Below are positions 1 to 64,000 of a stretch of DNA of 64,000 nucleotides, one piece after another (position 1 is the stretch's first letter; each line of letters begins with the position of its first letter). The stretch comes from Parapedobacter pyrenivorans (GTDB taxonomy: Bacteria > Bacteroidota > Bacteroidia > Sphingobacteriales > Sphingobacteriaceae). Where the stretch lies: the NCBI RefSeq assembly GCF_014636865.1, contig NZ_BMER01000004.1:124001-188000 (forward strand), given 5' to 3'. The notes below the pieces were generated by a model, which saw only the letters and a program-made list of their open reading frames with translations, did no database searches and was not told the origin of the DNA. The position numbers were made by a program, and so were the translations under genes.

Positions 1-2
1 CA

Positions 3-44
3 GTGGTGACACGCACTGATGTGATGCCCGTTGTAAAAAAATAG
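3..44 (+). CDS. Possible 3' end of an upstream gene (partial)
   Basis: One frame is open from the window edge and ends at a TAG at 42-44, encoding a 13-residue tail ending VVKK. The other two forward frames close within 20 bases. It may be the end of a gene lying mostly outside the window. Too little is visible to name a product, and chance cannot be excluded. Confidence 0.2.
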   Translation: MVTRTDVMPVVKK

Positions 45-90
45 AACATTTGACCAGTTTACGTTGCCACACGCCTGTTTACGGGATGAA

Positions 91-122
91 ATTGCCTAGC
101 CTGCCCGGTAGCCCCATGTTTG
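91..122 (+). promoter_or_regulatory. Putative Bacteroidota promoter for the peptide/acyltransferase operon
   Basis: ATTG (91-94) is followed after 20 bases by CATGTTTG (115-122), close to the Bacteroidota consensus TTTG-N19/20-TAnnTTTG. Transcription would start near 128, about 58 bases before the ATG at 186. The spacing equals that of the promoter I infer for the CobW-type gene near 58.48 kb. No experimental support is visible. Confidence 0.45.
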
Positions 123-185
123 TGAAAGCAGGAGGGGGCCGCGCCTGTAAGGAACATAGACGGCAATTGCAAACACAAACACCAA

Positions 186-323
186 ATGGACATGGTAGAT
201 TTACTTTCCCCGCAGCTGATTGATCAGCTGCAGCAGGTGCTAAGCCAGCCAATCCCCTTTGATCAATTTCTGAAAGACGTGGATTGGGGCGATATCGAGC
301 CCTGCGATGAGTTCATCCTCTAG
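186..323 (+). CDS. Small peptide ORF (45 aa), candidate precursor peptide
   Basis: A 45-codon ORF lies between the putative promoter at 91-122 and the acyltransferase gene. It begins MDMVDLLSPQLIDQLQQ and ends DIEPCDEFIL, so it is acidic with an amphipathic first half and a single cysteine seven residues from the end. There is no signal peptide or double-glycine site. It reads as protein-like (Leu/Gln/Asp rich, no rare codons) and sits where a precursor peptide would sit relative to a modifying enzyme and a two-component system. I do not recognise the family. A role as substrate of the acyltransferase is inference, and a chance ORF in a leader is the alternative. Confidence 0.45.
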   Translation: MDMVDLLSPQLIDQLQQVLSQPIPFDQFLKDVDWGDIEPCDEFIL

Positions 324-348
324 CCCGGGTGATGGACAACACGGGTGT

Positions 349-376
349 ATTGGATGGAGCATGCACTCCATCCAAT
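349..376 (+). promoter_or_regulatory. Perfect 11-bp hairpin between peptide ORF and acyltransferase
   Basis: ATTGGATGGAG (349-359) and CTCCATCCAAT (366-376) are exact reverse complements around a 6-base loop. No T-run follows, so it is not a classic intrinsic terminator. Its place 25 bases after the peptide stop suggests an attenuator or mRNA-stabilising/processing element that lets the peptide be made in excess over the enzyme. A dimeric repressor site is an alternative. It overlaps the early ATG at 354, which argues for the ATG at 411 as true start of the next gene. Confidence 0.6.
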
Positions 377-410
377 CACCTTATTAAACCGTAACTTGAA
401 TTACCCAACC

Positions 411-1469
411 ATGGATAAGTATAGACAGACTTCACAGCGGATTGCTGAATTCGCGAATCGACTTAATCCCTTTGAAACGCCGGACCGGCTTCAGCAGTTT
501 TCACTATTCAGTGCAAACCTGACTAATTTTCTTCCGGTATTGGATTATGGATGCCACTTGCCGTTGTACCGGCAGGCTTACATCAACCAACAGCTATCCC
601 TGCTGGACGAACGTTATTTTGGGTCGCAGCTGCCGGTAGCCATCAACGGCTGGGATGATGACGTTACGGAGCGCCTACGGTCGCATCCCGGCATCATTTG
701 TACGTTTCATGCCGGTTCGTACCGCGTGATCAATTACTTGCTGGCAAAAAACAAACTGCCTTTTGCTTTGCTGATTGCCCATCGGGCGTTCGAACAGCAG
801 GGCGCAAAATTTAAACGGCTTTTTAGGTTGCTTGGGAATAACCATGGCCTTCGCCACGAGTTGCAACTGGTAGATGCCGAACAGCGGTCTACCGTGTGGC
901 AACTGATGCGTCTGCTCAAACGTGGGTATAACATTGTCTTGTACCTGGATGGTTTTACCGGATTGTCGGTAGCTGACACGGCTAAGTTGGAGCGGCTACC
1001 GTTTCTTGGCCAACACTTGTTTTTGCGCAAAGGTGCGGCATATCTTGCCCAAAAGCTAGGGGTACCGCTCCATCCAATCTATTGTACCCGCTCAGCTGAG
1101 GGAGCCATCCAATTCACGGCTAATCCCTCATTTATCCCCGCAATGGCGGACTCCGGGATTGCTTCGGAATGGGCATTATCAAAAATTCTGGATGATTTTG
1201 CGGGCATGCTGCTGCATGCTCCGGCACAATGGGAGAACTGGTTCTTTCTGCATCACCAGTTTGCAACGCAAGAACTGCGGGGTCCGTATATCTTGGATGA
1301 TGGAAACCAGGCATTTGCCGGCAATGCGCCGGAAATTTCCGAATACGGGATTGTACGTAACGGCAGGCGCTTTTTTCTGTTGAAGAAAAGGGGATATGAA
1401 ATGTATTCGTTGCCAGAATCGGCTATGCAGGCCATTTTAAACGTTTGGAAACGACAGGTGGGTTCGTGA
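411..1469 (+). CDS. LpxL/LPLAT-like acyltransferase with extra C-terminal domain
   Basis: The 352-residue product resembles the lysophospholipid/lipid A acyltransferase superfamily. It has an FHAGSYRVIN block near residue 100 at the place of the catalytic His motif, a LYLDGFTG block near 177-184, an AQKLGVPLHPIYC strand-turn near 213-225 and a WENWFFLHH block near 274-282. The usual HX4D is HX4R here, so the chemistry may differ. Residues about 308-348 form a separate segment (GIVRNGRRFFLLKKRGYEMY) that looks like a small PqqD-type peptide-binding fold, which is weak evidence. No membrane segment is evident. ATG 354 and GTG 345 are alternative starts inside a hairpin. The downstream kinase begins 40 bases after the stop. 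It may acylate the upstream 45-residue peptide (inference) or a lipid. Confidence 0.7.
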   Translation: MDKYRQTSQRIAEFANRLNPFETPDRLQQFSLFSANLTNFLPVLDYGCHLPLYRQAYINQQLSLLDERYFGSQLPVAINGWDDDVTERLRSHPGIICTFHAGSYRVINYLLAKNKLPFALLIAHRAFEQQGAKFKRLFRLLGNNHGLRHELQLVDAEQRSTVWQLMRLLKRGYNIVLYLDGFTGLSVADTAKLERLPFLGQHLFLRKGAAYLAQKLGVPLHPIYCTRSAEGAIQFTANPSFIPAMADSGIASEWALSKILDDFAGMLLHAPAQWENWFFLHHQFATQELRGPYILDDGNQAFAGNAPEISEYGIVRNGRRFFLLKKRGYEMYSLPESAMQAILNVWKRQVGS

Positions 1470-1509
1470 AAAAAATGATTCTTTGTACCTTGGGCGGAAA
1501 TCTAAATTG

Positions 1510-2598
1510 ATGAAGTCTCCAGAAAAACTTAGCGGAATTGTCCTCAGCCTATTACATGTCGGATTGATAACCTCAATGATTACGCTCAACACCGTGTACA
1601 ATCTCAAAATGCGTGAAGAAGTAAATATCGTCAATGTGTTGGCATATACGGCGCTTTCGCTGGTGGTGATATACATCCTGATGGGCAATTTTTTTCTGAT
1701 CTTCTCCAGGACAACGTGGGTGTGGGGGCTGTTGCTTATGGGCGTGGTGGTTTACGCAATTATCAAAGTGAACCATAAGTTGATTTACGACATATTTCCA
1801 TCCTCATTGAAAGTAATTCCCAATCGACAGACCGATCGCACACTGGAAGAGTTCATCATCATGGCGATACCCCGGCTGTATTATTACACCATCATTGCCC
1901 TTTTTCTCGTTGCCGCGCACCGGCTGAGTGCGGCATTGATCAATATGTTTAAGACAACACGCGAAAAACTGGAAGTGGACATTGCGCGGTTGGAGGCGGA
2001 GAAGCGTGCCCAAGAAATGGAGTTGCGCGCACTCGGCGGACATTTCAATCCGCACTTCCAGTACAATGAACTTAATGGGATAGAAGATGAACTTCTGGCC
2101 TTGATGGGCGAACAGGGAAAACCGCTTGGTCGGCGTATACAGTCGCTTGCGGATATTCTGAAGTATAATGCCGAAAATGTGTTGGAAAACCGAGCCATCG
2201 TGGTGATCGAAAAGGAGTTGGGGTTGTTGGATTTGTACCTTAACGCGAGAGACAATGGCAGGACAGATCTTAAACAGCCCGTATTACAGATTATAGGCGA
2301 GTCAGCTGGGGAGAAAATTGTAGCGATGACACTCATCTACCTGGCTGAAAACGCATATACACATGGCCGGTTTGATACCGAACCGCTTACCATCATCATC
2401 GATTTTAAGGATGACTATTTTTCCGTATGCTTCCGCAATCAGATTGGCCGCAAGAATACCAATCAAAGCGCTTCGGGAGGAGGGTTGGCGGTGGTGCGAC
2501 GACGGCTTGAATTGGCTTTCGACGACCGGTACGCCCTGGATACCCGAGTGGATGGTGATTTCTTTGAGGTGACATTAACTATTCATCAAATGCTATAA
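1510..2598 (+). CDS. LytS-type sensor histidine kinase (His_kinase family, 4 TM)
   Basis: The product has 362 residues. About four hydrophobic segments (roughly 8-28, 43-66, 70-86 and 121-143) precede a coiled linker and a His_kinase module. The H-box reads HFNPHFQYNELNGI with the phosphoacceptor His near residue 182. The N-box is LAENAYTHG and the G-box GGGLAVVRRRLEL. The canonical NPHFLFNSLN is altered to NPHFQYNELN. There is no large extracellular domain, so a membrane-soluble or lipidic ligand would fit. I chose ATG 1510 over the upstream TTG at 1483. The response regulator starts 3 bases after the stop, indicating a cognate pair. Confidence 0.9.
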   Translation: MKSPEKLSGIVLSLLHVGLITSMITLNTVYNLKMREEVNIVNVLAYTALSLVVIYILMGNFFLIFSRTTWVWGLLLMGVVVYAIIKVNHKLIYDIFPSSLKVIPNRQTDRTLEEFIIMAIPRLYYYTIIALFLVAAHRLSAALINMFKTTREKLEVDIARLEAEKRAQEMELRALGGHFNPHFQYNELNGIEDELLALMGEQGKPLGRRIQSLADILKYNAENVLENRAIVVIEKELGLLDLYLNARDNGRTDLKQPVLQIIGESAGEKIVAMTLIYLAENAYTHGRFDTEPLTIIIDFKDDYFSVCFRNQIGRKNTNQSASGGGLAVVRRRLELAFDDRYALDTRVDGDFFEVTLTIHQML

Positions 2599-2601
2599 CT
2601 T

Positions 2602-3342
2602 ATGCCAGTATTTAAAGTATATATCTTAGATGACGATCCCCGTGCCGTAAGGAAACTCAGTAGGTTGGTATACGATAACCCGAACCTACTGCTCGTCGGC
2701 TCGCAAACCGATCCGGAGGCCGGCCTGTTAGAAATCGCGCGGTTTAAACCGGACATTCTTTTGCTTGACCTGGAAATGACGCCGTTATCGGGATGGGAGG
2801 TGATCCTTCGGCTGGACAAAGGGGTGAAGGTAATTCTATGCACGGCCGATGCCCGCGCCGGTAGCCAATCCTATGAAGTGTCTGCCGCCGATTACCTGGT
2901 AAAGCCTTTTTCGGGAGCTCGGTTTAATGAGGCGATTCTGCGCGCATCGGGTGCGTTGGAGAAGCGGCCTACGCCGGCCATCCTCGGCCATGAAACGTTA
3001 TATTTTACAGCCGGGGGTGCTTCGAACCCGGTGGAGATAAACCCACTTGATATCGAAATGATTGAAGCCTGCGACCATCGTTGCCGCATTTTCCATACCT
3101 ATGATGCCATATTGGTTGACCAAAGTTTCAAAGAGGTGGAACGGATGCTTCCTGCTTCATTGTTTATGCGGATCCACAAGAGTTTTATGATCTCGCTCAA
3201 ACGATACTATCGCCACCAAAATGGCAAGGTGTACCTGAAGAACGTGGAGCACGAGGCGTGCAAAGTGGTGCCGATCGGTGACAAATACGGGCCTAAATTT
3301 TACCAGTATCTGCTAGACAAACAGCATAAAACAACAGAATAA
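2602..3342 (+). CDS. LytTR-family response regulator
   Basis: This 246-residue protein has an N-terminal receiver domain with acidic DDD at 10-12, phosphoacceptor Asp56 in LLLDLEM and conserved Lys101 in VKPF. A C-terminal LytTR DNA-binding domain (about 150-240) carries the typical FMRIHKSFMI block. It is the evident partner of the kinase just upstream. LytTR regulators commonly bind pairs of imperfect direct repeats, so targets are expected near this locus. The next gene begins 1 base after the stop, so the genes are translationally linked. Confidence 0.92.
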   Translation: MPVFKVYILDDDPRAVRKLSRLVYDNPNLLLVGSQTDPEAGLLEIARFKPDILLLDLEMTPLSGWEVILRLDKGVKVILCTADARAGSQSYEVSAADYLVKPFSGARFNEAILRASGALEKRPTPAILGHETLYFTAGGASNPVEINPLDIEMIEACDHRCRIFHTYDAILVDQSFKEVERMLPASLFMRIHKSFMISLKRYYRHQNGKVYLKNVEHEACKVVPIGDKYGPKFYQYLLDKQHKTTE

Positions 3343-3343
3343 C

Positions 3344-3919
3344 ATGTTATTACATAAATTGGAAAACATCGGCCAGCAGGTGGATGTAGTGCGTCGTCGA
3401 TTGGAAAATACGGCTGACTTAAATGATGACATAACAGCTTTAAATAGTATGTCTTACAATGCATTATCTGAATTAGGGGAGCGCTATCAGCGTTTGGGAG
3501 ATAGCCTTAATGCAAGGCGGAACCTGCAGGAAGCGATTCAGCCTGCCTTGGAGCTACCTATTGAAGCGAGGCGCATGTATGTGCTGGATCAATTGTCGTT
3601 TTATGAGCGTTTTGTCAGCGAAATGATGACTTTCCTGACGGGCAGTGACTATGGCCGGTGTATTAGTTTTTCATTGTCGGTAGAAGAACTCCTTTTTTTT
3701 CTTCGCCTTGTGCTCGAAGAGCAGGTAATGGATGCCGGAGCCCTCAAACCGATATTTCTCTTCCTGAGTAGACATGCGAGGACAAGCGGCAGTGACACGC
3801 TGTCTTACGAGAGTCTCCGGAAAAAGTATAGCGCCGTGGGCGAAGGCGCCAAGAAAAGAGTGGCCGCGCTGATGGCTAACTTGACGGATCGCGCCGCACA
3901 TCATGCACGGCACGATTGA
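3344..3919 (+). CDS. Hypothetical helical protein in the two-component operon
   Basis: The product is a 191-residue, mostly helical, soluble protein with no signal peptide or membrane segment. The N-terminal third looks coiled-coil or TPR-like, a hydrophobic leucine-rich segment lies near 108-125 (SVEELLFFLRLVLEEQ), and the basic C-terminal part contains SYESLRKKYSAV. I do not recognise a function. It starts 1 base after the response regulator, so it is probably co-transcribed and may be an accessory or output protein of that system. The C-terminal part vaguely recalls proteins that sit beside HTH genes in Bacteroidota mobile elements, which is a weak impression only. Confidence 0.75.
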   Translation: MLLHKLENIGQQVDVVRRRLENTADLNDDITALNSMSYNALSELGERYQRLGDSLNARRNLQEAIQPALELPIEARRMYVLDQLSFYERFVSEMMTFLTGSDYGRCISFSLSVEELLFFLRLVLEEQVMDAGALKPIFLFLSRHARTSGSDTLSYESLRKKYSAVGEGAKKRVAALMANLTDRAAHHARHD

Positions 3920-3971
3920 TTATTAAACCGTACACCATTATACATTTACCAAACACAGAACGGAGTTCGCT

Positions 3972-4271
3972 ATGGAAAACAATCCCTATCTTTCGTATCC
4001 CGGCAAAGGCAAAAATGTGATGGAAGCCATCTTCCCGTTGCTCAACCTGCTTGCCGAACTACTCAAACGTCTCCTCGCTGGTCTGGGAAACCCAGCCCAC
4101 AAGCATGGATTGCTACTACCTGAGGAAGTAACCATGATGCTGCGCATCAGCATCCGCACGCTGCGACGCTACAACGAACGCGGCATCCTGCAACCGCTTC
4201 GCATCGGCGGTATGCGGTATTACCTGATGAGCGATATCATAGAATCGGGTAGGCGAGGAAACACCGGTTGA
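3972..4271 (+). CDS. Small HTH (excisionase/MerR-like) DNA-binding protein
   Basis: The product has 99 residues. A leucine-rich amphipathic N-terminal stretch (about 16-34) is followed by an HTH_17-type domain in which LLLPEEVTMMLRISIRTLRR is the helix-turn-helix and GILQPLRIGGMRYYLMSDI the wing. Proteins of this kind act as excisionases or small regulators in Bacteroidota. No integrase is present in the window. It is followed at once by a strong hairpin and the 11-bp phased array, which makes it a candidate binder of that array (inference from position only). Confidence 0.75.
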   Translation: MENNPYLSYPGKGKNVMEAIFPLLNLLAELLKRLLAGLGNPAHKHGLLLPEEVTMMLRISIRTLRRYNERGILQPLRIGGMRYYLMSDIIESGRRGNTG

Positions 4272-4275
4272 TCGT

Positions 4276-4306
4276 TGCCCCCGCCGGGGAATCAACGGCG
4301 GGGGCA
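4276..4306 (+). terminator. GC-rich 11-bp hairpin after the HTH gene
   Basis: TGCCCCCGCCG (4276-4286) pairs perfectly with CGGCGGGGGCA (4296-4306) around a 9-base loop, five bases after the HTH stop codon. It probably ends the operon transcript, although no T-run follows, so it may work by stalling or protect the 3' end. Confidence 0.6.
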
Positions 4307-4308
4307 GT

Positions 4309-4563
4309 TACCATGTTGCTACCAATTGCTTACCATTCACTTAGTCCTCCCTTAGTCTTCGCTTACCATTTCCTTACCTCGGCGTTACCAGTTCTTTACC
4401 AGTTCTTTACCAGTTCCTTACCAGTTTCTTACCATTTCCTTACCAAAGCTTTACCTCGGCTATACCAATTCTTTACCAATTGCTTACCAAAGGGGTAAGA
4501 AAAAGGTATAAAAAGGGTAAACGAAGGGTAGGCAATGCGTATGGGAAGGGATACCGGAAAGTA
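4309..4563. repeat. Helically phased 11-bp array: TACC then GGTA
   Basis: TACC occurs at 4309, 4320, 4331, 4364, 4375, 4386, 4397, 4408, 4419, 4430, 4441, 4452, 4463, 4474 and 4485, with TAGT at 4342 and 4353 keeping the register. The step is exactly 11 bases throughout. The register then continues on the other strand: GGTA at 4494, 4505, 4516 and 4527, then degenerate units near 4538, 4549 and 4560. The consensus unit is TACCAGTTCTT. The array is thus a large imperfect dyad with its centre near 4490. It holds no convincing gene and may be a cooperative protein-binding, bent-DNA or nucleoid-organising site. Confidence 0.85.
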
Positions 4564-4577
4564 TAAAATGAATAGTC

Positions 4578-4648
4578 GCGTAGCGAAACGATGTTGCACT
4601 TCGTCTTACACGGAAACTGACCAACGATGAAAAGAATAACCGCCTTAT
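4578..4648 (+). repeat. Shared leader/signal-peptide module, copy A
   Basis: This 71-base stretch matches 10112-10182 with the same internal spacing. GCGTAGCGAAAC is followed by 12 variable bases, then a block ending AAACTGACCAACG and the first 22 bases of the coding sequence (ATGAAAAGAATAACC then CTTAT). The two downstream genes encode lipoproteins with unrelated mature parts. The module could carry a promoter or riboregulator together with a secretion signal. Confidence 0.75.
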
Positions 4649-4953
4649 ACGCGTTGCTGATCGTTTCGGTATTGTCGTGCTCCAAGGAGGATATGGGCAA
4701 CGAAATTCCGGCTTGTGTGCTGAAGAAAGTAAACGAACTGAAAGCAAATGATGAAGGCCCGCAAGGCGTATCCATGAGTGAATACCTTTTCGAAGGGCGT
4801 CGTGTATACGTGGAAAACAAAGGGACCTTCGCGCTTGTCTACGATAAAAATTGCAATACCATCGGCATGCTCGGTGGCTTTGCCGGAAATACGAAGGTAA
4901 ACGGCCGCGATTTCGCAGAAGCCAAACTCACCCGCGAAATTTGGAAACGCTAA
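4627..4953 (+). CDS. Small lipoprotein, DUF6970-like
   Basis: This 108-residue lipoprotein has a lipobox at VLSC (Cys about residue 18) followed by SKED, a charged start typical of Bacteroidota lipoproteins. The mature part contains YLFEGRRVYVE and GMLGGFAGNTKVNGRDF, recalling DUF6970-like domains of unknown function. The N-terminal 12 codons and the 5' leader are nearly the same as those of the lipoprotein gene at 10161, while the mature domains are unrelated. Downstream it converges with the TlpA-like gene. The family assignment rests on my recall of the motif. Confidence 0.75.
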   Translation: MKRITALYALLIVSVLSCSKEDMGNEIPACVLKKVNELKANDEGPQGVSMSEYLFEGRRVYVENKGTFALVYDKNCNTIGMLGGFAGNTKVNGRDFAEAKLTREIWKR

Positions 4954-5038
4954 TAGCACTGAAAAACCAACCCAACGATGGCCAACCCAGTGGATTCACT
5001 TCACTATGAATGATAGGAGGGTAGTGCAAACGTCGGTG

Positions 5039-6205
5039 CTAATCCAGTTGTTCCAGCAGCGCCGTCACTTCTTCTGGTGTAGGATCTACCGCGAGTATTT
5101 GTTTATCGCCATCCACCAGCACCATGGCACCACCGAGGTTGGTAATTCCGTACTTGTGCCACACGCCGTATTGGCTTTCCAGATCCACCAGGTTCACTTG
5201 CCAAGGGAGCTGCTCTCGCTCTAGTAATGCCTCAAGCGATTGCGTATCCCGGAGTTCCCGGGCGATATTGATAATACCGAACCCCTTATCCTTGAAGACT
5301 TCATAGACCGGCACCATGGTACGAGCCTTGCTGATACAGGGGCCGCACCACGAGGCCCAGAAATTGAGCAGCGTGGCCTTGGGTGCCAGAAGCGTATCGG
5401 CCAGCACCAGCTTGCCGGTTAGGTCTTCGGCCTTGAAGGGGATGTATTGCTTGCCCTCCTCCAGTTGGTACTTGCCGTTGAGATAGGTGCCGATCATATC
5501 GGTATACGGGTGATCCGGAAAACGGGCTGCAAAAGTGGAATAGTGCTTATTAGCGGTTTTGAGGGAATGGGCGTCGTCTTCAGCCATCAGTATCAAATCC
5601 TTGATGAGCTGGTAAGACACCAGCGTGGGGTGCTCGCTGATGTAAGCGTCTACCCAGCCCAGGTAATCGATATTCAATAGGGAGTCTTGCGTGGTTGCCT
5701 CCGCCTCGGCTAGTTGGCCTGCTGCTACAAGATCCCGCAGGCTATCAATCTGTACCTCGCGGGTGGCTACCTGCTGTTGGAGATCGGCCCGGATGCGGTG
5801 GTATTCGGTGGTCAGCGGGCTGCCGGTAACCGTATTCTCCGCGTAGCGCTCGCCGGGGTAGAGCGTTACGTAAATGTCTGGCTCCGGAAAGATAACGTAG
5901 GCTCTCAAAAAACCTTCGAAATTTTCTTCGGGTATAAGCATGTAGGCCGCAGCGCTTTTGGCAGGCAGGGTAAAAAAGAACTTGCCATCGATGACCGGCA
6001 CAATGAGCTGATTGGAATAGGGATGCTCATGGGCTTTGCAAACGACAATGTTTTTGCTGTTGCCATCAACCAGCTCGCCGGCAACGAGGTAAGTATCCTG
6101 CATGGTGGGCGTATGTTCGCCGCGTTTTACGGTCTGGGCAGTAGTGGTGGTTACGCAGGCGGCCAGGCAAATCGCCGATGCGGCGAATAGGGTAGTGATG
6201 TTCAT
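5039..6205 (-). CDS. TlpA-like thioredoxin-fold protein (exported)
   Basis: This 388-residue protein has a signal peptide (LFAASAICLAACVTTTTAQ), an N-terminal beta-rich DUF4369-like region (about 40-120), a helical middle, and a C-terminal AhpC/TSA or redoxin domain from about 260. The active site is WCGPC at 286-290, preceded by LLNFWAS. Proteins of this type act in the periplasm as thiol-disulfide reductases. Cys17 lies in a possible lipobox (CLAAC), so it may be lipid-anchored. It is transcribed alone, away from the siderophore receptor gene, with which it shares a 366-base intergenic region. Confidence 0.88.
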   Translation of the reverse strand: MNITTLFAASAICLAACVTTTTAQTVKRGEHTPTMQDTYLVAGELVDGNSKNIVVCKAHEHPYSNQLIVPVIDGKFFFTLPAKSAAAYMLIPEENFEGFLRAYVIFPEPDIYVTLYPGERYAENTVTGSPLTTEYHRIRADLQQQVATREVQIDSLRDLVAAGQLAEAEATTQDSLLNIDYLGWVDAYISEHPTLVSYQLIKDLILMAEDDAHSLKTANKHYSTFAARFPDHPYTDMIGTYLNGKYQLEEGKQYIPFKAEDLTGKLVLADTLLAPKATLLNFWASWCGPCISKARTMVPVYEVFKDKGFGIINIARELRDTQSLEALLEREQLPWQVNLVDLESQYGVWHKYGITNLGGAMVLVDGDKQILAVDPTPEEVTALLEQLD

Positions 6206-6280
6206 TCTAAACTCCTTTCAAACTTAGATAATTGATAATGTTAAGACGAAGATAAACGCGAGCTCGGAGGATCACTAGCG

Positions 6281-6328
6281 TTTTAACATTTTTAACACAC
6301 TGGTATGCAATATGTTAAAATGTGTTAA
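6281..6328. promoter_or_regulatory. Interleaved inverted repeats in a divergent intergenic region
   Basis: TTTTAACAT (6281-6289) and TTAACACA (6292-6299) recur as reverse complements ATGTTAAAA (6312-6320) and TGTGTTAA (6321-6328). The order is A, B, A', B', so the arms interleave instead of nesting. This fits two overlapping regulator sites between the divergent TlpA-like and siderophore-receptor genes, or a pseudoknot in RNA. The rest of 6206-6571 holds a gene fragment and a promoter-like element. Confidence 0.5.
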
Positions 6329-6374
6329 TGCCACAAACAAAAGCGTAACAGTGTAAACCGGTCGACTGTACAGA

Positions 6375-6416
6375 ATGACAACCAACATCATAACCGACAT
6401 TTACGACATGAGCTAA
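6375..6416 (+). pseudogene. Remnant of the 5' end of the flavin-reductase gene
   Basis: The 13 codons translate as MTTNIITDIYDMS and then stop. They match the start of the intact oxidoreductase gene at 41254 (MTTNIVTDIYDLK), and TACAG just before the ATG is shared. The rest of the gene is missing. It is a short copied or decayed 5' end beside the iron-uptake operon. Confidence 0.7.
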
Positions 6417-6442
6417 TTGGCTAGCCTAAAAAAATGCCAATT

Positions 6443-6478
6443 CTTTGTTTTAATTCATTCTAAATAATAATAACTTTG
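6443..6478 (+). promoter_or_regulatory. Putative promoter of the siderophore receptor operon
   Basis: TAACTTTG (6471-6478) matches TAnnTTTG exactly, with TTTG at 6444-6447 upstream, a spacing of 23 that is longer than usual. The AT-rich spacer (ATTCATTCTAAATAATAAT) may hold an iron-dependent repressor site, which would suit the receptor downstream. This is inference. The leader to the ATG at 6572 is about 90 bases. Confidence 0.45.
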
Positions 6479-6571
6479 CCGCCACTACCGATTACGACGG
6501 TGAAGCAACACTGTCTTACGCAGTAGCCATTTAGTTGCAGTCTTTAAACTCACATTATAGTCATCATTAAT

Positions 6572-8938
6572 ATGCATTCGTTACGAATTGAAGTCGCTAA
6601 TTCCAGAAAATACGGGCTACGCGCCGTACTTGTTTTTAGCTTATCCTTGTTTTTCCTTTCAGCCAGCGTTGCCCAGCAGGGGCTGCCACCTGCTGCTGGT
6701 AAGGCCGCAGTATCGGGAACGGTAAGCACCAGTGATGGCAAGCCGGCCGGCTTCGTGACGGTGAGCATCCGTGGGCAACGCAGTACGCAAGCGGATGAGC
6801 AGGGGCGGTTTACATTGGAAAACATCGAACCAGGTACACACACGGTGGTGGCCAGCTATGTGGGGCTACAAACCCAGCAGAAGCAGGTAACCGCAGTGGC
6901 CGGCGGTATAAACAAAGTGACATTCATCCTCTATGAGGATGCGCAAACCCTGCAGGAGGTGGTGGTAAACGGCGAACGCGTAAATAGGTTTGCAAACAAG
7001 GAAACCGAATACGTAGCAAGGATGCCGCTCACCAATCTGGAGAATCCGCAGGTGTATAGCGTGATCACCAAACAGCTCATGCAAGAACAGGCTTCTTTTA
7101 CCATTGCCGAATCGATGCGGAATGCGGCTGGTGCCCTGCCCGTTATTAACCCATCCGGGGGCTTGAGTGTCTTCTTCAGGGGGTTCGGGACGGGGATAAA
7201 CGCCCGGAATGGCATGGAATCGACAACGGAGCGGTCTGCCATGGACCTAGCCAATGTGGAACGGATCGAGGTGTTGAAAGGCCCGTCGGGCACGTTGTTC
7301 GGTTCATCGGTGTCGTCATTCGGCGGGGTGGTAAACCTAGTAACCAAAAAGCCATTGGATGCCAAACGTACCGAGATCAGCTATTCGACAGGTAGCTTTG
7401 GACTGAACCGCCTCACGGCCGACGTGAACACGGTGTTTGATACCGAAAAGACAATCCGGTTTAGGGTGAATGGCGCCATGCATCGGGAGCGGAGTTTCCT
7501 TTCTTATGGATTCAATAACACGTTTCTGATCGCACCGAGCCTGAACTATCGCGTCAATGAGCGATTGACGCTGAATGTGGACGCGGAGTTCTTAAACGTG
7601 CACAACACCCAGCCGATGAATTTCATTATCCAGTCTGCAGACATCCGGCAGCCTAAAGACCTGCGGCTGGGTTACCGGGAGTCTTTGTACCATAATAACG
7701 TAGACGTAAAGAACCATGCCACGCGGTTTTTTGCCGAGGGGGTATATGCGCTTTCCAGCAACTGGAAGTCTACGACGCTGTTTTCATACATCTCCGAAAA
7801 CGTGGATCGCAGCTACCAGCGCCCCGTGATCTGGACGTCACCAACGCAGGCCACGCGGGCATCCGCGGTCTATGGGCCGGTTTATAATGGCTATACCAAC
7901 GTGCAGCAAAACTTCAACGGGCAGTTCCGCACCGGCGGTATCACCCATAATTTGCTTCTGGGCGGAAACTACCGCAACTATACGGGTAGCTTCCTGTTTG
8001 CGGAAGGGACCGTGATCGATGCCGTAGACGTAACGGGTGATTTTCAGCCTGTGCTTAAGCAGCAAATCGACGAATTGGTTAGCTTCGAACCTTATCCTAC
8101 CCCCACGCAGCACAATGCCAGCCTTTATGCTTCTGATGTGGTGGGGCTAACGCCACGCCTCTCGGCGATGCTCTCGCTGCGCTTGGACCATTTTAACCGC
8201 AAGGAGATGGAAGGTGAGGAGGGCTTTAAACAGACGTCACTCGCTCCTAAACTCGGTTTGGTGTATCAAATGGTGCCGCAACAGGTTTCGCTATTTGGTA
8301 ACTACATGAGCGGTTTCCAGAATGTGGCCCCAGTGGTGCAACCGGATGGCAGCCGGCAGACGTTGGACCCCTTGTTTGCCAATCAGGCGGAAGGGGGCGT
8401 TAAAGCGGAGCTCTTCGGTAAAAAAATGAGCTTCACCGCAAGCTATTATTACATCCATATCGACAACGCGATCCGTATGGATGCGGACATGTTTACGATA
8501 CAGGATGGCCAGCAAACGAGCAAAGGGATAGACCTGGAACTGATCGCGGAGCCGGTGGTGGGCCTCAACGTCGTGGCCGGATATGGTTATAACGATAATC
8601 GGATTGTAAAAGCTAGTAATGAGGCCATTGAGGGCAACAAGGCTGCCAGCGCGCCGGAAAGTGTAGCCAATGTTTGGACATCCTACACATTCCAGCAGCA
8701 ATTGAAAGGATTGGGGCTTGGCGTGGGGGTTAATTACGTAGACAAAATGTACCGGGCTAGCGACAATCATTTTTTCATCCCGTCCTATACGCTGGTTAAC
8801 ACCGTATTATACTATACCCGGCAGGCGTGGGGCATCCAATTGAAGGTAAATAACCTGACAGACCAACGGTATTGGGACAACTGGGGCAACGCGCAGGCGC
8901 CGGCTAATTTTGTGGCTAACCTGACGTTTAGGTTCTAA
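6572..8938 (+). CDS. TonB-dependent siderophore receptor
   Basis: This 788-residue outer-membrane protein has a signal peptide (VFSLSLFFLSASVAQQ), a carboxypeptidase-regulatory-like domain (about 45-110, SGTVSTSDGKPAGFVTVSI), a plug domain with FFRGFGTGINARNG and VERIEVLKGPSGTLFGSS, then a 22-strand type barrel ending in the typical NLTFRF. The pattern fits FhuE/FoxA-like ferric siderophore receptors rather than SusC, and no SusD gene follows. The next gene, a PepSY membrane protein, starts 20 bases downstream and completes a common iron-uptake pair. The ligand cannot be told from sequence. Confidence 0.93.
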   Translation: MHSLRIEVANSRKYGLRAVLVFSLSLFFLSASVAQQGLPPAAGKAAVSGTVSTSDGKPAGFVTVSIRGQRSTQADEQGRFTLENIEPGTHTVVASYVGLQTQQKQVTAVAGGINKVTFILYEDAQTLQEVVVNGERVNRFANKETEYVARMPLTNLENPQVYSVITKQLMQEQASFTIAESMRNAAGALPVINPSGGLSVFFRGFGTGINARNGMESTTERSAMDLANVERIEVLKGPSGTLFGSSVSSFGGVVNLVTKKPLDAKRTEISYSTGSFGLNRLTADVNTVFDTEKTIRFRVNGAMHRERSFLSYGFNNTFLIAPSLNYRVNERLTLNVDAEFLNVHNTQPMNFIIQSADIRQPKDLRLGYRESLYHNNVDVKNHATRFFAEGVYALSSNWKSTTLFSYISENVDRSYQRPVIWTSPTQATRASAVYGPVYNGYTNVQQNFNGQFRTGGITHNLLLGGNYRNYTGSFLFAEGTVIDAVDVTGDFQPVLKQQIDELVSFEPYPTPTQHNASLYASDVVGLTPRLSAMLSLRLDHFNRKEMEGEEGFKQTSLAPKLGLVYQMVPQQVSLFGNYMSGFQNVAPVVQPDGSRQTLDPLFANQAEGGVKAELFGKKMSFTASYYYIHIDNAIRMDADMFTIQDGQQTSKGIDLELIAEPVVGLNVVAGYGYNDNRIVKASNEAIEGNKAASAPESVANVWTSYTFQQQLKGLGLGVGVNYVDKMYRASDNHFFIPSYTLVNTVLYYTRQAWGIQLKVNNLTDQRYWDNWGNAQAPANFVANLTFRF

Positions 8939-8958
8939 CTGGATACCGGATTTCCGCG

Positions 8959-10131
8959 ATGACCGTCAGAAAATTGTTTCGTAAGATCCACCTTTGGATC
9001 GGCTTGGGATCCGGCGCGATTGTCTTCATATTGGGGATAACCGGGTGCATACTGGTGTTTGTGGATGAGCTAAAGCCGTTGGTGTACCAGCAACGGCTTT
9101 TTGTGCCATCGGCCACCGGACAGCCACAACCGCTGTCGGCGCTGCTCCAAACGGCCGAGGATGCTTGGGGCGAAGCAAAACCGGTTACGGCCATGGAAAT
9201 CTATAATGATCCGAAGCGCACGGTGCATTTCAGGGCCTATCGGGGGAGTGACCGGGAGGGAACGTGGTATTGGGATGCCAAACAATATTACGAATCGGTG
9301 TTTGTAGACCCGTATACCGGTGGGGTTGTAGCAACCGAAAATTCCGAGTTTGAGTTTTTCCGTGTTGTGCTCTTCCTGCATTGGAGCCTGCTCTTTTCCA
9401 ATCCGATCGGGCAGCCTATCGTGGGGGTGGCTACCTTGCTTTTTGTGCTGTCACTGATTACGGGCCTGATTCTTTGGTGGCCCAAAAACAGGAAGGCGCG
9501 ACGTACCCGGTTTCGGTTCCGTTGGAAAGCGAGTACCCGGCTTAAGCGGAAAAATTACGACTTGCATAACATATTGGGATTCTACTCGATTTCCTTGTCT
9601 TTTATCATTGCGCTTACCGGGCTGGTATGGGCGTTTCCTTGGGTAAATGACGGCGTGCAATGGCTCGCCAATGTGGGGACGAAATCTGAAACCCAAAGGA
9701 TTGCCCCCCTGCCAAATGAACCCATGGAGGAGGAAGCCGGCGTGATCGATAAGGTGTATGCGGCTGTGCATGCGCGGTACCCGGATGCCTCGGGGTACCA
9801 TGTTTACTTCGGGCAAAGTGATGATGCGCCCATCAATGTATTGATACGCTACCGGGGCACAACATGGCGAGACGTGGTTGAGCAATACAGCCAGTATTCG
9901 GGGAATTGGCTAAGCACCGCTAAATTTTCGGACAAAAACCGCGGGGAGAAACTTAGAAGTATGAATTATGACATCCACGTGGGGTCCATCTTAGGACTGC
10001 CGGGCAAAATATTGGCCTTTCTCGCAAGTTTGATTGCTGCCTCCCTTCCGGTAACCGGTTTTATCATCTGGTACAACCGCAAATGGAGGGAAAAAAGGGT
10101 GAAGGGTAAAGGCGTAGCGAAACAGCACTAG
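8959..10131 (+). CDS. PepSY-associated TM (PiuB-like) protein
   Basis: This 390-residue inner-membrane protein starts with TVRKLFRKIHLWIGLGSG, the PepSY_TM signature, and has about four membrane segments (near 15-37, 139-162, 195-218 and 345-370). Conserved histidines HLWIG, LHWSLLF and DLHNILG suit haem or metal binding. Family members lie beside siderophore receptors and are thought to reduce or release iron from siderophores in the inner membrane. It is co-transcribed with the receptor. The last codons lie inside the shared leader module of the next gene. Confidence 0.9.
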   Translation: MTVRKLFRKIHLWIGLGSGAIVFILGITGCILVFVDELKPLVYQQRLFVPSATGQPQPLSALLQTAEDAWGEAKPVTAMEIYNDPKRTVHFRAYRGSDREGTWYWDAKQYYESVFVDPYTGGVVATENSEFEFFRVVLFLHWSLLFSNPIGQPIVGVATLLFVLSLITGLILWWPKNRKARRTRFRFRWKASTRLKRKNYDLHNILGFYSISLSFIIALTGLVWAFPWVNDGVQWLANVGTKSETQRIAPLPNEPMEEEAGVIDKVYAAVHARYPDASGYHVYFGQSDDAPINVLIRYRGTTWRDVVEQYSQYSGNWLSTAKFSDKNRGEKLRSMNYDIHVGSILGLPGKILAFLASLIAASLPVTGFIIWYNRKWREKRVKGKGVAKQH

Positions 10132-10182
10132 GTCTCGTCTTATACGAAAACTGACCAACGATGAAAAGAATAACCATCTTAT
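10112..10182 (+). repeat. Shared leader/signal-peptide module, copy B
   Basis: This is the partner of 4578-4648 and has the same length and layout. Here the first 20 bases (GCGTAGCGAAAC onward) also encode the C-terminal VAKQH of the PepSY protein, so the module overlaps the end of an unrelated gene. That is what one expects if the leader and signal sequence were copied into place. Confidence 0.75.
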
Positions 10183-10601
10183 GCACACTGTTGATTGCCC
10201 TCACATTATCTTGCGGTAAAAGGGAATTGGGGAACGAAGAAGTACAGGATTGTAAATCCGTTCCTTGTACGTATGAATTGCGCTGGATCAGCGTGAAACT
10301 TGTAGACCAATCGGGTAATCCCGTGGCATTGGAAAGGATGAAAGTGACCCGCTTGGCTGACGGCAAGGAGCTAACCCGAACCTATGACAGTAGCCAATGG
10401 GCAGCGTTTAGGAGGCTCGGTAGCTATCCGGTTTCTGGCGACCTCGACCGGGAGCATATCCCGAAGTTTAAACACACTAAGCTCCGTTTTCAGGGCTATA
10501 TCGGCAAGCGTGAGGTGGTCAAAGCCGATTACGTGGTTACGTTTGATTGTTGCCACATCAGCTTGGTATCCGGCGATGTGGAACTGGTGGTGCATCGATG
10601 A
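10161..10601 (+). CDS. Small lipoprotein of unknown function
   Basis: This 146-residue lipoprotein has a lipobox at LTLSC and a mature start GKRELGNEEV. The mature part has cysteines in VQDCKSVPC and in FDCCHISLVSG and is probably a small Ig-like or carboxypeptidase-regulatory fold (VKLVDQSGNPVALERMKVTR). I cannot assign a function. The first 12 codons and the leader are shared with the lipoprotein at 4627. It follows the iron-uptake pair by 29 bases. Confidence 0.75.
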   Translation: MKRITILCTLLIALTLSCGKRELGNEEVQDCKSVPCTYELRWISVKLVDQSGNPVALERMKVTRLADGKELTRTYDSSQWAAFRRLGSYPVSGDLDREHIPKFKHTKLRFQGYIGKREVVKADYVVTFDCCHISLVSGDVELVVHR

Positions 10602-10665
10602 GATCATGAACCAAACCGCCGCTCGCTTGTTTACCATCGTGGAAACCAACGCATGCGGATTTGCC

Positions 10666-11073
10666 ATGGCCAAACAGAAAATAGCTCGTAAGACCCAAAT
10701 GGAAGAAGCACGGAAGCTGGAAAAAGAAGGAAAAGCTGCCGATGCGCTGAAAATATACCGTGCCCTGGCTCGGCGTAAACCGCTGAATGCGGATGCTTAC
10801 AGCCGGATGATGATCATCCTGCGCAAGCAAAAGAAGTACGAGGCCGAGCTCAAGATTATCAGGCAAGCCATTGCCGCCGCCGAGCACGTCATTGCATCCA
10901 ATCAGCAAGCCTTTGATGAAAAGAACCGGGATTCGGCCGCACTGAGCCGTAAACTGGCCAAGTCGCTCGGCCTGTTGAATGATAAAGGGTTTCCGGTATA
11001 CGAAGAGCCCCAGCTACGCGCCTGGCGCAATCGGGAAGCCGTGGTGGAGAAGCGGCTCGAAAGCCGGCGTTGA
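10666..11073 (+). CDS. Small TPR-like cytoplasmic protein
   Basis: The 135-residue basic protein starts MAKQKIARKTQMEEARKLEK and contains a tetratricopeptide-like pair of helices (ADALKIYRALARRKPLNADAY), then a helical tail ending AVVEKRLESRR. ATG 10666 is preferred because longer versions would overlap the preceding lipoprotein gene. A degraded copy of its last 23 codons lies at 37742-37812. The function is unknown, and it may be a protein-interaction adaptor. Confidence 0.7.
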   Translation: MAKQKIARKTQMEEARKLEKEGKAADALKIYRALARRKPLNADAYSRMMIILRKQKKYEAELKIIRQAIAAAEHVIASNQQAFDEKNRDSAALSRKLAKSLGLLNDKGFPVYEEPQLRAWRNREAVVEKRLESRR

Positions 11074-11074
11074 T

Positions 11075-11197
11075 GATTGCCTTTAGATCATAGCCAATCG
11101 GAGTGAGCTCGTATTCGACCCCGGGGTGGTACTCCGGCATATACCTTTTGTGGTGCCCGATGTTTTCAGGGAATAATAAACTGATGACCTTTTTCAT
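11075..11197 (-). pseudogene. Remnant of an HxlR-family regulator
   Basis: The reverse strand encodes KRYMPEYHPGVEYELTPIGY followed by DLKAII, which matches the wing and last helix of HxlR-type winged-helix regulators (usual pattern RVEYSLTPLGRSL). The N-terminal HTH is gone and the frame runs on into the antisense of the TPR gene. It is best read as the decayed 3' end of a lost regulator gene. Confidence 0.6.
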
Positions 11198-11226
11198 CGA
11201 TATCGATATACGTGTAAAAAATCGAT

Positions 11227-11604
11227 ATGAAAAGATTCAGCTGGTTATTGATAGCCCTAATCGCAGTGGCAGTATCATGTAAAAAAGACAAAGAAGCGAA
11301 TGTGTCCCCTTTCGCAGGCAATTGGTCCGGACAATATGCTGGTAATGATCAGGGAACATGGAGTGTAACGGTTTCTGACGACGGAGAGATTTCCGGAACA
11401 GGGCAATCCACGCGGTTGGGTACCACATTTGGCATGGAGGGCAATGTAAGTAAGGACGGTAGTTTTACGGCAACCATCGGAACGGTAGCCACCGGCAGCG
11501 AATTTACCGGTACGCTCACGGGGGAAGGGACCGCATCGGGTACATGGACCAATACCATAACCAATCCGCCCATGAGTGGAACCTGGTTGGGCGAGCGGCA
11601 GTAA
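11227..11604 (+). CDS. Lipocalin-like small lipoprotein
   Basis: This 125-residue lipoprotein has the lipobox VAVSC and then KKDKE, a start resembling the surface lipoprotein export signals of Bacteroidota. The mature part is a beta-rich, Gly/Thr-rich domain with alternating strands (FAGNWSGQYAGNDQGTWSVT, then SGTGQSTRLG) and ends SGTWLGERQ. It is probably a small beta-barrel of unknown ligand. It lies alone upstream of the LacI gene, and a poly-A tract follows the stop. Confidence 0.75.
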   Translation: MKRFSWLLIALIAVAVSCKKDKEANVSPFAGNWSGQYAGNDQGTWSVTVSDDGEISGTGQSTRLGTTFGMEGNVSKDGSFTATIGTVATGSEFTGTLTGEGTASGTWTNTITNPPMSGTWLGERQ

Positions 11605-11681
11605 GAAGCGAAAAAAGGCCAATAGAAAAAAAAACAAAAAAAAATTTGAGGTGTCAAAAAAATGAATTAACATTGCATTGT

Positions 11682-11701
11682 TTACTTAAACGGTTAAGTA
11701 A
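11682..11701. promoter_or_regulatory. LacI-type operator 1
   Basis: TTACTTAAACGGTTAAGTAA is a near-perfect palindrome with central CG, the classic LacI/PurR-type architecture. It lies 35 bases before the regulator's TTG start, indicating autoregulation. The same sequence recurs at 12780, 12848 and 13092. Confidence 0.85.
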
Positions 11702-11736
11702 ATCCAATATAATCCGATTTAATAAATTGTGCTGGT

Positions 11737-12762
11737 TTGAAACCCTCGCTGAAACATATCGCTGAACATTTGGGGCTCTCCAAGACGACCGTATCTTGGG
11801 TGCTTTCCGGGCAGGCTGAGCAAAAGAATATCAGCCAGGCGACGACTGAAAAAGTATTGGAATATGCGGCATCGCTGCACTACCAGCCCAATATGATTGC
11901 GCGGAGTCTTAACACGGGTGAAACCAAAACGATTGGCCTGATATTGCCTTCAATTTCAGATACGTTTTATTCCGAGGTGGCAAGGGAAATCGAATCCAGG
12001 GCACGTAACCAGGGATATTCACTGATGATCAGCAGCTCGGAATCCGATATCGATCGGGAGGATGAGATTATCCGGTTGTTTAAAGCGAAACGCGTAGATG
12101 GGATTATCCTAGCCCCTACAAAACGGTCGAAAGTGGAAGTACTGCGGCTGATTGACGAAGGATACCCATTAACCACGATAGACCGTTATTTTCCCGAATT
12201 GAACGCGAGTTACATCATCATCAATAACCGCGATAGTTGTTGCATGCTGACTAAGCATTTGATTAACAAGGGATGCAAAAAAATAGCGCTGCTGACTACG
12301 AACTCCTATTTGACAACGATGAGCCAGCGCCGCGAAGGGGTGGAAGATGCCTTACGAGAATCGGGACTCCAGTTGGATCCGCGGCTCTACGGCGAAGTCG
12401 ATTTCGCGGGGTATGAAAAGAATATCCATCGGGTACTCAACAGTATTTTTACCGAGGTACCGGATGTAGATGGTTTCTTCTTTACGACCCACATCCTGGC
12501 TTTGGAGGCGTTCCAGTATTTTTATGAAAAGGGAATAAAGCCGGAGTTCGAAATGGCCTGTATCCACGAGGAGCCTATTTTTAAGGTGTTGGCACCACAG
12601 ATCAATGTGGCACGCATGCCGGTAGGAGAAATCGGCAGAACAGCGGTGAATTCGCTGATTGAGCAGATGGAGAATGCGAAAGGAAAGGCGAAATCTAGAA
12701 AGAAACAGCAGCAGGAGCCAAAACGGATAACGCTGTCTTGCTCACTGGAGTTTCGTAGTTAA
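11737..12762 (+). CDS. LacI-family transcriptional regulator of the PUL
   Basis: This 341-residue protein has an N-terminal LacI HTH (SLKHIAEHLGLSKTTVSWVL), a hinge helix (IARSLNTGETKTIGLILPSI) and a periplasmic-binding-protein-like sensor domain. The start must be the TTG at 11737: a stop lies in frame at 11710 and no ATG falls between. It is predicted to bind the four CG-centred palindromes around it and repress the downstream SusC-to-epimerase operon until a sugar inducer appears. LacI control of a SusCD locus is less common than hybrid two-component or sigma/anti-sigma control. Confidence 0.92.
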   Translation: MKPSLKHIAEHLGLSKTTVSWVLSGQAEQKNISQATTEKVLEYAASLHYQPNMIARSLNTGETKTIGLILPSISDTFYSEVAREIESRARNQGYSLMISSSESDIDREDEIIRLFKAKRVDGIILAPTKRSKVEVLRLIDEGYPLTTIDRYFPELNASYIIINNRDSCCMLTKHLINKGCKKIALLTTNSYLTTMSQRREGVEDALRESGLQLDPRLYGEVDFAGYEKNIHRVLNSIFTEVPDVDGFFFTTHILALEAFQYFYEKGIKPEFEMACIHEEPIFKVLAPQINVARMPVGEIGRTAVNSLIEQMENAKGKAKSRKKQQQEPKRITLSCSLEFRS

Positions 12763-12779
12763 TTTTTTTAAAAGGCCAA

Positions 12780-12799
12780 TTAGTTAACCGATTAAGTAG
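12780..12799. promoter_or_regulatory. LacI-type operator 2 (diverged)
   Basis: TTAGTTAACCGATTAAGTAG keeps the central CG and most positions of operator 1. It lies 18 bases after the regulator's stop, upstream of the PUL operon. Confidence 0.7.
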
Positions 12800-12847
12800 A
12801 TTGGTGTGTTGATTTTTGAGCGCATTATAACTATTGTTGTTGGTATG

Positions 12848-12867
12848 TTACTTAACCGTTTAAGTAA
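12848..12867. promoter_or_regulatory. LacI-type operator 3
   Basis: TTACTTAACCGTTTAAGTAA is the best copy and is almost exactly the reverse complement of operator 1. It is 68 bases from operator 2 and 244 bases from operator 4 (start to start), distances that would allow looping by a tetrameric repressor. Confidence 0.85.
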
Positions 12868-12902
12868 GCGTTAATGGGGATAAAAATGAAGATTTGTTTG
12901 GG

Positions 12903-13055
12903 ATGCATGCTTACGCTGCATTTGGGACAAGGGACTTGTATAGGACGGAATTGGCAGATGCGAAGGAAGCATTGATCCGGGAAAAACCACTATGGTCGTC
13001 TGGAAGGGTAGAAAGCGCCCAAAGTAAAGCGGTGTTTGTTTTTACGAGCCAATAA
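12903..13055 (+). CDS. Possible small ORF between operators
   Basis: A 50-codon ORF reads MHAYAAFGTRDLYRTELADA onward and ends KAVFVFTSQ. The frame stays open upstream to 12864 without a start. Composition is protein-like, but I recognise no family and see no ribosome-binding site. It may be a remnant of a lost gene or chance. The other contents of 12763-13107 are three operators and an AAGGAGGG at 13057-13064 that has no start codon at a useful distance. Confidence 0.25.
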   Translation: MHAYAAFGTRDLYRTELADAKEALIREKPLWSSGRVESAQSKAVFVFTSQ

Positions 13056-13091
13056 TAAGGAGGGAATCAAATACATTTCAAGTTTACACAA

Positions 13092-13111
13092 TTATTTAAC
13101 CGATTTAATGA
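13092..13111. promoter_or_regulatory. LacI-type operator 4 overlapping the susC start
   Basis: TTATTTAACCGATTTAATGA keeps the central CG and the TTTAA core. It overlaps the first ATG of the SusC gene (13108), so a bound repressor would block elongation or a downstream promoter. Confidence 0.65.
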
Positions 13112-16100
13112 TGATGGATAATTTAAAATGGAGTCTTGTACTCATTTGCCTATGGCTATTTCAAAGTGGCTCGTTGAAGGCACAGAGCCAGCCGGAACGC
13201 ATGACGATCCGCGGAACGGTGATGAATGAACAGAACGAACCACTGGCCGGCGCGCGCGTGGTCGAGCGGGGCGTGCCAACCAATGGTACGGCAACCGACG
13301 AGAGCGGGGAATTTGTCTTGACCGTGAGCCGGAACGCTTCGCTGGAAATCTCCTCCATTGGCTACGCTACCCAACAGCTAGAAGCCATTCAGGGACAGCG
13401 CTTAACGGTTAGGCTTACCGAAGACCTGGCGGTGCTGGATGAAGTGGTAGTCGTGGGGTACGGCCAGCAGCGGGTGGCGACGGTAACCGGATCGGTGTCG
13501 CAGATCAAAACCGACAAGATTACGGTAGCGCCTCAGGTGAACGTAACCCATACGCTGGCGGGACAGCTACCGGGCCTGATCTCGAAACAGACGTCCGGAA
13601 TCCCCGGCGCGGATGATGCCGGCTTGAACATCCGCGGATTTGGGAGCCCGCTTGTGATCGTCGATGGAATCGAAACGAATATCAACACGTTGGATCCGAA
13701 CCAGATCGAAACCATATCCATCCTGAAAGATGGAGCGGCCTCAATTTACGGAGCCCGTGCGGGAAATGGCGTAATTCTCGTGACCACCAAACGGGGTAAG
13801 CAGGGAAAACCGAACGTGCAGGTCAACAGTTCGTTTACGCTGCAGGGATCTACCCGCGTAATCCGGCCCGCTTCTTCGGCCGAACGGGCGCAGTTTGAAG
13901 TGGATAAATGGCTCAATTCAGGCAAGCCGGCCGACCAGGTGCCGTTTACCCAAGAAGAAATTCAGAAGTTCCGGGATGGATCAGATCCCAAGTACTTGAA
14001 CACAAACTGGTTTGATGCGGCCATACGTCGGTATGCGCCCCAACAGAACCACAATTTCTCCCTTTCGGGAGGTACCGAGGCGGTTAAATATTACGGATAT
14101 TTCGGCGCGAACCGGCAGGAAACGATCCTGAAAACCAACGGTGGAAACTACGACCGCTATAACGTGCAGGCTAACGTAGAGGCCAAGGTAACACAACAGC
14201 TCTCGGCCGCCGTGGACATTCAGTATTTCAATGAACACCGCTTGTATCCTTCGGGAGCCGATGGAGTGGGTTCGAACAATAACTTCTGGCGCGACCTGAT
14301 TTACGCAGCGGACCCGTCTTTCGCACTGGAATTGCCCGATCCGAGTATGCTGCCCTATGCGGGCATCACATACGGGAATCCGATTTTCGGTACAAATTCG
14401 GAATTGAGCGGGGCGCAGGACAAGGTCAACAGCATTACGCAACTCCGGGGTGAACTGAGGTACGATGTCAGCGCGGTGCCTGGTTTGAATGCGAAAGGGG
14501 TAGTCATTTACAGGGCCAATTCGTTCGACCAAAAAATTGTGAAGAACCAGGAACGGTTTTATACCTACAGTGCCGAAACGGGCGACTACACGTATGTGCG
14601 TAGTTCGCAGGACCCGATGTTCCTAAGCAGGGCTGCTAGCACGGATAACCGCTTGGTGCAACAGTATTCGTTAAATTACGACCGGTCGTTTTTGGATGCG
14701 CATAACGTGTCGGGAATGTTTATGTACGAGTATGTTTACGAGCGGGGACGGGGATTTGACGCATCGCGGGGTGGATTCCAGTCGATGGCCATCGAGGAAC
14801 TGTTTGCGGGCGACCGCACCACGTCCGCGAACAACTCTTCGAGCTTCGCGAACGGCCGTGTCTCCTGGATCGGCCGCTTGAATTATAGCTACCAAGACCG
14901 CTACATGGTGGAAACGATTCTTCGGGCAGACGCTTCCTCGCGGTTTGCCCAGGGACAACGGTGGGGCTATTTCCCCAGCGTGTCATTGGGATGGAACATA
15001 GCGAAGGAAAATTTCTTGAGCAAATACGACGTATTCGATATCCTGAAGCTCCGCGCAAGCTACGGATCGTCGGGATACGATGCGGTGGCAAATTTTGCCT
15101 ACCTGGCAGGTTATCGGTTTGATGCCACCTATACGCTGGGCAATACGCTCTATTCGGGACTGATTCCCACGGGACTGGCCAATACGGGGTTGACCTGGGA
15201 GCAGATGGCCATCTATAACGCCGGACTCGATTTCTCGCTGTGGCGCCAAAAGCTCTACGGTGAGTTCGAGATATTCCGCCGTGAACGTAAGGGGATACCG
15301 GGCAGCCGGACCCAGTCTCTGCCTACCACGTTCGGCGCGGAGCTGCCGGTGGAAAACCTGAACAGCCAGCGTGCACAGGGAGTGGAACTGAGGCTGGGAA
15401 CAACCGGAACGATGGGCGACTGGAAATATGACATTACGGGGAATATCGCCTATTCACGATCCAAATGGTTGTCCATTGATGAGCCGGTTTATACCGATCC
15501 GGATGAAATACGGTTGTATAAGCGTAGTGGAGCATATACCGATAGGCGTTTCGGATATGTCTTCGATGGGTTGTTTACGAGCCAGGACGAGATCGACAAC
15601 TGGCCGCTATCCTTCGACGCATTGAATACAGATAATTCGTCGCTCAGACCTGGTGATGTAAGGTATAAAGACCTGAATGGTGACAACGTCATCAACTGGC
15701 GCGACCAGGCCGAGATCGGTAAGGGCGCCGAGCCGCATTGGACATTCGGGTTGAACCTCGTATTCAACTACAAGCGGTTTGATTTTTCGGCCCTCGTACA
15801 GGGAGCATTCGATTATACCACGAATGTCATGCTGGAAAGCGCACCTACGATGCTGAATTACGGTAACTACTGGAACGAACGCGACAACAACCGGGCGGAC
15901 GCCTTGCTTCCCCGGCCGTCGGGTTCGTCTACCAACGACTTTTATTCGGACTACCGGAACCATAACACCGCGTACGCACGCCTGAAAAACTTATCGTTGG
16001 GGTACGAACTGCCGTCGGCAATCCTGACGAAAGCCGGCATCAGCAGATTCCGTATTTACGTGGCGGGCGCGAACCTCTACACGGTGAGCTCGCTGAACAA

Positions 16101-16197
16101 GTATGGCGTGGATCCGGAGATGCCCGAAGGATACGGTGTGGGCGTGTACTATCCCCAGCAGTTTACCATGAGTGTGGGATGCAATCTTTCATTTTAA
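13108..16197 (+). CDS. SusC/RagA-family TonB-linked outer membrane receptor
   Basis: The product has about 1029 residues. A signal peptide (WSLVLICLWLFQSGSLKAQ) precedes a CarboxypepD_reg-like domain (IRGTVMNEQNEPLAGARVVE), the diagnostic DEVVVVGYG block, a plug domain with LNIRGFGSPLVIVDGIETN and ISILKDGAASIYGARAGNG, and a long barrel. There is no STN domain, which agrees with LacI rather than FecR control. Three ATGs in a row (13108, 13111, 13114) follow operator 4, and a longer TTG start at 13036 is unlikely. It imports oligosaccharides together with the SusD lipoprotein encoded next. Confidence 0.95.
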   Translation: MMMDNLKWSLVLICLWLFQSGSLKAQSQPERMTIRGTVMNEQNEPLAGARVVERGVPTNGTATDESGEFVLTVSRNASLEISSIGYATQQLEAIQGQRLTVRLTEDLAVLDEVVVVGYGQQRVATVTGSVSQIKTDKITVAPQVNVTHTLAGQLPGLISKQTSGIPGADDAGLNIRGFGSPLVIVDGIETNINTLDPNQIETISILKDGAASIYGARAGNGVILVTTKRGKQGKPNVQVNSSFTLQGSTRVIRPASSAERAQFEVDKWLNSGKPADQVPFTQEEIQKFRDGSDPKYLNTNWFDAAIRRYAPQQNHNFSLSGGTEAVKYYGYFGANRQETILKTNGGNYDRYNVQANVEAKVTQQLSAAVDIQYFNEHRLYPSGADGVGSNNNFWRDLIYAADPSFALELPDPSMLPYAGITYGNPIFGTNSELSGAQDKVNSITQLRGELRYDVSAVPGLNAKGVVIYRANSFDQKIVKNQERFYTYSAETGDYTYVRSSQDPMFLSRAASTDNRLVQQYSLNYDRSFLDAHNVSGMFMYEYVYERGRGFDASRGGFQSMAIEELFAGDRTTSANNSSSFANGRVSWIGRLNYSYQDRYMVETILRADASSRFAQGQRWGYFPSVSLGWNIAKENFLSKYDVFDILKLRASYGSSGYDAVANFAYLAGYRFDATYTLGNTLYSGLIPTGLANTGLTWEQMAIYNAGLDFSLWRQKLYGEFEIFRRERKGIPGSRTQSLPTTFGAELPVENLNSQRAQGVELRLGTTGTMGDWKYDITGNIAYSRSKWLSIDEPVYTDPDEIRLYKRSGAYTDRRFGYVFDGLFTSQDEIDNWPLSFDALNTDNSSLRPGDVRYKDLNGDNVINWRDQAEIGKGAEPHWTFGLNLVFNYKRFDFSALVQGAFDYTTNVMLESAPTMLNYGNYWNERDNNRADALLPRPSGSSTNDFYSDYRNHNTAYARLKNLSLGYELPSAILTKAGISRFRIYVAGANLYTVSSLNKYGVDPEMPEGYGVGVYYPQQFTMSVGCNLSF

Positions 16198-16209
16198 TTG
16201 ATTTTTGAC

Positions 16210-18087
16210 ATGAAGACAAACTATAAATTGGCAATCGTGGCGCTGGCTACCTCGGCCATGACCTCTTGTTATAAAGTATTGGATCAGGTTCCCACGGATC
16301 GGTATACGGATGCGGTGGTATGGAACGATCCCTATTTACTGGATGCTCACCTGGCAGAGCTGTACGCCAGCACGCCCGTGATGGTGGGCGATGCAATCAA
16401 CCTGATGAACTCGTGGGATGGGGCCCCGATGAACCGAGACGATAATAGCTTCGGTGCCATCATGGGATTCAGTGCCCAGATGGAGGGGCCGGTACGGACG
16501 ATTGAGATCACCGATGAAGCGAAGTATAATTTCGGTGCACAGGCGCATTTGCTGGGCATGAAGGAAAACGGTATCCAGGCAAATGGTACGGAACTGCAAT
16601 GGTGGGGTAATGCCTACTATACCATCCGGAACCTGAATAATTTCATTGAGCGCGCAGCAGGATCGTCCATCTCGAATGTGGAAGAGCGCATTGCCGAGGC
16701 ACGCTTTTTACGGGCGTTCTGTTACTTCGCGATGGTGAAGCGCTACGGAGGTGTTTCGCTGATTACGAAGGTTCAAGCGTTGGACGGGGATTCGACTGAG
16801 TTGTATCCCAAGCGGAATTCGGAGAAGGAGCTGTATGATTTCATCATTGGCGAGACCGGAGAGATTGCAACGATCCTGCCTGCCTCGGCCGTAGCCGGCC
16901 GCGCCAGTAAATGGGCGGCCCTGGCGCTTCGCGGACGGGCGGCATTGTATGCGGGAAGTATCGCGAAGTTCGGTTCCCAGCAACTGGACGGATTATTGGG
17001 CCTTCCGGCCGGCGAAGCGGAAGCGTATTTTCAGATCAGCTACGATGCTTCCAAGGCCATCATGACGGAGAGCGGGCACGGCCTGTACGACGAGGATGCC
17101 GATAAAGTACAGAATTTTAAGAATATCTTCTTGAAGAAGGATAACCGAGAGGCGATTATGGTGAAGCGGCATTCCGGGCCGGGTTTCCAGGCTGGCGGCT
17201 CCAACCGCTGGTCGTGGGATATGGTTGAATGTCCGCGCCCGAATGTATGGGGGGTGGGCAACTACCACGGACCGTACCTGGATATGGTCGAAGAATTCGA
17301 ACGGAAAGACGGTACTTCAGGTGTGATGGATCGCGCGGCTGCAAAAAGCCGGCTGTGGACAATGGACGAACTGTGGGGCGACCGCGATCCGCGTTTCTTT
17401 GCGTCGATCTGGACAAACGGTACGGTTTGGCCGGGTGCAGTAGGGGGCGTGCTGGGCGACAATACCATCGACATGCACAATGGTATCATTTCGCGCAGCG
17501 GTGACCTGATTGATGGGCGTTACGATTCATACGAAGGCTTGGCTGCGGTTGGCGACCAATTGGTACGGTTCAAGGAAGGGAATACGCCCAGTACGGGTTT
17601 CGGGGTGATGAAATACCTGGACACCGAAGCGGATAATTTCACGTGGTTTAGTGAGTCAACCACGGACTACCTGATTTTCCGTTATGCAGAGATTTTGTTG
17701 AATTATGCCGAAGCGGCTTTTGAACTGGGAAAAGCAGGGGAGGCACTGGATGCAGTCAACCAGATCCGCAGGCGGGCAGGCATTGCCGAACTGGGTGGCG
17801 TAGACCGGGAGAAAGTCCGCCATGAGCGCAAAGTGGAGTTGGTGTTTGAAAACCACCGGTATTGGGACCTGCGCCGCTGGCGGACAGCCGTTACCGAACT
17901 TACCCGTACCTACAGCGGATTGCGGTACCTGTATGACGCGGCGTCCGGAAAATACCGACTGGATTTCATCGATAACATCGACGGCCGTGCCAAAACACCG
18001 ACGTTCCCCGAAAAGAATTACTATTTTCCCATCGGACAGGGGCGCATTGCGGCCAATCCCAATCTCGTGGAAAATCCGGGTTATTGA
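16210..18087 (+). CDS. SusD/RagB-family nutrient-binding lipoprotein
   Basis: The 625-residue lipoprotein has a lipobox MTSC (Cys20) followed by YKVLDQVPTDRYTD, the usual SusD opening. Helical TPR-like blocks typical of SusD follow (RFLRAFCYFAMVKRYGG, ILLNYAEAAFELGKAGEALD), then the conserved C-terminal RKVELVFENHRYWDLRRWR. It caps the SusC channel at the cell surface and binds glycan. ATG 16210 gives a clean signal peptide and sits 12 bases after susC. Confidence 0.95.
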   Translation: MKTNYKLAIVALATSAMTSCYKVLDQVPTDRYTDAVVWNDPYLLDAHLAELYASTPVMVGDAINLMNSWDGAPMNRDDNSFGAIMGFSAQMEGPVRTIEITDEAKYNFGAQAHLLGMKENGIQANGTELQWWGNAYYTIRNLNNFIERAAGSSISNVEERIAEARFLRAFCYFAMVKRYGGVSLITKVQALDGDSTELYPKRNSEKELYDFIIGETGEIATILPASAVAGRASKWAALALRGRAALYAGSIAKFGSQQLDGLLGLPAGEAEAYFQISYDASKAIMTESGHGLYDEDADKVQNFKNIFLKKDNREAIMVKRHSGPGFQAGGSNRWSWDMVECPRPNVWGVGNYHGPYLDMVEEFERKDGTSGVMDRAAAKSRLWTMDELWGDRDPRFFASIWTNGTVWPGAVGGVLGDNTIDMHNGIISRSGDLIDGRYDSYEGLAAVGDQLVRFKEGNTPSTGFGVMKYLDTEADNFTWFSESTTDYLIFRYAEILLNYAEAAFELGKAGEALDAVNQIRRRAGIAELGGVDREKVRHERKVELVFENHRYWDLRRWRTAVTELTRTYSGLRYLYDAASGKYRLDFIDNIDGRAKTPTFPEKNYYFPIGQGRIAANPNLVENPGY

Positions 18088-18115
18088 TGCGGGTATTTAT
18101 TGACCATATGATTAG

Positions 18116-19369
18116 ATGAAGATGCAGAAAAAATGGAGCTTGATTCTATTCGCGTTGCTGGCCTGTTGCGGAAGTTATTCCTGCAACAAAAGTAACGGCT
18201 CGGACGCGCCGGAGGACGACGATACCGGCGTGCCTCCGAAAAAAGAGCATTACCCCGGCCTTTCGGTTTCGGCGTCGGGCCAGTTGCTGTTGAACGGTGA
18301 GCCTTACCGGGCGATCGGCGTCAATTATTTCAATGCGTTTATCCGGACGTTGGACGAAGGGCAGCAAAATAATACGTCGTATCGGGCCGGATTGGCCTAC
18401 CTGAAGGAACGGGACATTCCGTTTATCCGGTTTGCGGTTAACGGGTATTGGCCGAAAAACTGGGAACTGTACCTGAATAATCCCGATGCGTATTTCCAGC
18501 AGTTGGATGCGTTCGTGGCGGCCGCCGAGGAATTTGGCATCGGGTTGATCCCTTCGTTCTTCTGGCATACGCCCACGGTGCCCGATCTGGTTGGTGAACC
18601 GGTGAACCAGTGGGGGAATACCAGCAGTAAAACGCATGAACTCATGCGGAAGTTTATCCGCGACGTGGTGGTGCGGTACCGCGATTCGCCGGCGGTATGG
18701 GGCTGGGAGCAGGGCAATGAGGTGAACCTGCTGGTCGACCTGCCGGGCGATAACGACAACCTGCCGCCCATCGTCCCGGAGCTGGGTACGCCCACGACAA
18801 GGTCGAAGGAAGATAAACTGTATACGGCCGACCTGCGCGTGATGATGCAAGCGTTTGCCAACGAAGTGCGCAAGTATGACGGTACCCGGATCGTGATTAC
18901 CGGTAATGCCGTGCAACGGCCGGCAGCCCGGAATCTCTGGAAAAACCAAAGTTGGACCAAAGATACGCGTTCCGAATTTATCGAGATGCTGGGCGTGCAG
19001 CACCCGGATCCGATTGATGTGCTGAGTAGCCATGTGTATCCCGGATCGGCCGAAGAGGGCTATTTTTCAGATGAACCGGTTGGGGTGGATGGCTTGATCC
19101 GCGCAAGCATGGAGGCTGCCCAAGCACTTAAAAAGCCACTGTTTCTCGGTGAATGGGGCGCTCAGGAAGCTAAGTATGGGGCGCAAACGCGGGAAAAATT
19201 CATGGAGCTGCTGGAGGCAATCGAACGTAATCACGTACCGCTCGCTGCGATGTGGGTGTTCGATTATCCGCCACACGATACGGAAGAAGGCATCAATGTT
19301 TCGCCGGATAACGGTCCGCGGGAATACATGCTGCAAGAGATCAGGCAGGTCAACGCGCGGATACGCTAA
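18116..19369 (+). CDS. GH5-like endo-glycanase lipoprotein (probable beta-mannanase)
   Basis: The 417-residue lipoprotein (lipobox GSYSC) has an acidic linker and a clan GH-A (beta/alpha)8 barrel. The acid/base is Glu202 in WEQGNEVN and the nucleophile Glu346 in LFLGEWGAQ. The first strand motif FIRFAVNG and HVYPGS near 306 also fit GH5. In this locus, beside a GH2 mannosidase and a GH36 galactosidase, an endo-beta-mannanase acting at the cell surface is the best reading. The subfamily cannot be settled by eye. Confidence 0.85.
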   Translation: MKMQKKWSLILFALLACCGSYSCNKSNGSDAPEDDDTGVPPKKEHYPGLSVSASGQLLLNGEPYRAIGVNYFNAFIRTLDEGQQNNTSYRAGLAYLKERDIPFIRFAVNGYWPKNWELYLNNPDAYFQQLDAFVAAAEEFGIGLIPSFFWHTPTVPDLVGEPVNQWGNTSSKTHELMRKFIRDVVVRYRDSPAVWGWEQGNEVNLLVDLPGDNDNLPPIVPELGTPTTRSKEDKLYTADLRVMMQAFANEVRKYDGTRIVITGNAVQRPAARNLWKNQSWTKDTRSEFIEMLGVQHPDPIDVLSSHVYPGSAEEGYFSDEPVGVDGLIRASMEAAQALKKPLFLGEWGAQEAKYGAQTREKFMELLEAIERNHVPLAAMWVFDYPPHDTEEGINVSPDNGPREYMLQEIRQVNARIR

Positions 19370-19385
19370 TATCAGGCAACCCAAT

Positions 19386-21815
19386 ATGAAGAGTCTTAAA
19401 ACGATGCGATCAATGAAAAATTACCTAACGTTAGCTTTGGCCGCGCTGCTAATCGGAATAAATCCGGTTGGGGTGAAAGCGGATGATATTTCGCTCAACG
19501 GCGCGTGGGAGTTATCCTTTTTCCCCCAGCCCCGAAAGGCCGTGACCAGTCCGGACGGGCTGGACCAGGTGCAATCGCAGCAAATTGCAGCCACCGTGCC
19601 GGGCAACGTGGAGCTGGATATGCTCAAGGCGGGCCTGATTGCCGACCCGATGATCGGTAGCAATGTGTATGCCCTGCGGAAGTACGAGGGTTACCAATGG
19701 TGTTACACAAAGACCTTTGCCTCGCCCCGGGTGAAACCCCAAGAACGGATACGGCTTGTGTTTGGAGGCATTGACTGCCTAGCCGAGATCTGGTTCAACG
19801 GGAAACACATCGGTTCGGCGAGCAACATGTTCATCGAGCATGCGTACGACGTGACGGAGGCACTCAAGGCAGACGGTGAAAATACCCTGCAGGTGATCAT
19901 TCGATCGGCGGTAATCGAAGCCCAGCAGTATATGCTGGGTACCTTCAGCGTGGGCAACTTTGCCGCCACCGAGTCCACCTACATCCGCAAAGCGCCGCAT
20001 TCGTATGGATGGGACATCATGCCCCGCCTGGTCAGCGCTGGTTTGTGGCGCGATGTTTCCCTCCAAGTGGTTAATGAAACGCATATCGTCCATACGCAAT
20101 GGATGACTTCCAGTATTGACTTGGAAGCTAAAACAGCCCGGATTTTCGTCGATGTGCAATTGGCCATACCGTTTGAAAAGCTCGATCGTACGCAAGCCCG
20201 CATTTCGCTGAGACGCGGGGGCAAGGTCGTACACGAGGAGCGGGTACGGGTTATTTCACATGCATTCCGACGCATCATCGAGCTACAGAACGTAGCGTTC
20301 TGGTGGCCGCGCGGCTACGGTGATCCGGCTTTATATGACGCCCAGGTGGTGCTGGAAGACGAAAATGGCGGCGTGATCTCTGAGTCGCAATGCCGGATCG
20401 GCATACGTACGGTGCAGCTGGATCGGACTGAATATAACGACGTCGCAAGCGACTACGGACGATTCCGCTTTGTCGTGAACGGTGAACCGCTATTTATACG
20501 GGGAACGAACTGGGTACCGTTGGATGCCCTGCACAGCCGGGATGCTGCCCTAGTAGACGACGCCGTACAACTGATGGTGGAAGCCAATTGCAACATGGTG
20601 AGGTGTTGGGGCGGCAATGTATACGAAGACCACCGGTTCTTCGACCTGTGCGATGAGAACGGCATCATGGTGTGGCAGGATTTTGCGATGGGGTGCACAT
20701 TCTATCCCCAGCGCGATGATTTTGCCCGGATGATCGAAGAGGAAGCCACAGCGGTGGTAACGAAACTCCGTAACCATCCGTCGCTGGTGCTGTGGGCAGG
20801 CAATAACGAAGACGACCTGGCCCTGCGCTGGACGTTGATAAACTTCAACATCGATCCGAATAAAGACCGCGTGAGCCGGGAAGTGCTGCCACGGGTAATT
20901 TATGAAATGGATCCGACACGCCCCTTTTTGCCCAGCTCACCCTATTACAGCCAACAGGTTTACGACGGAGGCAGCCACGACGACCTGCTGCCTGAAAACC
21001 ATCTTTGGGGCCCGCGCGGCTACTATAAAGATGCGTATTATACCCAGGCGAAGGCCCGCTTTGTAAGTGAAATCGGTTACCACGGCCTTCCCAACCGGAG
21101 CACGCTGGAAAAGATGTTCACCAAGGATGCCGTCAATCCCTGGCTGGATGGCAACGTGGGATTGTGGAACGACGAATGGATGACCAAAGCGGTGCGGCCA
21201 TTTCCCGATGAGCCGAAACAGGGCGGACGTAATGATTTAATGACCAACCAGGTGAAGATCTTATTTGGATCGGTGCCAGCGGATTTAGACAACTTCATCC
21301 GTGGTTCGCAAGCGGTACAGGCCGAAGCGATGAAGTTTTTCGTCGAAAAGTGGCGGGGCGATAAGCCCGAACGGTCGGGCATCATCTGGTGGAACATCCG
21401 CGACGGCTGGCCCATCTTGTCGGATGCCGTGACGGATTACTACAATTCGAAAAAACTGGCCTTCCATTTCTTGAAAAATGTGCAGGAAAATGTGTGTGTG
21501 TTTATCAACGATGCCAAAGCGGGTAAGCACCCGCTGGTGGCGGTCAACGATACACGGAAAGATGCCAATGGGCTTGTGGTGGTCACGGATGTTGCCACTG
21601 GCAAAACGTTGTATGAAGGGAACTTTGCGGTGCCGGCGAACGGCAAAGTCGTCATCAACGAATTGCCTACGCAACAAGGCCAGGGAATGTTGCTGATCCG
21701 CTGTGAAATTGACGGAAAGCCGTATACCAATCACTACTTATATGGTGAACCTCCGTTTAACTTGAATACGTACTACGAATTATTAGGAAAAACAAATATA
21801 TATGCTATTAACTGA
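19386..21815 (+). CDS. GH2 beta-mannosidase-like glycoside hydrolase
   Basis: The 809-residue protein has a signal peptide (LTLALAALLIGINPVGVKA), an N-terminal jelly roll (ISLNGAWELSFFPQ), an Ig-like domain and a catalytic barrel. The acid/base Glu475 is in LWAGNNED and the nucleophile Glu562 in FVSEIGYHG. The NNE and SEIG motifs are those of GH2 beta-mannosidases rather than beta-galactosidases. It probably trims mannosyl residues in the periplasm. ATG 19413 is an alternative start. The next gene starts 6 bases after the stop. Confidence 0.88.
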   Translation: MKSLKTMRSMKNYLTLALAALLIGINPVGVKADDISLNGAWELSFFPQPRKAVTSPDGLDQVQSQQIAATVPGNVELDMLKAGLIADPMIGSNVYALRKYEGYQWCYTKTFASPRVKPQERIRLVFGGIDCLAEIWFNGKHIGSASNMFIEHAYDVTEALKADGENTLQVIIRSAVIEAQQYMLGTFSVGNFAATESTYIRKAPHSYGWDIMPRLVSAGLWRDVSLQVVNETHIVHTQWMTSSIDLEAKTARIFVDVQLAIPFEKLDRTQARISLRRGGKVVHEERVRVISHAFRRIIELQNVAFWWPRGYGDPALYDAQVVLEDENGGVISESQCRIGIRTVQLDRTEYNDVASDYGRFRFVVNGEPLFIRGTNWVPLDALHSRDAALVDDAVQLMVEANCNMVRCWGGNVYEDHRFFDLCDENGIMVWQDFAMGCTFYPQRDDFARMIEEEATAVVTKLRNHPSLVLWAGNNEDDLALRWTLINFNIDPNKDRVSREVLPRVIYEMDPTRPFLPSSPYYSQQVYDGGSHDDLLPENHLWGPRGYYKDAYYTQAKARFVSEIGYHGLPNRSTLEKMFTKDAVNPWLDGNVGLWNDEWMTKAVRPFPDEPKQGGRNDLMTNQVKILFGSVPADLDNFIRGSQAVQAEAMKFFVEKWRGDKPERSGIIWWNIRDGWPILSDAVTDYYNSKKLAFHFLKNVQENVCVFINDAKAGKHPLVAVNDTRKDANGLVVVTDVATGKTLYEGNFAVPANGKVVINELPTQQGQGMLLIRCEIDGKPYTNHYLYGEPPFNLNTYYELLGKTNIYAIN

Positions 21816-21821
21816 TTGGAA

Positions 21822-22802
21822 ATGAAGGAACACTTGTTAGGGATTGATATCGGCGGAACGAAATGCGCGGTTACGTATGGTCACTATAGCGATGGGGGGA
21901 TTACATTGGTGGATGAAGATCGGTTCCCCACCGCAGGGGTGGATGAAACGGTGTCGGCGATTTGTTCGGCGGTAGCAGACATGATGGCAAAGCATGAGTT
22001 GACCCGAGCGCAGGTAGGGGCGGTCGGCATCAGCTGCGGCGGTCCGCTGGATACGAATAAAGGGCTGATCATGTCACCGCCCAATCTTCCGGGTTGGGAC
22101 GGTATTCCGATTGTATCCCTTATCGAACAACGCGTAGGCGTACGAGCGGGCTTGCAGAATGATGCCAACGCTTGTGCACTGGCGGAATGGAAATGCGGTG
22201 CGGGCCGTGGTACGCGGGACATGGTGTTCATGACGTTTGGTACCGGACTCGGTGCCGGACTGATCCTTGATGGCCGCCTGTATGCAGGGACCAATGATAA
22301 CGCAGGCGAAGTAGGCCACATACGGCTGTCGAGCTTCGGCCCCGTGGGGTATGGCAAAGGCGGATCATTTGAAGGTTTCTGTAGCGGAGCGGGCATTACC
22401 CAGGTGGCAAGGATGCTCGTAACCGAAAAAATGCAGATGGGAATCGTAGTGCCTTGGTGCGATGCGGGTGAACTGGAACTTCTTACCGCACAAAAGGTCG
22501 CTGAAGAAGCACAGAAAGGAGATGCACTGGCCTTAAAAGTATTCGAAATTTCGGCCCGGAAGCTCGGGGAGGGGCTGTCTATAATCATCGATATCCTCAA
22601 TCCGGAACTGATCGTTATCGGGGGGGTGTACACACGCTGCAAGGATTTGATGGAGCCGCAGATGCTCGAAACCATCAGCCAGGAGGCGCTGTCCAATTCC
22701 AGTAAGGTATGCAGGGTGGTCGGATCGCAACTGGGCGAACAAATCGGTTCGTATTCGGCACTGTCCGTCGCGGCGGATCTATGGACTAAAAATGAAAAAT
22801 GA
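21822..22802 (+). CDS. ROK-family sugar kinase
   Basis: The 326-residue protein has the phosphate-binding GIDIGGTK motif near residue 7, LQNDANACALAEWKCGAG and FGTGLGAGLI in the middle, and AGEVGHIRL. The CxCGxxGCxE zinc motif of many ROK proteins is missing (here GYGKGGSFEGFCSGAG). No HTH is fused, so it is a kinase and not a repressor. It likely phosphorylates a hexose released by the PUL enzymes. Its stop overlaps the start of the SIS-domain gene, so the two act together. ATG 21822 is preferred over TTG 21816. Confidence 0.88.
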   Translation: MKEHLLGIDIGGTKCAVTYGHYSDGGITLVDEDRFPTAGVDETVSAICSAVADMMAKHELTRAQVGAVGISCGGPLDTNKGLIMSPPNLPGWDGIPIVSLIEQRVGVRAGLQNDANACALAEWKCGAGRGTRDMVFMTFGTGLGAGLILDGRLYAGTNDNAGEVGHIRLSSFGPVGYGKGGSFEGFCSGAGITQVARMLVTEKMQMGIVVPWCDAGELELLTAQKVAEEAQKGDALALKVFEISARKLGEGLSIIIDILNPELIVIGGVYTRCKDLMEPQMLETISQEALSNSSKVCRVVGSQLGEQIGSYSALSVAADLWTKNEK

Positions 22803-23377
22803 TGAAGGAGTTGATTTATAACAGCCTCGCCGAATCCAAGGTGGTACTGGACCGGTTTGTCAGTTGGGAAACAGCCGCATTGATCGACGAGGTGGCTACC
22901 GCCATGGCTGAAACATTGCGGGCCGGAGGAAAGATCATCAGCTGCGGTAACGGCGGGTCGCTATGCGATGCGTCGCATTTTGCCGAGGAGCTGACCGGTC
23001 GGTACCGCAACAACCGGCGACCGTATCCGGCCATTGCCATCAACGATGCGGCCTACATTACCTGTGTAGGCAACGATTATTCTTTCGAGGAAATATTCTC
23101 CCGGCAGGTGGAAGCGTTGGGAAAACCGGGAGATATCCTGTTGGCCATCAGTACGAGCGGCAACTCGGGCAATGTGGTGCAGGCGGCTGCTTCGGCGAAG
23201 CAGCAGGGCATGCGGGTGGTGGCCTTGACACAGGCAGGTGAAAACCGGTTGGCTGCGCTCGCGGATCATGTATTGGCCAGTCCGTCGGCTGCATACTCCG
23301 ACCGGATACAGGAAATCCACATCAAGGTGATCCATACCTTGATCCAGGCGATCGAATCAAAATTGGGACACACATAA
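22799..23377 (+). CDS. GmhA-like SIS-domain phosphosugar isomerase
   Basis: The 192-residue SIS-domain protein contains SCGNGGSLCDASHFAEELTG and ISTSGNSGNVVQAA, the two phosphosugar-binding loops, and closely follows the sedoheptulose-7-phosphate isomerase (GmhA) pattern, including DRIQEIHIKVIHTLIQ at the C-terminus. A heptose enzyme in a glycan-degradation operon is unexpected. Coupled by a 4-base overlap to the ROK kinase, it may isomerise the phosphosugar that the kinase makes (inference). Housekeeping heptose synthesis is the alternative. Confidence 0.85.
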   Translation: MMKELIYNSLAESKVVLDRFVSWETAALIDEVATAMAETLRAGGKIISCGNGGSLCDASHFAEELTGRYRNNRRPYPAIAINDAAYITCVGNDYSFEEIFSRQVEALGKPGDILLAISTSGNSGNVVQAAASAKQQGMRVVALTQAGENRLAALADHVLASPSAAYSDRIQEIHIKVIHTLIQAIESKLGHT

Positions 23378-23405
23378 AAGTAAACAGCTAATAAGCGTAA
23401 TTACG

Positions 23406-24929
23406 ATGGAAAGAAGAAATAAACAACACGGCGGGTTTGCGTTGGCAGGTGGACTGCTGTGCGCGCTGGCGCTGGCCTCGTGCCAACAGGGCACCCCCTA
23501 TACTGACGTAACGGTGGCCGATGCTACCCCCGTTACTTTGGAGGCGGTAGGCGCGGAATTCGACCCCCATTTTTTTGCTCAAAATTTGACGCGGAATGAC
23601 GGCGCAAAGCCGGAAGATTGGCAGCACGTGGTGCGCCGGGTAAAGGCCATGGAGCTGCAGAAATTCCGCGTGATGGCGCTGCCTCAATGGTATGAGCCGG
23701 TCAACGACAACGATGATCCACACGCGACCGATCCGAGTCGGTTTACCTTCGATTCGCCGGAGATGCAATCCCTGTATAAGGTGCTGGATCTGGCACAGGA
23801 GCAGGGGATGGAGGTTTGTATCGTGGTATGGGGATGTCCGGTATCGGTATCGTTACTGGATCCGGCGTATGCACACGTGAAGACCAGCTTTATGGCCGAC
23901 CCCGCAAAGAAAGATGTGTGGATCACGGGGCCGACGGATTACGACGAGTGGGCCGAAAATTACGCCGCACTTATTACGCACCTCGTCGACGATCGCCATT
24001 ACACCTGCGTAAAGGAAATCACCCCGATGAATGAGCCCGACGGTGGTCCGTTGTTGACGTCTACCGAATACATTAAAATGGCGAAGGTACTCGATGCCCG
24101 TTTCAAAAAAGACGGCATCCGCGACCGGGTGCGGTTTAACCTATCCGATAACACCGATACGCGGACGTTCTACCTGAAAGATTGTGCCGAGCACTTGGCG
24201 GAGGTGGCGGATGTGTTTAACTCCCATACGTACATCTTCGGTTATGACACGCCGAATGACACGATTGCCCGCTGGGAACGGAACAACGTGGAAATTTCCG
24301 CACGCGCGGGGAAACGCCACCTGGTGGGTGAATTCGGCTCAAACCAGACCGTGGGCGCTACCCGGCAGCGCGACATCGATCGGTACGAACGGGGCGTGCT
24401 GATGACGCGCCTTGCCCTCAATTTCCTGAATGCAGGGGCGGCGGGTATCAGTTATTGGAGCCTGATTGATCAGTACTATGGCCGCGATGCCGATTACCAG
24501 CAGATGCAGCAGCTCGGGCTGTGGAAATACGTGAAGGAGGCTTACCGGACCGACTCGACTTACGACCGGATCAAGGAAGATTATGAAGTGCGGCCGCAGT
24601 ATCATGCCTATGCGCTGCTCAGCCGGTTTGTAAAGCCCGGATCGGCCATACACCCCATCGACCTTCACGATGAGTTTGCTATCGGTACGGCGTTTCGCGA
24701 CACGGCGGGTAAATGGACATACGTATTTGCCAACGCTACCGATTCCGCGAAATCCCTCGCCGTTGTCAATCCGCCGGTCGGAGGGAACTTTGCCATATAC
24801 CGTTATGAAGAGCAATCGCTTCCCAAGGACGATCGTATGCTTGCGCCCGCAACGCATACGGATGCAAAAGATGGAAAGCTTCCCGTGGAGATCGCGCCTC
24901 ATTCGGTCGTACTTTGCCGCCAACAGTAA
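23406..24929 (+). CDS. Clan GH-A glycoside hydrolase lipoprotein (GH30/GH5-like)
   Basis: The 507-residue lipoprotein has the lipobox LASC. A TIM barrel carries ITPMNEPDGGP (acid/base Glu) and RHLVGEFGSNQT (nucleophile Glu), and a small beta-sandwich at the C-terminus ends IAPHSVVLCRQQ. The barrel plus C-terminal beta domain recalls GH30 or GH39, but I cannot fix the family. It probably cleaves a backbone or side-chain bond of the same polysaccharide. Confidence 0.8.
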   Translation: MERRNKQHGGFALAGGLLCALALASCQQGTPYTDVTVADATPVTLEAVGAEFDPHFFAQNLTRNDGAKPEDWQHVVRRVKAMELQKFRVMALPQWYEPVNDNDDPHATDPSRFTFDSPEMQSLYKVLDLAQEQGMEVCIVVWGCPVSVSLLDPAYAHVKTSFMADPAKKDVWITGPTDYDEWAENYAALITHLVDDRHYTCVKEITPMNEPDGGPLLTSTEYIKMAKVLDARFKKDGIRDRVRFNLSDNTDTRTFYLKDCAEHLAEVADVFNSHTYIFGYDTPNDTIARWERNNVEISARAGKRHLVGEFGSNQTVGATRQRDIDRYERGVLMTRLALNFLNAGAAGISYWSLIDQYYGRDADYQQMQQLGLWKYVKEAYRTDSTYDRIKEDYEVRPQYHAYALLSRFVKPGSAIHPIDLHDEFAIGTAFRDTAGKWTYVFANATDSAKSLAVVNPPVGGNFAIYRYEEQSLPKDDRMLAPATHTDAKDGKLPVEIAPHSVVLCRQQ

Positions 24930-24940
24930 CAGACCGCACG

Positions 24941-26125
24941 ATGGAACATAAAAAAATACGCGGTATACACATCCTTCCCGTGATGTTTGGCTTCTTTGTC
25001 ATGGGGTTTGTTGACATCATTGGCCTGGCGATTAATTACGTCAAACAGGATTTCGATTCGATGACGGACACGGTGGCGAATATGCTGACGATTTCGTGTT
25101 ACGTGTGGTTTCTCATCCTCTCGGTGCCCACCGTGATGCTGATCAATAAGGTGGGCCGGAAAAATACGGTGATGTTAAGTTTCTTCCTGCATGTGATCGC
25201 GCTGGGAATTCCGGTGATTTCTTACGATTTTTCGTATGTGTTCGTCGCATTCGCATTTGTCGGCATTGGGAATACGCTCCTGCAGGTTGCGCTGAACCCG
25301 CTGGTTACGGATGTGGTAAGCACTGAAAAACTCACAGGGACGCTCACCCTCGGGCAATTCGTTAAGGCCGTCTGTTCGTTTTTGGGACCGATCCTTACCA
25401 CGTGGGCGGCAGGTATGGCTTATGGCTGGAAACTCGTATTTCCGGTATACGCCGCCACCTCGTTGGTTGCCTTGGTTTGGCTTTGGCTTACACCGATTCA
25501 ATCGCATAAAAGTGAGGCATCTGTCTCTTTTGGAGGGACATTTGGATTGTTTAAGGATCGGTACATCGTCTGGTTTTTTATCGGCATATTGGTGCTGGTA
25601 GGGGTAGACGTGGGAATGAATGCGACTTTTCCCAAACTGCTGATGGAGAAAAGCGGCTTGCAGCTGAAAGAAGCGGGCCTAGGTAACAGTGTGTACTTCT
25701 TTGCCCGTACGCTCGGGGCGTTTGTAGGCGGAATGTTGTTACTTAGGTATGCCGAAGTTAAATTCTACAAATACAGCGTGTTTGGGGCCCTCGTCGGCCT
25801 GCTGGGAATGTTTGCGGTCGACAGTCTTTGGGGAATGCTGCTGTTTGTCAGCATTTTCGGATTGGGTTATGCCAACCTGTTCGCGATCATATTCTCGCTG
25901 TCCATGAAGCGGATGCCGGCGAAGGCCAATGAGGTGTCGGCACTGTTGATTATGGGCGTATCCGGCGGCGCGGTGGTAACCCCGGCCTTGGGCATCGCTT
26001 CTGACCAATATGGAACCCAGTTGGCCGCAATTGCAGTAATAGCATGCGTTTGGTTTTATATGGTCTGGCTCATTAAACCGGTGCAACGCACGTATCTATC
26101 AACGCTATCAACTCATGGAAAATAA
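24941..26125 (+). CDS. MFS sugar transporter
   Basis: The 394-residue membrane protein has about 12 hydrophobic segments, opening with IHILPVMFGFFVMGFVDIIG, which recalls the FucP-like sugar:H+ symporter group of Bacteroidota. VMLINKVGRKN is the loop 2-3 motif. It would carry the mono- or disaccharide released in the periplasm across the inner membrane. Its end overlaps the start of the GH36 gene by 11 bases. ATG 24941 follows the preceding stop by 11 bases. Confidence 0.9.
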   Translation: MEHKKIRGIHILPVMFGFFVMGFVDIIGLAINYVKQDFDSMTDTVANMLTISCYVWFLILSVPTVMLINKVGRKNTVMLSFFLHVIALGIPVISYDFSYVFVAFAFVGIGNTLLQVALNPLVTDVVSTEKLTGTLTLGQFVKAVCSFLGPILTTWAAGMAYGWKLVFPVYAATSLVALVWLWLTPIQSHKSEASVSFGGTFGLFKDRYIVWFFIGILVLVGVDVGMNATFPKLLMEKSGLQLKEAGLGNSVYFFARTLGAFVGGMLLLRYAEVKFYKYSVFGALVGLLGMFAVDSLWGMLLFVSIFGLGYANLFAIIFSLSMKRMPAKANEVSALLIMGVSGGAVVTPALGIASDQYGTQLAAIAVIACVWFYMVWLIKPVQRTYLSTLSTHGK

Positions 26126-28202
26126 ACGACTAAAACAGATGATTATGCTAAAGAAAATATTCATATATCTAAGCCTGCTGGTGTGGGCGCACGCTCCCAA
26201 TTATTCACAGGGGCAAACCGTGGCCAAGTTTACCGGGCGGGATGCCGATGTGGTGAACTGGGTGAACAGCCATTTCAAAAAGGGAGCAATCCCGCCGTTT
26301 TCATTCGTGTACGATGGGATTCCTTCAAAGGATTTTATCGGCAAATGGAATTTTTCTGCCGAACCTGTCGCTGAAAGTAGACCGGGTGTGGTGGCATATG
26401 CCTATACGTGGACGGACAAACGGACCAAGCTTGAAGTGGTATGCCAACTGAAGGCGTATCCGGCGTATAACGCCGTGGAATGGGTGCTCCATTTTACCAA
26501 TGGCGGTGCAGCTGATTCACCTGCGCTGCAAGCAGTGAAAGTGATTGATATGGATTTCCGTGATGATTCGTCCGACCGGATCACTCTGCACTATGCCGAC
26601 GGAACGCACGTGTCGAAAGCAGATTTCCACCCGCGGAAGAAAGTGCTGGCCCCGGGCGAATCCTTGCAGATATCCCCCGAGAGTGGCCGCTCGTCGGATA
26701 ATGCGTTTCCTTTTTTCAATATCGAATCCGCTTCCGGTCAGGGTGCAATGGTTGCTGTTGGTTGGTCGGGGACCTGGTATGCGGATTTCCAAGGTCATGC
26801 GAAGAACGGTGTTTCACTCGCTTCCGGCATGAAATGGCTGGATACGTACCTGCATGCCGACGAATCCATCCGGACACCGAGTATTTGCTTGTTATTCTGG
26901 AAAGGTGAAGACCGGATGGTGGGACACAACTTGTTCCGCCGTTTTATCATTGAGCAACAGACGCCGAAAATTAATGGAAAGCCGGCACGTTTTCCCATTT
27001 CGGCAAGCTTCAACTACGGCGACCCGTTTCCTTGCAATGAATATACTTGCCTGACGGCGGACTATGCCGTGGCAATTATCAACCGGTATAAACAATTCAA
27101 GCTCACGCCTGAAGTTTTTTGGCTCGATGCGGGTTGGTATACCCACTCGGGAGATGTGGAAAATAACAAAAATTGGTCGAATACGGTGGGTAACTGGACC
27201 ATCGACAGCGTGCGCTTTCCCGATGGGCTGAAGCCCATTTCAGATGCCGCACACCGTGCAGGCGCGAAATTCATGGTGTGGTTTGAACCGGAACGGGTGA
27301 TTAAGGAGTCGGATTGGGGCGTTAACCTGCGGAAATGGATGCTGGACGCAAAGGGTACGGACGCCTACCTGTTTGACCTCGGAAACAAGGAAGCCCGCGA
27401 TTGGCTGTGCCGGTTTATCGGCGATTTCATGGAAACGAATGGCATTGACTATTACCGGCAGGATTTCAACATGACGGTGGATAATTTCTGGGCGGAAAAT
27501 GACGAACCGGGTAGGCGTGGGATACGCGAGATCCGGCATATCGAAGGGTTGTATGCATTTTGGGATTACCTGCTGGAGCGGTTCCCGGAAAGTATCGTAG
27601 ACAACTGTGCCAGCGGCGGCAGGCGCATCGACTTTGAATCCATGAAGCGAAGCGCTCCCATGTGGCGGACGGATTACCACTATGGCGAGCCGATTGGATA
27701 CCAGACACATACCTACGGGCTGAATTTTTTCCTGCCGCAAACCGGTACCGGTGTCGACAAAGATGACCGATTTACGTTCCGATCGAGCTTGGGAACGTCG
27801 GTTGTCTACAACTGGAAGGTGACGGATCGCGCCTCGTCCATCATCGAAATGTTGCGTTGCCAGCAGGAGTTCAGGGAAGTCAGGTCTTATTTTTACGAAG
27901 ATTATTATCCGTTGACAACGTTTGACGGCATGACTTCCGACAGCATCTGGATGGCTTATCAACTGCATCGGCCATCGGATCACAGCGGATACATCGTGGG
28001 CTTCCGCAGGCAGGAAGCGCCGGACAGCGCAATCACAGTCAAGCTTTCGGGTGTATCGCCCGACAAACGGTACGCAGTTGAAAACTGCGACACCCACGAT
28101 GTGGTTCTAAAAACCGGGCGTGAATTGTCTCAGGGGCTGGAGTTGTCGCTGCCCGATCCCCGCAGCTCGGTATTGCTGAAATATACGATTCAAAACGACT
28201 AA
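26115..28202 (+). CDS. GH36 alpha-galactosidase
   Basis: The 695-residue exported protein has the GH36/clan GH-D catalytic barrel. KFMVWFEPERV marks the substrate site, Asp450 in YYRQDFNM is the predicted nucleophile and Asp520 in MWRTDYHYGE the predicted acid/base. VDNCASGGRRIDFE is the conserved GH36 block. It removes alpha-1,6-galactosyl branches, which points to galactomannan or galactoglucomannan as substrate. ATGs at 26139 and 26145 give a tighter signal peptide (KKIFIYLSLLVWAHA) and may be the true start. Confidence 0.92.
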   Translation: MENKRLKQMIMLKKIFIYLSLLVWAHAPNYSQGQTVAKFTGRDADVVNWVNSHFKKGAIPPFSFVYDGIPSKDFIGKWNFSAEPVAESRPGVVAYAYTWTDKRTKLEVVCQLKAYPAYNAVEWVLHFTNGGAADSPALQAVKVIDMDFRDDSSDRITLHYADGTHVSKADFHPRKKVLAPGESLQISPESGRSSDNAFPFFNIESASGQGAMVAVGWSGTWYADFQGHAKNGVSLASGMKWLDTYLHADESIRTPSICLLFWKGEDRMVGHNLFRRFIIEQQTPKINGKPARFPISASFNYGDPFPCNEYTCLTADYAVAIINRYKQFKLTPEVFWLDAGWYTHSGDVENNKNWSNTVGNWTIDSVRFPDGLKPISDAAHRAGAKFMVWFEPERVIKESDWGVNLRKWMLDAKGTDAYLFDLGNKEARDWLCRFIGDFMETNGIDYYRQDFNMTVDNFWAENDEPGRRGIREIRHIEGLYAFWDYLLERFPESIVDNCASGGRRIDFESMKRSAPMWRTDYHYGEPIGYQTHTYGLNFFLPQTGTGVDKDDRFTFRSSLGTSVVYNWKVTDRASSIIEMLRCQQEFREVRSYFYEDYYPLTTFDGMTSDSIWMAYQLHRPSDHSGYIVGFRRQEAPDSAITVKLSGVSPDKRYAVENCDTHDVVLKTGRELSQGLELSLPDPRSSVLLKYTIQND

Positions 28203-28234
28203 AAATATGATCTTAGTAAATTAAATCAGAGCCG

Positions 28235-29101
28235 ATGAAAAGACGTATGTTATCTGCAAGCCTTATGGTGCTTCTCTTACTGACCGGTGGGGCTTGCACC
28301 CATTCTGGAAAGCGTTCAGACTCCATCCAATATGAGGCACCTTGGAAAATGGCGATTCTGGCCTACACCTTCCGCAATCACACATTTTTTGACGCGGTTG
28401 ACAAAGCCAGTGCGTTGGGAATTCGTTACATTGGCGGCTATCCGGGCCAACCGATTGGTGGGGGCGTGGAAGGGACCATGTCTCCTACGATGGATGAAGA
28501 TCAACGAAGAAAGGTGCTGGATTACCTCGCTTCAAAATACGTAAAACTGATGGATTTCGGCGTTATTAGTCCGGAATCGGAACAGGAATGGACTGCACTG
28601 TTCGACTTTGCGAAAGCGATGGGTGTCGAGAACATTGTTTCGGAACCAAACCCGCAATACCTGGATCGGGTTTCGGCGCTGTGCGATCGCTATCAGATCA
28701 ATGTCGTTATTCATAATCATGCATCTCCTTCAACGTATTGGAATCCAGATACGTTGATGAGTCTGATTGAAGGAAAAAGTGAGCGAATGGGTGTTTGTGC
28801 AGATGTGGGACACTGGGTGCGCTCCGGACTGGATCCGGTGATGGGTTTACAAACGGTGCGTGGACGACTGATGCAACTGCATTTTAAGGATGTTTCCCTG
28901 GCAGGCCCCGACGCCGAAGACGTGGTCTGGGGTACGGGTGTGAGCAAGGTGGAAGCGATGCTGGCAGAATTGGTCGATCAAGGATTTTCAGGTTTCCTGT
29001 CTGTCGAGTACGAACGCAACCCGGCGGACAATATGCAGGAAATAAGGGAAAGTCTCCAGTTTTATGAAGACGCACTCGCTCGGGTAACTGAGAAAAAATA
29101 A
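28235..29101 (+). CDS. Sugar phosphate isomerase/epimerase-like TIM barrel (lipoprotein)
   Basis: The 288-residue protein has the lipobox TGGAC and an AP-endonuclease-2/xylose-isomerase-like barrel (AILAYTFRNHTF, LMDFGVIS, VVIHNHAS, GVCADVGHW, MQLHFKD, LSVEYER). The metal-binding residues Glu/His/Asp are present. Exported members occur in Bacteroidota sugar loci with unclear reactions. It is the last gene in the LacI-controlled series, starting 32 bases after GH36. Confidence 0.85.
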   Translation: MKRRMLSASLMVLLLLTGGACTHSGKRSDSIQYEAPWKMAILAYTFRNHTFFDAVDKASALGIRYIGGYPGQPIGGGVEGTMSPTMDEDQRRKVLDYLASKYVKLMDFGVISPESEQEWTALFDFAKAMGVENIVSEPNPQYLDRVSALCDRYQINVVIHNHASPSTYWNPDTLMSLIEGKSERMGVCADVGHWVRSGLDPVMGLQTVRGRLMQLHFKDVSLAGPDAEDVVWGTGVSKVEAMLAELVDQGFSGFLSVEYERNPADNMQEIRESLQFYEDALARVTEKK

Positions 29102-29143
29102 ATCGTCGGTTGGGGGCGGACGATGGTCACCCATCTTTCGCCC

Positions 29144-29395
29144 TTACTCCGGATTTTTGCCTTCCCAATATTTTTCGTTGACCGCGTCCCATGCGGCATG
29201 CATAATTACATCATCATGTTCTCCGTCGACCACCTGGCCAATCCACACGCCACCCAGGTCATCGTAAAGTAGTACGTTATCTGGATCCAAACCTTCGGGC
29301 TCCGTATCGGTCGGCGTAAAACGGAATTTGATTCCAGTGGGCAGGTGAGTGGCGATACGTTCCAGTTCATCTATGTCAATTTTGAAATCTTTCAT
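29144..29395 (-). CDS. Small acidic hypothetical protein
   Basis: The 83-residue acidic protein starts MKDFKIDIDELERIATHLP and includes LLYDDLGGVWIGQVVDGEHD. It has no signal or membrane segment. I do not recognise the family, but codon use and composition look genuine. A longer reading to 29440 exists, but the ATG at 29395 fits better. Confidence 0.6.
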   Translation of the reverse strand: MKDFKIDIDELERIATHLPTGIKFRFTPTDTEPEGLDPDNVLLYDDLGGVWIGQVVDGEHDDVIMHAAWDAVNEKYWEGKNPE

Positions 29396-29551
29396 ATTCT
29401 GCGTTATAGATATGCTTTCATTGGTAAACCCACATGGCAACGGATTGTTTCATCCAATGTCTGTACCCGAATGGTCGCCCATTCATTTTCGTTGAGTCGC
29501 TGTTTCGAACAAAACCCTGTTTTCAGGTATTCCGTTCGGTATGGAAATCTT

Positions 29552-29559
29552 TATCTTTG
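29552..29559 (+). promoter_or_regulatory. Promoter -7 box TATCTTTG
   Basis: TATCTTTG matches TAnnTTTG and ends 6 bases before the ATG at 29566, so the transcript is predicted to be leaderless or nearly so. No clear TTG lies at the expected upstream distance. Confidence 0.5.
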
Positions 29560-29565
29560 GCGAGC

Positions 29566-31041
29566 ATGTTAATCCATCGAATAACGTTCAGCTTGCTATT
29601 GTGTGTAGCAATGCACGGTATAACCGTTGCGCAATACAGCGTTGCAGAGATACCCAATCCTAAACAGCAAGGACAAGATTTTTTTGTCAGCAATCCGGAT
29701 GGCATACTCAGTGGCTATGCGATGGATTCCCTGAATACGTTGTTGCGGGAAATCGAAGCACATACGACAGCAGAAGTCGCTATTGTGGCGGTAGCAGACT
29801 TTGCAGGCGACGACGATTTCGATTTTGCACTTGACCTCTTCCAAACTTGGGGAATCGGTAAGAAGGAAAACGACAACGGGCTGCTCTTGTTTATTGCAAC
29901 GGAACGCCGGGCTTATCGGTTTATAACGGGGTACGGGATGGAAGCAGCGCTCCCTGACGCCTTGCTGAAGCGCATGGGCGAACAATATCTTGTGCCCGAG
30001 TTCAGACAAGGTAACTACGACGGTGGCTTGCTGGCAACGGTATCTGCTATCCGTGACGTACTTTTAGACCCGCAAAGAGCAGCGGAGTTAAAGGCGGAAA
30101 TGCGACAGCAATCGTTTTTCTATCGCTATTGGGATGTGTGGATTTATTCGTTGGTCATCATCGTATTGACTTTTGCGGTGATGAAATGGATGGGTTATGT
30201 TGCGGAGAAAAAGATCATAACAGACAAACGACGCAAATCTGTCGGGAAGAATGGACTGGCTGCGGTTGGTGGTTGTGGATGTATGGTGATGGTGTTGTTT
30301 GTCGGGGTATTTGCATTGTGGTTTATGGGGATGGATCCAAAAGTTATCTTTCAGGTACAGTTAATCCCTTGGTACCTGGCTGTCGGTGGGAGCTTGGCGA
30401 TCTCGATCAAATATTTCAAGGGTGAGGAATATATCCGAAAAGCCTATCGGGATGATAAAAACCGCCTTTCCGCATTGGCAACTTATCACCGCTGGATGGC
30501 GATTCCACTTTTACTTTCACCCTTGTCGCTGATTGGTCTAATCACATTTTTGAGTCGAAGAAATGCAATGCAAGTACGATTTGTGCCGCCGGATGATTCG
30601 GGTAATTGGAAACGACTGGACCGCGACCAATTGAAAGCGAAAACCGACTTACTGGACGAGGGGCAGTTAAGCGAGGAGAAAAATCTATCCCGTAGTTACC
30701 AGATCTGGCAGCATCTGCAAACCGGTGAAATCAAGACGGTGGGTTGGGACGGATTACGTAAGAAAAACTTCTCCGAATGCCCATCGTGTCATTACCGTAC
30801 ATTGAAAAAGCCATTTGTGAAAACCATCAAGGCCGCTACCTACAGCGCGTCGGGTGAGGGCGAACGCATTGAAGAATGTACGTTTTGCGACTACCATGTT
30901 TCCCTCGGCAAGGTGGTGATCCCGAAGAAAGTACGCAGTTCGTCGTCATCATCGGGTGGTGGCTCATCCACTGGCGGAAGCAGCAGCGGCAGTTTTGGTG
31001 GCGGAAGCAGTGGCGGAGGTGGGGCTGGAGGTCGATGGTGA
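29566..31041 (+). CDS. TPM-domain (YgcG-like) membrane protein with zinc-ribbon-like pairs
   Basis: The 491-residue protein has a signal peptide (ITFSLLLCVAMHGITVAQ), a TPM domain (DGILSGYAMDSLNTLLREIE, GIGKKENDNGLLLFIA, YGMEAALPD), membrane segments near 190-205, 230-255, 265-285 and 310-330, two CxxC pairs (CPSCHYR, CTFCDYH) forming a zinc-ribbon-like module, and a Ser/Gly-rich tail ending GGAGGRW. TPM proteins act at the membrane, some in quality control of membrane protein complexes. The start is set by the promoter just upstream. Confidence 0.85.
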   Translation: MLIHRITFSLLLCVAMHGITVAQYSVAEIPNPKQQGQDFFVSNPDGILSGYAMDSLNTLLREIEAHTTAEVAIVAVADFAGDDDFDFALDLFQTWGIGKKENDNGLLLFIATERRAYRFITGYGMEAALPDALLKRMGEQYLVPEFRQGNYDGGLLATVSAIRDVLLDPQRAAELKAEMRQQSFFYRYWDVWIYSLVIIVLTFAVMKWMGYVAEKKIITDKRRKSVGKNGLAAVGGCGCMVMVLFVGVFALWFMGMDPKVIFQVQLIPWYLAVGGSLAISIKYFKGEEYIRKAYRDDKNRLSALATYHRWMAIPLLLSPLSLIGLITFLSRRNAMQVRFVPPDDSGNWKRLDRDQLKAKTDLLDEGQLSEEKNLSRSYQIWQHLQTGEIKTVGWDGLRKKNFSECPSCHYRTLKKPFVKTIKAATYSASGEGERIEECTFCDYHVSLGKVVIPKKVRSSSSSSGGGSSTGGSSSGSFGGGSSGGGGAGGRW

Positions 31042-31077
31042 TAAACGCTTCCAACATAACATCGTCGCATATATTTG

Positions 31078-31558
31078 CTATTTTGGCAACTTAACACGCT
31101 GAAATTTTGAATTGAATAGTTTAAGACATGATACCAAGAATTTCTGTACTCACATTAGGCGTTGCTGACTTGGAGCGGTCGGTTTCCTTTTACAGAGACG
31201 GCCTGGGCCTAGCAACCGAGGGTATTATCGGTGCCGAATACGAAAATGGTGCCGTAGCGTTCTTTCGGTTGCAGGATGGCTTGCAACTGGCCCTATGGCC
31301 TTGGAAGAGCATAGCCGCGGATACCGGCTTACCCGCAGGCGGCGGCAAGCCCGGTGCGTTTACCATTGGCCATAACGTGAACAGTAAGGCGGAAGTGGAT
31401 CAGGTGATGGACCAAGCGGCAAAAGCCGGAGCTGCCATCGTCAAACTGCCGCAACAGACGTTTTATGGTGGTTATGCAGGGTACTTCCGGGATATTGACG
31501 GCCATCTATGGGAAGTGGTCTGGAACCCTGCGCTGCCCGTGGAGGAATAAGACGCCGG
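31078..31558 (+). repeat. VOC-gene direct repeat, copy 1
   Basis: The unit contains a 33-base leader (31078-31110) identical to 35707-35739, the VOC coding region, and TAAGACGC after it. Copy 2 lies 4.6 kb downstream in the same orientation. Homologous recombination between them would delete the toxin-antitoxin/barstar/ABC genes in between. Confidence 0.85.
31128..31550 (+). CDS. VOC-family (glyoxalase-like) protein, copy 1
   Basis: The 140-residue protein has the paired beta-alpha-beta-beta-beta VOC fold, starting RISVLTLGVADLERSVSFYR and ending GYFRDIDGHLWEVVWNP. Metal ligands typical of the fold (His/Glu in the last strand) are present. Such proteins are often resistance, glyoxalase or dioxygenase-like enzymes, and the substrate is unknown. 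It differs from the copy at 35844 at 11 of 140 positions by my count. Confidence 0.9.
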   Translation: MIPRISVLTLGVADLERSVSFYRDGLGLATEGIIGAEYENGAVAFFRLQDGLQLALWPWKSIAADTGLPAGGGKPGAFTIGHNVNSKAEVDQVMDQAAKAGAAIVKLPQQTFYGGYAGYFRDIDGHLWEVVWNPALPVEE

Positions 31559-31578
31559 TATCAGCGGCTTCTTTCCCA

Positions 31579-31610
31579 TTGTATTATGTAAACAAAAATG
31601 TTTATATTTG
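31579..31610 (+). promoter_or_regulatory. Promoter of the toxin-antitoxin pair
   Basis: TTG (31579-31581), 21 bases, then TATATTTG (31603-31610) fits the Bacteroidota consensus. The GTG start lies only 4 bases after the box, so the mRNA is predicted to be leaderless. Confidence 0.6.
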
Positions 31611-31614
31611 TATC

Positions 31615-32118
31615 GTGATCAGTCAATACGAAAAATACAAAGGGATCCATCCGGGAATCGTCCTTGGTAGAGAGCTAAAGAAGCGTGCTATCAAGCAACG
31701 TCCCTTTGCCTTGTCCTTAGCTGAGCATCCCCAAACGTTTAACGCAATAACAAAAGGGAAAAGAGGACTCAGTACGCCATTGGCGCTGAAAATCGAACGC
31801 AAACTTGGCTTGGAGGAAGGTACTTTGGTAATCTTACAGGCCTATTACGATATCCAAAAGGTTAAAGAACAGGAAACCAAACATACGCCGGATTTATCCA
31901 TCCTCAGTAAATCGCTTTTTTGGGATACCGATATCAACCGGCTAGATTGGCAACGACAATACCGTGCCGTTATCCAACGTGTCTTTGAACGTGGAAATGA
32001 AAATGATAAAAAAGAGATCACTCGCTTTTATGGTGAGGAAAAGATAAAACTGGCGTTGGAAGAGTCCAAGACCAGACGTCCATATACCATTCATAAAACG
32101 AATTTATCAGCTGGTTAA
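31615..32118 (+). CDS. HTH antitoxin-like protein of an AbiEii-type pair
   Basis: The 167-residue protein begins with GTG. An HTH-like segment runs GIVLGRELKKRAIKQRPFAL, then LAEHPQTFNAITKGKRGLST, reminiscent of plasmid-maintenance antidote proteins. The C-terminal half is helical and charged. It lies 2 bases upstream of a nucleotidyltransferase-type toxin gene and probably neutralises it and represses the operon. A mutated copy of its 3' end occurs at 36866-36946. The start is set by the promoter just upstream, and an ATG-free extension to 31465 would overlap the VOC gene. Confidence 0.8.
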   Translation: MISQYEKYKGIHPGIVLGRELKKRAIKQRPFALSLAEHPQTFNAITKGKRGLSTPLALKIERKLGLEEGTLVILQAYYDIQKVKEQETKHTPDLSILSKSLFWDTDINRLDWQRQYRAVIQRVFERGNENDKKEITRFYGEEKIKLALEESKTRRPYTIHKTNLSAG

Positions 32119-32120
32119 CC

Positions 32121-32771
32121 ATGCTCTATTACCACACGGTAACTGACCTATTAAACGATTCATTGATTGCGCTGATGCGTTCGTCTGTATTCGAGCCGTT
32201 TCGGTTAGTAGGCGGTACTGCGCTGAGTCTACAGATCGGGCATCGTGTATCTGTGGACATTGACCTATTCTCCGATGTGCCATATGGTAGTATTGATTTT
32301 AAGAAGATTGATGAATTTATAGGCAATACATTTCCCTTTCACGACCATTCTTCTGGTCTTAATCCGGCAATGGGAAAGTCATACACCATCGGTGCTGACA
32401 AGGAAAATGCTATCAAATTGGATGTCTTTTATACGGATTTGTTCATACAGCCTGCATTAGCAGTGGATGAGATTCGATTGGCTACGATCGAAGAGATCAT
32501 CGCGATGAAGATTGATATAGTGCAACGGGTTGGACGGAAAAAGGACTTTTGGGATTTGCATGAGCTATTGATTGACCATGACATCAAAACTATGTTGGAC
32601 TTGCATCAACAACGTTATCCCTACACACATGATAAAGAACTTATTCTAAAGAACTTTACGAATTTTGAGTTGGCGGAAGACGAATTTGACCCGATATGTC
32701 TACGGGGTAAATACTGGGAGTTTATCAAGGAGGATATTGTTGAAGCTGTTGAAAACCATAACAAGAAATAG
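32121..32771 (+). CDS. AbiEii-type nucleotidyltransferase toxin
   Basis: The 216-residue protein has the AbiEii/AbiGii nucleotidyltransferase core FRLVGGTALSLQIGHRVSVD followed by IDLFSD, where GGTALSL and the DIDLF aspartates are catalytic. IKLDVFY and LATIEEIIAMKIDIVQRVGRK then DFWDL complete the family pattern. Such proteins are toxins of type IV-like abortive infection systems that modify tRNA or other targets. With the preceding HTH protein it forms a two-gene defence or addiction module. Confidence 0.88.
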   Translation: MLYYHTVTDLLNDSLIALMRSSVFEPFRLVGGTALSLQIGHRVSVDIDLFSDVPYGSIDFKKIDEFIGNTFPFHDHSSGLNPAMGKSYTIGADKENAIKLDVFYTDLFIQPALAVDEIRLATIEEIIAMKIDIVQRVGRKKDFWDLHELLIDHDIKTMLDLHQQRYPYTHDKELILKNFTNFELAEDEFDPICLRGKYWEFIKEDIVEAVENHNKK

Positions 32772-32856
32772 CAGACCGGCCAATCGATATACTGTTGGCA
32801 TACAGGCTGAAGTGCCAGCGGTACTTTTTGGGCTATCTTTATCGGAAAAAGCAAGC

Positions 32857-33258
32857 GTGTCCAAAGAAGAGATAAAAGAGCTGATCCTTGACGGAAATCG
32901 CATCCACGACATTCCCTCGTTTTATGACGAAGTGAACCGGGTATTTATGCAAGAGGTGGGCTTTACCCTCGGGCCAAGCCTGGATGCATTCAATGATGTA
33001 CTGCATGGTGGGTACGGTGCTATCCGTGGGAATGAACCGATATGCCTGAAATGGCTTCATTTTGAGAAAAACAAAGAAGATCTGGGGGTAGCGGCGACCA
33101 TCGCGTTTTACCGGGCTAAGTTGGAACAGCCGGAAACATTCAATCCAGAATGGGCGCGGAAGAAACTCGACGAACTTGAATGCGGGGAAGGGCAGACGTA
33201 TATGGATATGTTGCTGGAAATCATCGGCGAACATCCCAATATCCGATTGGTGGTTTAG
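32857..33258 (+). CDS. Barstar-family (RNase inhibitor-like) protein
   Basis: The 133-residue protein from GTG 32857 contains LILDGNRIHDIPSFYDEVNR and LGPSLDAFNDVLHGGYGAI, the barstar signature, with an extended C-terminal part found in the larger Gram-negative members. Barstar proteins bind and block barnase-type RNases, and no such RNase gene is visible nearby. It may be an orphan immunity protein against a rival's toxin. A longer frame overlaps the toxin gene and lacks a good start. Confidence 0.75.
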   Translation: MSKEEIKELILDGNRIHDIPSFYDEVNRVFMQEVGFTLGPSLDAFNDVLHGGYGAIRGNEPICLKWLHFEKNKEDLGVAATIAFYRAKLEQPETFNPEWARKKLDELECGEGQTYMDMLLEIIGEHPNIRLVV

Positions 33259-33338
33259 GTAATGGATCGGTAGGCATTCGATTGATTATTGATAATTATT
33301 TCTTATCATTGGGCAGGTACGAGTATAAATAACCTGTT

Positions 33339-35705
33339 ATGATGCCGAATTACCTAAGAACCACATTGCGTTATCTTTGGCGCAAACGCCTTTTCACCGC
33401 GCTGAACATCCTGGGGCTGAGCATTGGCCTATGTGCAGCGTTTGTTATTTTTCGATTGGTCGACTACGAACTGAGTTTCGATCGTGCGTTTGCCGATGCA
33501 GACGACTATGTACAGGTAGCCATACGAAATAAATCTGCCGATGTTGAGAATGGCGTTACCATGGTGGCAATGGGCCTGGCGCCGCGGATTGAACAGGAAG
33601 TTACCGGAATAGATGATATTATCCCGATGTATTATCATCCGGATAAGGCACACGGCATCGACCGGCGTGTCGCTACGCTTCCGGCTTATTTTGATATGGT
33701 CCCTTATCTTTGGCTGGCTGGAGATCGCGTCACAGCTGTGGCGCAACCGAACCAAGTGGTGCTTACCCGAAGCCGAGCTGAACAGTATTACCCAAAAGAG
33801 AAGCCTGCAGACCTGATCGGGAAAACCATCGATTACGACGAAAATAAGGTAATGACGATTTCGGGAATCGTTGAAGATCTGCCCTATAATACGTCATTCG
33901 ACGCGCAGGAGTTTTTTCGGATATCGCAGGAGGAATGGCCGGACGACCTGGAATTCGGATGGCGGCAGAATTGTCTGCTTTTCTTAAAACTGCACCGGGG
34001 CGCTTCCCGGGAACGGGTGTTACAGCAAATCAATGCCATCAATGAGAAGCAAAATAGAGCGTATTTCGAGAGCTTCAGTTCGAGCTATTGGTATACGTTT
34101 ATCCCAATCAATAAACGACATTATGCGGCGGATTACTACAGTCCGACTCACCGTACAGTAAACAGTAAGGTGTTTTACGGGCTTGCGGGCATCGCGGCGT
34201 TTCTGCTGTTGTTGGCAATAATCAACTACGTGAACCTAAGCACGGCACTTATGCCGCAACGTGCGCGCGAGATCGGGGTGCGCAGAACATTGGGCGGCGT
34301 ATCTCACCAGCTTGCGTGGCGTTTTGTAGGCGAAACGGTGTGTGTTGCCGTGTTGGCACTTGCCTTGTCCTTGGCAATGCAGCATTGGGTCATCGCGTTG
34401 TTTTCAGATTATTTTCCGGAAGGAATGGTCGATTACCTGGACTATCCACGTGCAGCTGTATACCTCGTCGGGTTGGTGTCGCTGATTGCGCTGCTCTCGG
34501 GCATTTATCCGGCTTGGTTGCTTACGCGGATCAATGTGGTGGCGGCTTTGAAGGGAAAGGTAGACCGCGTCGGCGAAGGGATTTCGTTCAGGCGTGTGCT
34601 CATTGTATTTCAGTTCGTGATCGCACAGGTATTTGTCGTCGGTGCACTGGTTATCGGTTTGCAATTGCGGTACACATTGACCAAAGACCTTGGATTCCGG
34701 AAAGATGCGGTAGTTGCCGTCGATTTTCCTACCGTTAGCAAAGAGGCTGATTCGCTAAGCGTAGCGAAGCAGTTGTTGTTTCAGCAATTGCTTTCGCGCC
34801 ATCCGGGTGTGGTGGTTTCGGCGTTGGGTGACTTGCCAATGGGAACTTCCATGGTTTCGCATGAGACAGAATTTGTTGGCCCATCCGGTCCTGTAATCAT
34901 GCAGTTGCTGGGCAAAACGATTGGTGAAGGCTGGATGGATCTGTATGAAATGCAACTGGTGAGCGGGCGGGAGCCACGTATCCCTGCTGAAGAAATCGTT
35001 ATCAACGAATCTGCCGCTAAGGCGGCGGGTTACCCTAATGCGGCTGCCGCTATTGGCGAGCTGGTCGAAAACCAACGGATTGTCGGCGTGGTGGCTGATT
35101 TTCACCTATACGGACTAAAAGTGGGGATAAAGCCGGTGAAGCTGTCGTTGAAGGAATCCGGCAACAAGGCAAAAAACATCAGCATTAGGTTAACGCAACA
35201 CAATTGGCCGGCCACCTTGGCGAAAATTTCCGAGGAATGGACCTCCCTGTATCCGGAAACTCCTTTTGATTACCAATTCTACGACGAGCATATTCAACAA
35301 ATGCATGGGCAGGATCACCGCTTAGCCCGAATCGTCAACTATTCGGCGGTTGTAACGATTCTTATCGGTTGCCTAGGACTATTTGGGCTGGCTACGTTGG
35401 TTTCCCTCCAACGAATGAAGGAAATCGGGATCCGTAAGGTGTTGGGAGCCTCGGTGGCGGGAATCGTTCGGATGCTCTCTTCGGATTTCGTAAAACTGGT
35501 ACTGGTTTCCGTTGTCGTCGCCTCGCCGATCGGGTGGTGGGTGATGAATCTGTGGTTGGAGAATTTTGCTTATCGCATTGATATCCAGTGGTGGGTATTC
35601 GCTTTGGCGGGGGTGGCGGCTGTCGTGATCGCTTTGCTCACCGTGAGCTGGCAGGCCTTTCGGGCGGCAGTGGTTAACCCCGTGGATTCGCTACGCGATG
35701 AATGA
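33339..35705 (+). CDS. MacB/FtsX-type ABC transporter permease
   Basis: The 788-residue protein opens NYLRTTLRYLWRKRLFTALN with a membrane segment at about 19-41, then a MacB_PCD periplasmic domain, FtsX core (about 278-450 with RAREIGVRRTLGG), a second periplasmic domain and a final FtsX core (MKEIGIRKVLGASVAGIVRM). This is the two-FtsX layout common in Bacteroidota. No ATPase gene is adjacent. Such permeases export peptides, antibiotics or lipoproteins. Its stop is 1 base before VOC repeat copy 2. Confidence 0.9.
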   Translation: MMPNYLRTTLRYLWRKRLFTALNILGLSIGLCAAFVIFRLVDYELSFDRAFADADDYVQVAIRNKSADVENGVTMVAMGLAPRIEQEVTGIDDIIPMYYHPDKAHGIDRRVATLPAYFDMVPYLWLAGDRVTAVAQPNQVVLTRSRAEQYYPKEKPADLIGKTIDYDENKVMTISGIVEDLPYNTSFDAQEFFRISQEEWPDDLEFGWRQNCLLFLKLHRGASRERVLQQINAINEKQNRAYFESFSSSYWYTFIPINKRHYAADYYSPTHRTVNSKVFYGLAGIAAFLLLLAIINYVNLSTALMPQRAREIGVRRTLGGVSHQLAWRFVGETVCVAVLALALSLAMQHWVIALFSDYFPEGMVDYLDYPRAAVYLVGLVSLIALLSGIYPAWLLTRINVVAALKGKVDRVGEGISFRRVLIVFQFVIAQVFVVGALVIGLQLRYTLTKDLGFRKDAVVAVDFPTVSKEADSLSVAKQLLFQQLLSRHPGVVVSALGDLPMGTSMVSHETEFVGPSGPVIMQLLGKTIGEGWMDLYEMQLVSGREPRIPAEEIVINESAAKAAGYPNAAAAIGELVENQRIVGVVADFHLYGLKVGIKPVKLSLKESGNKAKNISIRLTQHNWPATLAKISEEWTSLYPETPFDYQFYDEHIQQMHGQDHRLARIVNYSAVVTILIGCLGLFGLATLVSLQRMKEIGIRKVLGASVAGIVRMLSSDFVKLVLVSVVVASPIGWWVMNLWLENFAYRIDIQWWVFALAGVAAVVIALLTVSWQAFRAAVVNPVDSLRDE

Positions 35706-35755
35706 ACTATTTTGGCAACTTAACACGCTGAAATTTTGATCGAACAGTTTAAAAA

Positions 35756-35884
35756 ATGAAACCTGCCATGTCAGCGTCTACTGACAAAAAAGGCGATGAA
35801 AATGCAGGTTCCATTAGACAGTTGAAGAACAAATTATTTTCTAATGAAAGCAAGAATTTCTGTACTCACATTAGGCGTTGCTGA
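35756..35884 (+). CDS. Possible small ORF in the VOC copy-2 leader
   Basis: A 42-codon ORF starts MKPAMSASTDKKGDENAG and runs out of frame into the VOC gene. It lies in the segment missing from copy 1. The first 30 codons look protein-like, the last part is the shifted VOC frame. AACCTGC and GCAGGTT arms within it could form a hairpin. It may be a leader peptide, a fragment of an unrelated gene, or chance. Confidence 0.25.
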   Translation: MKPAMSASTDKKGDENAGSIRQLKNKLFSNESKNFCTHIRRC

Positions 35885-36266
35885 CTTGGAGCGGTCGGTT
35901 GCCTTTTACAGCGACGGCCTAGGCTTAGCAACCGAGGGTATTATCGGTACCGAATACGAAAATGGTGCGGTAGCGTTCTTTCGGTTGCAGGATGGCTTGC
36001 AACTAGCCCTATGGCCTTGGACGAGCATAGCCGCGGACACCGGCCTACCTGCAGGCGGCGGCAAGCCCGGTGCGTTTACCATTGGCCATAACGTGAGCAG
36101 TAAGACGGAAGTGGATCAGGTGATGGACCAGGCGACAAAAGCCGGAGCTGCCATCGTCAAACCACCGCAACAGACGTTTTATGGCGGTTATGCAGGTTAC
36201 TTCCGGGATATTGATGGCCATCTGTGGGAAGTGGTCTGGAACCCTGCGCTGTCCGTGGAGGAATAA
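35844..36266 (+). CDS. VOC-family (glyoxalase-like) protein, copy 2
   Basis: The 140-residue paralogue of the protein at 31128 differs at 11 positions by my count, including SFYR to AFYS and KLPQQ to KPPQQ. All fold-defining blocks are intact, so both copies are probably active. Retention of two copies suggests either recent duplication or selection for dose. Confidence 0.9.
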   Translation: MKARISVLTLGVADLERSVAFYSDGLGLATEGIIGTEYENGAVAFFRLQDGLQLALWPWTSIAADTGLPAGGGKPGAFTIGHNVSSKTEVDQVMDQATKAGAAIVKPPQQTFYGGYAGYFRDIDGHLWEVVWNPALSVEE

Positions 36267-36309
36267 GACGCGCCCGCATCGCTGGGCTTAATGGACTGGC
36301 GATGCTGAC

Positions 36310-36420
36310 TTAATTTGCGTCGGGATGATTTTCAATGGCTTCTAATGCCTTGGACGATAATGCTTTGTCTCCGTTAATGAACCAGATAAATGTATGGGTG
36401 TCCAATAAATTACCTGCCAT
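36310..36420 (-). pseudogene. Truncated PIN-domain toxin (VapC-like)
   Basis: A 36-residue reading starts AGNLLDTHTFIWFINGDKAL and stops after NHPDAN. LLDTHTFIWF is the first strand and catalytic Asp of a PIN nuclease, which is normally about 130 residues. Its ATG overlaps the antitoxin stop (TAATG), as in intact VapBC operons. The rest was lost next to VOC repeat copy 2, so the toxin must be inactive. Confidence 0.7.
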
Positions 36421-36632
36421 TACATATAATCTTTGAAATCTTCCAGCGGCTCATCAAAATCATCACGCATCACAAACATACCTTTGGCGCTGCCGAATTT
36501 AGGCAAGGGCTTATTGTCTTTCTTTTTTCCTTTCTTAGCTTTTTGTTCGAGAAACTCAATAAAATCTACCACCTGGATTTTCATGGCATCAGGCAAATGA
36601 TTCAGTTTTTTATATAATAACAAGCTATCCAT
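36420..36632 (-). CDS. DUF2281-like VapB-type antitoxin
   Basis: The 70-residue protein starts MDSLLLYKKLNHLPDAMKIQ and has a lysine-rich hinge (KAKKGKKKDNKPLPKFGSAK) and an acidic tail DDFDEPLEDFKDYM. This is the layout of DUF2281 antitoxins whose tail wraps a PIN toxin. Its partner is truncated, so the gene is an orphan that could still act against a related toxin. Confidence 0.75.
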   Translation of the reverse strand: MDSLLLYKKLNHLPDAMKIQVVDFIEFLEQKAKKGKKKDNKPLPKFGSAKGMFVMRDDFDEPLEDFKDYM

Positions 36633-36865
36633 CGTATAATGACTATGCTATGAATACAAACTTAGATAAATTACGTTTTATATGCAATTTAATCGCGTTG
36701 CATAAAAAGGAATTTATCGGTTTCTCCTCCTGCCAATGAAAGACATTATTTTAGAGGAAATATAAGCTTTTTTTGCTTGCAGAAAAAGATTCCGTTAAGC
36801 ATAACCATTGGGTTTAGATCACAGAAGCCGTAGACATGTGTTCGACCCTCGCGCATTTTCTTGAC

Positions 36866-36946
36866 GATAAAACTGGCATTGGAAGAGTCCTAGACCAGGC
36901 CCGTATACAATTCACAAAATAAATTAATCAGCTGGTTAGTCATGCT
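36866..36946 (+). pseudogene. Remnant of an antitoxin 3' end
   Basis: The segment matches the end of the antitoxin gene at about 32041-32127, starting GATAAAACTGGC and ending at the first bases of the toxin gene (CATGCTC). It has an in-frame TAG and indels. It is the scar of a second copy of the AbiEii-type module. In the rest of 36633-37045 I see only AT-rich sequence and two hairpins. Confidence 0.7.
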
Positions 36947-36968
36947 CAGCTAGGATAACTTGATTTTT

Positions 36969-37015
36969 GATAGCCTTTTAGGCTATCTTGAAGGGCAGGC
37001 GTATATTGCCTGCCC
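36969..37015. terminator. Two adjacent hairpins downstream of the DJ-1 gene
   Basis: GATAGCC (36969-36975)/GGCTATC (36981-36987) and GGGCAGGC (36993-37000)/GCCTGCCC (37008-37015) are perfect stems in tandem, 30 bases past the stop of the leftward DJ-1/PfpI gene. They probably stop or protect its transcript, although a T-run is lacking. Confidence 0.45.
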
Positions 37016-37045
37016 GCGAAGGGGCAAGCGATAATCGCGTCTATT

Positions 37046-37624
37046 TTACGACGATACCACAATGCCGAGCAATTTGTAGAATTCCCTTAAGATGGCCTGG
37101 TGCCCGGGCCACGCTGGGGATGTGACCAGGTTGCCATCTACCACAGCCTGGTCTGCGGGAATGTTTTTCCACGTTCCGCCGGCAAGTTCGATATCGGGCC
37201 CCACAGCGACATAGGCTGTCAGTGTTCTGCCGCTCAGTACTTTTGCGGCGGTTAATACCTGAATACCGTGGCAGATTGCCGCCACCGGCTTGTCGGCATC
37301 GAAGAAGTGCTTTGTGATTTCCAATACCCGCTTGTTGAGCCGGATGTACTCTGCCGACCGGCCGCCTGCGATATACAACCCGTCATATTCGGCGGGATCT
37401 ACATCGTCAAAATTCTTGTTGATGGCGAAATTGTGGCCACGAAGCTCCTTGTACGTTTGATCGCCGGTGAAATCATGCACGGCGGTAGGTACCACCTCGC
37501 CACTTTTGCGGTCGGGCGCAATGGCATCAACCTCGATGCCAACGGATCCCATTGCCTGAAACGGAACCATTGCTTCGTAATCTTCCACGTAGTCTCCAAC
37601 GACTAACAAAACTTTCTTTGCCAT
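37046..37624 (-). CDS. DJ-1/PfpI-family protein
   Basis: The 192-residue protein has the class I glutamine-amidotransferase-like fold ([36 protein letters not shown]). The nucleophile elbow is AAICHGIQ, with Cys118 and His119. Members act as chaperones, glyoxalase III or deglycases in stress. It is a single-gene unit transcribed away from the SDR gene. Confidence 0.9.
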
Positions 37625-37711
37625 AATACTGTGCTTTTAGTGTAACTAATAAAACACCCAATTTACGACAATCTATTGGTTGTAATGTTGGTTTAATGTT
37701 AAAAAACCGAT

Positions 37712-37812
37712 ATGGGAATGAATGTTTCCAACAGTGAAATCGAGGAGCCCCATCTACGTGCCTGGTGCAAACGGAAGGCGGTAGTGGAGAAGCGGTGTGA
37801 AAATCAGACTTA
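37712..37812 (+). pseudogene. Remnant of the 3' end of the TPR gene
   Basis: A 33-codon frame ends EEPHLRAWCKRKAVVEKRCE plus NQT. From 37742 it matches the last codons of the gene at 10666 (EEPQLRAWRNREAVVEKRLE). The upstream part is unrelated, and the whole may be translated or not. It is another copied gene terminus. Confidence 0.65.
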
Positions 37813-37816
37813 ACAC

Positions 37817-37877
37817 GATTTGGCTACACCATTCGTTGATTTAGCTACGTCAAGAACTTGGTTGCGGCGCACCTTTG
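37817..37877 (+). promoter_or_regulatory. AraC-type tandem operator and promoter of the SDR gene
   Basis: GATTTGGCTAC (37817-37827) and GATTTAGCTAC (37838-37848) are direct repeats exactly 21 bases apart, the usual AraC-family geometry. A -7-like CACCTTTG (37870-37877) follows 21 bases after the second core, with no good -33 element, which suits activator-dependent transcription by the AraC protein encoded at 38676. Confidence 0.6.
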
Positions 37878-37911
37878 TATCCATGGTTTTAAACATAAAA
37901 ATTTTAGAAAA

Positions 37912-38655
37912 ATGGATGGTATCAAAGGAAAAGTAGTAGCCATTACCGGAGCGAGTAGTGGCATTGGTGAAGCAATTGCGCGTCATTTGGCAGGGCTGGG
38001 TGCCAGGGTGGTGCTGGGAGCAAGGCGTGTGGATAACCTGAAAGGCATTGTTGCGGCCATTTCGGCAGATGGTGGCCAAGCCGTGTACAAAAAATTGGAC
38101 GTAACCGATACGGAAGATGTGCTTGCATTTGCAAACTATGCGGTAGAACAGTACGGCACGCTTGATGTGTTTGTAAACAATGCCGGATTGATGCCCCTTT
38201 CGATGGTGAACAACTACAAGGTTGCCGAATGGCACAGGATGATCGATGTAAATGTAAAAGGCGTGTTGCACGGCATTGCTGCGGCACTACCTATTTTTGA
38301 AGCGAAAGACAGCGGCCAGTTTGTAAATATTACTTCGGTTGGCGACCGATGGGTAGGACCCACGTCTACGGTATACAGCGCTACGAAATTTGCCGTTCGG
38401 GCCATTTCGGATGGGCTGCGCCAGGAAGTAAGCGGCAACATCAGGGTTACGCTCGTAGCGCCCGGACCAACGGAATCTGAATTGGCGGAAACCATTTCGG
38501 ACCCTGCATTGAAACAACTGGCGATTGAAAAGTTTAGGACGGATTTACTGCCTGCCGCGGCTATTGCCCGCGCGGTAGCCTATGCGGTATCGCAGCCTGC
38601 GGATGTGGATGTGAACGAAATTGTTGTACGGCCAACGGCCCAAAAGGCATTATAA
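37912..38655 (+). CDS. Short-chain dehydrogenase/reductase
   Basis: The 247-residue classical SDR has the cofactor motif TGASSGIG at 12-19, NNAG at 89-92 and the catalytic Ser142, Tyr155 and Lys159 (YSATK). The basic ARR at 37-39 after strand 2 suggests NADP preference. It ends close to an AraC regulator gene (20 bases), a common inducible pair. The substrate is unknown. An upstream frame extension to 37858 is less likely than ATG 37912. Confidence 0.9.
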   Translation: MDGIKGKVVAITGASSGIGEAIARHLAGLGARVVLGARRVDNLKGIVAAISADGGQAVYKKLDVTDTEDVLAFANYAVEQYGTLDVFVNNAGLMPLSMVNNYKVAEWHRMIDVNVKGVLHGIAAALPIFEAKDSGQFVNITSVGDRWVGPTSTVYSATKFAVRAISDGLRQEVSGNIRVTLVAPGPTESELAETISDPALKQLAIEKFRTDLLPAAAIARAVAYAVSQPADVDVNEIVVRPTAQKAL

Positions 38656-38675
38656 AAAAACCTTAAATTAGCAGG

Positions 38676-39590
38676 ATGGAAAAGACATTTCGCTTTAATT
38701 CAATAGCTGAATTCCATGCCTTTTGTAATTTACCCGGTCCGGAACACCCCTTGATCAGCCTGATTGATTACAGCAAGGTTTCCTATCCGGTGGATGACAA
38801 TGAGTTGAAATGGATACAGCATTTTTATTCCATTGGGTTAAAGCGGAATGTCTCTGGCAGGTTCAACTACGGGCAACAGCAATATGACTTTGATTCGGGC
38901 GTGCTGACCTTTATTTCGCCACTTCAATTTCTGAAGCTGGAGGTCGATCAGCAAGCCCAAGCGGAGCCGACAGGTTGGCTGTTGCTCATTCATCCCGATT
39001 TTTTGTGGGGCACCACATTAGCGAAGAAGATCAGGTCTTACGATTTTTTTCAGTATGCCGTAAACGAGGCACTTTTCCTTTCGGACAAAGAAGAACAAGT
39101 GATTGCGGATATACTGCAACAGATTGAAAAAGAATACCAATCCAATATAGATAAATTCAGCGGGGAGCTTATCGTAGCCCAACTGGAAATGCTGCTCATC
39201 TATTCGGAGCGCTACTATGAACGCCAGTTTCTTACCCGTAAAAAATCGACCCACGAATTGCTGGAGCGATTTGAACTGGCGCTTGCCCGGTATTTTGAAG
39301 GTGGAAAGTTACTGGAAAAGGGGACTCCAACGGTGACGGCCATTGCGGAGCAACTGCATATTTCTCCCAATTACTTAGGGAGTTTGTTACGGATTTATAC
39401 CGGGCAAAGTACCCAACAGCTCATCCGGAACAAACTGATCGATCATGCCAAAGAACGGTTAAGTACGACGAATCTGTCGATCAGTGAAATTGCGTACGAA
39501 TTGGGATTTGAACACCCGCAATCATTCAGCAAATTGTTCAAGCAAAAAACCAATCAATCACCATTGGAGTTTAGGCAGTCATTTAATTAA
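38676..39590 (+). CDS. AraC-family transcriptional regulator (next to SDR)
   Basis: The 304-residue protein has an N-terminal cupin-like sensing half and two C-terminal HTH motifs (VTAIAEQLHISPNYLGSLLR, then LSISEIAYELGFEHPQSFSK). The ending FKQKTNQSPLEFRQS is canonical. It follows the SDR gene in the same direction and probably activates the SDR promoter through the 21-bp tandem repeats at 37817-37848. Confidence 0.92.
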   Translation: MEKTFRFNSIAEFHAFCNLPGPEHPLISLIDYSKVSYPVDDNELKWIQHFYSIGLKRNVSGRFNYGQQQYDFDSGVLTFISPLQFLKLEVDQQAQAEPTGWLLLIHPDFLWGTTLAKKIRSYDFFQYAVNEALFLSDKEEQVIADILQQIEKEYQSNIDKFSGELIVAQLEMLLIYSERYYERQFLTRKKSTHELLERFELALARYFEGGKLLEKGTPTVTAIAEQLHISPNYLGSLLRIYTGQSTQQLIRNKLIDHAKERLSTTNLSISEIAYELGFEHPQSFSKLFKQKTNQSPLEFRQSFN

Positions 39591-39694
39591 AGCTAGGTGC
39601 TGCCCAAGTAAAGATGCCCCAAGACCAGGATGCCTGCTTGTTGCTAATGACCGCAACTTTTATCGTCAGGTTTAAAAAAATGCTAATTTTCAAC

Positions 39695-39702
39695 TATGTT
39701 TG
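39695..39702 (+). promoter_or_regulatory. Promoter -7 box TATGTTTG
   Basis: TATGTTTG matches TAnnTTTG. A TTT at 39671-39673 lies 21 bases upstream. The predicted transcript start near 39709 sets the kinase start at ATG 39745 and rules out the longer frame from 39700. Confidence 0.5.
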
Positions 39703-39744
39703 TCTTATCATTATAGGCTGGACATTTTGTTGAGAAATAAATTA

Positions 39745-41166
39745 ATGGAGTCGATTGTTGCCGCACGCTGGCGATACTGGAACGGCCTGGTCGGTAAACC
39801 TGATGAAATGCCCCGCCAGAACCGTGGGTTTAACGTGGTGTCGATATTCACATTTCTATTGTTGGCTATCCTGATACCGCTCGATTGGTATTTGGGGCTC
39901 ACCGAAATCGCCATGGTACTCATCGTTACCGAAGGGATGATTCTCCTGATGTATGGCCTCTCGCGATGCCGCGGATGGTATCAAACGGGTTTACACGTGT
40001 ACATGGCTTGGAGCTACTTACTAATCACGTTCGTTTTTCTATATAACGGAGGAAGTGACGGACCGGCTCTCTATTTTTTTCTCCTGTCTTATCAGCTGGT
40101 AATGGTTTTTGCAAGTGAACGCCTGCAACCGGTGGGCTTGGTATTGCACCTTGTCTTTCCTGTTGGCTTGTTGGTGCTCGAATATGTCAATCCGGCGATT
40201 ATAATGGCCGGTTACCAATCTGAAGACGCCCGGTATATCGACCTGATTACATCGCTACCCATTATCGTTGTTTCGATTTTTTTAACCACGAGATACCTTA
40301 GGAGGGCCTACGACCGTGAGCGGGCTGCGGCCGAAGCTCGGGCAAAGCTGATCGAGCATCAGAGCGAGCGCATCAGAAACCAAAACCGGTTGCTGCAGGA
40401 GGCTAACCGTGAGAAATTGGAGTTGATATCAATTTTGGGTCACGACCTACGGAATCCGCTGAACGCCATTACCGGCACACTTGAAATCTTATCGGAAGAA
40501 ATGCTTCCTCCCGAACAGGGTAGGGCGCTGAGAGCGGATTTGTTGGTGGCAGCACGCAATACGTCAGACCTGTTGAATAATGTGCTCTCCTGGGTGCTTG
40601 CACAGATAAAAGGGATTAAACCTGTATTTACAGCAGTGGCACCAATAGCCGTGATTGAGCGGGTGCTGGATGTACAGCGGTTTATCGCTGAGAAAAAGGG
40701 AATACACATTCAGGTGGATGCTGACGTTGGTGCCCATATAAATGCCGATGTGGAAATGCTGGAACTGGTTGTCCGCAACCTCATCAGCAACGCCATCAAG
40801 TTTACGGAGCAGGGCGGTTTGGTAAACGTGGGCGTGACTGAAAATCCCGAACAAGAAGAATGTACGATCTTTGTGCGCGATAACGGCGTGGGGATGACAG
40901 CGGACGATATCAGTGCGATTTTCAACGGTCAGATCCAGTCGACATACGGAACGGAAAGCGAGAAGGGAATCGGTTTGGGCTTATTCTTGTGCCGCGAGCT
41001 GACCCAACGGCTGAACGGAAGGATAACCGTGGAAAGTGTGCCCACTATGGGCTCTACCTTCTACCTCACGTTGCCGAGCGCTCATCCGACTATGGCCAGT
41101 GACCCGGAAATCACCCCGGTGTCTGGCGGCGAAGCATATGCGAAGGTTGGATTGCAACCGCTGTGA
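39745..41166 (+). CDS. Membrane sensor histidine kinase (HisKA/HATPase)
   Basis: The 473-residue protein has about six membrane segments in the first 195 residues (for example VSIFTFLLLAILIPLDWYLG), a coiled linker, a HisKA domain with phosphoacceptor His in SILGHDLRNPLNAI, and a HATPase_c domain (NLISNAIKFT, DNGVGM, GIGLGLFLCRELT). No response regulator gene adjoins it, so it is an orphan kinase by position. The membrane part has no known sensor signature that I recognise. Confidence 0.9.
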   Translation: MESIVAARWRYWNGLVGKPDEMPRQNRGFNVVSIFTFLLLAILIPLDWYLGLTEIAMVLIVTEGMILLMYGLSRCRGWYQTGLHVYMAWSYLLITFVFLYNGGSDGPALYFFLLSYQLVMVFASERLQPVGLVLHLVFPVGLLVLEYVNPAIIMAGYQSEDARYIDLITSLPIIVVSIFLTTRYLRRAYDRERAAAEARAKLIEHQSERIRNQNRLLQEANREKLELISILGHDLRNPLNAITGTLEILSEEMLPPEQGRALRADLLVAARNTSDLLNNVLSWVLAQIKGIKPVFTAVAPIAVIERVLDVQRFIAEKKGIHIQVDADVGAHINADVEMLELVVRNLISNAIKFTEQGGLVNVGVTENPEQEECTIFVRDNGVGMTADDISAIFNGQIQSTYGTESEKGIGLGLFLCRELTQRLNGRITVESVPTMGSTFYLTLPSAHPTMASDPEITPVSGGEAYAKVGLQPL

Positions 41167-41253
41167 TATCCGATCGCCACTTTATTGCTGTTTTCCTAAT
41201 TTAGTTGTAGTTTGCGGAACGAAAAAGGACTAAGCTAAGCGAGATTATACAGC

Positions 41254-41934
41254 ATGACAACCAACATCGTTACCGACATTTACGATTTAAAGATTTTAGA
41301 TACCAACTACGTGACGCATAACGTAAAACGTTTTGTGTTGGAAAAACCTGCCGATTTTTCGTACATCCCCGGGCACTCCACGCGTCTAGCTGTTAATGCG
41401 CCGGGATGGGAGGACCAGTGGCGCAGTTTTTCCTTTACGTCGCTTAATTCTTGGGACTACCTGGAGTTTATAATAAAAATCCATAACGATCATAACGGTG
41501 TTACGCAGCAATTGGGCAAGCTGAATGCAGGGACTTCCATACGGATGAAAGATGTATTCGGGACCATCGATTATAAAGGTCCCGGTATTTTTATTGCAGG
41601 CGGTACCGGTATTACGCCGTTTATAGCCATCTTCCGGGCCTTATTCTACAGTGGCAATATGCGAAACATTGGCTTGTTCTATTCCAATCATTATCACAGC
41701 GATGTAATTCTGCACGAGGAACTTACGCAGATGATCGGTAAAAATTACGCCAATTTTTTCAGTAAAGAGGGCGTAATCGGTTTTGGTGAAAAAAGAATAG
41801 ACCGCGATTTCCTGGTGAAGGCCATAGGCGATTTTGATAAACGGTTTTATGTGTGTGGGCCGGAAGCATTCGTTGATGACATTAGTGGATACTTAATAGA
41901 GCTTGGCGCACGCATGGATGCGATCATTATCTAA
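41254..41934 (+). CDS. Ferredoxin-NADP reductase-like flavin oxidoreductase
   Basis: The 226-residue protein has an FAD-binding barrel (RSFSFTS as the RxYS/T motif), the NAD(P) site IAGGTGITPFIAIFR and the C-terminal YVCGPEAFVDD. It has no ferredoxin domain. It may reduce flavodoxin, haem or ferric siderophores. The start of its gene is present as a 13-codon remnant beside the siderophore receptor at 6375. Confidence 0.88.
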   Translation: MTTNIVTDIYDLKILDTNYVTHNVKRFVLEKPADFSYIPGHSTRLAVNAPGWEDQWRSFSFTSLNSWDYLEFIIKIHNDHNGVTQQLGKLNAGTSIRMKDVFGTIDYKGPGIFIAGGTGITPFIAIFRALFYSGNMRNIGLFYSNHYHSDVILHEELTQMIGKNYANFFSKEGVIGFGEKRIDRDFLVKAIGDFDKRFYVCGPEAFVDDISGYLIELGARMDAIII

Positions 41935-41944
41935 GCTATTGGAT

Positions 41945-41988
41945 TTACTCAATATATTGAGTAATTTTACTCAGTGTATTGAGTAAAA
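41945..41988. promoter_or_regulatory. Two adjoining palindromes before the ATPase gene
   Basis: TTACTCAATATATTGAGTAA (41945-41964) is a perfect 20-bp palindrome. It abuts a near-palindrome at 41965-41988 with arms TTTTACTCAG and ATTGAGTAAAA. Centres are 22 bases apart, about two helical turns. The last arm ends 8 bases before ATG 41997, so a bound dimer pair would shut the gene off. Confidence 0.75.
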
Positions 41989-41996
41989 TTGAAACC

Positions 41997-43181
41997 ATGT
42001 TTGAGCGGCCTTATTTGCAAGTACTTAAATCTCGGATTAGTGAGCTTAGAAATTTCATTCAGTTGGTAATGGGCCCCCGACAAGTGGGAAAAACTACACT
42101 GGTGACCCAATTGACGGCTAGCTATCAGCACGCTTTCCATTTCGTTACGGCCGATGCGGTGCCGGCAGCGGGGACCGTTTGGTTGGAGCAACAATGGGAA
42201 ACGGCAAGGCTGATGATGGCGCAACAGCGGGCTTCCGAATTTTTGCTCGTAATCGACGAAATCCATAAGATTGCTAATTGGAGCGAAACGGTTAAACTGC
42301 TGTGGGATACCGATACCCGTGAGGGGCGCAATTTGAAGCTGATCCTATTGGGTTCTTCTAGGCTTTTATTGCAGCAAGGGCTCACCGAATCGTTGGCCGG
42401 TAGGTTTGAGACGTCTTATTTGGGCCATTGGTCTTTTAGCGAGATGCGCGACGCGTTTGGCTGGGACGTGTCAACCTATGTATGGTTTGGCGGATATCCG
42501 GGGGCTGCATTGCTTAAAGGTGACGAGGACCGTTGGAAAAGGTATGTATACGATTCGTTGATCGAGACGAGTATTTCGCGTGATATCCTGATGCTGACGC
42601 GTGTAGACAAACCGGCATTGATGAGACGGTTGTTCGAGATGGGATGCATTTATTCGGGAAAGATAATGGCCTATTCCAAAATGCTGGGCCAGCTTGTGGA
42701 TGCCGGTAATACGACGACCTTGGCGCATTACCTGGATTTGCTCAACACGGCAGGTTTACTCGGCGGTTTGGAAAAGTACGATCCAAAATTAATCCGCAAA
42801 CGGTCATCTAGTCCGAAATTCCAGGTACATAATACGGCGTTGATCAGCGCGCAGCGGGATGAGCAGTTTTCAGAAATCCGTCAAAAGCCGGATGAGTGGG
42901 GACACATGGTAGAATCTGCCGTTGGAGCACATTTGATCAATAGCGCCTATGCTGGGGGATATAACATCCACTATTGGCGGGAAGGGGGGCATGAAGTCGA
43001 CTTTGTATTGGAGCGCCGGGGCAAGGTGGTGGGGCTGGAGGTGAAGAGCGGGAGAACGCAGACCGGCGTTAGTATGCCTGCATTCCGAAAGGCAACAGAG
43101 CCGGATAAGGTGTTGTTGATCGGAACATCAGGCATTCCGTGGGAAACATTTCTGGCGATGGATCCGCTGGAGTTGTTTTGA
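41997..43181 (+). CDS. AAA_14/DUF4143 ATP-binding protein
   Basis: The 394-residue protein has a P-loop (MGPRQVGKTTLVTQL), Walker B (FLLVIDEIHKI), the sensor block ILLGSSRLLLQQGLTESLAG and RFETSYLGHWSF typical of AAA_14, then a DUF4143 region with a restriction-nuclease-like fold (HEVDFVLERRGKVVGLEVKS). The D, E and xK motifs of the C-terminal part suggest a PD-(D/E)XK-type domain. The cellular role of this widespread family is not established. The gene stands alone behind two palindromes. Confidence 0.9.
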   Translation: MFERPYLQVLKSRISELRNFIQLVMGPRQVGKTTLVTQLTASYQHAFHFVTADAVPAAGTVWLEQQWETARLMMAQQRASEFLLVIDEIHKIANWSETVKLLWDTDTREGRNLKLILLGSSRLLLQQGLTESLAGRFETSYLGHWSFSEMRDAFGWDVSTYVWFGGYPGAALLKGDEDRWKRYVYDSLIETSISRDILMLTRVDKPALMRRLFEMGCIYSGKIMAYSKMLGQLVDAGNTTTLAHYLDLLNTAGLLGGLEKYDPKLIRKRSSSPKFQVHNTALISAQRDEQFSEIRQKPDEWGHMVESAVGAHLINSAYAGGYNIHYWREGGHEVDFVLERRGKVVGLEVKSGRTQTGVSMPAFRKATEPDKVLLIGTSGIPWETFLAMDPLELF

Positions 43182-43312
43182 AGTTCGGAATCCTTGCTGA
43201 ACTTTTTGTAAATTGGCGGACGAAAATAACTAGCTGCCATGTATTCCTGCGCTACCTATACCGTTGAACGGAACACCCATTCCAGGTCGTTGATCATAGG
43301 AGGGAAATCGGC

Positions 43313-45784
43313 TTGAAAATCGGAATGATCGTCATGGTGCTCATGAGTTGGCTATTGCAGGCAGGCGATACCGGCCTGAACGGTAAGCCAGACGAGTGGA
43401 AAGCCCAGGCGGACTCCCTTCACCAAGCTGGATTGGCGTTGAGCGACCAGGGCGATGATTCCAGTGCCGTGGTGCGTTATGAAAAAGCGCTGGGACTGTA
43501 TGAAGCTCGCGCTGGCGATCCCGACCAGCTTATGGGGTTGTTGTATAACGACCTGGCCTATTCTTATGGGAGTCTATATGTCCCGTATTATTCGCTGGAT
43601 TATTTCCGTAAAGCCGTAGAGATATGGGAATCGATCGAACTGGATGACGATGGGGTGGACAACCTCATTTCGGGTTACCAGAATCTGACGTTCGAACTGA
43701 TCGGATACGGTGACTTGAAAGCTGCCGACACGATACGGAAGCGGATGAATAGCCGGTTTTACGGGCATTACGTTCGAGGTGGGCGGCCGTCGCTCACCGA
43801 TCCGTCCTACCGCAAACCGCGGAGTATGCACCTGCTCGGAAACGTACGCGTGCTGGCAGCCCAGGGGCACTTGGAAACGGCGTATGCCTATGTGGATACC
43901 ATGCACCGGGAAATCGATGATCTGGGTATCGTTTTGGCGGCATACAAGATCCTGTTTGATAATGCCTATGAGCAAGGTGATGATTCACTTACCGTGCGGT
44001 TTGCACAACAAGCGCTGCCCATCGCCGATAGGTATGATAGCCCGTTTTACCGGTTGGCTTGCTATGCCAAGCTTGCAACGGTGTATCATCGGATGGAACA
44101 ATACGAACAGGCACTGACCTATGTGATCCGGGCGGAGCAAAGCATGGTATTCGATTCGTTTTCGGCCAGTAAATATGCGGTGCAAACCATCAAGGCGATG
44201 ATTCTCAGTGGAATGGATAAATGGGAGGAAGCCCAGCGGCTTGTGGAGGCATCGATAGGAGAGATTGTCCGAAACCAAGCGGATCGGACAATCCCGCTTG
44301 CGGAGCTAACAGCAGCAGATCTGGGTGACCTTTCGTCTTATACCTTTATCCGCGTGCTTACCGAAAGCTCACGGATACTATACGATGGTTACCGCCGTGA
44401 TGGCCGGAAGGAAACCTTCCGCAAGGCGGCGAATTTATACCAGGCATCGGCTGGGATGTTTAATCGGTATTACCTAAAGGGCGAATATACCGATCTGATT
44501 GATGGCCTGCACCTGGAAATCATGGAGGGGTTGCTTACCCTGAGCATGGATGAACCGGAGGGGGCGGTCGATTACCTGAGCTTGATCGAGCAGAATGCTT
44601 CGCAGCACTTGATTAGGGAGTTTGAAAAGAAGCTGCGGGTGAAGCAGGAATCTCAAGGGCAGGACGTGGCTCAGGCCTTTGACGTACGCCGAGTTTTGGC
44701 GACACTGGAACCGGAAGAATCGATGGTGAAATTTCATGTAGCCAGCGAATACGTTTACCGAACCCGAATCACTGCGGACGGTGTGACGGTATTCCGTGTT
44801 GCCCGCGTGGATTCGCTCAAGTCATCGGTGTTTCGCTATGCCACGGCGCTCCGCGGACTGACCGAAGGATACGAGCAGTTATCAGATTCGTTGCACCGCG
44901 TACTCCTCGGGGACCATGCCGGTAAGATGACGACGTTGATCCCTGATAATTTCTTGAACTACATTCCCTTTGAGAGTTTGTATGATGCCCGCTTGGGGAA
45001 ATTTATCGGTGAAACCCAGGCAATAAGCTATGCATATTCGCTTCCGGTCTGGCTGTTGCATCGCCAGGCTTCTTTTCCTGCGCTCGATGCCGTAAGGCTG
45101 GGCGTTTTTTCTCCGAGCTATCAGGTCAATGACCTGCGGCACGCCCGTGAGGAAGCGGGGCGTGTGGCGGCAATTTTCGGGGGCGACCGCTTTATTTCAA
45201 GCGATGCGACCAAGCGCGCGTTTCTGGATCGGCGGGGCGACTACGACGTATTGCATTTTGCCATGCATTCTTTTTTTTATGAGGATGATTTCAGTGAGTC
45301 GTGCCTGGTATTCAACGGTGCGGAAAAGCTGTATTTTTCTGAATTGCATGCCCTCCATATCCCTGCCCGCATGGCGGTGCTCAGCGCCTGCAACACGGGG
45401 AACGGTAAATTGGTGAAGGGGGAGGGCGTGATGAGCTTATCCCGCGCGTTTGCCTATGCCGGTGTGGCGAGCACGGTGGTGAGTTTATGGCAGGCGCCGG
45501 ATAAGGAAACCGCCGAAATTATGACGTCGTTTTATGAAGGAATCGCACAGGGACTTTCTAAATCGTCGGCAATGGCCCAGGCAAAGCGTGCATTTATCGA
45601 AAATAATCCGATGAAACGGCACCCGTTTTTCTGGGCGGGCTTTGTAGTCAATGGTGATGATTCGCCATTGGTCGTGCCACGCCGACAGGGCATGGCTTGG
45701 ATGGGCGTTGGTGTGGGGCTGGTGTTGGCGATCCTGGTGTCCCTTGGGTTTGTATACCGGAAACGGCTACAACCGCGACAATAA
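43313..45784 (+). CDS. CHAT-domain protease with TPR-like repeats and C-terminal TM
   Basis: The 823-residue protein has a signal sequence (IVMVLMSWLLQAG), helical TPR-like repeats over about 25-450 (LALSDQGDDSSAVVRYEKAL), a CHAT (caspase-like) domain over about 520-785, and a final membrane segment (GVGVGLVLAILVSLGFVY). Catalytic His652 lies in HFAMHS and Cys693 in LSACNTGNG. The start is TTG 43313: AGGAGGG at 43298-43304 is well placed, and the stop of a 25-codon ORF (43239-43316) overlaps it. It is a predicted periplasmic membrane-tethered cysteine protease. It overlaps the convergent anti-sigma gene by 18 bases. Confidence 0.9.
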   Translation: MKIGMIVMVLMSWLLQAGDTGLNGKPDEWKAQADSLHQAGLALSDQGDDSSAVVRYEKALGLYEARAGDPDQLMGLLYNDLAYSYGSLYVPYYSLDYFRKAVEIWESIELDDDGVDNLISGYQNLTFELIGYGDLKAADTIRKRMNSRFYGHYVRGGRPSLTDPSYRKPRSMHLLGNVRVLAAQGHLETAYAYVDTMHREIDDLGIVLAAYKILFDNAYEQGDDSLTVRFAQQALPIADRYDSPFYRLACYAKLATVYHRMEQYEQALTYVIRAEQSMVFDSFSASKYAVQTIKAMILSGMDKWEEAQRLVEASIGEIVRNQADRTIPLAELTAADLGDLSSYTFIRVLTESSRILYDGYRRDGRKETFRKAANLYQASAGMFNRYYLKGEYTDLIDGLHLEIMEGLLTLSMDEPEGAVDYLSLIEQNASQHLIREFEKKLRVKQESQGQDVAQAFDVRRVLATLEPEESMVKFHVASEYVYRTRITADGVTVFRVARVDSLKSSVFRYATALRGLTEGYEQLSDSLHRVLLGDHAGKMTTLIPDNFLNYIPFESLYDARLGKFIGETQAISYAYSLPVWLLHRQASFPALDAVRLGVFSPSYQVNDLRHAREEAGRVAAIFGGDRFISSDATKRAFLDRRGDYDVLHFAMHSFFYEDDFSESCLVFNGAEKLYFSELHALHIPARMAVLSACNTGNGKLVKGEGVMSLSRAFAYAGVASTVVSLWQAPDKETAEIMTSFYEGIAQGLSKSSAMAQAKRAFIENNPMKRHPFFWAGFVVNGDDSPLVVPRRQGMAWMGVGVGLVLAILVSLGFVYRKRLQPRQ

Positions 45785-46474
45785 TTCGCGGGCGGTCTGC
45801 CCCAGGGGTGTAGTACCTTGTGCCAATTCTTCCAATAACCCGCGAGCTTGCGTACGATCGTCCAACCGCAGCAAGGCCAGTGCCCGGTACCAGCATGCAT
45901 AGGCGTACAGGGGGCTATCGGCCGGGTATTGCGCGAGTACCGATTCGGCATCGGCAAAGCGACCAAGTTCGAGAAGGGAAACCCCTCGATAAAGCAGCGC
46001 ATAGACCTCTCCGGTATCCCGATGTAGCATTTCGAATAGCTCCTCCGCGCGGACATAATCGGCCCGGTCATAAGCACGGAAGGCCGCTTGTGCGGTGGTT
46101 TCCGTAAGTTCACCCCGTACCGTTGGCATGACAGTATTGGGGTAAGCCTGGTAGTATTCGGCATAGAGGGCGGGTGCCGACGACGTCCGCTGCCATAGCC
46201 AGGTGCCGCCGCCAACTACCAGTAAAACCGCGGCCGCTGCACCGATCCACCAGCGTAAACGGGGTGCGGCGTTGTGCTTCTTTTGCTCATGGTTACGGAG
46301 TAGCTGCTTTAGTTGTGCCCGTTCGGTTAGCACGATGGCCTGCCGTACCTCCCGTTGGAACTCGACTTCCCGTGCAAAATCCGCGTCTGCCGCCAACAGT
46401 TGCGCAAACGCCTGCTGTTGCTCGGCCGTGAGCGTACCTTCGAAATATCCCGTTATCAGCGCTTCGTGCTGCAT
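45767..46474 (-). CDS. Anti-sigma-like membrane protein with periplasmic TPR-like part
   Basis: The 235-residue protein has an N-terminal helical segment (ALITGYFEGTLTAEQQQAFA) like zinc-less anti-sigma domains, a membrane span near 75-95 (WWIGAAAAVLLVVGGGTWLW) and a periplasmic helical repeat region (YDRADYVRAEELFEMLHRDT). It directly follows the sigma-factor gene (1 base), so it is likely the cognate anti-sigma. The repeat part would sense partners in the periplasm, and the CHAT protease encoded convergently is an obvious candidate to cleave it (inference). Confidence 0.82.
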   Translation of the reverse strand: MQHEALITGYFEGTLTAEQQQAFAQLLAADADFAREVEFQREVRQAIVLTERAQLKQLLRNHEQKKHNAAPRLRWWIGAAAAVLLVVGGGTWLWQRTSSAPALYAEYYQAYPNTVMPTVRGELTETTAQAAFRAYDRADYVRAEELFEMLHRDTGEVYALLYRGVSLLELGRFADAESVLAQYPADSPLYAYACWYRALALLRLDDRTQARGLLEELAQGTTPLGQTARELLSRL

Positions 46475-46475
46475 A

Positions 46476-47012
46476 TCATTTCCCTTTTGTTAGCTCCTTC
46501 AGCTGTTTGAGACAGCGTGATTTCTGGCTTTTCAATACATCCTTGTTGGTATAACCCAATTGTGCCTGGATTTCGTCCAGTTTTTTGCCTTCGTAATAAA
46601 ATAGCCGCAAGACTTTACGGCATTGATCGCCCAACTGCTGAAAGCCCTCCCGGAGCAATGCAACCCGGTCGTGATGGAGGGTTTCATCGTATAGCGGGTC
46701 GGGTATTTCCGCGACATCGTCCGTGAGGACTTGCTGCTTCGCCGTTTTTTTCAGCCTGTTTAATATCATGTATTTACCTACTCCAAACAGGTAGGTTTTG
46801 ATACTGCTTTTCAGGGCGTCCAGCCGGCCTTGCTGCGCGCGCTCCCAAAGCACGATCACCGCATCCTGGTAAATATCCAATAGCTCTTCGGACGCTAGCG
46901 GATACCTTACTGCAAACCGGATAAAGTCGGTCTTATAAGCATCATATATCCGGATAATTGCACGATCCGAGCCGTTTCTCAATCCATCAAGAAGAACGCT
47001 GTCTTTTTCCAT
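46476..47012 (-). CDS. ECF-type RNA polymerase sigma factor
   Basis: The 178-residue protein has sigma region 2 (FIRFAVRYPLASEELLDIYQ, DAVIVLWERA) and region 4 (LRLFYYEGKKLDEIQAQLGY). ATG 47012 is used. A GTG-initiated extension to 47060 runs through promoter-like sequence. It is divergent from the OmpA operon at 47117 with about 100 bases between, so it probably drives that operon. Confidence 0.88.
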   Translation of the reverse strand: MEKDSVLLDGLRNGSDRAIIRIYDAYKTDFIRFAVRYPLASEELLDIYQDAVIVLWERAQQGRLDALKSSIKTYLFGVGKYMILNRLKKTAKQQVLTDDVAEIPDPLYDETLHHDRVALLREGFQQLGDQCRKVLRLFYYEGKKLDEIQAQLGYTNKDVLKSQKSRCLKQLKELTKGK

Positions 47013-47116
47013 TAGTAGTTGATCGGCGGCAAAGTAAACAAAAGTTTTATTTTTTTTCACGCGGCATGTTTACTTTTTCCCGTACGGCACACTAATGGGA
47101 AAATATTGTATTTGCC

Positions 47117-48451
47117 ATGAAAGGAAAATTGCTTGTACTGCCTATTTCATTGATTACGTATGTCGTTATGGGCCAAGAATCGGTTGGCGAACGCGTTGTG
47201 AACCGAACGAAGGAAACGACGATCCGAAAAACAGAAGATAAGATCGACGAGAAAGTCGACAATACGCTAGATAAGGTTTTCGATGGATCGATCTTCAAGA
47301 AGAAAAAGAAAAAAAGCGGTGACGGAAATGCCTCGACTGCGAAAAAGTCGTCCCGAAAACAATCCTCGGGTGGCAGCAATGCATCGGATGACGACGATAC
47401 CGATTTCAGCAGTTACCGCGATTTCGATTTCGTGCCGGGCACGCAGACACTGTTTTTCGAGGATTTCTCCAATTCATCACTAGGCAGCGGCGCTACACAA
47501 TGGACGGTTACCGGTAATAAGGGGGAGCCGGCCATAACGACTATTCCCGGTAGTGAAAATCGATGGTTGCGCACACCCATGGAAGGGCTCAGTTTTCCGA
47601 ACGCCTTCAATGACTTTCCGGAGGAGTTTACACTGGAATTTGATATGTATGCAGATCCGGCAACGATGAACGAGATGATGAGTGGGCTGAAGGTAGGGAT
47701 TGTGAAAAAGATGGCCGATCGATCGGAGTACGACCAGTGGTTCAGCAGCGAACCTGAAATTACGTTGGATATTCATCCTTCAGGGGAGAAAGGCGCGCTT
47801 AATCTTCGTGCAGTGACTGAATATAACGGAAATCTTACGCAAGAAGAAATGACCTTGCACGATAGTACCAACCGGGATGGATGGTTGAATGGTGAAGTAA
47901 ACCGCATCTCTATCGCTCGGAACGGTAAAGCGATTGCTTTGTATGTCAACGAAACCAAGTATATCGACTTACCTAATGGGCTTCCCAAGCCCGGTCCGTA
48001 CGGATTGGTTTTTGCAAATAACATGTGGGGTGATGGTACGTATCTGACCAACGTCCGCGTAGGTGGTGGCGGTGCGGTAACGGCCAAGACCGTGAACAAG
48101 GAAATCGCGACCGAGAAAAAATTTATTTCGCGTACGATTTACTTCGACGTAAATTCGGCGCGTATCAAACCTGAATCATGGGCTACATTGAATGAAATCG
48201 CCAACGCCATCGGCGGAATGCCCGGCAACTTCCACATCGTTGGCCATACGGATAGCGATGGCGCAGAAGCGGCCAATTTGACGCTATCCATCCGCCGTGC
48301 GGCATCCGTAAAGAATGCCTTGGTAGGCGAATTCGGGTTGGATGGTGCACGACTGACGACCGACGGTAAGGGCGAAACGGAACCCGTGGAGTCGAATGAG
48401 ACAATCGCCGGCAAAGCGCAGAACAGGCGCGTCGAATTCATTCAACAGTAA
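47117..48451 (+). CDS. OmpA-family protein with laminin-G/lectin-like middle domain
   Basis: The 444-residue exported protein has a signal peptide (LLVLPISLITYVVMGQ), a charged Lys-rich region (SIFKKKKKKSGDG), a concanavalin-like beta-sandwich over about 110-320 (LFFEDFSNSSLGSGATQWTV; EFTLEFDMYADP) and a C-terminal OmpA domain (TIYFDVNSARIKPES, IVGHTDSDG, NRRVEF) that binds peptidoglycan. It heads a seven-gene operon divergent from the sigma factor. Confidence 0.88.
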   Translation: MKGKLLVLPISLITYVVMGQESVGERVVNRTKETTIRKTEDKIDEKVDNTLDKVFDGSIFKKKKKKSGDGNASTAKKSSRKQSSGGSNASDDDDTDFSSYRDFDFVPGTQTLFFEDFSNSSLGSGATQWTVTGNKGEPAITTIPGSENRWLRTPMEGLSFPNAFNDFPEEFTLEFDMYADPATMNEMMSGLKVGIVKKMADRSEYDQWFSSEPEITLDIHPSGEKGALNLRAVTEYNGNLTQEEMTLHDSTNRDGWLNGEVNRISIARNGKAIALYVNETKYIDLPNGLPKPGPYGLVFANNMWGDGTYLTNVRVGGGGAVTAKTVNKEIATEKKFISRTIYFDVNSARIKPESWATLNEIANAIGGMPGNFHIVGHTDSDGAEAANLTLSIRRAASVKNALVGEFGLDGARLTTDGKGETEPVESNETIAGKAQNRRVEFIQQ

Positions 48452-48464
48452 TCGTCGGTTAGCC

Positions 48465-49148
48465 ATGAAGCGAATTTTCAATCGGACATCGCAGTGGTTT
48501 GCGGCCCTGCTGATCGGTGGGTGCATTGTCGTTTCCTGCGCGGGGAATGCGGACAAAGCAGTTGTTCCTTCGTCATTTGACGGTGCAGCGTTGCTAGCTG
48601 CCGCTGGTCAGCTCGACGAGTTAATTGCTATCGGTGATATCGCGGAGTTGGCGGGTATCCCAGCGGAGCGCATTGCCCGGCATGTGGAAGATTATGATAA
48701 TCATCCATCGAAGAAGAAACTGGCCTACCATTGGGAGGCTCCGGGGGGCATTTCGTTTACCACGCTTACGGGCGAAGCGGTAAACCTGCCCAAGCATCAT
48801 TCGATCGGTATTGCCAACCTGGAGGCCATGGATTTGGCCACGTTCGAACGGCGATACCTGACTTCTGCCGGGATCAAAGCGGCGATCGATGCGCTGGTCA
48901 ACGATACTTCGGTGAATGCCGATGTGGCGATCGCCCAAACGGCTTACTTGGCCGATGTGGCCAAGAATCTCTCACTGGAACAACTGGAAGGCGTCGGCGA
49001 AGCGGCCGTTTGGGAGTTACCCACACAGGTGTTGCATGTCTTCGCGGATGGCGCGGCATTTACCGTCACGACCAATTTTGGGGATGATCCGGCAGTAAAT
49101 AAGCGGAAAGCAATCAGCTTTGCGCGAATGATTTTTAACAATCAATAA
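48465..49148 (+). CDS. Lipoprotein, family shared with the gene at 50038
   Basis: The 227-residue lipoprotein has lipobox IVVSC. The mature protein is mixed alpha/beta. Its C-terminal part (EGVGEAAVWELPTQVLHVFA; KRKAISFARMIFNN) aligns with that of the protein at 50038 (EGLGDVAVWNVETRELVVLE; NKAMAIELARRLLDA), so the two are distant paralogues. The function is unknown. It lies 13 bases after the OmpA gene and 1 base before the next gene. Confidence 0.8.
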   Translation: MKRIFNRTSQWFAALLIGGCIVVSCAGNADKAVVPSSFDGAALLAAAGQLDELIAIGDIAELAGIPAERIARHVEDYDNHPSKKKLAYHWEAPGGISFTTLTGEAVNLPKHHSIGIANLEAMDLATFERRYLTSAGIKAAIDALVNDTSVNADVAIAQTAYLADVAKNLSLEQLEGVGEAAVWELPTQVLHVFADGAAFTVTTNFGDDPAVNKRKAISFARMIFNNQ

Positions 49149-49149
49149 A

Positions 49150-50025
49150 ATGAAGATCGTATTGACAATGCTGGTCATTGGATTTTTGACAATGGCCGCT
49201 CATGGAAATGATAACATATTGCAGGCAACCTGCGTCTCCGGCGAAGGGTGTACCTTCCGGTTGCTGGATGTAACGGGCGAGGAAATGGACTTGGTTTTAG
49301 ATACCGACAAGGTTTATTCCTCCATCGGTGGTGACGATTTGCTGGTGCATGCGAAGGTAGGGGATGACTGGAAGACCTACGTTGAGCGTGATTTGACACG
49401 CGGCGAGCTGGATCGATTGTATGGCGGTGATGGCTATACGATGATTTACCTGTTCGATCCGCAGGTACAGCCCAAAGACGGTGCATGGAAAGGCGGTACG
49501 GGAACGCCGGTAGCTTCGCCCTGCGTGGCCGATATCGGAAGTTACCTGGGGAGGATACAGGGGTTGCATAAGGCGGGGACGATCCGGTTCCCGAAGCCTT
49601 TCAAGCCTGAATTTTTGCTTAATAATGCCTACATGCGCTGGGTAACCGTTGCGCCCAACCGATTCCGGGGCTTGATGGATTTCGGTGGGGGGATGGCGAG
49701 CCCCATGAAGTTGGTGTACAACGCGACCATCGTAAACGATGAATTGATCGAGGGTGCTTTCGAAATTACCGTATCCGTTCCAGCGCAGGCACCGTGCCAT
49801 GTCACCGTGCCGGTTTCGTTTGCCTGCGTGATTGCAGCCGATGAGGAAGCGGGGGATCCGCTCCATGAAAACCAAGAAGATGACCTGCTGCCGGTACGAT
49901 CTAAGGGTGACCCGGTGGACGAATTGTTGCCCGTGAAGCCCAAAGGGGGCGAAGATGACCTGCTCCCGGTTAAATCGAAGGGTAATCCGGATGAATTGTT
50001 ACCTGTGAAATCCAAAAACAACTAA
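49150..50025 (+). CDS. Secreted protein with C-terminal LLPVKSKG repeats
   Basis: The 291-residue protein has a signal peptide (VLTMLVIGFLTMAAHG), a beta-rich domain opening with TCVSGEGCTFRLLDVTGEE, and a tail of four near-repeats (DDLLPVRSKG, DELLPVKPKG, DDLLPVKSKG, DELLPVKSK) over about 243-290. The CxxxxGCTF motif also opens the protein at 51921. The tail is charged and probably disordered and could be a linear docking motif. I do not recognise the family. Confidence 0.78.
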   Translation: MKIVLTMLVIGFLTMAAHGNDNILQATCVSGEGCTFRLLDVTGEEMDLVLDTDKVYSSIGGDDLLVHAKVGDDWKTYVERDLTRGELDRLYGGDGYTMIYLFDPQVQPKDGAWKGGTGTPVASPCVADIGSYLGRIQGLHKAGTIRFPKPFKPEFLLNNAYMRWVTVAPNRFRGLMDFGGGMASPMKLVYNATIVNDELIEGAFEITVSVPAQAPCHVTVPVSFACVIAADEEAGDPLHENQEDDLLPVRSKGDPVDELLPVKPKGGEDDLLPVKSKGNPDELLPVKSKNN

Positions 50026-50037
50026 CGATAGCTACCA

Positions 50038-50829
50038 ATGAACAAAAACACATTCCTGATCCCGATGGTCGCCATCGGCTTGGCGGCCGGTGCCTGCGGC
50101 GAGGGAAACAACAAGAACAACGGCGGTAAAATCGGCGGCATCGACGTGGACGATGCCATCGCAGCTGCCGAAAAACGCCGCGAGGCGGACCCGGATGCAG
50201 CTGGGGGTAACGAATGCCTGCTGGCTTTCCAAGAAAAATACGACGAGTTGCTCACTAAGGACCTCGTGTTGGCGCTGACCGGATTTGACGAAAGCAAGAT
50301 GGACGTGAAATACACGAAGATCATGAAGCCGGAACACCACAGCGTCAATTATACGTTCGATAATCAGCGCGTCCGGGAGCGGGGTGGCTATACGATGCCG
50401 TTTAAGGATAATGTGCAGTTGGGCAGCATCAAAGCCATGTCGCTGAAGCAGTTCAACGATTCCTACCGTGCGGTGACGGCCGAAGAGGATGCTGTGGTCG
50501 ACGACGTGTTGGAAGACCTGAACGACGGCAAGGTTACCGATCCAGACGCGCGGGAAGCACTGGGCAACCTGGAGAAGCAGGGTGTGGATAAGGAGACCGC
50601 CAAACAAGTCACAGGAACGCTCCGTGGTGCCTTCAAGAAAATAGCGGAAGGCTACCGCAGGGTGGAGGGGCTTGGCGATGTGGCCGTCTGGAATGTAGAG
50701 ACCCGGGAGTTGGTGGTGTTGGAAAACGGGGTGAAGTTCAACCTGCAGGTGGATACCAAAGATACCGATGACGACAACAAGGCGATGGCCATCGAATTAG
50801 CGCGAAGACTACTGGATGCCTGTAATTGA
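50038..50829 (+). CDS. Lipoprotein, paralogue of the gene at 48465
   Basis: The 263-residue lipoprotein has lipobox AAGAC, a Gly/Asn-rich linker, then a helical and beta domain (ECLLAFQEKYDELLTKDLVL). The acidic helical middle part contains VVDDVLEDLNDGKVTDPDAR. The C-terminal part matches the lipoprotein at 48465. The function is unknown, but paired paralogues in one operon suggest a heteromeric envelope complex. Confidence 0.8.
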   Translation: MNKNTFLIPMVAIGLAAGACGEGNNKNNGGKIGGIDVDDAIAAAEKRREADPDAAGGNECLLAFQEKYDELLTKDLVLALTGFDESKMDVKYTKIMKPEHHSVNYTFDNQRVRERGGYTMPFKDNVQLGSIKAMSLKQFNDSYRAVTAEEDAVVDDVLEDLNDGKVTDPDAREALGNLEKQGVDKETAKQVTGTLRGAFKKIAEGYRRVEGLGDVAVWNVETRELVVLENGVKFNLQVDTKDTDDDNKAMAIELARRLLDACN

Positions 50830-50852
50830 GGAGACATAACGAGTGAGAAACC

Positions 50853-51203
50853 ATGGAAAATAACCATCAACAATCCGTTGCCGTTGGGCAGCAACCCGAC
50901 AAGTCCGTTGCGATCATCGCATACCTTACGCTGATTGGACTCATCGCGGCGTTCGTGATGAACAATGAAAAGCGGCAGCGCTTCGCCGCCTATCACATCC
51001 GGCAGAGTCTCGGCATCATGCTCACGGGCTTGGCCCTGGGCATGATCAACATCATTCCGATCCTCGGGTGGATCGTCTGTATCATCGGGGTGATCTTTCT
51101 TTTCGTATGCTGGGTTATCGGGTTAATCGCGGCGCTCAACGGACAAGAGAAAGCCGTGCCTGCAGTAGGGAAATATTTTCAGGAATGGTTCAAGTCGGTT
51201 TAA
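50853..51203 (+). CDS. DUF4870/Tic20-like small membrane protein
   Basis: The 116-residue protein has three hydrophobic segments (VAIIAYLTLIGLIAAFVM; QSLGIMLTGLALGMINIIPI; IGVIFLFVCWVIGLIAAL) with the family motif FAAYHIRQSLG between the first two. DUF4870 proteins are small inner-membrane proteins of unknown role. It is the only predicted inner-membrane protein in this operon and could anchor the assembly. Confidence 0.88.
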   Translation: MENNHQQSVAVGQQPDKSVAIIAYLTLIGLIAAFVMNNEKRQRFAAYHIRQSLGIMLTGLALGMINIIPILGWIVCIIGVIFLFVCWVIGLIAALNGQEKAVPAVGKYFQEWFKSV

Positions 51204-51940
51204 TAGCAGGCTTGGGGCTGCTCGCCATTGCGTGCAGCCTGCCGGAAGTGCAGCAGCGGCCCGCCGTGGCTGCCTCGGATTTCGCGGTTGCGGATGTGAT
51301 GGTCGGCGTGCCGTCGGTATATGACCGGTACACGTTTTACCATTCGTGGCATTGGGAGTATGAAAACACGTGGATCCCCGAAGGCGAACAAGGCCGGTCC
51401 GGCGTGATGACGGTTTACCATAATGATCGTACCGGTGCTTGGCTGTTTACATCCGAGGCATATGGGGTTACCGATGAGATGGCAGATTGGATATTGGCAC
51501 TGCCTACGGGCGAATACATCACGGCGTATAGCGACGCGGAAGGCCATCGTGGATTGTTGCGTGATACGCTTGAATTTCCCGTATCCGATGACGCGCTCGC
51601 CGGGTGGCTGCAACCCTCGGGCGACGACCAGGTTTTTGGCGCAAATAACTACGGTTGGCCTACCCTGCAAGGCGTAGCCTATGAGGTTGACTACCAGAAA
51701 ACGGAAGAACATAGCACGGTTTGGGTGGCCGATACGGCGGTGGATATGCGTGCACTCGTCCATTTCAACAGGCGGGTCGCCGACGCCAAACTTCCGGTGC
51801 ATTTCATGCCGGATTTGCCGGCGGGGAAAATCGAGGTTGCCGCCGATACCGAATCGGCCATACGCCGCGTGCGCCATCGGCTGACCGCGATTTCAGATAA
51901 CTATTATGAAATAAATTTAAATGACTATGACCAGAAATAG
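51185..51940 (+). CDS. Secreted lipoprotein of unknown function
   Basis: The 251-residue protein from ATG 51185 overlaps the preceding gene by 19 bases. Its signal peptide ends in the lipobox LLAIAC. The mature part is Tyr/Trp-rich and beta-rich (YDRYTFYHSWHWEYENTWIP). Longer frames start inside the DUF4870 gene and lack a signal peptide. No family recognised. Overlaps on both sides show tight translational coupling. Confidence 0.75.
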   Translation: MVQVGLIAGLGLLAIACSLPEVQQRPAVAASDFAVADVMVGVPSVYDRYTFYHSWHWEYENTWIPEGEQGRSGVMTVYHNDRTGAWLFTSEAYGVTDEMADWILALPTGEYITAYSDAEGHRGLLRDTLEFPVSDDALAGWLQPSGDDQVFGANNYGWPTLQGVAYEVDYQKTEEHSTVWVADTAVDMRALVHFNRRVADAKLPVHFMPDLPAGKIEVAADTESAIRRVRHRLTAISDNYYEINLNDYDQK

Positions 51941-52910
51941 GATGGGGGCACGGTTTAAAGTCGGCCTATTGGTTTGCTTGGCCTTGCTGCTCAGCTGCAC
52001 ATCGAAGGAGCGCGAAATCATCAAGACCGAAACAGTGGCGACTTGTGCCGCCGAAGCAGGCTGCACGTTTTATTCAATAGCCCTTACGCGTGCTGAGATC
52101 GATCAATTGTTGAATAAGAACAATTTCTTTGCGGCGGCTAAAGCCGAGGCGGTGCTCGTATTGGTTGAGTGCGCACCCGTGATCGAGGAAGACCAAAGCC
52201 TTGAAGTCATCGACGGGAAATACGGTGGCACTGGCGAAGTACAATGGGGAGAAGGGTTTGATGTTAAAAATTACCTGATACAACATGCTTGTTTTACGTT
52301 CCCGAACAACACCAAGCGCATTGATTTTAGAGCAATGGATAAAGCGCAGGGCAGAACCCTTCAAGGCCATTCTTTTCTAAACTTAAAAGAGCGGGAAGCG
52401 TTTATACCGAGCGAAACGTTTGTGGGGATGCTCCCGGAAGCAGAAGGAGCTGTACAGGTTGATGTGTTTATGAGAGACCGGGTGATGATCCAATATATGA
52501 TAGATCCGGAAGGCAATAAATGGGAGATTCGAATGGACATCGGTATGACGTATGGACCGTCACCCGAGGATGTAGCTGATTTGGCGCATTTTGAAGCACA
52601 TTTCAAGAAAACGGGGAACCGCGTCCCTTTCCTTCAAACCGCGCTGTATTCAGAAGAATACAAAGGGAAGGATGCTGAGGGGGCTGATATGAATATTTGG
52701 CTGGTGCCCTCTACGGATGTCATATTGCCGCCGGACGAATTTGCCATGGTGGGCTTTTTGAACATCGGTTATATCCAACTTGGCGGGGTTACGTACCTGA
52801 TGCATAAATTTACCAGCAGCGTGTTTGACGTCGAGGTGACCGGCATCCAGGATGGCGAGTATAGCTTTGATCCGACGGGGTACAAGCCTTTTTCAATGCC
52901 GGGGTTTTAA
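51921..52910 (+). CDS. Lipoprotein of unknown function
   Basis: The 329-residue lipoprotein has lipobox ALLLSC then TSKERE. The mature domain opens TCAAEAGCTFYSIALTRAEI, the same CxxxxGCTF signature as the protein at 49150. The rest is beta-rich, with FEAHFKKTGNRVPFLQ in the middle and a C-terminus ending GYKPFSMPGF. It is the last gene of the operon and overlaps the preceding gene by 20 bases. The function is unknown. Confidence 0.78.
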   Translation: MTMTRNRMGARFKVGLLVCLALLLSCTSKEREIIKTETVATCAAEAGCTFYSIALTRAEIDQLLNKNNFFAAAKAEAVLVLVECAPVIEEDQSLEVIDGKYGGTGEVQWGEGFDVKNYLIQHACFTFPNNTKRIDFRAMDKAQGRTLQGHSFLNLKEREAFIPSETFVGMLPEAEGAVQVDVFMRDRVMIQYMIDPEGNKWEIRMDIGMTYGPSPEDVADLAHFEAHFKKTGNRVPFLQTALYSEEYKGKDAEGADMNIWLVPSTDVILPPDEFAMVGFLNIGYIQLGGVTYLMHKFTSSVFDVEVTGIQDGEYSFDPTGYKPFSMPGF

Positions 52911-52926
52911 ATCCCTGTTCATGTGC

Positions 52927-53154
52927 TTATTTCTTAATGGTACGTCTTCTAATTTTAACCCACACGCTGGCGATTTGTTTACGTGGTGACGGTGTATTCG
53001 GAATTCTGTGACATTGACCGGTATCGTCTCCGCAGACCACGAGGTTGCTGGATTGTAGCCGTGGTGTTTCATTGGCCGAAACCAATAGGGATGCCTGCAT
53101 AAGCAACAGGCATCCGATTAATTCATTGCCGGTCTGGACGTTGGGCAATTTCAT
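52927..53154 (-). CDS. Small basic secreted protein candidate
   Basis: The 75-residue reading starts MKLPNVQTGNELIGCLLLMQ, with a signal-peptide-like core (IGCLLLMQASLLVSANE), a short Cys loop (VVCGDDTGQCHRI) and a very basic tail (VWVKIRRRTIKK). It overlaps the end of the TPM gene by 32 bases in another frame, as expected for a coupled downstream gene. No family recognised. It could be chance, but signal peptide plus coupling favour a real gene. Confidence 0.45.
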   Translation of the reverse strand: MKLPNVQTGNELIGCLLLMQASLLVSANETPRLQSSNLVVCGDDTGQCHRIPNTPSPRKQIASVWVKIRRRTIKK

Positions 53155-54037
53155 CTTCTATTTGCGCCAGTAACGGCCATATATCGGAAGAAAAGAATTT
53201 ATCACCGGGATTCAACCAATAAACCCTGCCGGGTTGCATTTTCTTTTTTATGAATGTCTGTTGGGTGATATCTTCATCAAAGCATACAAATTGGTAATGA
53301 CTGCCGTCATTATCGCGGATGGTCATTTCATAATATTCGGCTACTGAAAAATCTTTCAGCACAAAAGCGTTATGTCTTGAAGGGCCGAGAAACACATCCA
53401 GTGAAGTGAAATTGTATGAAGGGTTGTCGCTGTCTATGTTGCGAAAGGTCTGTGGCGTGCCGTTTTCCAGCACAAAACGCCTGATTTTTTCAAAAACCGA
53501 AGGCTGAAAAAGAACCGATTCATCTCGGTAATTATATTCTTTCATGACTTCTTCTACAGTCCTGATGAGAGCCGTCAATCCATTCAAGGTGCCGTTAAAA
53601 TATCGCCCTTCCTTAAATTCGGGAATGAACTGCTCGTCAATTATTTTTTTCGTCTCCTTGTCACTCAGTATTTTTTCTATTCCATATCCGTTTTCGATAC
53701 GCATTTGACGAAGTTGTTTGGATATGGCGATCACCATCCCATTATTCTTTCCGGCCTCGCCCAAAGCGTATGCGGTCAGTTTGTTGAACACATAGTTGTC
53801 AAAATTTTCACTGTCGGTGTGGCGTTGGTCTATGGTTACTATCGCTATCTCGGCTATGCCCTTTTTCCAGCAATCAGTTAGCATGCTGTCCAACTGGTGT
53901 ATTTCGTCCGGGGAAAAAATTTGCTCATAATCAAGTACCCGTTCCTTCTTGATGACAAAGTCCTGCGTGTCGGTACTTTGCCCAAATGATACTGCTGATA
54001 ATAGGCAGCACAACCAACTATTTAACAGATAACGCAT
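53123..54037 (-). CDS. TPM-domain secreted protein
   Basis: The 304-residue protein has a signal peptide (LNSWLCCLLSAVSFGQ) and a TPM domain (RVLDYEQIFSPDEIHQLDSM; IAEIAIVTID; AYALGEAGKNNGMVIAISK; GYGIEKILSD). No membrane segment follows the domain, unlike the protein at 29566. The C-terminal part is unassigned. The ATG follows directly after the stop of the DUF4892/OmpA gene, so the two form one unit. Confidence 0.85.
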   Translation of the reverse strand: MRYLLNSWLCCLLSAVSFGQSTDTQDFVIKKERVLDYEQIFSPDEIHQLDSMLTDCWKKGIAEIAIVTIDQRHTDSENFDNYVFNKLTAYALGEAGKNNGMVIAISKQLRQMRIENGYGIEKILSDKETKKIIDEQFIPEFKEGRYFNGTLNGLTALIRTVEEVMKEYNYRDESVLFQPSVFEKIRRFVLENGTPQTFRNIDSDNPSYNFTSLDVFLGPSRHNAFVLKDFSVAEYYEMTIRDNDGSHYQFVCFDEDITQQTFIKKKMQPGRVYWLNPGDKFFSSDIWPLLAQIEDEIAQRPDRQ

Positions 54038-54985
54038 CTAACGGACCACTAGCTCCACTCGCCTGTTTAGTGCCTTTCCGGCTTCATCATTGTTGGTAGC
54101 GACAGGTGAAGCCATGCCCACGCCGACTGCTGTGACCTGATCCGGGTTTAGGCCGTAATCCGCTACCAATTTAACGACAACCGATTCGGCACGCTTTAGT
54201 GATAAGTCCACATTGTGTTGGTAGTCGCCGGAATTGTCGGTGTGGCCTACCAGCAATACGCGGACATCCGGATTGGATTTCAGGTAGTCCGAAATGATTT
54301 TGAGCGCCTCCTCCGAACCGTCTTTGATTGCTGCGCTGTTGGTATCGAAATGAATGCCGTAAAACGCATATCGCCCTTCGCGCTGCAGCTTATCGCTCAC
54401 TGTTGCCACATTTACCTTTTCGGTATCCAACTCCTCCACCTGTACGACGTTGATGGCATAGCGTGCGGTGCTGTTTCTTTTATCGTCGCCAATGACTAGG
54501 CTTACCACGTAAGGTTTGTTGTCGTGAGTTCCGGATGCTACCATGTACGAGCCCCTTTGGCCCACCATCGCGTTGCCGATCTCGGTTGATCTTCCGTCCA
54601 CATATTCCCGCACGAAATGCATGGGCATATCGCCGCATTCGCCCGTTGTACATGAAAAAATCACCTTAAACCCGGCCTTGGTCAGCTGGGTTTGGTAGGT
54701 TCGGAATACCTGGGTGGCGGTTACGCCTTCCGGCGATACATATTCGATAAAAGTAAGCTCACCTTCAACACTTTTGCCATGCTTCAGTTTATTATAGTCA
54801 ACCAGATCTGCCGCAGTGGGATAGGTAAATGTTTCAAACTGTTTCTTGCTATATCGATTGATCCACGACCCTTCGTAACGCGACAATAAAGGATGGTCTT
54901 GCGAGTTTGGTACGTCTTCTTGCGAAAATGCAGGAAGCGTGATCAAAGGTGCTATTATCAGGGCAAGTAAAGTTAATTTTCTCAT
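54038..54985 (-). CDS. DUF4892 and OmpA domain outer-membrane protein
   Basis: The 315-residue protein has a signal peptide (LTLLALIIAPLITLPAFS), a DUF4892-like N-terminal domain (QDHPLLSRYEGSWINRYSKK; VIFSCTTGECGDMPMHFVR) and a C-terminal OmpA domain (GIHFDTNSAAIKDGSEE; VLLVGHTDNSGDYQHNVDLS; LNRRVELVVR). It probably links the outer membrane with peptidoglycan. It is transcribed toward the seven-gene operon that begins with another OmpA protein. Confidence 0.9.
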   Translation of the reverse strand: MRKLTLLALIIAPLITLPAFSQEDVPNSQDHPLLSRYEGSWINRYSKKQFETFTYPTAADLVDYNKLKHGKSVEGELTFIEYVSPEGVTATQVFRTYQTQLTKAGFKVIFSCTTGECGDMPMHFVREYVDGRSTEIGNAMVGQRGSYMVASGTHDNKPYVVSLVIGDDKRNSTARYAINVVQVEELDTEKVNVATVSDKLQREGRYAFYGIHFDTNSAAIKDGSEEALKIISDYLKSNPDVRVLLVGHTDNSGDYQHNVDLSLKRAESVVVKLVADYGLNPDQVTAVGVGMASPVATNNDEAGKALNRRVELVVR

Positions 54986-55107
54986 CGTATATGTCGTATG
55001 TGTAACGGCGGCAATCTTTTGCTACAAAATTAGCAATAAGATAGCTGCAAAAGATAGTCGGAGCCAAAAATCCCTGAATTCCAGTATCCGCTCGAATTTC
55101 CGTCTTT

Positions 55108-55653
55108 TCAATCAATACTTGAAATCACACCATGTATACGTAAGGTAGCGGATAATGCATGCTGCTTTGCAGCGGCATTCAATTTGCGTTGCTTGATGAA
55201 TTGATAGATCGAACCCAGCAGAAAAAGCAACAGAACAATTCCAAGTGTTTGTGCAATCAATGGATCTGTTGGCCCTTTTGCAACGGGATGCCCAACGGGA
55301 ACACGGGTTAATGTTTCGTTTACCGTTGGAATCAGCGACAAGAAAAAGCTGAAGGAGAGAAAAAAGTTCTCAAAAAGCCGATAGTGGTTATACCCTTGTT
55401 TTTTTGTGTGCAGATAATGGGAACCGGCAATTAAGAGAACAATGAGCAATGCCAAACCATGACCCGGATTAAATCCACTCACACTAGACAATCCCAAAGC
55501 CGTGAGCGACGTAATCAACGTGCCGTAAAAATAAATCTTGCCGGTAACGGAAGGCAACGCGATTTTACCGTGTTTGATAAATCCGATAACTGCGGCGATA
55601 ATCGCTAAAACGCCAATGACGGTGTGGAAAATTCCTAAACTTGATAGTCCCAT
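55108..55653 (-). CDS. Polytopic inner-membrane protein (4-5 TM)
   Basis: The 181-residue protein has hydrophobic segments near 5-25 (IFHTVIGVLAIIAAVIGFI), 37-55, 62-78, 90-108 and 132-152, and the conserved-looking HGLALLIVLLIAGSHYLH. It resembles small DUF2306/DUF420-like membrane proteins of Bacteroidota but I cannot name it. ATG 55651-55653 is preferred over upstream frames. Its promoter carries AraC-type tandem sites shared with the OsmC gene. Confidence 0.8.
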   Translation of the reverse strand: MGLSSLGIFHTVIGVLAIIAAVIGFIKHGKIALPSVTGKIYFYGTLITSLTALGLSSVSGFNPGHGLALLIVLLIAGSHYLHTKKQGYNHYRLFENFFLSFSFFLSLIPTVNETLTRVPVGHPVAKGPTDPLIAQTLGIVLLLFLLGSIYQFIKQRKLNAAAKQHALSATLRIHGVISSID

Positions 55654-55685
55654 AATGTTAACTGTTAAATGCTTAATTTTTAATG

Positions 55686-55751
55686 CAAAATTGGCATTCA
55701 ACAGCGTATTTCATTTTGGAAATCGGTTCAGAAAGTTGTGAATTTGGTTCA
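55686..55751 (-). promoter_or_regulatory. AraC-type tandem operator and promoter of the membrane-protein gene
   Basis: TTTTGGAAATCGGTTCA (55714-55730) and GTTGTGAATTTGGTTCA (55735-55751) are direct repeats offset by 21 bases. On the minus strand a -7-like CAATTTTG (55686-55693) lies 20 bases downstream of them. The same layout, with the same 20- and 21-base distances, precedes the OsmC gene. Confidence 0.65.
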
Positions 55752-55752
55752 C

Positions 55753-56598
55753 TTATCTTTTTGCTGTGCGGTAATGGGTTGGCGAAACGCCGAACTTATC
55801 GTGGAAACTTTTGGTAAAATTGGCCAAATCGTTAAACCCACAATCGAACGCAATGTCCGAAATTCGTTGATCCGAAGCCAGGAGCAGTTCAGTAGCTCTT
55901 TCCAACCGTTTGGTTTTAACGTAGTTGGCTGGCGAATCGTCATATATTTTCCGGAATTCCCGCTTAAAGGATGAAACGCTTAAATTGGTTTTCTGTGCCA
56001 ATTCTTCGACGTTGATCGGTGAAAAAAGATGGGCTTCGATGATTTGTTTGAAAGTGAATTTTGTGGGTGAGAACAGTTGGGATAGAATGACCTGGATATT
56101 ATCCGACTCACGCGTCTGCGCTAATAGAAGAATGATTTCCTTCATCTTCAAGACCAAAATCTCATCGCTCACCAGCGAGGGGTTCTCAAAATAGAAAAGC
56201 AAGCCCTCGATATATTTTTGGATCAGGAAATCGTTGTTGACGGTGCTGCTCGACTGATTGGAAATGGTGTTGGATGGTTGAACGATTGCCGGTAATTCCC
56301 GCTGGTAAATTTGCTTTAAGATTTCCGGGTGAAACGTAACGATGACCACTTCCCCCACCTGGCGTTCTTGCGTGGATTGGATTTGTTTACCGGATTCAAC
56401 ACAATTCAATAATAACGAATGGTTTGCCGGGATTTGGGTTTCGTCGTCCTGAAAGCGATAGTGCATGTCACCGCTGAGCACGTATAAAAAACAAGCGCGC
56501 GCTTCGACGGGGAAGTCATAACGATAGGGAGGGGCAATGACCATTTTCTGAAGGAAGGATTTCCCGAAAAGATCGATTTTTTTGTAATCGGTAATCAT
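55753..56598 (-). CDS. AraC-family regulator
   Basis: The 281-residue protein has an N-terminal cupin-like half (RYDFPVEARACFLYVLSGDM) and a C-terminal double HTH (NVEELAQKTNLSVSSFKREF; QRISDIAFDCGFNDLANFTK) ending SFHDKFGVSPTHYRTAKR. It lies between the membrane-protein and OsmC genes, both of which have the same tandem 21-bp sites, so it is their likely activator. Confidence 0.92.
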   Translation of the reverse strand: MITDYKKIDLFGKSFLQKMVIAPPYRYDFPVEARACFLYVLSGDMHYRFQDDETQIPANHSLLLNCVESGKQIQSTQERQVGEVVIVTFHPEILKQIYQRELPAIVQPSNTISNQSSSTVNNDFLIQKYIEGLLFYFENPSLVSDEILVLKMKEIILLLAQTRESDNIQVILSQLFSPTKFTFKQIIEAHLFSPINVEELAQKTNLSVSSFKREFRKIYDDSPANYVKTKRLERATELLLASDQRISDIAFDCGFNDLANFTKSFHDKFGVSPTHYRTAKR

Positions 56599-56641
56599 TT
56601 AATTTAACTACTCGTTTCGAATGCTTAAAATTAACGATAAA

Positions 56642-56685
56642 ATCCCATTCAACACCTGGCCACAGGACAACATGTTGAACGGGAT
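56642..56685 (-). terminator. Terminator of the OsmC gene
   Basis: ATCCCATTCAACA (56642-56654) and TGTTGAACGGGAT (56673-56685) pair at 12 of 13 positions. Read on the minus strand, the stem is followed by TTTTATCG, so it works as an intrinsic terminator for the leftward OsmC transcript. Confidence 0.65.
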
Positions 56686-56714
56686 GATTTTGAGCAAGGC
56701 TTGAGATAGCGCAA

Positions 56715-57134
56715 TCAGGTCGAAATTAATGTAGCTTCTGATGAGATAGGGATGCGTAACACTTTTGAAATTAAACAGTTTTGTTCGGCCCCTTTGGTGA
56801 TGGATTCGAATTCGTCGGCCGTAATTCCATCAACCTGACCCGTAATGCTGAGGTGAACACCTGTAATTCCGGCGTTATCCATCGATACGATGGCTTCAGT
56901 GTCTAAAGCGTTTGGTACCAATCCCTTTTCGGTCAATCCAAAGCTTACGGCCATCGTGAAACAGCCGGCGTGTGCCGCTGCCAATAGCTCTTCCGGGTTG
57001 GTGCCTGTTTCGTCACCGACAAAGCGGGTTCTAAAGCTGTAGTTGGTTTGGCTCAGGATTTCACTTTGCGTGGTCAGGTTTCCTTTTCCGTCTTTTACGG
57101 TTCCCTCCCAATGTGCTTTTGCTGTACGTTTCAT
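56715..57134 (-). CDS. OsmC-family peroxiredoxin
   Basis: The 139-residue protein has the two OsmC active-site cysteines, Cys58 in AAAHAGCFTMA and Cys120 in AEQNCLISK, and Arg36/Glu49-type residues around GTNPEELLAAAHAG. It reduces organic hydroperoxides in the cytoplasm. The gene stands alone between an AraC-controlled promoter and an intrinsic terminator. Confidence 0.93.
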   Translation of the reverse strand: MKRTAKAHWEGTVKDGKGNLTTQSEILSQTNYSFRTRFVGDETGTNPEELLAAAHAGCFTMAVSFGLTEKGLVPNALDTEAIVSMDNAGITGVHLSITGQVDGITADEFESITKGAEQNCLISKVLRIPISSEATLIST

Positions 57135-57174
57135 TTGCTTATGATCTTAAAATTAGTGAACATGTTTAACAGTA

Positions 57175-57240
57175 CAAAGGTGCGGTATATCCGGCAGGTG
57201 CGTTTTGTGAATTGGCCCAGTTTTTTGTGAATTTGGTTCA
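57175..57240 (-). promoter_or_regulatory. AraC-type tandem operator and promoter of OsmC
   Basis: TTTTGTGAATTGGCCCA (57203-57219) and TTTGTGAATTTGGTTCA (57224-57240) are direct repeats offset by 21 bases. CACCTTTG on the minus strand (57175-57182) is the -7-like box, 20 bases away. TTGTGAATTTGGTTCA is shared exactly with the site at 55736-55751. Confidence 0.65.
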
Positions 57241-57249
57241 GTAATCTAT

Positions 57250-58446
57250 TTACAGGTTGGGAAATTCGTCTTTCCACGGTGTATATCGCCAATCGTCCGC
57301 TTCCGCTTCGGTGAGCAGACATCTTTCCAGATCGCGCAGATGCCGCGCTTTGTCCATATCCTGTCCGATGAAAACCAATTCGGTTTTGCGGTCGGCCCAT
57401 TGCGGATGCCAGCGGTCCTCGATAGCATCCCGGTTTTCGAGGTAATCAGTATAGTGTATGCGTTCGCTTTCGGGAATGCTGCACCACCATGTACCCGCGT
57501 TCTCCACGCGCAGGCTACCGCCTGCCTGACTGAAGCTGATCGCCATGTTTGGCCGAGAGGCCATCCAGAATAGTCCTTTCGCGCGGATGATACCCGCAGG
57601 ATAATGTTCGTTTAAGTAGTGGTACAAGCGTTGGGGATGGAAGGGTCTCGACGTGCGGAATACAAAGGAAGAGATGCCGTATTCCTCGGTTTCGGGCGTG
57701 TGTTCAGTTTCCAATTCCCTTATCCATCCGGCAGAAGATACCGCTCGCTCAAAATCGAATGAGCGGGTGCCTACAAGCGCGTTGATGTCTACTTTTCCGA
57801 ATTGTGACCGGATGATCGCTGCCTCGGGATTGAGCTTCCGGATGGCTGCTTCCAATGTGCCTACGGTTTCCTCAGCTACCAAATCTGTCTTATTCAGTAC
57901 AATGACATTGGCAAACTCGATTTGGTCGGTAAGCAGATTCACTAGCGTGCGCGAATCGCTGTCGTCGTCGGTCAGCTCGCGGTCTGCCAACGTCTCGCTT
58001 GATCCGAAGTCGCGAAAGAAGTTGTAGCAGTCTACCACGGTTGCCATGGTATCGATGTAGCTGAATCGGGAAAGGTCGATGCCGTTATTTTCGTCGACAT
58101 AGCAGAATGTTTGAGCCACCGGGACGGGTTCGGAAATACCCGTGCTTTCGATAAGCAAGTAATCGAACCGGTTTTCTCGGGCCAGCCGCGCCACCTCCAC
58201 CATAAGGTCTTCCCGCAGGGTACAGCAGATGCAGCCGTTACTCATCTCCACGAGCTTTTCATCCGTGCGCGAAAGGGTATGCTCGCGCTCAACCAGCTGG
58301 GCGTCAATATTGATTTCGCTCATGTCATTGACGATGACGGCTACTTTGAGGTCTTCCTTGTTGTGTAACACATGGTTCAGTAACGTAGTTTTTCCCGCTC
58401 CCAGAAATCCGCTCAAAACGGTTACTGGTAATTTCTTTACATCCAT
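57250..58446 (-). CDS. CobW/COG0523-family metal-chaperone GTPase
   Basis: The 398-residue protein has the P-loop GFLGAGKTT, the metal-binding CxCC motif at 72-75 ([11 protein letters not shown]), the guanine-specificity NKTD and a C-terminal CobW_C domain ([20 protein letters not shown]). Zinc-type members (ZigA/ZagA) hand zinc to client enzymes under starvation. Two Zur-like inverted repeats cover its promoter, supporting a zinc role. ATG 58446 is preferred over an upstream frame extension. Confidence 0.92.
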
Positions 58447-58462
58447 AGATTTTGTTTTATAA

Positions 58463-58515
58463 TGCAATTAAGTTGCAAATGTAGAATGTATAATTTGTAA
58501 CCGCAACTAAATTGC
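58463..58515 (-). promoter_or_regulatory. Promoter with two Zur-like inverted repeats
   Basis: On the minus strand TTG-N20-TACATTTG forms a near-ideal promoter (the -7 box lies at 58476-58483 on the plus strand). TGCAATTAAGTTGCA (58463-58477) overlaps the predicted start site, and GCAACTAAATTGC (58503-58515) overlaps the -33 box. Both are inverted repeats of the form GCAAnTnAnTTGC. A zinc-responsive Fur-family repressor is the expected binder (inference). Confidence 0.65.
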
Positions 58516-58576
58516 TTTTATTTTGGCCGATGACCTTTTGGTTCATTTTCCGATATCATCGTAAAACACGACGTAT

Positions 58577-59317
58577 ATGAATCAATCAACACGTAGCAGC
58601 TTATGGAAAACCTGTGGTTGGATTTGCAGCATACTGCTCTGCACTACCGCATGCAAAAAGGACAAGGAAGATACCGGAAACGAGTTGCCTGCGCTGGGCA
58701 CCTGTAAATCGGTGGCTCCGCGATTGGGCCTCACGCAGGTAGAAGAAGGCACGTACCAGTATAAATCTGCGGGCGGCGCCACCATACAGATCAGGCGGAA
58801 TTCGAAGGAATCACTCATCATCATCCTGGGCTTCGAATCGTATCCGAATTTTACCTACGAGTTTTGGGGAGACGCCGACCCGGGCGAATTAGGCCCGGCG
58901 AGTCATGAAAACCTGAATGGCAAGCACATCAAAGATCGGGTAGGGACCAACCGGACGGTTATTTTTCCCGACGGCACGAAAATGACCTACGTATCGACAG
59001 CGCCTTGGTATCGGGGTGGGATCACAGCCATCAGTATCTATGATGGGGCGACTGTACAGCACCTCAATATGACGTGTTTTACCTTGGAATACAGCGCTTC
59101 CGACGGTGCTTTTGCGAAGCAGTTGGATGCGGGTCAGCCGGATGGCGAAACCAGTGCGTTTGAACTTACGGAAACGGGCTTGATTTTCTATAACACTTAC
59201 ACGGAAGATACGCCAGGTAATAAAGTATACGAACGCGTGGATTTGGGCGGGCTGGCTAAAGATAATTCCAATCAGGTGAATGATTTTTACGATGATGAAC
59301 GTTTGGGGCATACGTGA
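58577..59317 (+). CDS. Lipoprotein of unknown function
   Basis: The 246-residue lipoprotein has lipobox LLCTTAC followed by KKDKED, an export-signal-like start. The mature part is beta-rich (TYQYKSAGGATIQIRRN; FWGDADPGELGPASHEN). No family recognised. It is transcribed toward the sigma-factor gene, whose promoter follows its stop. Confidence 0.75.
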   Translation: MNQSTRSSLWKTCGWICSILLCTTACKKDKEDTGNELPALGTCKSVAPRLGLTQVEEGTYQYKSAGGATIQIRRNSKESLIIILGFESYPNFTYEFWGDADPGELGPASHENLNGKHIKDRVGTNRTVIFPDGTKMTYVSTAPWYRGGITAISIYDGATVQHLNMTCFTLEYSASDGAFAKQLDAGQPDGETSAFELTETGLIFYNTYTEDTPGNKVYERVDLGGLAKDNSNQVNDFYDDERLGHT

Positions 59318-59347
59318 TTTTGCGTGGGATTGTTGGATAAGAATTCC

Positions 59348-59355
59348 TAAGTTTG
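59348..59355 (+). promoter_or_regulatory. Promoter -7 box TAAGTTTG
   Basis: TAAGTTTG matches TAnnTTTG and lies 21 bases before ATG 59377. It excludes the longer reading of the sigma gene from TTG 59353. No TTG lies at the ideal upstream distance. Confidence 0.45.
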
Positions 59356-59376
59356 CGTTTATTCGAGTTAAATGCA

Positions 59377-59970
59377 ATGCAAGATTTCAGCCACTATACC
59401 GACCTGGAGCTTCTACAACTGTTGAAAGGGGGAGATCCCCGGCCAATGACGGAAATCTATGATCGATATTGGTTGCTCCTGTACCGTCATGCATTGCGGA
59501 TGCTTCATGCTGAAGAAGAGGCCGAAGATGTACTTCAGGATATATTTTCTACGTTGTGGGGAAGGGTCGGCGACCTGAACCTAGAGGGCAGTTTATCTGC
59601 TTTCCTGTACGGCATGCTGCGGAATAAAGTCCTTAACCGCATGGCTTATCACAAAGTACGTGAAGACCATCTTCGTTCATTGGGCGCATTTGAAGAATCG
59701 GGAGAGGTAATGCCCGATCAACTGCTGCGAGATAAGGAGTTAGCTCGTATTATCGAGGAAGAAATCAATCGGTTGCCCAGTAAGATGCGTGCCGTCTTCG
59801 AACTCCGCCATCGCGAAGAGCTATCATACAGGGAAATTGCCGAGCAATTAGACGTAACGGAGCACACGGTAAGAAAGCAAATCAGCAACGCACTACATAT
59901 CCTACGTGATCGCCTCAGACGCTTAGGTTTGTCCTTTTCTACGCTTCGGCTTTTCGTAGACATTATATAA
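59377..59970 (+). CDS. ECF sigma factor (RpoE-like, FecI type)
   Basis: The 197-residue protein has region 2 (EIYDRYWLLLYRHALRMLHA; EAEDVLQDIFSTLWG) and region 4 (LPSKMRAVFELRHREELSYR; EIAEQLDVTEHTVRKQIS). It is followed by a FecR anti-sigma and an STN-containing receptor, the standard Bacteroidota trans-envelope cascade. Its target is predicted to be the receptor operon at 61404. Confidence 0.93.
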   Translation: MQDFSHYTDLELLQLLKGGDPRPMTEIYDRYWLLLYRHALRMLHAEEEAEDVLQDIFSTLWGRVGDLNLEGSLSAFLYGMLRNKVLNRMAYHKVREDHLRSLGAFEESGEVMPDQLLRDKELARIIEEEINRLPSKMRAVFELRHREELSYREIAEQLDVTEHTVRKQISNALHILRDRLRRLGLSFSTLRLFVDII

Positions 59971-60049
59971 GAAGAGTCTGTTCACGACGATTTCTAAATA
60001 AAGGAAAAAAAATCTTACACATTTTCTTCTTTCAGCTTACTTATAGTAA

Positions 60050-61177
60050 ATGACGGAAGAAAAAGATCCCAATTTAGGAAGAGGTATACGGCTGTTACAT
60101 AAATACCGAAATGGTACGGCTACACCTGAAGAACGTGCCGTGGTCGAATCGTGGTATACCAAGTATGCTAGTGAGTTGCCTAAAAAGACTGGTAAAGATG
60201 AAGCGGGGGTGCAAAAGCGGGTATGGGCAAAGTTAACCAATCAACCGAAAGTGAATCGCCTGCGTAAATGGATCCCATACGCAGCTGCCCTTGTGTTAGC
60301 CGTGATTGGTGCGTTTTTCTTGATAACCGACAGGCAACAAACGTCCGATGACACTGTCGCCACCGAAGAGATCCAGCCTGGCGGCAACCGAGCTACATTG
60401 ACATTTGCCGATGGGCGCAACGTAAACCTTGATGAAAGAATGGACGGTATTGTGGTGGGAGACCAGGTCACCTACCTGGATGGTCGTCAGGTACTAACGG
60501 AAAGGGGCGCTATTTCTCCCGAACACGTTAGTGATGTAATGACGATCGCTACCCCTCGTGGTGGGCAGTACCGGGTAGTTCTTGGTGATGGAACGGAGGT
60601 ATGGCTCAATGCGGAGTCGACGTTGCGCTATCCCGGTAAATTCACGGGCAAGTATCGTCAGGTTGAAGTTGAAGGGGAAGCGTATTTTGCGGTGGCCAAA
60701 AACCCAGAGAAGCCATTCAGGCTCCTTACCCAGGGGCAACTGATTGAGGTACTTGGCACGGAGTTTAACGTTTCGGCTTATGCAAACGATGCCGCCATCC
60801 AGACCACGCTGATAAAGGGAAAGGTAAGCGTACAGCCTGACGGTCGTGATCCGGTGGTGCTGCATCCGGGGCAGCAGGCTATTGTCGATTCGGCGTCGGT
60901 TAGCATCGAAAAGGTAAACGTTGGACAATATTCAGCGTGGAAAGAAGGATATTTCTATTTTAACGGGGATTCTCCAGAAGCGGCATTTGCGCAACTAAGT
61001 AGATGGTACGATATCGAAGTGGTTTATAGGGGACAAGTTCCGGAGATTGCATTCTATGGCGAAATTGACCGAAACAAGACCTTGGGTTCCTTACTGAACA
61101 TGCTCGATAAAGCTGGACTTAATTTCGAGGTTGTCCATAAGGGAAATAGAAATCAACTGATTATCGGCCACCCTTAA
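60050..61177 (+). CDS. FecR-family anti-sigma factor
   Basis: The 375-residue protein has an N-terminal cytoplasmic part, a membrane span near 76-95 (WIPYAAALVLAVIGAFFLI), a FecR domain (TPRGGQYRVVLGDGTEVWLN; YPGKFTGKYRQVEVEGEAYF) and a C-terminal DUF4974 domain. It holds the sigma factor inactive until the receptor's STN domain signals that substrate is bound. Confidence 0.93.
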   Translation: MTEEKDPNLGRGIRLLHKYRNGTATPEERAVVESWYTKYASELPKKTGKDEAGVQKRVWAKLTNQPKVNRLRKWIPYAAALVLAVIGAFFLITDRQQTSDDTVATEEIQPGGNRATLTFADGRNVNLDERMDGIVVGDQVTYLDGRQVLTERGAISPEHVSDVMTIATPRGGQYRVVLGDGTEVWLNAESTLRYPGKFTGKYRQVEVEGEAYFAVAKNPEKPFRLLTQGQLIEVLGTEFNVSAYANDAAIQTTLIKGKVSVQPDGRDPVVLHPGQQAIVDSASVSIEKVNVGQYSAWKEGYFYFNGDSPEAAFAQLSRWYDIEVVYRGQVPEIAFYGEIDRNKTLGSLLNMLDKAGLNFEVVHKGNRNQLIIGHP

Positions 61178-61243
61178 TTTTTAAATCGCTATTCGTTTTT
61201 TACCAGTTATATGCAGTTACTAACCAATTAAACTCAAGACAAA

Positions 61244-61267
61244 ATGATGAAAACAGCGCCAGATTAA
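61244..61267 (+). CDS. Possible 7-codon leader peptide (MMKTAPD)
   Basis: A start, seven codons and a stop lie in the FecR-to-receptor leader, 31 bases before a strong hairpin. A translated mini-ORF next to a hairpin could act in attenuation. It is too short to be sure. Confidence 0.25.
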   Translation: MMKTAPD

Positions 61268-61298
61268 CCTGAAAAATCTCTCTAGTTATGCGAAGAAT

Positions 61299-61346
61299 CC
61301 GGATGGTGCGACAACACCATCCGGGAAGTGTTTGGATAGCAAACAC
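61299..61346 (+). promoter_or_regulatory. Two leader hairpins upstream of the receptor
   Basis: CCGGATGGTG (61299-61308) pairs with CACCATCCGG (61315-61324), a perfect 10-bp stem with a 6-base loop. GTGTTTG (61328-61334) pairs with CAAACAC (61340-61346). Structured leaders before SusC-type genes are common in this group and may control or stabilise the mRNA. Confidence 0.6.
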
Positions 61347-61403
61347 CTAATATCGCTACCAGGATTTAACCGATTTATTTAACCATCCAAACAGGACAAA
61401 TAT

Positions 61404-64000
61404 ATGACTTTTTCACCATGCGTGGAGGGGAGGCTTCATCCCTTATTATACCGATTCATTCTCGTTATGAAATTGACGGTTTTTCTCACTATAGTATTCG
61501 TATTACAGGTTGTTGCCGAATCTAATGCACAAAAAATTAACTTAAACGCCCGCAATGTTGCGCTGCAGGAGGTGATGCATAAGCTGAAACGGCAGCAAGG
61601 TTTTTCATTTTTCTTTTTGGGCGAGCATATTGCGGAGACGCGCGTTAACATTGACATTCGGAATGCAACCTTAGCCGACGCGATGGAGGCTATTTTGACT
61701 CCGGAAAACCTTGAATGGTATATGGAAGACAAAACCATTATCATCAAGCGATCCGCTCGTGCTTCCGTGCGCAACCCATCATCAGACCCGGTTTTTGACG
61801 AAATCCGGCAGCGTACCGTTACCGGTCGCGTCACGGATGAGCAGATTAATCCGCTGGAGGGGGTAACAGTGCGGGTAAAGGGGACAAGCGCGGCCTCCAT
61901 AACCGATGCCAACGGCACTTACAACATTGAAGTGCCTGAAAATGGAACGGCATTAACGTATAGCGCCATTGGATTTGAAGCCGCCGAAACAACCATTGGA
62001 AGTAGGACCGTCATCAACGTGTCGTTGAAAGCGATGGTGAGTGATTTGGATGAAGTGGTGGTGGTTGGCTACGGTACCCAACGCCGCTCTGACATGACGG
62101 GCGCTATTGTTTCCGTAAAATCAAAAGATATACAGAATCTAGCGGTTCGCAGCGTTAATGAAGCCATACAGGGCCGTGCGGCAGGCGTGCAGGTAACCCG
62201 CAATGACGGGGCTCCCGGCTCGAACTCGGACATCGTGATAAGGGGGGTCGGATCTATTGGTGGAATGTCGCCCCTGTACATCGTAGACGGCGTACGGATG
62301 TCGGCAGGAAGCAATTTCAATCTGCAGGATATCGCCTCCATTGAAATTTTAAAAGACGCCAGCGCAGCGGCTATATATGGGGCACAGGCTGCGGGAGGGG
62401 TGGTGTTGATTACCACGAAGCGAGGAAATGTACGCGATCGGATGGATATAAACTTTAGCGCAAATTACGGTGTCCGCAAACCGTTAAATCTGTTTGAAAT
62501 GTTGCGGACGCCCGAATACTACATCGCCAAAACCAATTTCGGTGTGGCGACAAGCAATTGGGGAGACCCTGCATCGTTGCCGGATCACGACTGGGTCAAC
62601 TCGTTGTACAAGAGCGGTGCGGAGCAAAGCTATTCGCTATCGCTTTCTGGCGCCACCGCTAAGACAAACTACTACCTCTCCGCGAATTACCTGCAGGAGG
62701 ATGGAACGATCGTCGATAACTCGTTTAAACGGTTTGGCCTGCGTTCGAATGCGGATTTCAGTGTAACGGACAATTTCAAGGTGGGCGAAACCTTGTACGC
62801 TTGGACAACCGCAACCAATCCAACGGTTAGCGCAACGTTTCCATTCCGATCGGCACCGGTGGTTCCGCTGCGCGATCCTTCCAACCCGTATGGCGGATGG
62901 GGTAAAAGCGGAAGTTTTTTTGGCGGTGTAAACCCGGTAGGCCAGGAATACATGAATCATATCCTGAACCGAAGCTATGCCCTGGAAGGCAATGTGTATG
63001 CCAACTGGGAGATTATTCCGGGGTTGAGCTTCCGCTCCACATTTGGCTTGTCCGTATTCAGTATCAGCAACAGGCGTTTTAATGAGGCCTATGACTACGG
63101 AATCCTGGTTAATCATGTCGCTGCGCTGATTCGGGATAACAATAACCAACGCGATCTGACCGCCCATTTCGTGCTAACCTACGATAAAGCAATCGGGCAG
63201 CACAGCTTTAAAGCGATGGCAGGTTATGAAGCCTACCGCTCCGATCTGACATCACTGCACGCGGAGGCACAGGGATTCCCTTATATTACATATAATTTTG
63301 GGTTGTCAAACAATCCCAGCAGTTATATTGCCAGTGGCGGGGAGTTCCCCCAAACCCGCCTGCTTTCCCAATTCGGGCGTGTTAACTACGTATTTGCCGA
63401 TAAGTATCTGGCATCGTTCAACATCCGCCGTGACGGATCGGACCGCTTTGGGCCCGCCAACAGGTTTGGCGTATTTCCATCGGGGTCGGTAGGATGGCGG
63501 GTGAGTGAAGAACGATTCATCAAAGACCATATACCGCACATCAGTAACCTGAAGTTTCGCGCCAGCTATGGTAAATTGGGGAGTACCAGTAATATCCCGC
63601 AGTATACGTATCAAGCGTCTTATGGCGGCGCAGGCGGCACCAATAGTATGGGGCTGGCAGATGGCTCGCGGTTTAAAGGCTACGCGCTAACCGCGCAGCT
63701 CGCCAATCAACACATCCGATGGGAGACCGTACTCCAAACCGATGTGGGGTTGGATGTCGGCCTACTGAAAAACACCTTGAATTTTACGGTCGATTGGTAC
63801 AGCCGGCAGACACAGGGGATGATATACCGCGTACCGGTAGCACATTCGGCAGGTTTTGGGAGTACCTCGGTATTTACCAATATCGGGCAAATGAGCAACA
63901 AAGGCGTAGAGCTGGCTGTAGACTATCAGGGTAAAGCCGGGCAGTTTAGCTACGCCGTTGCTGCAAATGCATCGTTCAACCGGAACCTGGTAAAACAGCT
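61404..64000 (+). CDS. SusC-type TonB-dependent receptor with STN domain (partial)
   Basis: The frame is open to the window end (865 codons seen). A long signal region (FILVMKLTVFLTIVFVLQVV) is followed by an STN domain (NLNARNVALQEVMHKLKRQQ) that contacts FecR, a CarboxypepD_reg-like domain (VTGRVTDEQINPLEGVTVRV), the DEVVVVGYG block, a plug (DIVIRGVGSIGGMSPLYIVD; IEILKDASAAAIYGAQAAGG) and part of the barrel. ATG 61467 is a possible shorter start, but long N-termini are usual. A SusD partner is expected beyond the edge. Confidence 0.95.
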   Translation, partial: MTFSPCVEGRLHPLLYRFILVMKLTVFLTIVFVLQVVAESNAQKINLNARNVALQEVMHKLKRQQGFSFFFLGEHIAETRVNIDIRNATLADAMEAILTPENLEWYMEDKTIIIKRSARASVRNPSSDPVFDEIRQRTVTGRVTDEQINPLEGVTVRVKGTSAASITDANGTYNIEVPENGTALTYSAIGFEAAETTIGSRTVINVSLKAMVSDLDEVVVVGYGTQRRSDMTGAIVSVKSKDIQNLAVRSVNEAIQGRAAGVQVTRNDGAPGSNSDIVIRGVGSIGGMSPLYIVDGVRMSAGSNFNLQDIASIEILKDASAAAIYGAQAAGGVVLITTKRGNVRDRMDINFSANYGVRKPLNLFEMLRTPEYYIAKTNFGVATSNWGDPASLPDHDWVNSLYKSGAEQSYSLSLSGATAKTNYYLSANYLQEDGTIVDNSFKRFGLRSNADFSVTDNFKVGETLYAWTTATNPTVSATFPFRSAPVVPLRDPSNPYGGWGKSGSFFGGVNPVGQEYMNHILNRSYALEGNVYANWEIIPGLSFRSTFGLSVFSISNRRFNEAYDYGILVNHVAALIRDNNNQRDLTAHFVLTYDKAIGQHSFKAMAGYEAYRSDLTSLHAEAQGFPYITYNFGLSNNPSSYIASGGEFPQTRLLSQFGRVNYVFADKYLASFNIRRDGSDRFGPANRFGVFPSGSVGWRVSEERFIKDHIPHISNLKFRASYGKLGSTSNIPQYTYQASYGGAGGTNSMGLADGSRFKGYALTAQLANQHIRWETVLQTDVGLDVGLLKNTLNFTVDWYSRQTQGMIYRVPVAHSAGFGSTSVFTNIGQMSNKGVELAVDYQGKAGQFSYAVAANASFNRNLVKQ

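Follow-up and report, generated by a model that had tools for sequence, protein, structure and literature searches.

The analysed DNA is a window of 64,000 nt from Parapedobacter pyrenivorans (GCF_014636865.1, NZ_BMER01000004.1, positions 124,001–188,000, forward strand), and all coordinates below are those within this window. At positions 91–3919, an initial annotation made from the sequence had described a 45-codon open reading frame, a perfect hairpin, an LPLAT-like protein, a LytS kinase, a LytTR regulator and a helical protein, and each of them lies where it had been placed (Table 1). The last three genes, described as 1–3 bases apart, are separated by 3 bases (kinase to regulator) and 1 base (regulator to helical protein). 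A simple hydropathy scan of the kinase also returned the four membrane segments it had been credited with. The unit reaches beyond 91–3919 on both sides. Downstream, a relative of the HTH_17/MerR-like protein takes the same position in 18 of 63 loci. The upstream genes, beyond the edge of the window, encode a thioredoxin-like/DUF3738 protein, SusC, SusD, a small protein of secreted appearance and a regulator of the cNMP-binding (Crp) type.

Table 1. Features of the locus, with positions in the window. Labels such as L006 are numbered places with the acyltransferase family.
Feature	Position	Strand	Basis or occurrence
CATGTTTG, resembling a Bacteroidota –7 box	115–122	+	same word in the leaders of L028, L029, L031, L039, L042 and L122
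Candidate H-type pseudoknot in the peptide leader, CAGG/CCTG (129–132, 144–147) and GCCG/CGGC (138–141, 161–164)	129–164	+	fold scan
45-aa precursor peptide gene	186–323	+	counterpart in Parapedobacter indicus (L006) and at other loci
C-terminal CDEFIL, presumed modified core, Cys at –6	303–320	+	last Cys 6 or 7 residues from the C-terminal end in 42 of 54 peptides
Hairpin between the peptide and acyltransferase genes	348–379	+	perfect 11-bp stem
LPLAT/LpxL-like acyltransferase	411–1469	+	PF01553 and PF03279 matches, both below cut-off
LytS-type membrane histidine kinase	1510–2598	+	PF06580 above cut-off
Response regulator with LytTR DNA-binding domain	2602–3342	+	Response_reg and LytTR, both above cut-off
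Helical protein, 191 aa	3344–3919	+	profile match in 22 of 65 loci, some to longer proteins
HTH_17/MerR-like DNA-binding protein	3972–4271	+	HTH_17, E 1.2e-5, 25.9 bits (cut-off 27)

The promoter-like element of the initial annotation contains the word CATGTTTG, which is enriched in peptide leaders (7 of 54, vs 11 of 2860 windows elsewhere); as a candidate promoter, it resembles the Bacteroidota –7 consensus. A second word, GTGATCAC, was found in 13 of 54 leaders compared to 19 of 3404 windows elsewhere. The candidate pseudoknot was not significant in the window alone, as 21 of 60 shuffles folded equally well. Its support was better in some related loci among the 18 scanned, which include near-relatives, and the top fold in some of them (e.g. 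L031, L032 and L027) differed from the fold drawn by eye in the window. The hairpin gave z = –3.6 across the peptide–acyltransferase gap, and a hairpin with z < –2 followed the peptide gene in 34 of the 43 loci with gaps of 35–130 bases (11 of the 54 fell outside this range), with differing stem sequences; it may act as an attenuator or partial terminator. DUF805b RNA leaders precede some of these peptide genes. The RNA is not specific to this system: matches occur at E 1e-6 in 188 of 301 family genomes and over the cut-off in 166, and many other genes also follow such a leader. No DUF805b match reaches the gathering score in the window, whose first 420 bases have none up to E 10.

Conservation of the peptide gene and its partners

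The acyltransferase family is patchily distributed, being found in 64 of 301 genomes of Sphingobacteriaceae and in 6 of 395 from the phylum as a whole (with the window's genome included), with no match in a plasmid collection. We studied 65 of 131 places with the family, hand-picked for score and diversity and therefore non-random. L006 and L032 are one place, counted as L032. L049 (E 2.1e-5) and L050 (E 1.6e-4), where an ORF resembling acyl carrier protein precedes a protein with the motif H.GNWE, were rejected as members and removed before counting.

A curated small ORF lies directly upstream of the acyltransferase in 54 of the 65 loci, so that, as in RiPP loci, a gene-encoded precursor adjoins a presumed modifying enzyme. 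The initial annotation would have abandoned its proposal had the 45-codon ORF proved unconserved beside the enzyme or free of purifying selection. The ORF is conserved, and related peptide genes are under purifying selection, with a pooled Ka/Ks of 0.17 over 8 pairs (finite in 13 of 19 pairs, range 0.03–0.52). The 45-codon ORF is a real gene. Because curation of the peptide starts and cores was visual, we also ran a pattern scan. An ORF ending in [KR]C-x5-6-stop was present upstream of 38 of 60 acyltransferases compared to 28 of 3286 random windows, for a pattern itself derived from these loci and with L102 and L104–L107 omitted. Lys or Arg precedes the last Cys in 40 of 54 peptides; the window peptide has Pro there and does not fit the pattern.

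The 54 peptides carry 44 different cores. The core layout is constant while its letters vary between paralogues, and an acidic stretch runs ahead of the Cys. Five such loci occur in the genome of the window, and no two of their peptides end alike. Exceptions were a peptide-like ORF without Cys (L121), a peptide ending in Cys (L127) and a frame broken by a stop (L044); no recognisable peptide was found at L090, L093 and L108.

Peptide, acyltransferase, kinase and regulator occurred together in 47 of 65 loci, and this co-occurrence, which the initial annotation had proposed as a check, exceeds chance. In L047 and L103, the set is complete with other genes intervening. The kinase was present in 55 loci and the regulator in 53, the LytS-type kinase and LytTR regulator following the acyltransferase in 53 of 65; seven of the 54 peptides adjoin acyltransferases without the full pair (L036, L096, L120, L123 and three copies in L126). 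The PF06580 kinase with its conserved phosphoacceptor (His182, unchanged across 25 aligned sequences) and the Response_reg-LytTR partner form a LytS/LytTR two-component system. Among the 55 kinases, two membrane segments were predicted in 23, three in 21, four in 10 and one in 1. Profile searches gave the helical protein no confident family and its fold model was poor (pLDDT 44.6); an RteC-like identity, suspected by eye, was rejected at a profile comparison probability of 0.6%.

Covariation of peptide and kinase, another check proposed, was found to a modest degree. Whole-peptide distances correlated with those of the sensor part of the kinase (rho 0.32, 0 of 300 permutations) compared to 0.10 for the catalytic part (20 of 300). 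The correlation was not specific to the sensor, because both regulator halves tracked the peptide nearly as well (0.27, 0 of 300 each). The core alone gave 0.16 with the sensor (6 of 300 permutations) and 0.18 with the acyltransferase. The shared history of linked genes bears on the peptide–sensor correlation.

The acyltransferase family

The HX4D/E motif is the catalytic dyad of the LPLAT (LpxL/PatA) superfamily. Its His was present in all 42 sequences compared; the acid at +5 was retained in 1 and lost in 41, mostly to Arg or Gln (32 of 42), and the window protein has His100 and Arg105. By its sequence, the enzyme lacks the canonical dyad, and with the catalytic acid lost its activity is not assured. 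For LpxM, the title of structure 5knk gives E127 as catalytic. Among 23 aligned sequences, His100, Gly102 and Asp180 were invariant and Gly181 nearly so.

Similarity and predicted fold nevertheless point to the LPLAT superfamily. The profile matched PatA (5f2t) at E 2.4e-6, and Foldseek with the acyltransferase model, a poor one (pLDDT 48.9), placed PatA/LpxM at ranks 1–13 (best E 7.2e-5, TM 0.3–0.4). Structure comparison with the same model gave PatA a Z of 9.2 (rmsd 6.7, 185 aligned), where unrelated SRP GTPases reached 7.9. A C-terminal extension of ~60 aa, modelled there as three strands and a helix, occurred in 18 of the 23 sequences; a PqqD-like leader-binding domain was considered for it, and no family matched. 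Clusters that hold distant homologues of the enzyme also encode radical-SAM proteins, M50-type proteins or both, along with other small ORFs resembling precursors.

Possible roles of the peptide

Elsewhere, the genome encodes four further homologues of lipid A acyltransferases, which score above cut-off and have HxGN(W/F)E intact. Together with the conserved and selected ORF, this makes the peptide the better reading of the enzyme's substrate, and we consider it likely. The claim of the initial annotation that the acyltransferase lipidates the peptide has gained strong support in this respect, while acyl transfer itself is predicted. If the peptide is the substrate, its sensing by the neighbouring kinase seems somewhat favoured.

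We tentatively propose, at a little under an even chance, that a modified peptide is both produced and sensed by the locus that encodes it: a ribosomal product that is acylated in the C-terminal part, where the Cys lies, and recognised by the kinase encoded beside it. The short precursor would be recognised through its N-terminal part and would end in a core, which in the window is CDEFIL with its one Cys; it would be made in excess over the enzyme, since the hairpin 3' of its gene would limit read-through. The LPLAT-fold enzyme would acylate the core, with the Cys as the likeliest site, either at the thiol or at the amino group after cleavage before the Cys. The product would then be exported and sensed by the LytS-type membrane kinase, which would activate the LytTR regulator; the regulator's own operon would be a probable target, as would the neighbouring genes for SusC/SusD, the small secreted protein and MauE. 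The differing cores of paralogous copies could serve as separate channels in one cell. L095 and L097, in one genome, share the core CIPYEGL, which counts against separate channels in that genome.

The acylated peptide could instead be an end product, a lipopeptide with surface activity, antimicrobial action or an affinity for metal or haem, which the cell would secrete and might take back up via SusCD, with the kinase and regulator sensing envelope stress, a nutrient or a competitor. The neighbourhood is in line with this: SusD lies upstream in 41 of 65 loci (a few stretches were too short to judge) and MauE in 24 of 63, small secreted-looking proteins occur nearby, and DUF805b leaders were seen by eye to precede double-glycine bacteriocin-type precursors as well. 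Bacteroidota DAG-RiPP clusters reportedly occur with SusCD in many cases (PMC12636315). We nevertheless find it rather unlikely, as kinase and regulator are more constant than SusD, L095, L097, L099 and L100 have the signalling genes without SusD within the available stretch, and such very short cores would suit a signal better.

An intracellular role, with the peptide as a small regulator or an anchor of acyltransferase or kinase and the enzyme dead or acting on another substrate, would account for the lost catalytic acid, the acidic stretch ahead of the Cys and the lack of exporter or protease genes among recurrent neighbours. A dead scaffold would have no need of the invariant residues around His100 and Asp180, the variable letters in a constant core layout are pheromone-like, and the enzyme's homologues lie in RiPP-like clusters; we regard this role as quite improbable. 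Least probable, and in our view very unlikely, is an ordinary lipid A, phospholipid or lipoamino-acid acyltransferase beside an unrelated ORF. The weak PF01553/PF03279 similarity and the PatA and LpxM matches fit it, whereas the selected upstream gene, the lost acid, the separate lipid A homologues and the patchy distribution all argue against it.

A broader possibility, which we hold on the unlikely side, is that a large family of ribosomal, S- or N-acylated Cys peptides serves as Bacteroidota autoinducers, that acid-to-Arg LPLAT-like enzymes acylate the thiol, and that up to five separate peptide–kinase channels per cell govern SusCD-dependent uptake or release of secreted proteins. Most known cases of quorum sensing by peptides come from Gram-positive bacteria, and for Bacteroidota we are aware of no defined system with a peptide autoinducer. 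Among the matches listed from the open-licence PMC literature, we found neither such a system nor a published account of this one. The family offers dozens of precursor–enzyme–kinase sets; its enzymes may form a new class that lipidates peptides, and SusCD modules that lack a known regulator may have one here.

Comparison with known systems

As in Agr (AgrBDCA) and ComQXPA, genes for a peptide, its modifying enzyme, a membrane kinase and a regulator lie together, and Agr likewise has one Cys near the peptide C-terminus and a LytTR regulator. Agr uses the AgrB membrane protease, whereas the enzyme here matches LPLAT families only, with no protease among recurrent neighbours. ComQXPA has the ComQ prenyltransferase and the LuxR-type regulator ComA, in contrast to the LPLAT-like enzyme, the LytTR regulator and the cores without a conserved Trp found here. 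Both are Gram-positive systems, while the present loci belong to a Gram-negative phylum, use a PF06580 kinase, and come in several non-identical copies per genome, often with a SusCD module alongside.

Three-component bacteriocin regulation in lactic acid bacteria, with pheromone, kinase and LytTR regulator, shares the short peptide and often has small secreted-looking protein genes nearby. The present loci differ in that no double-glycine leader or ABC exporter was seen and an acyltransferase lies between the peptide and kinase genes, its presence following from the use of this gene to find the loci. Selidamides, lipolanthines and nostolysamides are acylated by GNAT-type or other enzymes. These fatty-acylated RiPPs and the Bacteroidota DAG-RiPPs share with our loci a ribosomal peptide and a lipid, the latter predicted here. 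For DAG-RiPPs, use of the lipoprotein pathway and a SusCD neighbourhood like the present one are reported (PMC12636315). In our loci, by contrast, the presumed modifying enzyme is homologous to LPLAT proteins, and the Cys is found close to the C-terminal end instead of in a lipobox. The acyltransferase resembles PatA and LpxM in sequence profile, in fold as far as the poor model tells, and in the invariant His; it departs from them in having mostly Arg or Gln for Asp/Glu, in its C-terminal extension and in the peptide gene beside it.

Operon, relatives and the peptide gene

The operon parts recognized in the initial annotation were borne out, with all genes located as listed below. The window begins within an intergenic region; beyond it, upstream in the same genome, lie a thioredoxin-like/DUF3738 protein, SusC and SusD, followed by two genes of opposite orientation, one encoding a small secreted-looking protein, the other a cNMP-binding (Crp-type) regulator.

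Table. Features of the operon and the gene that follows it
Feature	Position	Strand
45-aa ORF (peptide)	186-323	+
Hairpin	between 45-aa ORF and acyltransferase-like gene	+
Acyltransferase-like gene	411-1469	+
LytS-type histidine kinase	1510-2598	+
LytTR response regulator	2602-3342	+
191-aa helical protein	3344-3919	+
HTH_17-like protein	3972-4271	+

Parapedobacter indicus (Sphingobacteriaceae; locus L006) was the sole relative in the collection of named genomes searched, with the same gene order, an acyltransferase 40% identical to the window's and a peptide end of CDEFIF versus CDEFIL in the window. The window's genome carries five acyltransferase copies. A search with the single protein matched 12 of 60 genomes, the window's own among them. 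A profile built from 23 homologues (E 1e-15) matched 64 of the 301 family genomes, spread over 5 of 25 genera, and 6 of 395 phylum-wide, again with the window's own counted. The profile searches gave 131 places, of which 65 hand-picked loci (L-numbers) were fetched and studied.

The proposed peptide ORF proved to be a conserved gene, curated at 54 of the 65 loci (length 21–60, median 43). Forty-five curated peptides contain only one Cys. Twenty-nine have their last Cys at –6 from the C-terminus and 13 at –7. The residue before this Cys is Lys in 37 and Arg in 3 (Pro in the window peptide), and acidic residues are enriched just ahead of the Cys (3.0 versus 1.3 per 12). The Cys-containing ends, or cores, take 44 distinct forms. 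A [KR]C-x5-6-stop ORF occurred upstream of 38 of 60 acyltransferases compared to 28 of 3286 random windows from the same loci. Eight non-overlapping pairs pooled gave Ka 0.135 and Ks 0.784 (ratio 0.17). Among 19 pairs tried, 13 ratios were finite (0.03–0.52) and 6 had saturated Ks, including those of the window peptide with its two orthologues (Ka 0.47–0.48).

Eleven loci fell outside the curated set. L101 has a likely peptide (end SSPCRIFFPFL), the L044 frame upstream of 5298 (end ...VPKCHFFPF) is broken by an in-frame stop, and the peptide-like ORF of L121 is Cys-free. Precursor-like ORFs of a different kind occur in L102, L106 and L107, and another small ORF in L104 and L105; L090, L093 and L108 lacked a recognizable peptide. 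At L105:4765-5131 (oriented coordinates), in a genome of another family, two 50-aa ORFs lie in tandem before the acyltransferase and encode the same amino-acid sequence; the L104 ORF is related to them. L126, with no kinase match at the locus, contains several tandem acyltransferase copies, two of them shorter, with one peptide each (CNFYYV, CNLYYL, CNLYYL), possibly an array of peptide variants.

Kinase, regulator and covariation

The kinase was present in 55 of 65 loci, the regulator in 53, and both together with the peptide in 47; the helical-protein profile matched in 22, longer proteins among them. The phosphoacceptor His was kept in all 25 kinases aligned. Across 42 loci, whole-peptide distances correlated with those of the kinase sensor part at 0.32 and the catalytic part at 0.10, and also tracked both regulator halves (0.27) and the acyltransferase (0.20). 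Core-only correlations were 0.16 (sensor), 0.08 (catalytic) and 0.18 (acyltransferase); the core-sensor partial correlation of 0.15 was reached in 10 of 300 permutations. This covariation is supportive but weakly so, because linked genes have a common history.

Leaders and neighbourhood

Of 43 loci tested, 34 have a hairpin scoring z < –2 in the peptide-acyltransferase gap, and their stems differ. The leader before the peptide gene is suggested to carry an H-type pseudoknot: at most 3 of 60 shuffles scored as well in 18 of 54 loci (3.5 expected), near-relatives and some other folds among the 18, and the arms are unlike yet complementary in L034, L037, L040, L045, L109 and others. The window leader taken alone was not significant. 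The palindrome GTGATCAC, selected as the commonest, occurred in 13 of 54 leaders, near-relatives included, versus 19 of 3404 windows elsewhere. It lies 65–101 nt ahead of the peptide start, a few bases 3' of a TTTG-containing –7-like box (e.g. L028, L036, L045, L123), and is a candidate operator.

Rfam DUF805b matched five of 21 leaders scanned (L029, L041, L043, L095, L129), with no match in the window. At 30 places from the family search (L134-L163) this cis-regulatory RNA (RF02914) directly precedes genes encoding small exported products; seven were judged by eye to be double-glycine bacteriocin-type precursors and ~9 to be DUF6520-like secreted proteins, two of these read from an internal start, the remaining ORFs being other or doubtful. 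DUF805b may be a common leader of secreted peptides in Sphingobacteriaceae.

SusD lies upstream in 41 of 65 loci. In 32 of these, a small protein that looks secreted was picked from the opposite strand (e.g. L051:10412-10759); 26 of the picks have two Cys, the one at the window locus has three, and no fewer than three (L034, L041, L090) are of another kind. One example matched DUF6520 below its cut-off; the window's did not match. Among 63 loci, MauE occurred in 24, Crp-type regulators in 24 and AraC-type in 17, and three of eight MauE matches in the window's genome (six above cut-off) adjoin acyltransferase loci. SusCD, the small secreted-looking proteins, MauE and the Crp- and AraC-type regulators form a recurrent module. 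Bacteroidota lipoprotein-RiPP hybrids often occur with SusCD, according to PMC12636315.

The acyltransferase-like enzyme

Among the open-licence PMC papers surveyed, which took in part of the longer result lists, none was on this peptide-acyltransferase-kinase system; PMC12181424 reports NRPS lipopeptides and genetic tools for Pedobacter. The initial observation stands, with the peptide a conserved gene. The most favoured interpretation is that the enzyme modifies the peptide, and signalling through the adjacent kinase is probable though short of proven.

Distant enzyme homologues in L106 and L107 adjoin radical-SAM/SPASM and M50-type proteins, and that in L102 an M50-type protein without radical-SAM/SPASM; the M50 and daptide-protease matches were mostly under curated cut-offs. 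With precursor-like ORFs such as ...GEPTCVINTCQC beside the homologue, these clusters are candidates for making acylated RiPPs.

Pfam and NCBIfam gave only weak LPLAT/lipid A acyltransferase matches. PatA and LpxM were indicated by profile, Foldseek and VIA-align, the latter two using a poor model (pLDDT 48.9), and unrelated GTPases came close behind (Z 7.9 versus 9.2). His100 is invariant, but the acid at +5 from it is retained in 1 of 42 sequences; four homologues of lipid A acyltransferases in the window's genome do retain it. A thiol acceptor would be compatible with an enzyme for which hydroxyl activation is unnecessary.
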